Virus record (IMG/VR): IMGVR_UViG_3300046642_000040
Span: 1 to 31,492 of that record
DNA: 31,492 nucleotides
Reading direction: 5' to 3' (one strand)
Source of the DNA: a virus
The position numbers and the translations under genes were made by a program. Below are positions 1 through 31,492 of the stretch, piece by piece. How positions within the stretch are numbered: position 1 is the first letter of the stretch; each line of letters starts with the position of its first letter. The notes beneath the pieces are model-generated. The model was not told the DNA's origin, ran no database searches, and saw only the letters and a list, made by a program, of their open reading frames with translations.

Positions 1-486
1 CGACTTATCGAATTCGACCGGAATCGGATTCTCCTTCAAGAAGCTGTTGGCTTCTTCCAGCCATGTACGCACTTCAGCAGTGAGCTCGACTTTCTTACCC
101 ACACTGATGTGCGGAGTGTAGTCGTCGAAGCTGTGCTTGAATTGCTGGCCGATCAGCTCGTAGTGCAAGCTCATCAACTGCGGACTGTTGATCAACGCAA
201 CGATGATCTTCTCACCGTCTCGCTCTTCCCACACCACGAACTCCGTGAGCTCACCGCTACACGTCCGATCCTTTGGCACGTTGACTTCGGTGGGGATATC
301 ACCCGCATGGTACAGCACGGTAGTATGGAACTCCGTGCTGTTGCGGGTTTTGAACGGCGCGTTCTTCAGGATGCGGCTGAGCAACACGACGGTGCTTTCC
401 GTAGGATCGACCCACACGTAGAAACCACCCGTGGGGTCGCTGCCCGCGATTTCGTCGTACAAGATTCTTGCTGTGACTTTGTTCAC
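1..486 (-). CDS. acb1: Acb1-like 2H phosphoesterase, likely anti-CBASS nuclease (3' end beyond window)
   Basis: The first 162 residues of a GTG-started gene, cut by the window edge. The start is supported by an AAGGAT ribosome-binding site overlapping the stop of the upstream fibre gene. Two H-x-S/T motifs define the 2H phosphoesterase fold: FHTTVLY (His54, Thr56) and YTPHISVG (His126, Ser128), about 70 residues apart. The section between them (VVWEERDGEKIIVALINSP, then a His-Tyr pair) follows the pattern I recall for T4 57B, now called Acb1. That family cleaves 3'-5' and 2'-5' cyclic di- and trinucleotides and so silences CBASS abortive-infection defence. In T4 57B also lies by a tail-fibre gene (57A, the fibre chaperone). 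Seen: the two motifs. Known: the family's activity. Inferred: that this copy is an Acb1 rather than a ligT/RNA-ligase type 2H enzyme. Confidence 0.7.
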   Translation of the reverse strand, partial: MNKVTARILYDEIAGSDPTGGFYVWVDPTESTVVLLSRILKNAPFKTRNSTEFHTTVLYHAGDIPTEVNVPKDRTCSGELTEFVVWEERDGEKIIVALINSPQLMSLHYELIGQQFKHSFDDYTPHISVGKKVELTAEVRTWLEEANSFLKENPIPVEFDKS

Positions 487-495
487 GGGCTATCC

Positions 496-1974
496 TTACG
501 TGTTGAAGTTGCAAAGCTGAAGCGTGATGACGGCACCAACGTTGGCGGAGTATATGATTTCATCGCCGGGCAAGAACATTGCAGTGTCATGGTGACGTCG
601 ACCATAACCACCACCGCCGTCCTTAGTGTTGCGCGAGACCATAGCACCATTGACGGACATGGAAGTGTTGCGCGACTGGTCGTCGACCACCCATGTATGG
701 CAGACACCCTGCTTGAATGTCCGAATCGCATTGTTGCTGGTATATCCAGGAACTGTGTTGCCGCCACCATTGATGACGATGTTGGGTGCCGTCATGGTGA
801 ACGAGATCATCGCGTTGTTACCACCGCTCGGAGTATAGCTGTAGGGCGGAACGCTGATGGTACCGTCACCCGCTTCGTTGATTCCCGAACCGATCTTCAC
901 ACCGCCGAGCTGTCCGCCGTTAGCTATCGGCAGCACATACGGAGGAGGCGGGCTGTACGGCGGATTGGCACTGATACGTCCGTTGCCATCTACAGTCAGG
1001 TAATCACCGACGATCACACCACCGAGGCTACCCGTCGTTGCTTTCGGCAGCACATACTGAGCCGGGATCACGGGCGGATCTACGATCTGGCCGTAGTAGA
1101 CAGTACCGCCGCGCTGATCGTCGCGATAGATACGCATCTGCGAGCCAATGGTCGGCGCACTCAACAGCGGATTGGCATTCAGGTAGAATCGGTAGTTGCC
1201 GCCCGACACCACCACTTGCGATACCGAACGGAAGAACTGGTCGGCAGTCTTGATGACGAAACGTCGGTTCACAGTAGTCAGATCCGACGGGCGGAACTGT
1301 GCAGCCGGGAACTCGATCCACGTAGTCGTGCTGTTGGCAACGGTGAACGCTGAACCGTTTGCCGACGCGTATTCCATATAGCCAGTGGATTCGAGGGACC
1401 ACGTAGCATCGCTGGTGTTGGTCAGCAACGAGCTGTCCCCATGCGAGTTCAGTTCACGCACCAGAACCAGAGGGATATCCGGATTGGCCGACAGTACCGG
1501 CGGATACACATCGCTCCAGTTGTAGACTTCCCATACCGCCGGAGGGCCGTTCATAGTGTCGATCTGGAAGACTGCCGTGGACTGTTGCAGCTTCAGCAGC
1601 GCGTGGAACGTATAGCTCGACACGACGTTGGTTCCCAGCGAGCTGTACTTCGTCTGCGGAGTTTCGAACACAGCCTTCGCGAACATCGTGCCGTCTTGCA
1701 GGAACACTGCGACCTCACCGAAGTCGAAGGGGCCAGCGTCCGGCGGGATCTCCAGAACGATGTCGATAGTGTTGTTGCCGATATTGTTGTACGTGGTGGG
1801 GACGCCGGTGTACAGCAGATTGCCGTTGATCCCAGCGTCGGTAGTCTGCGGGTCGTACCCGTAACCACTGCCGATCTGAAAGCTGGTGATGTGGATGTAC
1901 GGTCCAGTCGGGGTTGCGACACTGGCAACCGCCAGCCCCCGATCGGTGATGAGAAACAGTGGAGTACCTGCCAT
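496..1974 (-). CDS. Tail fibre protein with collar-type N-terminus and duplicated shaft repeat
   Basis: 492 residues, ATG start behind AAGGCATATC. Residues 1-140 (TDRGLA, then FDFGEVAVFL and AKAVFETPQTK) have the composition and order of the N-terminal domain of tail-collar fibres (DUF3751 type), which fixes the fibre to the baseplate. The middle, about 150-300, is not recognisable. Residues 307-335 and 346-374 are two copies of a YVLP...LGG...G...DG.IS repeat, typical of trimeric fibre shafts, separated by a Pro-rich linker. The last 115 residues are probably the receptor-binding tip. It is the last structural gene before the Acb1-like gene, with 9 bases between them. A receptor-binding role is inferred from position and domain pattern. 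Confidence 0.75.
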   Translation of the reverse strand: MAGTPLFLITDRGLAVASVATPTGPYIHITSFQIGSGYGYDPQTTDAGINGNLLYTGVPTTYNNIGNNTIDIVLEIPPDAGPFDFGEVAVFLQDGTMFAKAVFETPQTKYSSLGTNVVSSYTFHALLKLQQSTAVFQIDTMNGPPAVWEVYNWSDVYPPVLSANPDIPLVLVRELNSHGDSSLLTNTSDATWSLESTGYMEYASANGSAFTVANSTTTWIEFPAAQFRPSDLTTVNRRFVIKTADQFFRSVSQVVVSGGNYRFYLNANPLLSAPTIGSQMRIYRDDQRGGTVYYGQIVDPPVIPAQYVLPKATTGSLGGVIVGDYLTVDGNGRISANPPYSPPPPYVLPIANGGQLGGVKIGSGINEAGDGTISVPPYSYTPSGGNNAMISFTMTAPNIVINGGGNTVPGYTSNNAIRTFKQGVCHTWVVDDQSRNTSMSVNGAMVSRNTKDGGGGYGRRHHDTAMFLPGDEIIYSANVGAVITLQLCNFNT

Positions 1975-2000
1975 GATATGCCTTGAACGTTATACGTTGG

Positions 2001-3116
2001 TTAGATGAGGCGCGGGCTGATAACGTTCAGCGGACGCGACTGCTGATCCTTCTGCAACCCGAAGAAGTAGTTGCGGATACCATAGCTAAGGTCGAAGTTC
2101 GCCGGGAATGTTCCCAGATTGGTCTTGCCCGTGGTCACAGTCAGCGCTTCGGTATCCGTCCAACTCAAATTAAGGATGCCGCTGCCGCTGCTACTGTTCG
2201 CACTGGTAGGGCTCAACACACTCGTCGTAGTGTTGCCCGGGATGTCGGCGTACAGCTTGATGAAGTACTGACGCGCCAGAAGCTGAGCTGCTGACGGGCC
2301 CGACGCCGCGTTCATCAGCAGACCGTTGATCTGGAACTGCGATGCGAACTGCGTGAGGTTGAGGCCTAGGGCACGAGCTTGCACACCCAAGAAGCCGAAG
2401 TACGCATTGGTGTCCGTCATGTTGACGATACTACCAACCAACTGAACGTATCCAGCGTCTGCCAGCGAAGGGCTGCGCACAACGTCGATGTTCTGCGAGT
2501 ACAAGCCGATGGAAGGAGTAGCAGGTGCCGCCGGAAGGTTGAGTTTCACGCCGCGGATGATGACGGTGCCACCCAGACGATTGATACCGTTCATGTACCA
2601 CTGCGCGCTGATGTTCTGCACAGCGAACGTGATGACTGGACGGTTCAGATCAGCCATCCATGCGGGAGCCGCACCTGTGCCGATTGGAGCGCCGTTGAAG
2701 TCACCGTACTGAGCATCGCCGTAGAACGTCAGGGTTACACGTCCACCGTAGATGTTGAAGTCGGCGTTCATCGAGAACGACTGTCCGGCTTGCAGTGCGA
2801 TCGTGGTATCCGCCGCGCGATATTGACCGAAGGGGCTTTGCGACGACAGGTAGGCCAGCGCATAGTCCAGCGAGCGGAACGGTGCGGCTTTCGTGCCGTG
2901 TGCCGGATCGTCGACTCCAGTGCTGGAGTTCACGTAGTAAGCAGTCGAACCGAGCTGACCGCCGACGTACAGTCCGTCACCAACGCTCTGAATGGTATTG
3001 CCAGCACGCGCAGACAACGGGACCAGCGCCGGGTTCACAGCCTCGACGCCCGAAGTCATGGGTCGATGGACCTTCGCGGTCGCATCATACACATCAGGGT
3101 TTAAAAAGTTTGCCAT
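2001..3116 (-). CDS. Tail spike/fibre protein, probable right-handed beta-helix
   Basis: 371 residues. The first 50 or so form a compact head probably used for attachment. From about residue 60, AYYVNSSTGVDDPAHGTKAAPF followed by an ALAYL helix resembles the entry of pectate-lyase-like beta-helix spikes, in which an aromatic-Val start and a Gly-Thr...A-F step lead into repeated short strands. The remainder is rich in Asn, Gly, Ser and alternating hydrophobics, as in parallel beta-helices. It is encoded between the gp7/I-like baseplate gene and the other fibre gene. I see no clear catalytic motif, so depolymerase activity cannot be claimed. The ribosome-binding site is weak, suggesting coupling to the gene 7 bases upstream. 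Confidence 0.6.
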   Translation of the reverse strand: MANFLNPDVYDATAKVHRPMTSGVEAVNPALVPLSARAGNTIQSVGDGLYVGGQLGSTAYYVNSSTGVDDPAHGTKAAPFRSLDYALAYLSSQSPFGQYRAADTTIALQAGQSFSMNADFNIYGGRVTLTFYGDAQYGDFNGAPIGTGAAPAWMADLNRPVITFAVQNISAQWYMNGINRLGGTVIIRGVKLNLPAAPATPSIGLYSQNIDVVRSPSLADAGYVQLVGSIVNMTDTNAYFGFLGVQARALGLNLTQFASQFQINGLLMNAASGPSAAQLLARQYFIKLYADIPGNTTTSVLSPTSANSSSGSGILNLSWTDTEALTVTTGKTNLGTFPANFDLSYGIRNYFFGLQKDQQSRPLNVISPRLI

Positions 3117-3123
3117 GTCTTAT

Positions 3124-4377
3124 TTACCAATATGGGGTGAACTGGCCGCTGCCCGGGACGACTTCCTTGAAGCCCTTCGGATTCACGAGCAGATTAGCGC
3201 GTTGATTGCCTACGACCTGTGACGGTATCCAGTCCGGGTGTGTACCCGTCCGTGCGGTAGGTATCACGGTGTAGACCGGGAGTCGAGCATCCGACCGACT
3301 GCTGCCCGGTACTGGAATCCAACCTACGGGTCCGTACAGAACCTTGTATCCGTCAGGCGTACCAGTCGTGGACGCGCCACCACACAGAGTGGTTGGCAAC
3401 GTCGGCGTGTTGCTAACTGCCTGATCATGCAGAGTGTACGCGGGGAGCTTGTTGCCGGACTGGTCCTGAATCCAGGCAGTCGGCTGGCTCAGCATGTAGA
3501 TGCTGGTGTAGTCGGTCGCCGCCGGATTGGACATCAACGCACCTGACGGGACGTTCGGAGCCGTGTCGTAAATCGGCGGACTATCCACACCCATACGCAT
3601 GGTATTGGACAGCACGATTGCCGAGTCGCCCCACAGACCGATGGCTACGACCTTGGCGTCGGTGTATCCAGCTTCCAGGTGGTCAACCACCGGGATCTTG
3701 TAGTCGAGCCTGACAGACTCAAGAACCAGATTGTAGTTGGCGATTTCATAGAAGAAAGACACCAGAGTCTTGATGTCCAGCTTCTCCAAACCACCGGATG
3801 CAATCACAGCTACGTGCGTAGTCGGATACCATGTGCCGCCGTCCCAGATCGCGGTGCCGATAGTCTGGTCACCTTCGTCGTAGAAGTTCACATAGTCCTG
3901 CGTCCACTGCTTGCGCACGTCGAGGCTGGTGGACAGGCAGTAGTTGATGAAGTTGATGAACGACTCGGTGCCTTTGCCGAACCAGTATTGCCCGACCCAT
4001 CGACTGATCGTCTGATAGTTGTCGCTGGTTACAACTCCGGCGTTCTGCAGCTTCATCCCCAACGCGTTCACTTGCTTGACCAGCAAGTCCCGCTCAGGCT
4101 GCGACCACGCCTCGAACGGGATGAGCTGGCTCTCGTTGATGTACGTAGCTTCCATCTCCGGATTGGTCACCCACATATTACGCAGGTTGCCCAAGATCTC
4201 CGTCTTCTTGTCCACAGTCGTTTCGAACACTTCGTCGACCGCGTCCATGAAGTCCGTGAAGTACGGGTTGATCTCCAGATACGGCGGCAGCAGGATTGAC
4301 CGCGGTGTGCGATAACCAAGCCGCCGATTCTCAGCAGGATCGTTAGACGGTGGATCCGTCGTGTATTGGTAGCTCAT
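3124..4377 (-). CDS. Baseplate protein in the gp7 / tail protein I position
   Basis: 417 residues, starting 3 bases after the stop of the J-like wedge gene. Residues 30-230 are helical and rich in aromatic and acidic residues (YLEINPYFTDFMDAVDEVF, RNMWVTNPEMEATYINES). Such a segment directly downstream of a gp6/J-like gene is typical of the tail protein I / gp7 C-terminal region that bridges wedge to fibre. The C-terminal half (from about 270) is Thr/Pro/Gly-rich and beta-like and may be the fibre-docking part. I assign it by gene order plus general character, not by a diagnostic motif. An alternative is a fibre-connector protein with no T4 counterpart. Confidence 0.5.
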   Translation of the reverse strand: MSYQYTTDPPSNDPAENRRLGYRTPRSILLPPYLEINPYFTDFMDAVDEVFETTVDKKTEILGNLRNMWVTNPEMEATYINESQLIPFEAWSQPERDLLVKQVNALGMKLQNAGVVTSDNYQTISRWVGQYWFGKGTESFINFINYCLSTSLDVRKQWTQDYVNFYDEGDQTIGTAIWDGGTWYPTTHVAVIASGGLEKLDIKTLVSFFYEIANYNLVLESVRLDYKIPVVDHLEAGYTDAKVVAIGLWGDSAIVLSNTMRMGVDSPPIYDTAPNVPSGALMSNPAATDYTSIYMLSQPTAWIQDQSGNKLPAYTLHDQAVSNTPTLPTTLCGGASTTGTPDGYKVLYGPVGWIPVPGSSRSDARLPVYTVIPTARTGTHPDWIPSQVVGNQRANLLVNPKGFKEVVPGSGQFTPYW

Positions 4378-4380
4378 GGT

Positions 4381-6165
4381 TTATCCGTTTGACAGACGCG
4401 TCGGATTGTTGCTGTCGATACGCTGCTGACGTTCCGCGTAGAACACGTTGATGGTCAAGCTGTTCAGCGAGTTGTAGCGAATCGGCGTGTTAGCGATCGT
4501 GGTAGGCGCACCACCCGTCGGCGTTATCGTACCGTTGTCCGTGAAGGTCAGCGGCGACGCAGCCGATACGTTAGCCAGAATACCTAGCTGGCCGCTCTTG
4601 CGACCCCAGACTTGATACGAGGCAGCGTTCACGACGGCGGGCCAATCAAGCTTGACCGCATAGCTATTTGTCACACTGACGATCTGCGGGAATGTCCAGT
4701 TGGTCGGAACACCGACTTCGCCCGTGGTAAGCGTGGTGCTGACTGCGTATGCGTATACTGACGAACCCAAACCACCACCGCCCGGAATCAGAGTGTACGT
4801 GGCATCAGGACTTTCCGGGCTGGTGACGACCATCGAACCAGTAGGAGCATTCGGGATGATGTACGATATCTGACCGGGAGCCGCAGCCGTTGCCACGTCG
4901 ATCAAGTCGGACACGTAGAAGTTGGTCATCAACAAACCGGGGCGCGGAGCAAACAGCTTGGTGATCGCGCTGGTCACTGCGGTCTGCACTTGGGACGGAA
5001 TAGCCGTGTTGAACACGTACACGTCCAGCGCCACGTCGCGCGGTACAGCGATCGGATCCTGCCACAGGAAGTACGGAGCGTACATCGTGACTGATTGGCA
5101 GTAGTCCGTGAAGCTCCTCTTCTGCGCCTGTGTCCACGGACTGCTGGTCAACCCGGCTACGCGGATAACGTTCATCCAGCGATAGTCCGAGGGGTTGATC
5201 TCACGCTGTGCCTGCGTCACTGCATCCAGGATACCGGGATACGTGGCGATGGTTGCTTGATACTGCGACTTGGTGACCGCCGACTGGTAAGTCCCGAATC
5301 CACCGGCTGCCACGTTCTTGTAGGCGACCACAGGCTTGTCGTTGGAACCACCGGTCGGATTGGCGTTGAACGTGCCGGTGATCTGCGGGAAGCCAGTGAC
5401 GCTCACTGCCTTGTTGATGGTTACGACGTTGTTCCCGTTCGAACCCTGAGTAACCGGGTACGAGATGACAACCGCGTCGTTGACCTGCGGGATGGTGCCG
5501 AACTGGCCGTTCAACCCACCCAGATTACCGAACTGAATGAGCAACCGTCCGTCAGACATAGACAGGTCAGCGTAACCGGGCACACCGTCGAAGTTCCACA
5601 AGACGCCGAACGACTTGGGAATGATGGTGCCGTTCACCTGCACGATAACGTCCTGATCCGAGATCACGAACCCGTCTTGCGAGGACACGAACGTCTGCCG
5701 TTCAGTACCCAGACCGTTCATGGCGTAGCTGTAGACCTTGCCTTCATACAACGTTACTGCCAATGGCACGCCCGCCATGATGGTGATCTGCGAGCGGTTG
5801 AAGAAGTACGCGCCGCCACATGAGAACTGTGTCAGTGGCGGAAGGCTGACTGATACCGGGCTGTTGAGCGTACCGGTCACACCGGCCGGCAGATAGCGGG
5901 CGATACGCAGTCCCTGCATCTGCGTGATGGACAGGATCGAATCGTCAGCCTGTGCCGTTTCCGAGAACACGTCCTCGACTTCGCGCATGATACGGCCTTG
6001 CGCAAAGGCACCAACAGCGCTGATAAGTTCGATCAGGGTTTGCGATGTCTGCGTTGTGAGGTTGCCTACCCAAGTAGGCTTGTTCGCCAACGCCTGTTGG
6101 AACTGTGCGACGAACTGGTCAACGTCCGCGGTCAGGTCCGACAAAACGAGATTGGTGGTTGCCAT
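4381..6165 (-). CDS. Baseplate wedge protein, gp6 / baseplate J-like, with a fibronectin-like insert
   Basis: 594 residues, ATG behind AGAGAAATAG. The N-terminal 350 residues follow the baseplate J-like pattern: a helical head ending in MREVEDVFSETAQADDSILS, a beta-rich middle, then DAVTQAQREINPSDYRWMNVIRVAG and a DVALDVYVFNTAIPSQVQTAV segment as in the conserved core. T4 gp6 dimers form the ring that controls sheath contraction. Unusual here is a segment at about 455-560 (VYAYAVSTTLTTGEVG ... VKLDWPAVVNAASYQVWGRK ... LTFTDNG) with the Y-x-V, L-x-W and Y-x-V-W spacing of an Ig/fibronectin III domain. It sits between the J core and a C-terminal tail. Confidence 0.75.
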   Translation of the reverse strand: MATTNLVLSDLTADVDQFVAQFQQALANKPTWVGNLTTQTSQTLIELISAVGAFAQGRIMREVEDVFSETAQADDSILSITQMQGLRIARYLPAGVTGTLNSPVSVSLPPLTQFSCGGAYFFNRSQITIMAGVPLAVTLYEGKVYSYAMNGLGTERQTFVSSQDGFVISDQDVIVQVNGTIIPKSFGVLWNFDGVPGYADLSMSDGRLLIQFGNLGGLNGQFGTIPQVNDAVVISYPVTQGSNGNNVVTINKAVSVTGFPQITGTFNANPTGGSNDKPVVAYKNVAAGGFGTYQSAVTKSQYQATIATYPGILDAVTQAQREINPSDYRWMNVIRVAGLTSSPWTQAQKRSFTDYCQSVTMYAPYFLWQDPIAVPRDVALDVYVFNTAIPSQVQTAVTSAITKLFAPRPGLLMTNFYVSDLIDVATAAAPGQISYIIPNAPTGSMVVTSPESPDATYTLIPGGGGLGSSVYAYAVSTTLTTGEVGVPTNWTFPQIVSVTNSYAVKLDWPAVVNAASYQVWGRKSGQLGILANVSAASPLTFTDNGTITPTGGAPTTIANTPIRYNSLNSLTINVFYAERQQRIDSNNPTRLSNG

Positions 6166-6173
6166 CTATTTCT

Positions 6174-6593
6174 CTACTGAGTGATCGTGAAGTTAATGGC
6201 CTGTCTTGCACTCGTGAGTCCTACACCAAACGCCAGCCTCACGTTGTAACCGGGGAGCGTCAGGTCAGGTGTGATAAACGAGTTAGACATGTCGAGGTTG
6301 ATGCGCGGTTCCCAGCGAGCGATAGCCTGGATCATCGCGATCTGCATCTTGTTGGCGGTTGTCTGATCGATCGGTTCCTGCAAGAACTGATACCACATCG
6401 AGCCGTACTCCGGCTGGAAGATGCGGGACCGGGAACCTATGGGGCAGTTGAACAGATTGAAGAGGCTACACAACTGGATAGCCTGTGCGTCAGGCAAACG
6501 ATCCGGTAGATTGTTCATACCGAACTGAGTATTTACGTCGATCCAGGTTGCGCCGTCCAACGACGTCTGGTACGAAGTGAGTTGAGCGGCCAT
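6174..6593 (-). CDS. Baseplate wedge protein gp25-like
   Basis: 139 residues, the normal size for the gp25 family (T4 gp25 is 132). The family's hallmark Glu-Pro-Arg is present as RWEPRI at residues 93-98, preceded by a TTANKMQIAMIQAI helix. The upstream segment (NCPIGSRSRIFQPEYGSMWYQFLQEP) matches the conserved approach in which GSR...PE(Y/F)G leads into a Leu-Gln-Glu-Pro helix. gp25 clamps gp6 and templates the first sheath ring. It lies between the spike and gp6-like genes. This is one of the safest assignments in the tail cluster. Confidence 0.88.
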   Translation of the reverse strand: MAAQLTSYQTSLDGATWIDVNTQFGMNNLPDRLPDAQAIQLCSLFNLFNCPIGSRSRIFQPEYGSMWYQFLQEPIDQTTANKMQIAMIQAIARWEPRINLDMSNSFITPDLTLPGYNVRLAFGVGLTSARQAINFTITQ

Positions 6594-6619
6594 TGCTATA
6601 CCCTGTAAAATTCGGATTG

Positions 6620-7430
6620 TTAGATCGGCTGATTCGGCTTGCCAGTCGTGCGCTCGTTGCCGTCGTCAGTGTATTCGTGATCGTGATTGTCGTAGGTGCT
6701 GCGCATGTTCCCGACGGTCTTGGAGTTACCCGAACTCGTCAAGTCGGTAATGTCACCACCGGCCGCGATCGTGGAATCCGCAACGATGGGGCCGTGGAAG
6801 TTATGTGCCGACGCAGTGTACGTAGCGGTTCCACCTGCCTGAACCGTGATGTTACTACTGGCGTGGACCGCGGCATTGCCACTAGCGGTGATAGACGCGT
6901 TCCCAGTAACGTTGACAGTCCAGTCGCCATTGGAATTCGTGACGTCCCCGTTGACCTGCGTGATGCGCTTGCCGTTAGCGTCGATATTGATTTGCGCGCC
7001 GCCCTTCGTGATGAAGGTATAGGTATGGTTCGTCATATCGTACTTGACGATGTTACCATCCGGGTCCTTGAAGCCCCACACGTTCGGATCGCTGAAGTCC
7101 GCGTTCACATCGGCCTTGACTTGCACCGGCGAGTACAGAGCGTTGTGCTCATCACCGTTCTGCAACTCGATCTTGATCTTGCTGCCAACCGCCGGACTGC
7201 CGTAGGTTCCGTACTGTCCGTTAGCGCCAGTACCGAAGCCGAACGGGCTGTCCTTGTGCGGACCAATCCAGGGCACTTCACCGGCAGCGCTGTCATACAG
7301 ACCGGGCACGTCGGCCTGTACTCGATGGAGGCCTAACGGATCTTGATTGTTGGTCACGGTTCCCAAGTAATAGCCGGAGCCGTACTCCTCGGAATGTGAT
7401 ACTGTGTCGTTGGCTGTGTGGAAGGCCATG
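6620..7430 (-). CDS. Central spike protein, gp5/gpV-like, without lysozyme domain
   Basis: 269 residues from the ATG at 7430. A TTG five bases upstream would add two residues, but ATG is preferred and has GGG seven bases before it. Residues 20-100 form the OB-fold of phage spikes (YYLGTVTNNQDPLGLHRVQA, GEVPWIGP, GSKIKIELQNGD). Residues 100-140 (VWGFKDPDGNIVKYD) are the usual linker. Residues 140-235 are a short-strand triple beta-helix (ITQVNGDVT, TVNVTGNASITASGNAAVHASS). The tip NHDHEYTDDG carries an H-x-H pair like the metal-binding apex of P2 gpV-type spikes. T4 gp5 has a lysozyme domain in the middle and this protein has none; a separate lysin is encoded at 9916-11475. The gene overlaps or abuts the hub gene stop. 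Confidence 0.82.
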
Positions 7431-7431
7431 A

Positions 7432-8556
7432 TCAACCCGATGTGTAATTAGAATTCGTGCCCTGACGTACTCCCAGCAACTTCTCAGCGTAGTTGGCACC
7501 GACAATCAGAAAGGCTTTGGCTGAGATGATATACGTCCCGGCGTAGGCCACATCCTGCTTCTGGTTCTCGGTATCCACTGCGAAGGTGAAGGTATCGAAC
7601 AGTTGCAACGTTGTCGGCGTGGAGATGTTGAACTCAACACTCAGACTGTACGTGTTGGCAAACCGCATGTTCTGATAGACTGCGCGCTCGTAGTTCGTGT
7701 GGACGTTGCCAACGTCGATAGCGCTGAAGGTACGGTAGCCCTGCTGGATCTTGTCTTTGATAGCTACGTTGAACAGCGGACTATTGCTGTCCGGCGTGAA
7801 CGTCACCTGATCGTGCATAGTGTGCGTGTCGTCGCCAATCATCGACTGCTGGACCCGGGTATTCTGGTAGCCAGTCATCTTGTTGTTAAGCCCAGACTTG
7901 GCTTGCGGCTGGTAGTCAGTAGCTGTGAACGCGCCGATGAGGTACTGGCCCAGAACAATCTTGGCAGACGGATCAGGCAACGTGTTCACATCCTTGTACT
8001 TCATTCCCCCGACAGGATCCACACCCAGAACCATGTATGATCCATCGTTTGCGTATCCGCGCTTCGCCACTTGCTTGGCGAACTCACCGTAGGTTCGGTT
8101 GCGAGGCATCCACAGTTGCGAATCGTTTGTGGCGGTGCCGCTATACGGGATACCGCACGTCGAAGCAATCTGAGACAGGACGTCGTCGCTTGTACCACGA
8201 ACACCTCCAGTAGCAGTGCCCGTCCAGTAGCGAGGGGCGTCGTAGTAACCGTCCACCTCGTACTCAAACGACGAGCCGTTGAACTGCTTCACGTGATGGA
8301 ACTTGCGGAAGTTATACGTGACTGTGGCAGCGGCTGACGGCTTGACCACCACGCGGATCGGAATGGCATCCTGCAACTCTAGCTGGTCCAGAGAGTGGAT
8401 TACGTCGATGAGCTTGAAGTGCACGGTCGGAAGGAACGTCTTGGTCGAATAACCAACGTGCAGAAAGGCCAGCGTGTTAGTACCCGGATCCAGCGGATAC
8501 TCCACGTTGTTGATGAAGATTGCTACTTCCAACCTTCCGTTTACGTTATAGCCCAT
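7432..8556 (-). CDS. Baseplate hub protein, gp27 / late control gpD-like
   Basis: 374 residues, ATG behind GAGGATAG. Strong indications are position directly before the spike gene and internal pattern: an N-terminal beta-domain (VEYPLDPGTNTLAFLHVGY, TVHFKLIDVI), a middle with DDVLSQIASTCGIP and an RTYGEFAKQVAKRGYANDGSYM segment, where hub proteins have a helix pair followed by 'YV-D' strands, and a C-terminal beta-domain (SVEFNISTPTTLQLFDTFTF). Trimers of this type convert the tail's six-fold symmetry into the three-fold symmetry of the spike. The assignment to hub is good; the specific T4 gp27 orthology is inferred. Confidence 0.75.
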   Translation of the reverse strand: MGYNVNGRLEVAIFINNVEYPLDPGTNTLAFLHVGYSTKTFLPTVHFKLIDVIHSLDQLELQDAIPIRVVVKPSAAATVTYNFRKFHHVKQFNGSSFEYEVDGYYDAPRYWTGTATGGVRGTSDDVLSQIASTCGIPYSGTATNDSQLWMPRNRTYGEFAKQVAKRGYANDGSYMVLGVDPVGGMKYKDVNTLPDPSAKIVLGQYLIGAFTATDYQPQAKSGLNNKMTGYQNTRVQQSMIGDDTHTMHDQVTFTPDSNSPLFNVAIKDKIQQGYRTFSAIDVGNVHTNYERAVYQNMRFANTYSLSVEFNISTPTTLQLFDTFTFAVDTENQKQDVAYAGTYIISAKAFLIVGANYAEKLLGVRQGTNSNYTSG

Positions 8557-8563
8557 GCTATCC

Positions 8564-8905
8564 TCAGATGGTCAATGTCTGCTGCTGATTGTTCTGCTGC
8601 TTCGACAGATACGCGATAACGTCTGCCTTGGTTGGCACACGAAGCACCAATCCGACAGCAAGATCCGAGATCGGGTCGGACAGACCGTTGTATGCCAGAA
8701 GGGCGCGCCACAGTGACGTGTCCCCGAACAAGCGGAAGGCCAGACCCGGCAGATTAGCGACGTCGGTGGACTTCAGCTGGATCTGCGTGTTAGGCTGCAC
8801 GTTGAAGCGCAGATTCTTGTAACCCGATTTGAACTTGTCGTAGTTGCCACTGTTATCCAGCGGCGTGTAGCGACTCCAGTTGTAATCGCCGGTGTAACCG
8901 TCCAT
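8564..8905 (-). CDS. LysM-domain baseplate protein, gp53-like
   Basis: 113 residues with a good AGGAGATAG ribosome-binding site. The C-terminal part, about residues 45-98, has the LysM shape: an acidic/Leu start (STDVANLPGLAFRLFGD), a TSLWRALLAYNGL helix with the typical W-x-x-(L/I) and A-x-N-x-(L/I), and a terminal GLVLRVP strand. Phage LysM proteins of this size (gp53, gpX and similar) sit on the hub and tube end rather than binding cell walls. It lies between the gp48-like and hub genes, as expected for a hub/tube connector. The N-terminal 40 residues are Tyr/Asn-rich and unassigned. Confidence 0.7.
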   Translation of the reverse strand: MDGYTGDYNWSRYTPLDNSGNYDKFKSGYKNLRFNVQPNTQIQLKSTDVANLPGLAFRLFGDTSLWRALLAYNGLSDPISDLAVGLVLRVPTKADVIAYLSKQQNNQQQTLTI

Positions 8906-8915
8906 GATCTATCTC

Positions 8916-9899
8916 CTACAGGTGGAAGCCGAATGAACTGGCGGCTTTCGAGGCAGCGCCAGATGCGGCTTGGAATGCGTTCTGACCGACGCTGGAAATT
9001 GCGTTCGGAATGCTGAACCCGAAGTTGTCGGCACCGCTGGTGGTCCCACCGTTAGGATTCAGGAACAACTGATCCAAGTCCGACTGGACCAGCATGAAGA
9101 GTGGCTTGAATCCGACCATCACCTTCGCGTGGTGCGGCAAGCCAGTCTGCGCATCGAAGTTGGAACTGAACGTCTGCTGCACGTTCGTGATGACCACGCT
9201 ATCGAAGAACATGTAGTTACCGATGCGGATGCTGATCTGATTCTTGATACGCGACTTCCAGTAAGCGGACGTACCGAGACTGGGGTTCTGCTGCAAGCTC
9301 GACTGAATGGTCGAGTTAGCCCCGTCGTTAGACGTCGTTGCACTGTTACTCAACGTGCCTAGTTGCGGGGACACACCGATAGCGCTGCCTACTTGGTTGA
9401 CGACATCCTTGCCAAGATTCGTCGCGGTGTTCCACAGACCTTTGGCAACCGTACCGAACGTGGTGCCAGCGCTTTTGATACCGTCAGCGGCGGTCCCCAC
9501 CAACTGCGACAAGTCCATGGACGGGCCGGGCTGTTGCAGCAATCCGAACGTGGAGTTGATTGAAGGCATCGTCAACTTCAACAGGTTCAGAATCGGCTGC
9601 CGCACGTCGGCATCCGGATCCGTTTCGGTGTGGAACTCCAATTCGATCGACAGGTCCGAGTCCTGATTACCAGACCAGATCTGAGCCGTAAGCGCTTGCA
9701 CCGACAGCTTGGTGCCGAACAACGCCATCGCGTCGTTCAGCTTCTTGTTGCCTGAGAGCCCTTGTGCGAACGGTGTGTCGTAAGTGGCACGAGCATCGAA
9801 CGCGAAGCTATCAGGCATCGGTGCAGTCACGACGATAGGCTGTCCGCCGTTGCTCGGCTGCGTCTGTTGAATGACGCACAGATAATTCGTATTTGCCAT
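8916..9899 (-). CDS. Baseplate tube cap protein, gp48-like
   Basis: 327 residues from the ATG at 9899, which has GGGG seven bases before it; an upstream TTG would add four residues. The protein appears to be a tube-like beta-fold interrupted by a low-complexity insert. Residues 1-115 include FAFDARATYDTPFAQGL and LSIELEFHTETDPDADVRQPI. Residues 125-225 are an Ala/Ser/Gly/Thr-rich helical stretch. Residues 230-300 return to beta (ISIRIGNYMFFDSVVITNVQQTF, HAKVMVGFKPLFM). A tube fold with a hydrophobic helical insert is also seen in the gene at 14850-16049; together they would be the gp48/gp54 pair that starts the tail tube. The last 30 residues are again Ala/Ser-rich. Confidence 0.6.
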   Translation of the reverse strand: MANTNYLCVIQQTQPSNGGQPIVVTAPMPDSFAFDARATYDTPFAQGLSGNKKLNDAMALFGTKLSVQALTAQIWSGNQDSDLSIELEFHTETDPDADVRQPILNLLKLTMPSINSTFGLLQQPGPSMDLSQLVGTAADGIKSAGTTFGTVAKGLWNTATNLGKDVVNQVGSAIGVSPQLGTLSNSATTSNDGANSTIQSSLQQNPSLGTSAYWKSRIKNQISIRIGNYMFFDSVVITNVQQTFSSNFDAQTGLPHHAKVMVGFKPLFMLVQSDLDQLFLNPNGGTTSGADNFGFSIPNAISSVGQNAFQAASGAASKAASSFGFHL

Positions 9900-9915
9900 T
9901 GTAAACCCCAATCAA

Positions 9916-11475
9916 TCAAGCGTTGACTGCTATGAGAACACCCTGCGGTCCGCGAATCACAGTGTTCCCGTTTGATCCGTCCTTCGAAGCGACGACGTTG
10001 CCGTTAGCCATCCGCTGACCAGGAGCTGACGCCGTGCCATTGTTAGGTTTCCCGTTGGGCTGCGTGGTCGCCCCGTTCTGCATCGCTACCTGTGCGTCTG
10101 GAAGTGACGACGTCGCACCCTGCGGATACTGCGTATTGTTTGCCAGCTGGACCAGCGATGCCTTTTCTGATTCGGCACGCTTACGCAAACCTCCCCACAG
10201 CGTAGGGCTCTTCGAGAACAGCTTCTCGGTGTTCGCGTATTTGTAGTCCTGGATAGCAGCGACGATCTGAGCGTCTGTCCACTTCTGCCAGTCCTGACCA
10301 GCCAGCGCTCCCTGCACGACCTTCAGAGTTAGGCCACGCATCTGCACAGCCGTCGACCAGATGTTATCCTGTACCGCTGGACCACGGTCGCTGAAGTCGA
10401 AGCCCGCCTGTTTCAAGCGGCGCATCTGCACATCGTAATACTGACCCTTGATGAAGTCGTGCTGTGCCTGTCCAAACGCTGGATCCTTTGCCAGTTCCTT
10501 CCACTTGGCATTAAACGCATCCGTGGCTGGAACCAGACCTTCGAACTCCTTACCGTATGGCGTGTTCTTCAGGAACTCCTGCACACCACCGGTCTTCGAG
10601 CTGAACTGATAGATACCGTAGGACACACCACCCAAGTCGCCAGCGCCGGACGAGATAGTGCCAGCACCACCTGAACCAGACTCGAAGCGCTTGGACGTCT
10701 GACCGAGACTCCAGGCACCACTCTGCGTGATTGCACGAATAGGAGCACCCGCTTCGCCTGGAGCTCCGGCCGCGATAGGGGCTCCGGCCATGCCTTCCAT
10801 GCGAACAGGACTTTCCAGCAGTGCATCCGCTTGATCAGCGAGATTGCTCTTATCCGCATTGGCATCTTTCAGTGAATCCTTGTTACCCTTGAAGAACATG
10901 TCCCATGCCGCGTAACCAAGGACCGCAGCACCACCCAAGACTACGATAACCGGCCACAGTTCAGGGTTCAGGCCGATGAAGCCCAACACTTCCATGAGCA
11001 CTGGACGCACCAACCATTCGACCATACCCATCATGCCGCGTACGATAACCTCTTTGACTATCCACTTCACGAAGCGAAACACTGCGCGCACTGCCGTCTT
11101 GACCACCCATTTCACGATCTTCTTCAGCGCCCACTTGGTAACGCGTTTCAGCAGACTGTCGCCTTGGCGTACTCGCTTGGCTTCAGCTTCATCAGCATCG
11201 GCCTCTTCGTCCAATCGCGACTGGATGAACGCTTCCTTGGCTGCTGCCTGTACTCGTTCCCAGTCAGCTTGCTCGTCATCGTGATTAGCGAAGTGCGTAA
11301 CCACACCCTGGAAGGTCCAGGCCATGTAGTCACGCTTCTCCTGCTCGCGAGGTACGATAACCTTGTCGATAAATGACGACAGGTCCATAAACGACTTGGG
11401 GTTATCGACCGCAGTGCTGTCTTCCTTCGGTTCTCTGAAGGGCACCAGAGCCGTTGCGTCCGTCAGAGTAACCAT
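9916..11475 (-). CDS. Virion-associated peptidoglycan hydrolase with cationic amphipathic and transmembrane segments
   Basis: 519 residues in four parts. Residues 1-105 are acidic and helical. Residues 108-168 are Trp/Val/Lys/Arg-rich (KWALKKIVKWVVKTAVRAVF, FRFVKWIVKEVIV) and form a long cationic amphipathic helix. Residues 172-192 are a hydrophobic membrane span (ELWPVIVVLGGAAVLGYAAW). Residues 255-420 carry the enzyme: FESGSGGAGTISSGAGDLGG then VSYGIYQFSS. This motif is common in phage and secretion-system spike-associated murein hydrolases; Glu265 is the probable catalytic acid. The C-terminal 100 residues are a Gln/Asn/Gly-rich linker. It lies between the tape measure and tube cap genes, as expected for a lysin carried in the tail. 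This would supply the activity missing from the spike. Confidence 0.72.
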   Translation of the reverse strand: MVTLTDATALVPFREPKEDSTAVDNPKSFMDLSSFIDKVIVPREQEKRDYMAWTFQGVVTHFANHDDEQADWERVQAAAKEAFIQSRLDEEADADEAEAKRVRQGDSLLKRVTKWALKKIVKWVVKTAVRAVFRFVKWIVKEVIVRGMMGMVEWLVRPVLMEVLGFIGLNPELWPVIVVLGGAAVLGYAAWDMFFKGNKDSLKDANADKSNLADQADALLESPVRMEGMAGAPIAAGAPGEAGAPIRAITQSGAWSLGQTSKRFESGSGGAGTISSGAGDLGGVSYGIYQFSSKTGGVQEFLKNTPYGKEFEGLVPATDAFNAKWKELAKDPAFGQAQHDFIKGQYYDVQMRRLKQAGFDFSDRGPAVQDNIWSTAVQMRGLTLKVVQGALAGQDWQKWTDAQIVAAIQDYKYANTEKLFSKSPTLWGGLRKRAESEKASLVQLANNTQYPQGATSSLPDAQVAMQNGATTQPNGKPNNGTASAPGQRMANGNVVASKDGSNGNTVIRGPQGVLIAVNA

Positions 11476-11476
11476 A

Positions 11477-13384
11477 TTAGTTCACGAGGAAAGTAGAGTT
11501 CATCAACGGCAGACTATCATCAATGCCTGACTGGAAGCCGAAGCTTGACCCACCAATCTTCGGTGAGCCTACACCCGGAGCGTTGCTACCAGTTCCAGCC
11601 GGACCACTCGGCGAGCTGGCTCCCGGTGGGGGAGTGGATGTTCCCGGATTTACCTTGACGGTAGTGCCCGGATTCGACACCGTCGAGTTGGTGATGCTAC
11701 CGGCATTGGCCTGATTGTTGACGGTCGAGCGGTTGCCTCCGACGTTAGCACTCGACGACGCGGTCACCGTAGTGTTGGCGTTGACGCTGGTAGTGTTGGA
11801 GTTGCCACCCTTGTTCGCATAGTAGCTCGGATTGCTCGTGGCGTTGGCTACGTCGCTCTTCACCACGTTCTCATCACCGAGCTTGATGCCAAAGAAGTTG
11901 CCGATCTTCGACTGCCACGACTGATGCGCACCCGGATCTTTGGCTTCCGGTAGCTTGGCTCCAGGATGCTGGTCCTTCAAGCCCGCGTCCATCTTTGCCA
12001 GTTCAGCCTGTACCTTCGGATCTTGTAAGCGCTGCGCGTTGGACTTGGTGAGCTTGGCACCACCGTGATCCTTGGCTGCGTCTACTTCAGGCTGCTCGAT
12101 CTTCTTGTTGAGCCCGAGCTTCTCGAGAACCCAATCAATGATCGTCTTGCCCTGATCCTTCATGTACTCCCACGAAGAGACCGCCATCTTCTTGATGTTA
12201 TCCCATGTGAGGATCTTCTGAACCGTTTCCGCCAATCCAGTGAACAACTGCGGGTCCATGATCATGGCGGCCAACACACCACCCAGACCCTTCAGCCATG
12301 AACTAGTGTCGTCCTTCTCCTTCTTGGACTTCTTGCCTGAAGACTTATCGCCGAACTCATTCTTCAGGGCGCGGGCGACGGCGTTGGCATTCTCTTCAGC
12401 CTTATCCGACTCACCACTCTTGTGACCGTTCGGGTTAGCCAGGAAGTCCATCAGCTGTTTGTACAGCGACGTCTGGTCGTTAGCCGCAGTGGTGATCGCA
12501 GCTTCCGTATTCGGAGACAGCGACACCACGTCTGCACCCTTGACGGTACTGCCCTGAGTAGCAGTGTTGCCCGTCGGCATATCGATGACGTCGGCTGCCG
12601 GAGCACGATCACTTTCGCGATTGCCGCCAACCAACGACATCGCACGATTCAGCACCGAAGGCTGTTCTGCTAGGTGCCAGTCGTTGCTCTGATACGGGAC
12701 CAGCGAGTTACCACCCGAAGGTCCCGACAGAAGCGGGGTATTGGCGTGATGTCCAATCTCGCCGTTCCCCATCGCAGTGCGTTCCCGCTTGATGGACGCC
12801 GCCAGATCGCGCAACGTGTGTTGAAACACGTCGGCAATGCTTTCCAGCAGATCCTTCTTGCGAGTAACCCATCGAGCGTCGTCGCGCGCCATCAGCTCGT
12901 CGACCATAATGTCCTGCGCAGTCAGAACATCATCCACACTTGCCGGATCTGCCTGTTTGCGCGGGGCCACCATGTTCTGGAAGTCCGTGAGCTTCGTGCC
13001 GATCACGCGCTCGATCTCTTCGGACTGTTCCAGGTTACTGAGCTCGACCACATCCTGGATCTGATGCAACAGATCAGGGAATGCGTCGGCAAGCGCCTTG
13101 TTCAGGGCTTGCTCGTAGGCCGTGAGTTGCGCGCCGCCACCGTCGTCAGCGCCGTGAAGCTTTTCATACTGTGCTTCGAACTTCTTGGCACTGACTTCGG
13201 CAGCGCTGATCGCCTGATCGAACACCTGCTTCGCCAGTCCACTCAACCCGTTGAGCGCGGTACTAACCGCCTTCACATCGGATGCGCTGGCAACTCCCTT
13301 TGCGATGTTCTGCAACGAGAGGCCCGCCTTGTGTTCCAGCGAAGCCCACTTCTTTTTCTCTGCGTCACTACGAAAAGCGGCCAT
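11477..13384 (-). CDS. Probable tail tape measure protein
   Basis: 635 residues from the ATG at 13384; an upstream TTG would add three. Residues 1-220 are mainly helical and charged (coiled-coil-like, e.g. EVSAKKFEAQYEKL and LEQSEEIERVIGTKL). Residues 355-430 include a LGGVLAAMIMDPQLFTGLAE stretch that may be membrane-active. The last 150 residues are Asn/Ser/Thr/Gly-rich and repetitive (NANTTVTASSSANVGGN). It sits directly behind the chaperone pair and before the lysin, the normal place of the tape measure. T4 gp29, its functional counterpart, is 590 residues, so the predicted tail would be of similar length. No sequence motif proves the role; the assignment rests on position, size and composition. 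Confidence 0.6.
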   Translation of the reverse strand: MAAFRSDAEKKKWASLEHKAGLSLQNIAKGVASASDVKAVSTALNGLSGLAKQVFDQAISAAEVSAKKFEAQYEKLHGADDGGGAQLTAYEQALNKALADAFPDLLHQIQDVVELSNLEQSEEIERVIGTKLTDFQNMVAPRKQADPASVDDVLTAQDIMVDELMARDDARWVTRKKDLLESIADVFQHTLRDLAASIKRERTAMGNGEIGHHANTPLLSGPSGGNSLVPYQSNDWHLAEQPSVLNRAMSLVGGNRESDRAPAADVIDMPTGNTATQGSTVKGADVVSLSPNTEAAITTAANDQTSLYKQLMDFLANPNGHKSGESDKAEENANAVARALKNEFGDKSSGKKSKKEKDDTSSWLKGLGGVLAAMIMDPQLFTGLAETVQKILTWDNIKKMAVSSWEYMKDQGKTIIDWVLEKLGLNKKIEQPEVDAAKDHGGAKLTKSNAQRLQDPKVQAELAKMDAGLKDQHPGAKLPEAKDPGAHQSWQSKIGNFFGIKLGDENVVKSDVANATSNPSYYANKGGNSNTTSVNANTTVTASSSANVGGNRSTVNNQANAGSITNSTVSNPGTTVKVNPGTSTPPPGASSPSGPAGTGSNAPGVGSPKIGGSSFGFQSGIDDSLPLMNSTFLVN

Positions 13385-13389
13385 AGTAA

Positions 13390-13584
13390 TCAACCTGTGT
13401 AGATCATTCCATTGCGTGCAGCATCGATGCGCTCGTCACGACGTTTCTGAGCATACTCCGAATACTGCTGGAACCGATAAAGCGGCATTTCGTCAGATGG
13501 ATCAAAACCGAATTCCGAAGCTATCAGAAAGTAGCGGTCCTTGACGTCAGCCGCGCTTGTCAGGGGAAAGAAACGAGAACGCAT
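13390..13584 (-). CDS. Tail assembly chaperone extension (frameshifted fusion or small overlapping gene)
   Basis: A 64-codon frame whose first ATG (13584) lies inside the end of the chaperone gene, overlapping it by 38 bases. No ribosome-binding site stands at a proper distance before that ATG. The product (VKDRYFLIASEFGFDPSDEM, then LYRFQQYSEYAQKRRDERID) is a small helical protein. The frame stays open well upstream within the chaperone gene, and it ends 5 bases before the tape measure start. Many tailed phages make a G/GT-type fusion of two chaperone frames by ribosomal slippage exactly here. Reaching this frame would need a +1 or -2 shift. Whether it is made as a fusion or as a separate protein cannot be decided from sequence. 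Confidence 0.6.
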   Translation of the reverse strand: MRSRFFPLTSAADVKDRYFLIASEFGFDPSDEMPLYRFQQYSEYAQKRRDERIDAARNGMIYTG

Positions 13585-14812
13585 CGAGGATGAGCTTACT
13601 CTTCCTCGATGCGCCACACCCCTTGCACGTAACAACGACTTCTTCATCAACACCGTAAGTGCCAATGGCCTGTTCATAGTCTTGCAGCAGCTGAACTTGG
13701 TCTGCGGTTGCTTCCCCGACGATATCCACGCGCACGGCCAGCGTGAGCAGGAGTTCCTGATGCTGGATATGCGACGCCATCTGAGCCAGATACGCAAACT
13801 CGGTACGGGTAGCCTTGTCCTGCATCTGCGGCGCATCCTGGAACTCGATGACATCGCGCATGGTAGGCGGGCGGAAGAACATCGCCGAGGTATCGCTGAA
13901 GTGGTAGTGTTCCGGATTCGGGATTTCTTCCAGCTCCTTAACTACCATCGTGGATTGACGAATGATCTCGGCAATCTGCAGCGAGTCTTCCGGCAGGACT
14001 TGCGACTGGATGAGGTCGAACTGCTCCTGGGACATTTCGCCAGCAGCGACCGCGGCAGCGTACTGTTCCAGCTTGTAGCCGTCCTCGACGCGCTTCATGT
14101 GCGCTTCGTTGTTACACGTCGTCTTGTGCGTGTAGTTCGACTTCGTGAAGCTATTCAGACGCAGCCAATACAGCACGAAGTAGAAGTCCGGCAGGGTCAG
14201 GTCGAATGCGACAGCCGAATGTCCAGGCGTGGTCGTCATCAGAATCGATGACACGGCTTCCACCAGCGGAAGCAGTGACTGTTCACGGTGCGCGCGTTGC
14301 AGCTTCGCCAGATGCTTGGCACGAAACGGCGAGGCGTACAGATCCTTGAAGTTGTAGAAGGCGAAGCGCGAAGGCAGTGCCAGCGACGTACCTTCCGGTT
14401 CAGCGATCGCGTTCGTGAATCCAGGCATTTCCACCGGAACCGTCGGCGCGCTCACTTGAGCTTGTCCAGCAGGGACGCCGTTGAACGACATTCCCATCGG
14501 ATTGGGTTGCGGAGCCTGACGAGGAGCTTGCGGCTGATCGTCAAGCACCGGCTGCATCATCGGGCGACGTTGCAGCTGCGGCGCGTGTTGCGCTTGCGGG
14601 GCTGCCTGAGGTTGCGGCTGTGCCGTAGGTTGATGCGGCGTCTGACCTACCTTCGTCATCTGCTGAGGTGCCTGAGGATGTGCCTTGGGCGGCGTCATGA
14701 AGTGAGCAGTCGACGCAGAACGCGCATCGACCTTCTTCTGGATCGCTTCCTGCCGCTCACGTGGGAACTCCATCGTGGTGGTGGAATGGATCGTGGTGTT
14801 GTTACCACTCAT
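13547..14812 (-). CDS. Tail assembly chaperone, gp26/gp51 (T4 baseplate) type
   Basis: 421 residues with a strong AGGAGTAAACG ribosome-binding site. Residues 30-140 are a disordered Gln/Pro/Ala/Met-rich segment, unusual for the family. Residues 155-421 are the globular part: LPSRFAFYNFKDLYASPFRAKHL, then VAFDLTLPDFYFVLYWLRLNSF, then MFFRPPTMRDVIEF. It ends with a single CKGC zinc-knuckle half (TCKGCGASRKSKLILDAFSF). Small cytosolic proteins with this layout, including the late Cys-x-x-Cys followed by a beta-strand and an aromatic 'F-F' end, are the T4 gp26/gp51 baseplate-hub assembly proteins, thought to chaperone the tape measure. Position immediately before the tape measure agrees. I place moderate weight on the family name and more on the chaperone role. 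Confidence 0.62.
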   Translation of the reverse strand: MSGNNTTIHSTTTMEFPRERQEAIQKKVDARSASTAHFMTPPKAHPQAPQQMTKVGQTPHQPTAQPQPQAAPQAQHAPQLQRRPMMQPVLDDQPQAPRQAPQPNPMGMSFNGVPAGQAQVSAPTVPVEMPGFTNAIAEPEGTSLALPSRFAFYNFKDLYASPFRAKHLAKLQRAHREQSLLPLVEAVSSILMTTTPGHSAVAFDLTLPDFYFVLYWLRLNSFTKSNYTHKTTCNNEAHMKRVEDGYKLEQYAAAVAAGEMSQEQFDLIQSQVLPEDSLQIAEIIRQSTMVVKELEEIPNPEHYHFSDTSAMFFRPPTMRDVIEFQDAPQMQDKATRTEFAYLAQMASHIQHQELLLTLAVRVDIVGEATADQVQLLQDYEQAIGTYGVDEEVVVTCKGCGASRKSKLILDAFSFLSPDKRG

Positions 14813-14849
14813 CGTTTACTCCTAGGTTGGGAAGGGTATTGCTTTGTGT

Positions 14850-16049
14850 TTATATCGTCGGTTGATACAGCGACGACGAGCCGGGCAACGGCAGATTATT
14901 GGCAAGGAAGTCAGTAGCACTGGACAGCATATGCGAACCGCTGCTGATCAGATCACCGACGTTACCAACTCCACTACCGATTAGATTCGTCAGCGCGTTG
15001 CTACTAAGGTTGGACGCAATCGCCGAAGTGAGGTCCGGGTTGACATCCATGACATTGATGAACACGTCGCCAACACTGAACGTCACGTGGTTGACTAGGC
15101 GCTCGCTGCTGTTGCTACCCATCTGGTAGGTGTCTACCGAGATAGGCCAGCACTCGGTGTACTGCACGATGGCGATAACGCTCTTGGTGACATCCAGCAA
15201 GTAGATATAGATCGGCTTCTTGTAGTCAGACGGGCGACCCCATCCACCAGCGAGCTGTCCAGCAGTTGCCGCGCTGAATGGCGTGAGCACTGCGTTGTTC
15301 CAGGCTTGCAGGTACTTCAACGAAGTGTTGGAGCTGTCCGCGTAGACCGCCAGACGAAGCGTATCCACAGAATACTTATCCGGGTAGTTGCGGTCGCGAC
15401 CTTCACGGAAGATGGCCTTCGACGCGAACTGGCGGAAAGGCATAGTAGCCTCTTCCACGAAGTACCACGGAAGTTGCGCTGCTTGGCTAGTGGACACAGC
15501 GCCGCCCATAGCCGAAGACAGAGCGCCACCGACACCGCTGAGTGCGCTGCTCGCAAGACTAGCCAGCACTCCAGCGCTCGCGCCAGATGCGGTCTGCGTC
15601 GTGCCGGGGCTGATGACTGGGAGCTGAGCGTACCATGTGAACGACATCAGCGGATCTGGACGTGCGGAGATACCAGCCAACGGATTGCCGGGGTCTGCGC
15701 CACCGATGCTGCTCATAGCACTGAAAGTGCCAGGACTCTGCAGAGTTGCTGACGGGGCGAAGCCACCTAGGCCAGACAATGCTGAATCGAAAATCTTGGA
15801 GGGTGCGTTGAGTATGGAACCAACTGCACCGCTGACGTTGCCTGTGAGTAAGCTACCGACTGCACCTGTTACGGCGCCAATACCGGTCTTAACCACATTA
15901 TTTACTGTGCCGCTGACTGCGGAACTAGCGTTGTTCTTGACGTTGGTGACAGCGCCTTTGACGCCCTGCTTGAGCGCGTTGACCTGCCCCTTCGTGTTCA
16001 CGTGAATCTGTTGCTCGGCGTTGGATATTGCGTCGGAAAGAAAGCTCAT
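14850..16049 (-). CDS. Baseplate tail tube initiator, gp54/gp19-like fold
   Basis: 399 residues from the ATG at 16049; a longer reading from an upstream TTG is rejected because it runs through a hairpin. Residues 1-130 are an Ala/Gly/Ser/Val-rich leader. The core has the order of T4 gp19 and gp54: a first strand (DPLMSFTWYAQLPVI), an Ala/Gly/Ser helical insert of about 50 residues as in gp54, then EEATMPFRQFASKAIFREGR, YSVDTLRLAVYAD, YKKPIYIYLLDVT, YTECWPISVDTY and RLVNHVTFSVGDVF. The pattern TECWPISVDTYQM compares with KGLWPTNVGELQL in gp19. Because of the insert I prefer the tube initiator over the main tail tube protein, though it occupies the tube gene's usual place before the chaperone. 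Confidence 0.65.
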   Translation of the reverse strand: MSFLSDAISNAEQQIHVNTKGQVNALKQGVKGAVTNVKNNASSAVSGTVNNVVKTGIGAVTGAVGSLLTGNVSGAVGSILNAPSKIFDSALSGLGGFAPSATLQSPGTFSAMSSIGGADPGNPLAGISARPDPLMSFTWYAQLPVISPGTTQTASGASAGVLASLASSALSGVGGALSSAMGGAVSTSQAAQLPWYFVEEATMPFRQFASKAIFREGRDRNYPDKYSVDTLRLAVYADSSNTSLKYLQAWNNAVLTPFSAATAGQLAGGWGRPSDYKKPIYIYLLDVTKSVIAIVQYTECWPISVDTYQMGSNSSERLVNHVTFSVGDVFINVMDVNPDLTSAIASNLSSNALTNLIGSGVGNVGDLISSGSHMLSSATDFLANNLPLPGSSSLYQPTI

Positions 16050-16073
16050 GATTGGCACGCCCGTAAGGAGGCA

Positions 16074-16125
16074 CCAAGAGTGGATTAGCTGACGGTTGAA
16101 CCTCAAGAGTCAGCTGAACTCTTGG
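16074..16125 (-). promoter_or_regulatory. Two-stage hairpin before the tube initiator gene
   Basis: A perfect outer stem of 8 bp (CCAAGAGT at 16074-16081 with ACTCTTGG at 16118-16125), an internal loop, then a perfect inner stem of 7 bp (AGCTGAC at 16087-16093 with GTCAGCT at 16109-16115). The 15-base loop contains GGTTCAACC on the minus strand. No U-run follows on the transcript, so it does not look like a simple terminator. It lies 25 bases before the ATG of the tube initiator gene. Possible roles are mRNA 5'-end stabilisation, processing or translational control. Confidence 0.55.
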
Positions 16126-16147
16126 GTAAAGAGGAAAAGAGGAAAAG

Positions 16148-16185
16148 AGGGGACGCGAGACTCGAACTCGTTTTGATCGTCCCCC
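16148..16185 (-). terminator. tRNA-half-like hairpin followed by pyrimidine run; possible terminator
   Basis: On the minus strand GGGGGAC pairs with GTCCCCT (7 bp, one G-U), enclosing CGAG-TTCGAGT-CTCG, whose seven-base loop is a textbook T-loop (TTCRANN). The layout is that of an acceptor stem plus T-arm with the D and anticodon arms absent and only eight linker bases in their place. TCTTTTCCTCTTTTCC follows, so the same structure could stop transcription. It is not a complete tRNA gene, and there is no CCA. Confidence 0.4.
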
Positions 16186-16194
16186 AAACCACAA

Positions 16195-16234
16195 TGCAGT
16201 GTGTCACCCTTCCCACAAGTTTGAACCCACTGCA
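16195..16234 (-). repeat. Inverted repeat TGCAGTG / CACTGCA
   Basis: A perfect 7-bp inverted repeat (16195-16201 and 16228-16234) with a 26-base loop. Read on the minus strand the loop contains GGGTTCAAACT, another TTCRA sequence. The stem is short for so long a loop, so stable folding is uncertain; it may instead be an operator-like palindrome. It lies 54 bases past the stop codon of the gene that ends at 16289. Confidence 0.35.
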
Positions 16235-16288
16235 CGTCGTCGAGTATGCGATACTGATGCTATTAAATTGGGGCTACTGGTGCCGTGC

Positions 16289-16984
16289 TTAGATCAGATG
16301 CACGTCATCGACAGTGAACGCCGGGAGGTCCGCAGTCTTCGTAGCGTTGCCAATCTGATCACGGAGCTTCTGGTATGCGGCAAGCAACGTCGCGTATTTG
16401 TCGTTGTACGCGTTCGACTTGGCGATGATCGAAGCCGCCAGATAGGAGACTTCGATACCGCGTGCGGTTGCCAGCGTGGACAACAGATGCGAAGCGGGTT
16501 GTCCGTCGATGACTGCGTGTGCGTCGACGACTTGCTGCTTCCACGAGGCTTGCTCGGACTTCGTGTAACCTGACGACAGCGCGTAGACTGCTTCGTCGAA
16601 GTCCATGGCGGCACGCGCATACGCTGCAGACTGCTGACTGGCGATCGGTGCGTTGATCAGGTCAGCACCGACTTGCCACGCGTTGCCAGTCCAGTAAACT
16701 ACCAGTCCGGTGCCGAGTACCATCGGCGGTTCCCACGGCGTGCTGTTGTCGGGTTGCGCTGCGTCGGCGTCGAGCTCGACACTGGTATCGTACACGGTCA
16801 GTGCGCCAACGCCCGAAGCCTTGAACAGATACCACGTTTTCTTGGCGGGCGCTGCCGGAGTTTCTTCGACAGTCGGAGCGGGTTCTTCAGCAGGAACGCC
16901 GGTCTGGATGTTGATGGTTGCATCCGGCTCGATCGTTTCAACCGTCGTCGGTTGTTCAGGAAGGGTGTCTTGAGTGTCGGACAT
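16289..16984 (-). CDS. Tail fibre assembly-like protein (DUF4376-type C-terminus)
   Basis: 231 residues. Residues 1-48 are a Pro/Glu/Thr-rich disordered leader. Residues 48-115 look like a small beta-domain (TWYLFKASGVGALTVYD, VVYWTGNAWQVG). Residues 135-220 carry the pattern common to phage tail fibre assembly proteins: YTKSEQASWKQQVVDAHAVI, then LLSTLATARGIEVSYLAASI and NDKYATLLAAYQKLRDQI. In that family a Thr..E..SW..Q..EA helix is followed by a 'LA..RGI' helix. Such proteins help fold or attach fibres. It starts 4 bases after the preceding gene's stop. Its distance from the fibre genes is unusual, so a structural role is also possible. Confidence 0.5.
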   Translation of the reverse strand: MSDTQDTLPEQPTTVETIEPDATINIQTGVPAEEPAPTVEETPAAPAKKTWYLFKASGVGALTVYDTSVELDADAAQPDNSTPWEPPMVLGTGLVVYWTGNAWQVGADLINAPIASQQSAAYARAAMDFDEAVYALSSGYTKSEQASWKQQVVDAHAVIDGQPASHLLSTLATARGIEVSYLAASIIAKSNAYNDKYATLLAAYQKLRDQIGNATKTADLPAFTVDDVHLI

Positions 16985-16988
16985 GTTG

Positions 16989-17477
16989 TTAAGACCAGAT
17001 GAGTGTGAGTGCGGGGTCGACCGGGATGTAGCCGTTAGGAGCCGGCCGATCGAGCGAGATGGTATCCGGACACGGACGACCCTGCTCTGGCAGGTAATAG
17101 CCGTTGTCGTGAGCCTCGTCGGGAGCGATCATCTGCACGTTCTTCGTCGCAACGTACAGATCGCGCTGAACTTCCAGTGTCGTGCCTTCGGGAGCTACCG
17201 GCCAGTCCGCGTTCGTGCGGTACACCAACCATTCAGTGGTCAGCGTCGGGATCATCACACGACGCATACCAATGGCTTCCAGCAGTTGATCCGGTTTGTC
17301 GCTTTGACACACCAGAACAACCTCGTCGTACCGTTCCTTGCGCGCCACATCCATAAGCATGATGCAGTCACGCAGGAGTTGCGCTTCGACTTGCGGCGTG
17401 TACTCGTCGAAAAGCGCACCAAAATATTTACGCTTCGGTGCGGTCACTGGTTGATCGTTCGGGATATGCGTATCCAC
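16989..17477 (-). CDS. Unidentified protein
   Basis: 162 residues. The start is a GTG one base after the upstream stop (TGACGTG), backed by GGGAG seven bases before it. The sequence shows a helical middle (QVEAQLLRDCIMLMDVARKE) followed by a strand-like YDEVVLVCQSD and DQLLEAIGMRRVMIP, which could be a small alpha/beta fold; the C-terminus is Pro/Asp-rich and beta-like. No known motif is visible. It belongs to a three-gene run between the portal and the non-coding gap. Confidence 0.6.
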   Translation of the reverse strand: MDTHIPNDQPVTAPKRKYFGALFDEYTPQVEAQLLRDCIMLMDVARKERYDEVVLVCQSDKPDQLLEAIGMRRVMIPTLTTEWLVYRTNADWPVAPEGTTLEVQRDLYVATKNVQMIAPDEAHDNGYYLPEQGRPCPDTISLDRPAPNGYIPVDPALTLIWS

Positions 17478-17478
17478 G

Positions 17479-17736
17479 TCAGACTCCCTTAGCGAGCTTG
17501 TCGGCTTGCTGCTTGGTTAGGGTGTGAACCTTGGTAGGTTCACCCTTGAAGATAAGCCGGATGTCCGTGCCGTTGACGGAAGGGCGCACGCCGAAGCGCA
17601 TACCCTTTTCAACGACTACCGTCTTGCCACGGAAATCCAACTTGACCGGACGAGCTCCCTTGTAAGAAAACCACTGATAGGCCGTTTCGGGCTTGATTGC
17701 GGCAGTAACAGGTTTGCTGATCAGGAATGAATACAT
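17479..17736 (-). CDS. Unidentified small basic protein
   Basis: 85 residues behind a good AAGGATGCTCT ribosome-binding site. It is rich in Lys, Val and Thr with predicted short strands (VKLDFRGKTVVVEKGMRFGV, DIRLIFKGEPTKV) and ends in a Lys-rich helix (TKQQADKLAKG), giving an SH3-like or small beta-barrel impression. A head-to-tail connector or head completion role is possible because it directly follows the portal gene in the transcript, but nothing in the sequence proves this. Confidence 0.6.
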   Translation of the reverse strand: MYSFLISKPVTAAIKPETAYQWFSYKGARPVKLDFRGKTVVVEKGMRFGVRPSVNGTDIRLIFKGEPTKVHTLTKQQADKLAKGV

Positions 17737-17745
17737 AGAGCATCC

Positions 17746-19650
17746 TTACATCGGGAGTGTTGTACGACCGAGCTTTTCTTTGTTGCGCTTCGCCAGTTCC
17801 AGGCGATAGTTCGGATCGCGGTCGGCTTTCGCTGCGATCTTGATGATCCGGCTGTTTGCTTCTGCCTTGGCACGCGGCTGGCTGATAGACGGGATGTGCT
17901 TGATCTTACCCGTCTTCGACAACGTCCAGCTGTCACCACTGTCGCCAAAGTCACGAGACAGCAACGGCTTCCGGTATCCACGTGAATGCGAAGCCGATTG
18001 TGTGGTCAGTTGACCAGCACTAGCACGTTCCAACAAGCGTGCGTGTTCCTGCTTGGCTTCTTCACGTGCGTCGACGCTACCACCGAAGTCATCGTCGAAC
18101 TCGTCAGTGCCGAAGTCGTCTTCACCTTCGTGGCTGGTGTCCTTGCCCGTGTACTTCTCGAGCTTCTTGCGGAGCTCGGCGTCTTCGTCCAAGTCACGCA
18201 TCAGCGCATCCGGATCGATCTTCGCAGCAGCCATCCACATCTTCAGCGGGATAGGTACACCCTTGTCGGATGCTTGCTGAAGCAGTTCCGCCATGTTCTC
18301 TTCACCCTTCGCTTCCAACTCCTTATGCCAGTGAAGCTGCGGCATCTTCAGGTTGTTGCGATTGGTGCGGTTGAACAGGAAGTCAACAACACGGCCAGCC
18401 TCTGCGCGTTTGCTCGGATCCTTGTACAGATTGTTGGTAACGGCGACCAGCGGGAAGATCTTCGAGTAGAACACCCGTTCCGTCATGTCGGTACGGAAGC
18501 TGTTCATCGATTCCAGGAACGTGGAGTACGCCGACTCAGCCGAAGCGTAGCTGGCATCACCCGAAAGGAACGACTCCGAGATACCGAGTGCCCGCAGCTT
18601 GTAGGCAACCAGAATGTCGGCCATGTCGGTCCACTTCCAGAAGTCACCACCAGGACGCAGATCGGTTGCTTGCACGGCGTTACGTGTGGATACCCATCCG
18701 CCAAGCGGATCCATTTCCGCGCTCTGGAACTCCTGCACCAATGCGCCGAGCTCTTCGCCTGTCGGTGTCCACTGATCGTCACCTGCGGTCAAGTGGGTCA
18801 TCGCGCGCTGACGACGTTGCGATTCAACCAACGTACCGCGGAACAGCGTCTTCTCGATGAGGTACATCGGGAGGATGCGGTGCAGGTACGAGGTGAAGGC
18901 CCGGTCCGTTGTCGAACGGCGCGGCACGAACAGCGTAGTCACCGGGTCTAGAGTGAATGCACCCGACTTCAGCATGTCAACGAACTGCGACGGCATCTGC
19001 TGCAGATAGCGGCGTGCGTACTCCGAGGTATCGTTGAGGAACTGCTGCGTTGACTGTCCAACCCGCACGTTGATCGTGGGGTCGATGTTGAAGAACGGCG
19101 AAGGCATCACGCTGCAGGACAGTGCGTCGTGCAGCAGAGTGTCCATGAACACCTTAGCCTTCGGATCGAACACCAAGCTTCCGGCGAAGAAGCCGTCCAC
19201 AAGGTGCGTTGTCGAGATCAACGGCATCATCTGCTGAACGTTGAGGCGCTCCAGCGTTTCATTGAACGGGCGCAGTTCCTTTTCTTCCAGACCCCGCAGT
19301 TCCCAGCTTGAGAACGGGAAGTGCGCCTGAATGTCCACTGCGCTACCTGCCGTGTTATCGAACAGGTAGATGTCCCGATACATCAGGGCCAGCGTGGAGG
19401 TGTCGACCAGATGCGGATCCGCCGGGATCAGGCCAGTCATGTAATACTGGTAGTTCGATTGCCAGAAGCCGTTGACGGACATCGAGGCACCACCGGCACC
19501 GCTTCCACCACCGAACATCGACATGTTAGCGCTGACCTCTGACTTGCTGGCTTTACGCGAAGCGCGTGCGCTGATACCATTTCCCTGGGAAGGAGGGGCC
19601 ATGTTGAAGTTCTTGCCGTTCACACCCAGAATCTTTTGTTTGGCGAACAT
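17746..19650 (-). CDS. Portal protein, T4 gp20-like
   Basis: 634 residues with AAAGGAACAAC before the ATG. The body from residue 60 fits the portal family: ALMYRDIYLFDNTAGSAVDI opens the wing, and a stem region follows (TDRAFTSYLHRILPMYLIEK, then RGTLVESQRRQRAMTHLTAG). After it comes DILVAYKLRALGISESFLSG, DASYASAESAYSTFLESMNS and a crown-type C-terminal helix, with the typical 'LGIP.SFL-G' and 'A..A...F...+' pattern of portals. The N-terminal 55 residues are Gly/Ser/Ala/Met-rich and disordered; the C-terminus from 480 is acidic then basic. Twelve copies form the DNA gate of the head. The gene follows the terminase group, supporting the call. Confidence 0.82.
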   Translation of the reverse strand: MFAKQKILGVNGKNFNMAPPSQGNGISARASRKASKSEVSANMSMFGGGSGAGGASMSVNGFWQSNYQYYMTGLIPADPHLVDTSTLALMYRDIYLFDNTAGSAVDIQAHFPFSSWELRGLEEKELRPFNETLERLNVQQMMPLISTTHLVDGFFAGSLVFDPKAKVFMDTLLHDALSCSVMPSPFFNIDPTINVRVGQSTQQFLNDTSEYARRYLQQMPSQFVDMLKSGAFTLDPVTTLFVPRRSTTDRAFTSYLHRILPMYLIEKTLFRGTLVESQRRQRAMTHLTAGDDQWTPTGEELGALVQEFQSAEMDPLGGWVSTRNAVQATDLRPGGDFWKWTDMADILVAYKLRALGISESFLSGDASYASAESAYSTFLESMNSFRTDMTERVFYSKIFPLVAVTNNLYKDPSKRAEAGRVVDFLFNRTNRNNLKMPQLHWHKELEAKGEENMAELLQQASDKGVPIPLKMWMAAAKIDPDALMRDLDEDAELRKKLEKYTGKDTSHEGEDDFGTDEFDDDFGGSVDAREEAKQEHARLLERASAGQLTTQSASHSRGYRKPLLSRDFGDSGDSWTLSKTGKIKHIPSISQPRAKAEANSRIIKIAAKADRDPNYRLELAKRNKEKLGRTTLPM

Positions 19651-19659
19651 GTTGTTCCT

Positions 19660-20133
19660 TTATTTGGCCTTGCGATGTTTCGCAAACCGATTGAACTGCG
19701 CGTTGCGAAACGCCAGCCGGATTATCAGGTCGAGGTTGACTACGGCGTCGAGCTCACGGCGGAACGCGTACTTGGCAACCTTGGACTTCAGCAGATTACG
19801 ACCCATTCGATCAGTAGCCCGGCTGACCAGCAACACACCGACTCCGCGTGGAATGTCGTCCTTCACCTTAGCGTACACGGCGGGCGACATGGCGAAGTAG
19901 AAGCGATTGCTCAACTCGACATAGTTGTGCCACTTCTTGTCTGCACGAAAATCGGCGACGCTCGACTTGACTTCTACGATAGTAACATCGCCGGAGAAGC
20001 TCAAGCACAGCAGGTCAGCACGGAAACGACCGCCTCGACACAAGCCCATCTCTTCGTTGACTGCCATGCGCTTCTTGACGAAGTATCGCGTGGCCGCAGT
20101 CTTGATCTCTGATGCAACCAGTGGTGTGCTCAT
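19660..20133 (-). CDS. MmcB-like PD-(D/E)xK nuclease
   Basis: 157 residues, overlapping the upstream gene by an ATGA. The motif RADLLCLS (Asp40) followed by VTIVEVKSS (Glu54, Lys56) is a PD-(D/E)xK nuclease core. Continuation as VADFRADKKWHNYVELSNRFYFAM matches the MmcB (DUF2129-unrelated, 'MmcB family DNA repair') pattern, where an Asp-Lys-Trp helix and a Cys/Asn-Arg-Phe-Tyr-Phe strand follow the catalytic Lys. MmcB proteins are small cytosolic endonuclease-fold proteins linked to DNA damage responses in alphaproteobacteria and relatives. In this genome it lies directly before the portal, so a role in packaging-linked DNA processing is conceivable. Confidence 0.72.
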   Translation of the reverse strand: MSTPLVASEIKTAATRYFVKKRMAVNEEMGLCRGGRFRADLLCLSFSGDVTIVEVKSSVADFRADKKWHNYVELSNRFYFAMSPAVYAKVKDDIPRGVGVLLVSRATDRMGRNLLKSKVAKYAFRRELDAVVNLDLIIRLAFRNAQFNRFAKHRKAK

Positions 20134-20975
20134 CGCTGCATCGCCTGAATGATTTCCGTCTTCATCTTGTCGTGCTGCTCTTGCATGACTGTACCAAGCC
20201 GAGTACGACTCTGCACCATGCGCTCCCGGAATTCCTTCATGTTGGATTCGGGCAGCCCCAAGGTCTTGGCGTCATCGGTGATAAGCGCTAGCTCCTTCAT
20301 GATCGCCATACCGATGTCCAGCATACCCGGACGCAGCACCTTCTCGACCAGCATCATGCCGACGGCACCGCGGTCTTGCGTGGACTGCAGGTCGATCATC
20401 AGCTCACGGATCGACTGGACCAAGCCGTTGAACGAGTGAACGCCGTAGCGGCCCTTCGACTCACGAATACCAGCTTCTACTTCCGAGATCAAGTCGATGG
20501 ACGTTTGGATAAGCCGCTTGTTCAGCTGGGACAATGCGTTGTCCGCTTCACCAGCTTCCAGCATCTGTTGCAGTGCTTCTGCGTCATCACCGAGGATAGA
20601 GTTCAGACCCTTCTTGTTGAGGCGCGAAATACGACCCGGCTTCTGCGGTTCCAGCACCATGAGCTCAGTCCCCGGTTTATTCGGGGACGGGGCGGCTTTA
20701 GCTTTCTCAGCCTTGGGTGCCAGATGACGCTTGGCCTTCTTTGCTTTCGGAGGACGCGGCCGGAAGTCATTCTCGAAATCCGCGTCGTCCGGTTCATCTG
20801 TGTGGCGCGCCTTCTCAGGCTGTGCTGCCGACTTGTTCTTCCCCTTGCGCAACGGTTGCTCGTCGCCGTCTGCACCTTTCTTCTTGGATGGCTTTGGACT
20901 GGGGGACTGGGAAGGGTTGCTACCGGGACCCGAAATGTTGAACGAAAAGTCCCGTGTTTTAGTTTTCTTCAACAT
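20130..20975 (-). CDS. Unidentified protein with charged disordered N-terminus
   Basis: 281 residues with a strong AAGGAGTAGCTG ribosome-binding site. Residues 1-110 are Lys/Pro/Asp/Glu-rich and disordered, with basic Lys/Ala-Pro stretches. Residues 120-281 are helical (GDDAEALQQMLEAGEADNAL, RLIQTSIDLISEVEAGIRES) and look like a helical bundle without known motif. It ends four bases into the MmcB-like gene (ATGA overlap), so the two are translationally coupled. A DNA-binding or head-scaffold role is possible; nothing decides. Confidence 0.65.
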   Translation of the reverse strand: MLKKTKTRDFSFNISGPGSNPSQSPSPKPSKKKGADGDEQPLRKGKNKSAAQPEKARHTDEPDDADFENDFRPRPPKAKKAKRHLAPKAEKAKAAPSPNKPGTELMVLEPQKPGRISRLNKKGLNSILGDDAEALQQMLEAGEADNALSQLNKRLIQTSIDLISEVEAGIRESKGRYGVHSFNGLVQSIRELMIDLQSTQDRGAVGMMLVEKVLRPGMLDIGMAIMKELALITDDAKTLGLPESNMKEFRERMVQSRTRLGTVMQEQHDKMKTEIIQAMQR

Positions 20976-21000
20976 CAGCTACTCCTTTCGTGCGTGCTGG

Positions 21001-21255
21001 TCACTCGCTGTCAGCAACCGGAAGGGCGATACGGTGGTCTTCGCACACGAGAACCGGAATGCCGTTGGCGTGGCTGGCAGTCATCGGTTGACGGCATTCG
21101 GGACACAGACCCTTGCCTGCGACTTCGGCGCTCATGTCGATGCGCGCAGTCAGCTTCTTCTGGGTGGTAGCGGCAGCCGCGCCAATCTTCTTCGCGACCG
21201 CTTCGCTTTTGGTGGACGATGCTTCGAGATACGCTTTCGGGAATTGCATTGCCAT
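21001..21255 (-). CDS. Small zinc-ribbon protein
   Basis: 84 residues. The C-terminal half holds CPEC (Cys51, Cys54) and CEDH (Cys71, His74) sixteen residues apart, a C2-CH treble-clef or ribbon type zinc site. The N-terminus is Ala/Lys-rich and helical (SEAVAKKIGAAAATTQKKL). It starts two bases after the stop of the RuvC-like gene, so the two are probably made together. Such small phage zinc proteins usually bind nucleic acid or a polymerase or nuclease partner. Its exact role is unknown. Confidence 0.65.
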   Translation of the reverse strand: MAMQFPKAYLEASSTKSEAVAKKIGAAAATTQKKLTARIDMSAEVAGKGLCPECRQPMTASHANGIPVLVCEDHRIALPVADSE

Positions 21256-21257
21256 GA

Positions 21258-21872
21258 TTACACTCGCTTGTTGATTAAGGGCATACGGCTACTGTCTTCG
21301 ACCATCTTGACGATGCCCATCGGCTGGTAGTCAAGGTATTTACCAAGACCGGCTTCCAGACCATACAGACCGATGAAGCTGCAGTCCAGTTGGTGCGGAG
21401 GCGTCCGACAGACACGGTACAGCTGATCAAGAGTGTAGCCTTCGAACCGCCGATGGAACTCGTTCTTCCACGTTGCCGCGGTGATGTACTTGACAGGAAC
21501 GTTGTAGCGGCCAGCCAGCAGACCGTTCATCATCGAGACGCATTCAATGAGCGGACCCATCGAACTACCACCACGCGTCTGGAACCGTTCGGCGATGATG
21601 CCGTTCGGTTGATAAAGATCGATCCACCTACCAACCTCAGTCAAGAACAGATCGCGCTGCGGGCCGAACTTCGTCAGATCGTAGATTGGATTGGTCAGGA
21701 TGGCGTTAGCCAGAACCCCGACCTTTCCGTTCTCGTTCACGGCAACTACCGAGATTCCCATATTGCGACTTCCCGGGTCGAATGCCAGCACCCGCTTCGT
21801 TGTGGGCTTCAGCTTCACATTGTCCGGCAAGTCATATTCCCGATTGGGCTTTCGTATTTTTCTGCGGGCCAT
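21258..21872 (-). CDS. RuvC-like Holliday junction resolvase
   Basis: 204 residues behind GAGGTAACACGAG. The RNase H-like fold is visible: VLAFDPGSRNMGISV (Asp32, first catalytic residue), NGIIAERFQTRGG (Glu95), and TPPHQLDCSFIGLYGLEAGLG (His160, Asp163). This is the typical 'D-P-G..N.G', 'E', 'H..DA..ia..gl' arrangement of RuvC, with Cys for Ala after the last Asp. Residues 1-24 are a basic leader. T4 uses the unrelated endonuclease VII for debranching DNA before packaging; a RuvC-type enzyme encoded next to the large terminase would be the counterpart here. High confidence in fold, moderate in substrate. Confidence 0.83.
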   Translation of the reverse strand: MARRKIRKPNREYDLPDNVKLKPTTKRVLAFDPGSRNMGISVVAVNENGKVGVLANAILTNPIYDLTKFGPQRDLFLTEVGRWIDLYQPNGIIAERFQTRGGSSMGPLIECVSMMNGLLAGRYNVPVKYITAATWKNEFHRRFEGYTLDQLYRVCRTPPHQLDCSFIGLYGLEAGLGKYLDYQPMGIVKMVEDSSRMPLINKRV

Positions 21873-21899
21873 CTCGTGTTACCTCGTATTCACATACGG

Positions 21900-21924
21900 T
21901 TAAATTGCGACAATCCGCAATTAA
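21900..21924 (-). promoter_or_regulatory. AT-rich hairpin over the large terminase stop codon
   Basis: TTAAATTGCG (21900-21909) pairs with CGCAATTAA (21916-21924) in a 9-bp stem with one bulged base and a six-base loop. The terminase stop codon lies in the stem, and the RuvC-like gene's start is about 28 bases to the 5' side of transcription's previous gene order, i.e. the stem lies in the RuvC leader. No long U-run follows, so a weak terminator or mRNA-stability element is as likely as a regulator. Confidence 0.4.
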
Positions 21925-24182
21925 CGTAAGCCCCTGAATCCTCGGAAGGCGCCACCACTGCGTCCGGCACTGGCGGGCATCGGCATGGTTGCACGACTCC
22001 CGTCGTACGTCCAGTCCTTGGCTTCGTTCAAGCGTTCCATGATTTTCGGATCGTGTAGCTTGGCACCCCACAGCACGAATGCACGGAAGATGTCGTCTGT
22101 GAATCCGTCACCCTTCTCAGGGCAGCGCGCTTCGCCAACATCTTTCACGGTAACGATCTGGAGCATCAAGTGCGGGACAGGCTTGCCGAACATATCCGTC
22201 TTGTAGTTCTCGACACGTCCGTCCAATATCATACGTTTCTCGGCGTCGTTGATGGTTGGGGCGACGATGTTCTTCTGTCCAAGCATTGCCACCACTGCGT
22301 TGAAATCCTTCCGACGCGGACTGTACTGACGCGCCAAACAACGCGGCTTCTGCGACGGGTTGTTACCCATGTCATCCTTCGCACGGTTCAGCAAGTCGAT
22401 GGATTGCCACTGATCCGCCAGCAATGCCACAGCGTTGAGTTGCTTGAGCATCGGGAGGATCACGTGCTGATACATCATATTGTGATTGATGCGTCGGCCG
22501 TCATGTGGCATACACTCGATGACTGTAGTCAACACGCTCTTGCCTGAGTTGAAGTCGTAGTGACCGCCACACAGCGTGAACGAGTTATCTACTACTCCAG
22601 CGTCGATAGTTACCAGTGACGGCCAGCGGAAGCTACGAACACGATCCAGCTTGAGGTAGACCTCGTCGGCCTTGTCGTACTGGTAGGTTGCGTTGTGGCT
22701 GTTCTGACCGTTAACGAAGATCTCCTCTTCAACAACCTTGGGCTGAATGAACCGCGAGTGTACCGACGGCGGATTAGCCCCGAAGTCTCGCTCAGCCTTT
22801 TCCGGATTGGAGTTGTAGGCCATAGCGATGATCGGATCGTCCTTTTCCATTTCCGGGTGCATTTCCCATGTCGGGAGATTCACGCCCAGAATGTACTTGG
22901 ATCCCACTTCGGTGCGCGACTCAGCCAGCAATCGCATCACCTTATCGCGCTTCGAGATCGGCGACGACACGCACATCATCAGAGCAGATGGAGCACTGGA
23001 AAAGCCAGCGGCCAGCAACTTGCGGCTCACCTTCTGCACCGTAGTCAGACTGTTGGTCAGTGACTTGTGTGCTTCGTCAGCGTTGGCGCGCTCGGACTGT
23101 TCGTCCTCATCTTCGTTACCTTTCGGCAGCGGGAACAAACCCAATTCGTCAAGGGCAGCGCCGATGCGTGTGTCACCCCGGAGGGTAGTAGAGTTCGGCC
23201 CACTCGGGTAGAACTTCATGTTGCGGTGATGGAACGTCAGGTACATTGACGAGTCGCGATACAGTTCTGTGCCTGAACGGGCCTTGGTATCGTCCAACAC
23301 TTCGAAGTATGATTGGAACCAGGAACTGTTGTCAATCAGCTTCTTGAACGGAGTCCACAACACGCCGACGGCCTTGTTGAAGTTCAAGCTGACCATCGTA
23401 CAGGTCAACTGCGTCGAGGCTTGCATCATAGTAGGAGCGAGCTCCGCGATGTTCGGAAACATCAAATACTGATGGGCCATGTACGCAAAGTAGCCAGCGG
23501 CCGACGATGATTTGCCGGATCGCTGGCCCAGAACGTTGACTAACTGCTGATAGTGATGCAGACCGTGGTTCTTTATCAGATCCCACTTGTGACGCTTGCA
23601 CTTCGGACATACACCGTGCTCCAGCATCACCACGCTCTTCTTCAGGCGATCTGGTTCCAGTGCCTTCGGAATGTTGTAGATGTCGAATACGCGCTTGTCC
23701 GAACAGCACGGGCAGATCTCGGCGAACAACATCAGGCCGATCCACATCTGGCGCGCCCACGGAACGCTGTACTTCGGAGCATCACGCGACAGCACATTCA
23801 TAGTGAAGTCGTAGAAGTTCTTGGCATGAGTAAGCTGTCGTGTATCGATCTTCAGATCACGTAGCGTACCCGTTGCCGGATCCTCCGCGTCGTTCATGTA
23901 AGCCAGGATGTCGAAGTCATCGACGGCCATACCACCTTCTTCGAATCCACCATGCTTGATGATGTACTCGTCAGGCGAGATCTCCTTGAACTTGATCTTC
24001 TTGCCCTTCTTCTTGGCAAGTTTAGCCTTCAGCATCCGCTTCTCGTGGATGCGTTGCATGTCGTCGTCAGACAGCAAGCCCTTCAGGAAGACGTCGGCAT
24101 CCGCGTCCATCAAGCTGTCGGTACGAGCCGTTGCCAAGCGATCACTCGCAGACTCCACGGCATTATAATCGATCTTCTGCAT
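21921..24182 (-). CDS. Terminase large subunit, T4 gp17-like
   Basis: 753 residues from the ATG at 24182 (AGGATTGCC before it); an upstream TTG is rejected. The ATPase has Walker A GQRSGKS (219-225) and Walker B with AALDELG (Asp345, Glu346). The C-terminal RNase H-like nuclease has VTIDAGVVDNS (Asp527), ALLADQW (Asp590) and DGFTDDIFRAFVLW (Asp696, Asp697). This is the motor that pulls DNA into the head and cuts concatemers. A notable extra is CPCC (157-160) and CPKC (192-195) just before Walker A, a zinc-finger-like insertion. It is larger than T4 gp17 (610). The N-terminus is Lys-rich at 48-66. Confidence 0.93.
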   Translation of the reverse strand: MQKIDYNAVESASDRLATARTDSLMDADADVFLKGLLSDDDMQRIHEKRMLKAKLAKKKGKKIKFKEISPDEYIIKHGGFEEGGMAVDDFDILAYMNDAEDPATGTLRDLKIDTRQLTHAKNFYDFTMNVLSRDAPKYSVPWARQMWIGLMLFAEICPCCSDKRVFDIYNIPKALEPDRLKKSVVMLEHGVCPKCKRHKWDLIKNHGLHHYQQLVNVLGQRSGKSSSAAGYFAYMAHQYLMFPNIAELAPTMMQASTQLTCTMVSLNFNKAVGVLWTPFKKLIDNSSWFQSYFEVLDDTKARSGTELYRDSSMYLTFHHRNMKFYPSGPNSTTLRGDTRIGAALDELGLFPLPKGNEDEDEQSERANADEAHKSLTNSLTTVQKVSRKLLAAGFSSAPSALMMCVSSPISKRDKVMRLLAESRTEVGSKYILGVNLPTWEMHPEMEKDDPIIAMAYNSNPEKAERDFGANPPSVHSRFIQPKVVEEEIFVNGQNSHNATYQYDKADEVYLKLDRVRSFRWPSLVTIDAGVVDNSFTLCGGHYDFNSGKSVLTTVIECMPHDGRRINHNMMYQHVILPMLKQLNAVALLADQWQSIDLLNRAKDDMGNNPSQKPRCLARQYSPRRKDFNAVVAMLGQKNIVAPTINDAEKRMILDGRVENYKTDMFGKPVPHLMLQIVTVKDVGEARCPEKGDGFTDDIFRAFVLWGAKLHDPKIMERLNEAKDWTYDGSRATMPMPASAGRSGGAFRGFRGLR

Positions 24183-24189
24183 GGCAATC

Positions 24190-24909
24190 CTATTCTTCAA
24201 TTACCGGCGAACGTTTAGGTGTGGGTGTCTTGGGCGTGTCGTCGGAAGACGCTGCTGATTGGGCTTTCTCTTTCGGCCTACGACGTTCATCGTCGGAAAG
24301 CGCCGGGAAGATGATATTCGCTGGCTGCTTAGGCGTGATTGAGTTGATCAACGAGTCGACTGCAGACCGCGGCAATCCAAGATACTTTGCAATGTAGCGA
24401 GCCATCAACAATTGAGATCCGGTCGCTACCATGCGTTCAAATTGCGCGAATTGGGTATTGTCGACCTCAGCGTTCAAGGTACGCTGGACTACCTCACGTG
24501 CTTGCGAGGTGCCCGCCTGAACGGCCAGAGTAAGCGGTCCGAGGTCATTAAGGAAGAACTCTCGTACACGCTCGATGTTGGATTGGAGGGCGACTGGAAG
24601 CTCGTCAGAGTAGGCACTCTTACGGATCTCCACCTCCTCGGTGATGAGGGATAGTGCGTGCGGGGCCACCACCTTCTTGGTAGCATTCAACGACTCGTCG
24701 AAGGACTGGGTCGGACGGTAGAAGAAGCGGGAACGCCTGGACTTGGTGGTCTTTTTCTTTTTCTTGGGTGCTTCGGGAGCTTCCACTTCGGGTTGCTGCT
24801 GTGACTTCGGTGTCGGGTGGGCCATCACAGTCAGCGCACTGAGAAGATCGTCTGCCACGTCCTCCTGCTTCTTGGTGGACAAACTCAGGTGGGATAAACG
24901 ACTTGCCAT
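24190..24909 (-). CDS. Unidentified protein, candidate small terminase subunit
   Basis: 239 residues from the ATG at 24909, which has AGAGGT six bases before it; the open frame continues upstream into the recombinase gene but the strong site fixes this start. Residues 40-65 are Lys/Arg-rich. Residues 75-190 are helical (SNIERVREFFLNDLGPLTLA, FERMVATGSQLLMARYIAKY, then LGLPRSAVDSLINSI). The tail is Pro/Lys/Asp-rich. Position one gene before the large terminase and the helical core suit a small terminase, which selects DNA and regulates the motor, but there is no diagnostic motif. It ends 7 bases before the large terminase start. Confidence 0.45.
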   Translation of the reverse strand: MASRLSHLSLSTKKQEDVADDLLSALTVMAHPTPKSQQQPEVEAPEAPKKKKKTTKSRRSRFFYRPTQSFDESLNATKKVVAPHALSLITEEVEIRKSAYSDELPVALQSNIERVREFFLNDLGPLTLAVQAGTSQAREVVQRTLNAEVDNTQFAQFERMVATGSQLLMARYIAKYLGLPRSAVDSLINSITPKQPANIIFPALSDDERRRPKEKAQSAASSDDTPKTPTPKRSPVIEE

Positions 24910-24941
24910 TGCGGACCTCTGACTGTGATGGTTGATTACGA

Positions 24942-26495
24942 TTACTCTTCTGCGTCGTCGTCCATGGACTTCGACTTCTTCTGGTTGCGTTTCGCTACGT
25001 ACAACTCTTCGCCAACGCCGGAAGCCAACTGGCGGAAGCACCACGAACGCAGATTCATAGGCTTGTAACCCATGCGGTTCGAATGCTCGGTCATCTTGGC
25101 CTTGTCGCCGAGGACCCATTCCTTGAGTTGCGCCCAGCTGATGACCTTCTTACCAGCGCCCAGACCCTTGAGGTCGATATACATATTTTTCCGATTCTTG
25201 CCGGTGAGCTGGCCCGTCTGGCGGAGATAGTACACCGTGTCGAAGAACGGGTCGAAACCGCGAGCTTCACCACTGCCGTCTTCTTCCCACAAGCGAACGA
25301 AGCCCATACGACCCGGCGTCCACAGCTTGTTCTTGATAGCCTTGAACCGGACGTAGCGATAACGGTCGGTGCCCTCTACTTCTACCGACGGCTCGTGCTC
25401 GCGACGATCTTCCGCGTCGAACTTCGGATTGAACGGCAGGTTCGAGGCCAACGGCGTCCATTGGATACGCACGTCACTGTTGAAGCGCAGTGCCTGTCCA
25501 CCCGGTTCTGCTTCCTTCGGACCGTACATCGCCATCGGACCAGCACGCAGCTGATTGATACCAATGACCGCGACCATCTTTGATGCCAGACGACCCTTCA
25601 CGCGCGGCAGATGCTTCGAGAACATACGCGCTTGCAACGCCAGCGAGTTGTCGCCGTCTTCCTTGTCGTTCGACGTCGGGTTCATTGCCGGATACGAGTC
25701 GACCAAGATCAGAGCTTGCAGTGCTCCATCGGGTGCCGGGATCCAGATGCCCTTGCCGTACTTCTTGGACATCGTCTTGTCGGAATGGCTATCGAGCTTC
25801 GCCTTGTTTTCCTTCGTCTCGTCGAACACGAGCCACCACTTACCCGCGATGAACTTCTTGTCCGGCAGCTTCTGCAGCATGTCGTGCAACCAGTCGAAGA
25901 ACTTCTCGCCGATGGTTTCCGCACGATAACGCACACGCGGAGCCACCGTCCACTTGCCGGTTTGCGCGTCCTTCTTGCCGAACACTTCCTTGATCGAGAT
26001 CTTCGCGCCGCAGGTACGCAGAATGTTGGCGACGTAGGGCTTGGAGTTCTTGGTCGAACCTTCGTAGTCCGCCAGCCCGATGATCGGGATGTTGGCGTTG
26101 ATACCAGCGGCCATGATGTGCAGCGCGCCAGTAGTCTTACACGACTGTTCCGGGCCGAAGTGGGTGTACCATGCCGGGCGGATACCACCACCCTCGACGA
26201 GGTCCAGCGCCAGAATGCCGGTGGACATCGGCGGTACGTCTTCGAGCAAGTCGCTATCGAAGTCTTGACGGCGGCTGACGTCGTCGAGCGTATCCGAGTA
26301 CAGACCAGCGACGTCGAAGGTTACTTCACCCTTCGCACCCTTCTTGCCACGAGGTGCCTTACCTACGACCGCTTCGATTGCTTCTTCGACTTCGTCTTGC
26401 TTGGCGCGGCGTGCTGGAGCTCGCTTGACTGCTGGCGCCTTCTTGGCTGCGACCTTACGGGCCGGAGCCTTAGCTACTGGCTTCTTTGTTGCCAT
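24942..26495 (-). CDS. uvsX: UvsX/RecA-like recombinase with Lys/Ala-rich N-terminal tail
   Basis: 517 residues from the ATG at 26495 (AGGAACAGAACTC before it). Residues 1-56 are a Lys/Ala/Pro/Arg tail. Residues 85-330 are the RecA core: STGILALDLVEGGGIRPAWY, Walker A FGPEQSCKTTGALHI (114-122), ALILVDSYPAM as Walker B, and the DNA-binding loop region INQLRAGPMAMYGPKEAEPG followed by GQALRF. Cys119 replaces the Gly before the catalytic Lys; T4 UvsX also departs here (Phe, as I recall). The C-terminal 170 residues include an insertion with an ADDED charged stretch and a terminal Lys/Asp tail. It would catalyse strand exchange for recombination-dependent replication, working with the ssDNA-binding protein encoded upstream. 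Longer than RecA (about 350) and UvsX (391). Confidence 0.85.
   Translation of the reverse strand: MATKKPVAKAPARKVAAKKAPAVKRAPARRAKQDEVEEAIEAVVGKAPRGKKGAKGEVTFDVAGLYSDTLDDVSRRQDFDSDLLEDVPPMSTGILALDLVEGGGIRPAWYTHFGPEQSCKTTGALHIMAAGINANIPIIGLADYEGSTKNSKPYVANILRTCGAKISIKEVFGKKDAQTGKWTVAPRVRYRAETIGEKFFDWLHDMLQKLPDKKFIAGKWWLVFDETKENKAKLDSHSDKTMSKKYGKGIWIPAPDGALQALILVDSYPAMNPTSNDKEDGDNSLALQARMFSKHLPRVKGRLASKMVAVIGINQLRAGPMAMYGPKEAEPGGQALRFNSDVRIQWTPLASNLPFNPKFDAEDRREHEPSVEVEGTDRYRYVRFKAIKNKLWTPGRMGFVRLWEEDGSGEARGFDPFFDTVYYLRQTGQLTGKNRKNMYIDLKGLGAGKKVISWAQLKEWVLGDKAKMTEHSNRMGYKPMNLRSWCFRQLASGVGEELYVAKRNQKKSKSMDDDAEE
26443..26490 (-). repeat. Lys/Ala-rich module copy in the recombinase gene
   Basis: This stretch and 26729-26774 in the ssDNA-binding gene agree at most positions in DNA, and encode KKPVAKAPARKVAAK here against KKPVAKAPAKKTAAK there. 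The nine-residue KKPVAKAPA is identical. The similarity extends over about 46 bases, more than composition bias alone would suggest. Confidence 0.6.
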
Positions 26496-26523
26496 GAGTT
26501 CTGTTCCTGGGAAGGGCAAATGA

Positions 26524-26561
26524 AAAGACCCGCCGCGAACGGTCATCTGTTCGGCGGCGGG
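26524..26561 (-). terminator. Intrinsic terminator between ssDNA-binding protein and recombinase genes
   Basis: On the minus strand CCCGCCG (26561-26555), one bulged C, CGAAC, an eight-base loop and GTTCG plus CGGCGGG form a 12-bp GC-rich stem followed by TCTTTT. It stands 29 bases before the recombinase ATG, leaving no evident room for a separate promoter after it. It therefore probably acts as a partial stop that lowers recombinase output relative to the ssDNA-binding protein. Confidence 0.72.
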
Positions 26562-26607
26562 CCCGAGGCTTCACGATGAGTTACGTGAGCTATTTACTAC
26601 TGACGCT

Positions 26608-28146
26608 TTAGCGACGTGCCTTCTTCACCGGAGCCTTCTTACGTGCGGGCGGCTCGTCGTCCTCGTCTTCATCTTCGTCGTCGAAGTCATCGTCATCTTC
26701 ATCTTCTTCCTCGACGACCTTCTTGCTTTTGGCTGCCGTCTTCTTGGCGGGAGCCTTGGCTACCGGCTTCTTGGCACCCTTCTTGGGCGGCGGGGCTTCG
26801 TCTTCATCTTCGTCGTCGAAGTCATCTTCATCTTCGTCATCCGAATCTTCGTCCTCGTCCTCGTCTTCCTCGACGGCGGCCTTCTTGCCCTTGGCTACAG
26901 GCTTCTTCGCCGGGGCTTTCTTGGCACCCTTCTTCGGAGCCGGCTCGTCGTCTTCGTCTTCGTCTTCGTCCTCGTCGTCGAGATCGTCGTCTTCGTCTTC
27001 CGAGTCTTGATCATCCTCGTCGTCCGAATCTTCGTCCTCGTCTTCATCATCGCCGAAGTCGTCCTCGTCTTCTTCGTCTTCCTCGACCTTCTTGCCCTTC
27101 TTGGCCGGTGCAGCCTTACCCTTCTTGGGCGGCGGTGCATCGTCCTCGTCTTCATCTTCGTCGTCGAAGTCATCGGACTCTTCGTCCTCGTCTTCTTCGT
27201 CTTCCTCAGCAGCCTTCTTGCCCTTGCCCTTTGCCGGAGCAGCCTTCTTGGCGGGAGCCGGTTTGCCCTTGCCCTTCTTCGGCGCCGGTTCGTCGTCCTC
27301 GTCCTCGTCTTCCTCGTCGAGGTCTTCGTCCTCTTCGTAGTCGTCTTCAGCAGCCTTCTTGCCCTTCGACTTCACCTTGATGCCCATGCGCTTTGCCCAC
27401 GATTCGTAGTCACGCTTGGTTTCTTCTTCCGTCGATTCAGCAGCCAGATCCGACAGGTCCCACGTGAGGAATGCCAGTTCTTCTTCGGTCAGCGGCGAAC
27501 GCTCGCCGATCTGCACGGAGTACTGCTCAGCCGGTGCCTTCGTGCTGTCGAACATGATACGCACGTCGCAACCGAACTTATCGTGGCTGACTGCGTAGGC
27601 CGTCGTGCTGCCAGTCTTCTTCGACGTTACCGTGTTGAGGGGCTTCAGTTCAGCCAGCTTGCGGATAGCGCCGCCCGGCAGTGCCAGAGCAACCCACGGT
27701 GTCCACGTTTCCGAGTCCTTGTCCTTGTGGCCCGACTTGCGTTCGGCAGCCGTCGGCTTCGGCAGACGCGACGGTTGCTGCTTCTGGGCAGCACGCGACA
27801 GAGCGTTGCAGTAGAACTTCTTTGCCACCTGAACCGTCTTCTTGTCGTTCTCGCGGATGTCTTCCTCTTCCTGCACGATTGCATACCACGGATCGTACTT
27901 CGTGGTGTCGAACTGCTGCGTGTCCGGATCGTACGACGGGAAAGAGACCGGGAACTTCGTGGGCTTGCCGTCCTTCGTCTTCGTCTTGACCCAACCCGTT
28001 GCGTAGCTGAACGTCGGTCCGAAGAAGCGGAACGTCACCCACTTCTTTTCCGGGAACTTGAACAGGTTGATCTTGTCGGTGATCTTCGGTTTGTCCGAAC
28101 GGTTGCCAGTGCGGACGTTATCGAAATCTGTACCCTTTTGAGCCAT
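26608..28146 (-). CDS. ssDNA-binding protein (gp32-like role) with alternating acidic/basic tail
   Basis: 512 residues with a strong AGGAGTAACACC ribosome-binding site. Residues 20-235 are the folded part, beta-rich with aromatics suited to DNA contact (KKWVTFRFFGPTFSYATGWV, KFYCNALSRAA, TWTPWVALALPGGAIRKLAE). No zinc site like that in T4 gp32 is seen. Residues 258-512, half the protein, alternate five strongly acidic blocks (runs of Asp/Glu) with five basic Lys/Ala/Pro/Gly blocks, ending basic. T4 gp32 and SSB end in one short acidic tail used to recruit partners, so this is a great exaggeration. Position before the recombinase supports an ssDNA-binding role. The family name is inferred from fold character and context. 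Confidence 0.6.
   Translation of the reverse strand: MAQKGTDFDNVRTGNRSDKPKITDKINLFKFPEKKWVTFRFFGPTFSYATGWVKTKTKDGKPTKFPVSFPSYDPDTQQFDTTKYDPWYAIVQEEEDIRENDKKTVQVAKKFYCNALSRAAQKQQPSRLPKPTAAERKSGHKDKDSETWTPWVALALPGGAIRKLAELKPLNTVTSKKTGSTTAYAVSHDKFGCDVRIMFDSTKAPAEQYSVQIGERSPLTEEELAFLTWDLSDLAAESTEEETKRDYESWAKRMGIKVKSKGKKAAEDDYEEDEDLDEEDEDEDDEPAPKKGKGKPAPAKKAAPAKGKGKKAAEEDEEDEDEESDDFDDEDEDEDDAPPPKKGKAAPAKKGKKVEEDEEDEDDFGDDEDEDEDSDDEDDQDSEDEDDDLDDEDEDEDEDDEPAPKKGAKKAPAKKPVAKGKKAAVEEDEDEDEDSDDEDEDDFDDEDEDEAPPPKKGAKKPVAKAPAKKTAAKSKKVVEEEDEDDDDFDDEDEDEDDEPPARKKAPVKKARR
26611..27375 (-). repeat. Imperfect tandem repeats encoding the acidic/basic tail
   Basis: The DNA consists of imperfect repeats of about 100-180 bases, each made of a TCGTCTTC-type run (plus strand) coding Asp/Glu followed by a CTTCTTGGC-type run coding Lys/Ala. 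Five such units are recognisable. The repeats probably expand and contract by recombination or slippage, so length may vary between relatives. The antisense reading frames over this region are artefacts of its composition. Confidence 0.75.
26729..26774 (-). repeat. Lys/Ala-rich module copy in the ssDNA-binding gene
   Basis: Partner of the stretch at 26443-26490. It encodes the basic block GAKKPVAKAPAKKTAAK, the second last basic block of the ssDNA-binding tail. A duplication between the neighbouring genes is the simplest explanation. Confidence 0.6.
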
Positions 28147-28153
28147 GCTGGTG

Positions 28154-28546
28154 TTACTCCTGTGTGGGATGAGTTGGTCTCGACGCGCGCCCTTGTGATT
28201 GGTTCATCTGGGCGAGCGACATGGTAAGTGCCTTCTGAATACTATTTACTGTGTGCCGCAGAGTTGCATCGTCGAGCGGCGCAGCGCTATTCAGGGCAAC
28301 CAGAGTGGTTTGTAGCAATGCCTGTTGATGCACAGCCAGCTGATTGGCACGCGATTCCAAGTGAGCGGCGACGAGCGTAGCAAACTTCTCAATGCCGTCA
28401 GCGTCCATCTTCTCGCGCATCATCAACGATACCGCTTGTTCTGCCTGTTGAGTGCGCTGCGAATACTCAGCAAGCAATCCCTTGTGGGCCTGAAGGGATA
28501 GTTCGAGACTGGCCTCCCGATTGGCGTTACGGCTAACGTGCGTCAT
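28154..28546 (-). CDS. Unidentified helical protein
   Basis: 130 residues, almost wholly helical and rich in Ala, Gln, Leu, with Met-Asp spacing (LLAEYSQRTQQAEQAVSLMM, ANQLAVHQQALLQTTLVALN). Its start overlaps the sigma-like gene's stop as TAATG, so it is translationally coupled to it. GGAAATTTA before the ATG is a weak ribosome-binding site. It ends with a Ser/Pro/Thr/Arg-rich tail. It may be a partner of the sigma-like or ssDNA-binding protein, but no motif supports this. Confidence 0.6.
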   Translation of the reverse strand: MTHVSRNANREASLELSLQAHKGLLAEYSQRTQQAEQAVSLMMREKMDADGIEKFATLVAAHLESRANQLAVHQQALLQTTLVALNSAAPLDDATLRHTVNSIQKALTMSLAQMNQSQGRASRPTHPTQE

Positions 28547-29517
28547 TAAATTTCCAATGCGAACGAGCGCAGTAAGTCACGGTTCTTGCGGCTCACATGC
28601 TCGGGGATTCCGAGACTGGCTCGGATATATCCGTGCGTGTCCGCCTGTTTGGCTACGAAGGCGATGTGTTCTTCGAGCTCACCACTGGTATCCGGCATTG
28701 TGAAGCCGAGGATATCAGAAGCCGCGTCGCCGTGCGCATCGGTCAGACTCTCGACAGACTGGTCCGATTGTCCACGCGCCATGTTGGCTACTTCAGAGCG
28801 CGCACTCTTGAACCAGTTCTGTATGAATGTGGTAAGAACACCTTGCCGCGCGTCACACCGATCAATCGCCCGCGACACCACGATCATGTACGTCTGAGCG
28901 ACGTCGTCCAATGGAACGTAGTGGTTGAAGTCCTTGTAGGTAGCTTGCGCTTGCATGATCGCCATCCGGGTGTACTTCTGGACAATCATCTCCTTGAACT
29001 CGCGAGCCTTGTCATACCAGTAACGCACCTGCTGGATTGCGCTATACAGACTACCACCCGGACGCAGTCCCATCTCGCGCTCGACCTGATGCATCCGTGA
29101 GTTGCGCACCACGTTGTCCACACGGGCAAACGGTGAATGCAACCACTCGTAGTGACGCAACTTCTTCAGGAACATCGACAGGAAGCCGAACAGCAAGCCT
29201 CGGTTGATGTACATGGACTTGGCGTGCTCGTGCGCCTTGGTTATGTCCGGGGCGGTGATTACATTGAACAAGTGGATAGCCAGTTTGGCCCGGTCATCCG
29301 ACGTGAACTTGGTACTAGCCTTCAGCGACTGGTGCGCCGTGATCTTCGCCAGATAGTTGTTGAACAGCGACGGGCACTCCGCGTGAATCGGTTCGAGGGC
29401 TTTCCAGAGAAACAGGTCGAGCGTCTGCAGATACTGGAGGCTCGTCAGATTGCCCGTGATACTTTCGGTGATACCCTTCAGCGAGTCGAAGGCGCGGCTG
29501 TGCTCGTAGCTTTTCAT
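28546..29517 (-). CDS. Sigma-70 region 2-like protein, possible late sigma factor (gp55-like)
   Basis: 323 residues. Residues 173-247 match region 2 of sigma factors: EFKEMIVQKYTRMAIMQAQA, then VPLDDVAQTYMIVVSRAIDR, then CDARQGVLTTFIQNWFKSAR. The order of core-binding helix, 'LDD..Q...+...A+D++D...G-F.Ty...W.+-A' is the signature. The C-terminal 40 residues (AKQADTHGYIRASLGIP) could be a reduced region 4. An N-terminal domain of 165 residues, helical, has no sigma counterpart; T4 gp55 has 185 residues in all. If right, it would recruit host RNA polymerase to phage late promoters. The window shows no T4-type TATAAATA boxes at gene starts. Confidence 0.55.
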   Translation of the reverse strand: MKSYEHSRAFDSLKGITESITGNLTSLQYLQTLDLFLWKALEPIHAECPSLFNNYLAKITAHQSLKASTKFTSDDRAKLAIHLFNVITAPDITKAHEHAKSMYINRGLLFGFLSMFLKKLRHYEWLHSPFARVDNVVRNSRMHQVEREMGLRPGGSLYSAIQQVRYWYDKAREFKEMIVQKYTRMAIMQAQATYKDFNHYVPLDDVAQTYMIVVSRAIDRCDARQGVLTTFIQNWFKSARSEVANMARGQSDQSVESLTDAHGDAASDILGFTMPDTSGELEEHIAFVAKQADTHGYIRASLGIPEHVSRKNRDLLRSFALEI

Positions 29518-29519
29518 GA

Positions 29520-29972
29520 TTACTTCTTACGTTGAGATACCGGCGAGGGTTTCTGAGGCGGCGGGAGTTTGGACTCGATCTTGTTGAAGAGGGATACGAC
29601 ATGCTTGCACATCCCTGTGCGAAGCTCGGGATTGGTTTGGATCGGATACTCGCCGTTGGAGTACTCGATATCAGCGGCACCCTTCTCGTGTAAGGCCGTT
29701 TCCCAACGGTACGTGAAGTCGGCGCAACTGCAAGACAGCTTGACGTGCAGTTGCTTGTCCAAGAACACAATCACAGTCACGTACTTCTGTGGGTCTGGGT
29801 TCTTGACCGGACGGCCCTCGTTGTTGATGACGTGAGTGCTGTAGCTGGCACTCGCCACGTATCCTCGACCTTTAGAGTCGAAGCCCTTCTTCATATCGGT
29901 GATCCGCACGTACTTCGCACCCTCGTGGCGGAGGCGAGTGGTACGGCGGATGATTTGCGGCAATGTCAGCAT
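29520..29972 (-). CDS. SWIM zinc-finger protein
   Basis: 150 residues. The SWIM pattern C-x-C...C-x-H is present as LSCSCADF (Cys81, Cys83) and TGMCKHVVSLFNKI (Cys122, His124), with a strand before it (VTVIVFLDKQLHVKLS) and the usual helix after. The 38-residue spacing is longer than usual for SWIM. SWIM modules bind DNA or partner proteins, and occur in SWI2/SNF2, MuDR transposase and Sws1/Shu2-type recombination factors. It follows the 42-residue membrane gene and its start lies behind GAGGATCC. It ends 2 bases before the sigma-like gene. Proline-rich C-terminus. Confidence 0.7.
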   Translation of the reverse strand: MLTLPQIIRRTTRLRHEGAKYVRITDMKKGFDSKGRGYVASASYSTHVINNEGRPVKNPDPQKYVTVIVFLDKQLHVKLSCSCADFTYRWETALHEKGAADIEYSNGEYPIQTNPELRTGMCKHVVSLFNKIESKLPPPQKPSPVSQRKK

Positions 29973-29980
29973 GATGGATC

Positions 29981-29994
29981 CTCGGTGAGCCGAG
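29981..29994 (-). promoter_or_regulatory. Small hairpin overlapping the ribosome-binding site of the SWIM gene
   Basis: On the minus strand CTCGG-CTCA-CCGAG forms a 5-bp stem; the GAG at its end is the first half of the GAGGA ribosome-binding site that serves the ATG at 29972. Translation of the SWIM gene may therefore depend on ribosomes arriving from the small membrane gene upstream. Confidence 0.35.
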
Positions 29995-30002
29995 TAATCA
30001 AA

Positions 30003-30131
30003 TTACGTGAAGCTGATGTGCAGGTGTTGGAACAGGTGGATTAGCCAGCCGAACTCCGTGTAGACGCCGATCACCAGCAGAGTTGCCACCCATAATAACA
30101 GTAGGCCAATCCAGAATTCACTCTTGTTCAT
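30003..30131 (-). CDS. Small single-span membrane protein (42 residues)
   Basis: A frame of 42 codons whose ATG overlaps the stop of the GntR-type gene as ATGA. The product has a short polar start (MNKSEF), then a hydrophobic span WIGLLLLWVATLLVIGV, then YTEFGWLIHLFQHLHISFT. One transmembrane helix is clear; the tail is His/Phe-rich. Translational coupling and the absence of other frames in the gap make it likely to be real. Phages encode many such peptides at the host membrane (superinfection, lysis timing, defence evasion), so no function is proposed. Confidence 0.6.
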   Translation of the reverse strand: MNKSEFWIGLLLLWVATLLVIGVYTEFGWLIHLFQHLHISFT

Positions 30132-30403
30132 GGGTATGCAACTCCGGCACGCTCTTGCCATGCAATCACTTCGGGATTGCGCGTCTTCCAGCGGCCAGCC
30201 GGATTTACCTTAGTGCCAGCGCGCGGACGCATGGTTATCACGTTCAGCAGCGTGAGTCGGCTGAGCGCTTCACGCAGAACGGTACGGCTCACCCCCAACT
30301 GCACAGCCAGATCCAGCTGATCCGGAAGCATACCGCCGGGGCCGACTTTGACTACGAGGTCAACCAACGATTCGAGCGTCTTATCTACTTTGCTGACTGC
30401 CAT
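30128..30403 (-). CDS. Stand-alone GntR/FadR-type winged-helix DNA-binding protein
   Basis: 91 residues behind AGAGGTGCATC. Residues 22-67 are the GntR winged helix: GGMLPDQLDLAVQLGVSRTV, then LREALSRLTLLNVITMRPRA and GTKVNP, matching 'G..LP.E..LA..LGVSR..VREAL..L...G.I..R...GT.V'. Full FadR-type regulators then carry a 150-residue ligand domain; here the chain stops after GRWKTRNPEVIAWQ, which looks like the first segment of that linker (W....DP.VL.W). So it is a regulator reduced to its DNA-binding half. It may bind its own operator or host sites. Confident for the fold; the target is unknown. Confidence 0.8.
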   Translation of the reverse strand: MAVSKVDKTLESLVDLVVKVGPGGMLPDQLDLAVQLGVSRTVLREALSRLTLLNVITMRPRAGTKVNPAGRWKTRNPEVIAWQERAGVAYP

Positions 30404-30427
30404 GATGCACCTCTTAAGATGGGTGGT

Positions 30428-30901
30428 TTAATAGTCGGCTACTGCGGTGTGATAGCAAACGATGCCGCGTGCGCGCCACATATCGACTACGCATTGACGA
30501 TCGTCGAACGCCATGAACACGTCGGCCAAGTCGAAGCCCGCTTGCTGCACGATCCACGGCTTGTAGTCTTCGTCCGACATCTTCGCAAGACCGTGGAGGC
30601 CGGGCGGACGCATCAGCAGTTGATCGTTGGTGATCTTCGGGCCAACGTACTCGTGAATCTGGTGGAGCGTCATACCCCGATACTCAGGACCGTCGCCACG
30701 GCTGGTAACGAACAGCATGTGGAACGCCGGATTGTCGTAGAAGGCGCGGTAGACGTGTGCTCCTTGTGGGATCACCGTGTCATTGACCGTTGCCTTGATG
30801 TAGGCTTCACGATCACCCTTGAAGTAGTGGGCCGTGCGATGGCTGGAGTTGATGAGGCAGCCGTCCAGATCACAGATGACCAGCTTGATTGGTGCTTGCA
30901 T
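30428..30901 (-). CDS. HAD-family polynucleotide 3'-phosphatase-like protein
   Basis: 157 residues behind GAGGTTCCCTC. The HAD motifs are VICDLDGCL (Asp11 nucleophile, Asp13), LFVTSRGD (Thr66-Ser67-Arg68), a Lys at about 114, and VFMAFDDRQCVVDMWRARGI (Asp133, Asp134). The last motif, FDDR..VVDMWR..G, is that of the phosphatase half of T4 polynucleotide kinase (PseT/Pnkp). The kinase half is absent. It would remove 3'-phosphates from nicked nucleic acid, for example to repair RNA or DNA cut by host defences. Substrate is inferred. Confidence 0.82.
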   Translation of the reverse strand: MQAPIKLVICDLDGCLINSSHRTAHYFKGDREAYIKATVNDTVIPQGAHVYRAFYDNPAFHMLFVTSRGDGPEYRGMTLHQIHEYVGPKITNDQLLMRPPGLHGLAKMSDEDYKPWIVQQAGFDLADVFMAFDDRQCVVDMWRARGIVCYHTAVADY

Positions 30902-30934
30902 GAGGGAACCTCGTTGGGTTGGTTGTGGAGATGA

Positions 30935-31387
30935 TCAGTTGGCGGCTGCGGTTTCCGGCGACGCGAGCAGCAGTGCGCGCTCAGCGATCATGCGTTGCTT
31001 GGTGCGACGCTTCTCCAACAGCAGCGCGAAGTAGAAGATCGCGTCGAGAAGCGTTTCGTCCAGCGACTCGGTGGCATTCGCATCACCTTCAACGTTGAAC
31101 ACGTCGTAGTTCAGCAGTTCGCACTGCGTCTCGAGGCGGTCGATCTTGCGCCAGATCGTGAAGAAGGCACCCGGTCCCACACGCTTGCACCACGACGCGC
31201 CGTACTCGCTGTCCTTCTTGATGCCGAGGTCGACCAGTTCGTTCATCATCTGGCGGATGTTCTCGAAGTTGGTATGCGGCAGGTCACGGTCTTGAATCAG
31301 CGAGTTGGGGAAAAAGGACACGCCGAAGTCCGGATGCAGCATCGACTGTTGTTTGGGTTGTTGGGGTTGTTTGGGTTGGTTGCTCAT
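30935..31387 (-). CDS. DUF1599 / Nmad1-like protein
   Basis: 150 residues behind AAGGAACCAAC. Residues 5-15 are a Pro/Gln/Lys low-complexity run. From residue 41 the sequence follows the DUF1599 pattern: a helix (FENIRQMMNELVDLGIKKDS), the EYGASW signature (61-66), then FTIWRKIDRLETQ and, after an acidic loop, ETLLDAIFYFALLLEKRR. Members of this all-helical group (nucleotide modification associated domain 1) appear in phages beside DNA-hypermodification genes and resemble MazG-type NTP pyrophosphatases. Actual enzymatic activity is not proven for most. Its start overlaps the previous gene as ATGA. Confidence 0.68.
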   Translation of the reverse strand: MSNQPKQPQQPKQQSMLHPDFGVSFFPNSLIQDRDLPHTNFENIRQMMNELVDLGIKKDSEYGASWCKRVGPGAFFTIWRKIDRLETQCELLNYDVFNVEGDANATESLDETLLDAIFYFALLLEKRRTKQRMIAERALLLASPETAAAN

Positions 31388-31492
31388 GTTGGTTCCTTGG
31401 GTTGGAAGCGGTTCAATACTACGGCGGTTCCGTCAGCGCTAATACGTTGCCACACTAGCGCTTTCTCTTCGACGCTGAGGAATACCCAATTG
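31384..31492 (-). CDS. Unidentified gene, C-terminal end only (5' end outside window)
   Basis: The final 35 codons of a frame that ends in TGA overlapping the ATG of the DUF1599-like gene. The visible peptide (LSVEEKALVWQRISADGTAV, then VLNRFQPKEPT) shows one helix and one strand. Overlap and unbroken frame make it probable that it is coding. No function can be assigned from so little. Confidence 0.55.
   Translation of the reverse strand, partial: NWVFLSVEEKALVWQRISADGTAVVLNRFQPKEPT

Follow-up and report, generated by a model that had tools for sequence, protein, structure and literature searches.

Does the truncated reading frame at the edge of this viral record encode an Acb1-type enzyme, and if so, what would its substrates be? 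Members of the Acb1 family cleave the cyclic nucleotide alarm signals of bacterial CBASS and help phages survive CBASS immunity. The window, the whole stretch of DNA analyzed here, is an entire IMG/VR record of 31,492 bases; the acb1-like frame occupies positions 1-486 of its minus strand, opening with a GTG at 486 and running open to base 1. The first-pass annotation had taken a neighboring gene to be cut by the window edge, but it is the acb1-like frame itself that is cut: the edge removes 7 of its 169 codons plus the stop, leaving 162. Three further contigs (26,020, 26,310, and 217,605 bases) match the window's first 8 kb at an identity that rounds to 100%. The same contigs carry the acb1-like gene, and the full-length protein of 169 residues was read from L003:6001-6510. 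Third-position GC in the frame is 0.741, compared to 0.698-0.730 in six neighboring genes. A plus-strand frame at 1-1353 overlaps genes of the opposite strand and was set aside. The terminase encoded in the window is closest (52.6%) to those of the Burkholderia phages BcepSauron and BcepSaruman, while the first 12 kb of the window have no DNA-level relatives in the phage collection.

The family assignment rests on several comparisons. The window protein scores 49.8 bits against the curated Pfam model of Acb1 (PF23474, cut-off 27, E=3.9e-13), and 50.9 bits against a profile built from seven T4-type Acb1 sequences, none of them from the branch described below; the best of 2,000 shuffled versions scores 8.1. 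A sequence search of solved structures returns 9q2g (E=1.9e-29) and 9q2y (4.9e-28), both deposited as "Anti-CBASS protein Acb1" and, by entry title, derived from Burkholderia phage BCSR5, followed by FBB1 Acb1 (3.4e-4), with no further entry at E=10 or better. The branch profile (A2) recovers FBB1 Acb1 at 5.6e-8; its score for 9q2g is by construction, because A2 includes the 9q2g stretch. Compared profile to profile with hhalign, the branch and the T4-type sequences match at 99.1% (E=5.5e-19). All 42 sequences of the alignment used for structure prediction match the Acb1 model, partly by construction, since every row was recruited by Acb1 similarity. There was no match to the window protein in PADLOC-DB and none in the plasmid search, and when genome contigs were scanned using the alignment of the branch, none of the 60 pattern matches was a relative. 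Identity to T4 and FBB1 Acb1 is 24% and 19%, in keeping with the divergence that the first-pass annotation had noted, and its identification of the gene as Acb1 is backed by Pfam, the solved structures, the profile comparison, and the fold. By these comparisons, the frame is a real, diverged Acb1-family gene.

To place it, we used a profile scan that matched 361 stretches, including 86 relatives; the best 80 of these 86 were kept and yielded 68 distinct sequences. Together with 8 named rows and the 9q2g stretch they form an alignment of 77 rows, 66 of them outside the branch that contains the window protein and 11 inside (BcepSaruman, the 9q2g stretch, and otherwise IMG/VR loci). For structure prediction, portal fusions and near copies were omitted, leaving 42 of those sequences (alignment A4). 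The tree was built from 47 of the 77 aligned rows, with E. coli ThpR as the outgroup. In it, the ten branch rows sampled group together firmly (support 99/97), but the position of the branch relative to the rest of Acb1 is weakly supported (88/83), and ThpR lies on a very long branch. The gene is carried by the window phage, BcepSaruman, BcepSauron, Motura, BCSR5, and the contigs L039, L040, L041, L043-L045 (one sequence), L047-L048 (one sequence), and L049. BCSR5, of 227 kb, is placed with Sarumanvirus in passages of PMC12388082, which deals with its genome and taxonomy; the relevant passages of PMC12352046 concern BCSR52 only. Six large records were searched, and each contains exactly one Acb1 match at E<=0.1.

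Separately, four portal proteins (PF06381) carry a C-terminal Acb1 domain (PF23474, E 1.7e-29 to 6e-42), at L106:204-2249, L113:531-2381, L100:495-2420, and L103:294-2210; a tyrosine replaces the first catalytic histidine in the L103 fusion. The Acb1 profile also matches residues 486-609 of the solved Pam3 portal, 8hds (E 1.4e-9). Among the matches listed in a literature search for Acb1 together with portal protein, none is evidently about portal fusions.

The AlphaFold2 model of the window protein, computed from the 42-protein alignment, has a mean pLDDT of 92, with residues 1-6 below 50. It is predicted to adopt the compact 2H phosphoesterase fold, superposing on FBB1 Acb1 at 1.8 A over 135 residues. 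VIA-align ranks the open-lid BCSR5 structure 9q2y highest (Z 23.7), followed by the closed-lid 9q2g (20.6) and FBB1 Acb1 (16.3 and 16.0). The BCSR5 phosphodiesterase, which falls in the same tree branch, is also the closest solved relative by sequence (29-35% identity, depending on the aligner, over nearly the full length). Foldseek, one of the checks that the first-pass annotation had proposed, likewise puts the BCSR5 entries at the top, followed by those of FBB1. That annotation had named a best match to LigT-type enzymes as the result that would speak against Acb1, and this did not occur; LigT and ThpR share the superfamily fold (Z up to 12.2) and the two H-x-T/S motifs, visible in E. coli ThpR, but are only 9-13% identical, align at 3.4-3.9 A, and rank under the Acb1 structures. 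The penguinpox cGAMP phosphodiesterase (9ciw, 9bkq) has the 2H fold as well, with Z of 9.3-9.4 and 12% identity, 139-140 residues aligning at 3.4 A. A 182-residue protein of Motura (BFVD A0A514CSM4), 15% identical to the query with a TM-score of 0.71, may be another 2H protein of that phage.

The residues that define Acb1 chemistry can be located directly. According to passages of Hobbs et al. 2022 (PMC9117128), T4 Acb1 uses H44, T46, H113, and T115 for catalysis and stacks the bases with Tyr12, Trp74, Phe107, and Trp147; the tetrad mechanism was established on the FBB1 and T4 enzymes, and nine more family members cleave 3'3'-cGAMP and cAAA. The window protein aligns the complete tetrad, His54 (codon at 325-327; this and all following codons are on the minus strand, placed from the reading frame), Thr56 (319-321), His126 (109-111), and Ser128 (103-105). 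The last position is threonine in 9 of the 11 branch rows, and serine replaces it in 4 of the 66 rows outside the branch; counting either residue, the tetrad is intact throughout the branch (11/11). Across the 77 rows, the equivalents of T4 Y12, T46, and H113 are kept without exception and H44 in 76. Three of the base-stacking aromatics are likewise present, as Tyr23 (418-420), Trp86 (229-231), and Phe120 (127-129), the counterparts of Tyr12, Trp74, and Phe107. The two H-x-T/S motifs, Trp86, and the L-I-N-S-P segment are thus where the first-pass annotation had seen them. It had also counted the spacing of the motifs as evidence; the spacing is present, but it is weak evidence alone, because two H-x-[T/S] motifs 60-80 residues apart also occur in 659 of 20,000 shuffles of the protein.

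We put at roughly 80% the probability that this gene encodes an Acb1-family 2H phosphodiesterase of a jumbo-phage branch, shared with BCSR5, BcepSaruman/Sauron, and Motura, that most likely degrades host CBASS signals. A cyclic di- or trinucleotide made by host CBASS enzymes would be captured between the stacked Y23, W86, and F120, and the H54/T56 and H126/S128 tetrad would break a 3'-5' bond without a metal, so that the CBASS effector would not be switched on. The anti-CBASS activity of this copy is what we infer from its family. For T4, excerpts of two papers on Panoptes (PMC12657230, PMC12657218) disagree on the weight of Acb1 in infection, and one of them reports that T4 Acb1 cuts 2'3'-c-di-AMP in vitro.

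The range of substrates is a separate matter. In passages of PMC9117128, Glu141 of T4 Acb1 contacts adenine N6 and is named as the cause of the adenine requirement, and cGG is not cut by the T4 enzyme. The first-pass annotation had held that a lack of Acb1's nucleotide-binding residues would count against its proposal, and here the outcome is divided: the three aromatics are kept, while Glu141 and Trp147, the latter in the C-terminal lid, have no counterpart. The window protein ends at about T4 position 144-145 (VIA-align ranges and a hand count), so nothing stands at 147. The 141 site would fall on A165 or C166, according to the register chosen, in the strand-matched alignment (A1, with VIA-align ranges that end at model residue 169), which we prefer to a MAFFT alignment of the full set that puts T4 141/147 at N153/F159; in either register, there is no glutamate at 141 and no tryptophan at 147. 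The tail motif E.[LIVA]...[WFY] occurs in 0 of 11 branch rows (9q2g being without its last residues) versus 49 of 66 others, and with [EKQ] in the first position in 1 of 11 versus 57 of 66; the L043 match to the relaxed motif is taken to lie in the last strand, outside the tail. Outside the branch, the 141 column holds glutamate in 55 of 66 rows and lysine in 7, and the 147 column holds tryptophan in 47; since these two residues characterize the majority of the rows and are absent from others, we do not treat them as family-defining.

Because both residues are missing, the substrate range of T4 Acb1 should not be carried over to this protein, and an altered nucleotide preference is a reasonable proposal; the preference of the window protein may differ from that of T4 Acb1. 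A stronger form of this idea, which is a version of the Acb1 reading and overlaps it in its odds, is that the enzyme has been retuned, no longer needs adenine in the absence of Glu141, and cuts cGG or the cyclic nucleotides of other defenses besides or instead of the T4 set. The adenine contact described for Glu141, the alanine or cysteine at its site, and the early C-terminus favor such a shift. On the other side, of the 10 branch members whose C-terminus is complete, 4 carry an acidic residue at position 166 in the structural register; some of the branch may therefore retain an acid there, which the window protein does not. The rows with lysine outside the branch also mean that Glu141 is not universal. 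We regard retuning as possible but somewhat unlikely.

The same end of the protein raises the question of the lid, which excerpts of a MedComm commentary (PMC12064943) place at the N-terminus in poxvirus enzymes and at the C-terminus in phage Acb1. Here the C-terminal arrangement differs from that of T4/FBB1 Acb1 and includes a helix at residues 137-152. By their titles, one BCSR5 entry is open-lid (9q2y, which is also a variant with alanine in place of the first catalytic histidine) and the other closed-lid (9q2g). In alignments to the model, the open form covers residues 6-169 (1.3 A) and the closed form residues 19-169 (2.0 A), and it is from this difference that an N-terminal lid is read. 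The putative lid is the segment of residues 1-18 (433-486, minus strand); its A6 and Y10, like N147 and L150 of the extra helix, do not vary across the 11 branch rows. The model comparison suggests that this segment moves and acts as a lid in place of the C-terminal one of T4. That the branch combines an N-terminal lid, as in poxvirus cGAMP phosphodiesterases, with a different base preference (for example, for rings without adenine) in the members lacking Glu141 is a tentative proposal, to which we give rather less than even odds.

A role outside immunity has also to be considered, namely RNA repair, in which the 2H phosphodiesterase would open 2',3'-cyclic phosphate ends so that phage RNA ligases could act on them; in passages of PMC7824862, jumbo-phage 2H enzymes are assigned in part to such a function. 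The PHROGs family matched by the window protein, phrog_755 (E=2.1e-22), bears the label RNA ligase, which many public records also use, and BcepSaruman and BcepSauron match all three RNA-ligase families searched. Weak matches to TIGR02258, the NCBIfam model of RNA 2',3'-cyclic phosphodiesterases, occur in three branch members, whose scores of 14.5-21.3 bits (E 0.024 to 1.9e-4; 14.5 bits for the window protein) fall well short of the 65.7-bit cut-off, and T4 Acb1 has no match to it. The related model 2_5_RNA_ligase2 (PF13563) gives the window protein about 23 bits, under its cut-off of 27, and across six records it is under the cut-off in four and just above it in two. Against this, the protein fits Acb1 models and structures much more closely than those of LigT, and the aromatics of the Acb1 pocket are kept. 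No match to the three RNA-ligase families was found in Motura, a complete genome by its record, in the 217-kb contig with the identical gene, or in the 154-kb L041 and 243-kb L047 contigs, although contigs may be incomplete. RNA repair is weakened because Motura and the 217-kb contig have the gene and match no RNA-ligase family, and we consider it improbable. With the Acb1 reading, public records that name branch proteins 'RNA ligase', or 'prohead protease' in one BcepSauron record, are corrected here.

The gene neighborhood places acb1 at the end of a structural run on the minus strand. Directly upstream is a tail-collar/fiber gene (496-1974; PF12571, E=2.8e-8), preceded by a frame without a Pfam or PHROGs match (2001-3116; a 364-residue frame occupies the equivalent place in L033), a tail protein (3124-4377; phrog_14098, E=6e-15), a baseplate wedge subunit (4381-6165; phrog_219, E=6e-51), and a gp25-like baseplate wedge protein (6174-6593; PF04965, E=5.8e-9). 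As the first-pass annotation had it, acb1 lies directly behind the fiber genes, its start falling 9 bases past the collar/fiber stop. An AAGGA resembling a Shine-Dalgarno sequence (493-497, minus strand), 6 bases before the GTG, overlaps the collar-gene stop codon, an arrangement suggestive of cotranscription; acb1 may be expressed late, along with the baseplate genes. Promoter and terminator predictions are near shuffle level (2 promoters found versus 1.4 in shuffles, 0 terminators versus 1.7). The second anti-defense gene that had been suspected next door found no support, the frames beside acb1 in L003 (55 residues downstream; 131 and 132 residues, convergent) matching no Pfam or PHROGs family.

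The order baseplate, tail, collar/fiber, acb1 is common to the window, BcepSaruman, BcepSauron, and L033, with one extra gene inserted ahead of acb1 in BcepSaruman and BcepSauron. T4-type phages have a comparable neighbor, a tail-fiber assembly or chaperone gene. In L039, L040, and L041, a single gene of 181-197 residues stands ahead of acb1; the next gene upstream is fiber-like in L041, matches no family in L040, and in L039 shows only head-fiber and unknown-family repeats. The setting is different in Motura, L047, and L049, where acb1 precedes a head maturation protease. An inactive relic or structural tail protein that retains the fold, as the position behind the baseplate and fiber run might suggest, is very improbable, since the tetrad is intact in all branch rows and the gene, lying elsewhere in Motura-type phages, is not tied to the tail.

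Other genes near acb1 deserve mention in their own right. Small cysteine-rich proteins, alike by eye, are encoded at L003:7564-7779 (minus strand; a match to phrog_54, DksA-like zinc-finger) and by BcepSaruman gp267 (L005:12658-12876), on opposite strands relative to acb1. At L033:7123-12469 (minus strand), three large adjoining frames (704, 699, and 378 residues), convergent to the acb1-like gene, contain by eye repeats resembling W-N-G and T-S-P-D-G-I-T-W and probably encode fiber or adhesin proteins.

With a BCSR5 structure from this branch already in the PDB, the advance is incremental; literature searches for the BCSR5 enzyme (structure 9Q2G, BCSR5, Acb1 lid, Acb1 jumbo phage) returned no paper that we recognized as describing it. 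The detail that is new, from the alignments, is a jumbo-phage branch of Acb1 with three stacking aromatics and without Trp147, the window copy also lacking Glu141. A branch with the tetrad, and a copy within it lacking the residue held responsible for adenine dependence, constitutes a natural test of the determinants of substrate range in this family. If the N-terminal lid and the altered base preference are true, these phages may defeat CBASS types beyond the reach of T4 Acb1.
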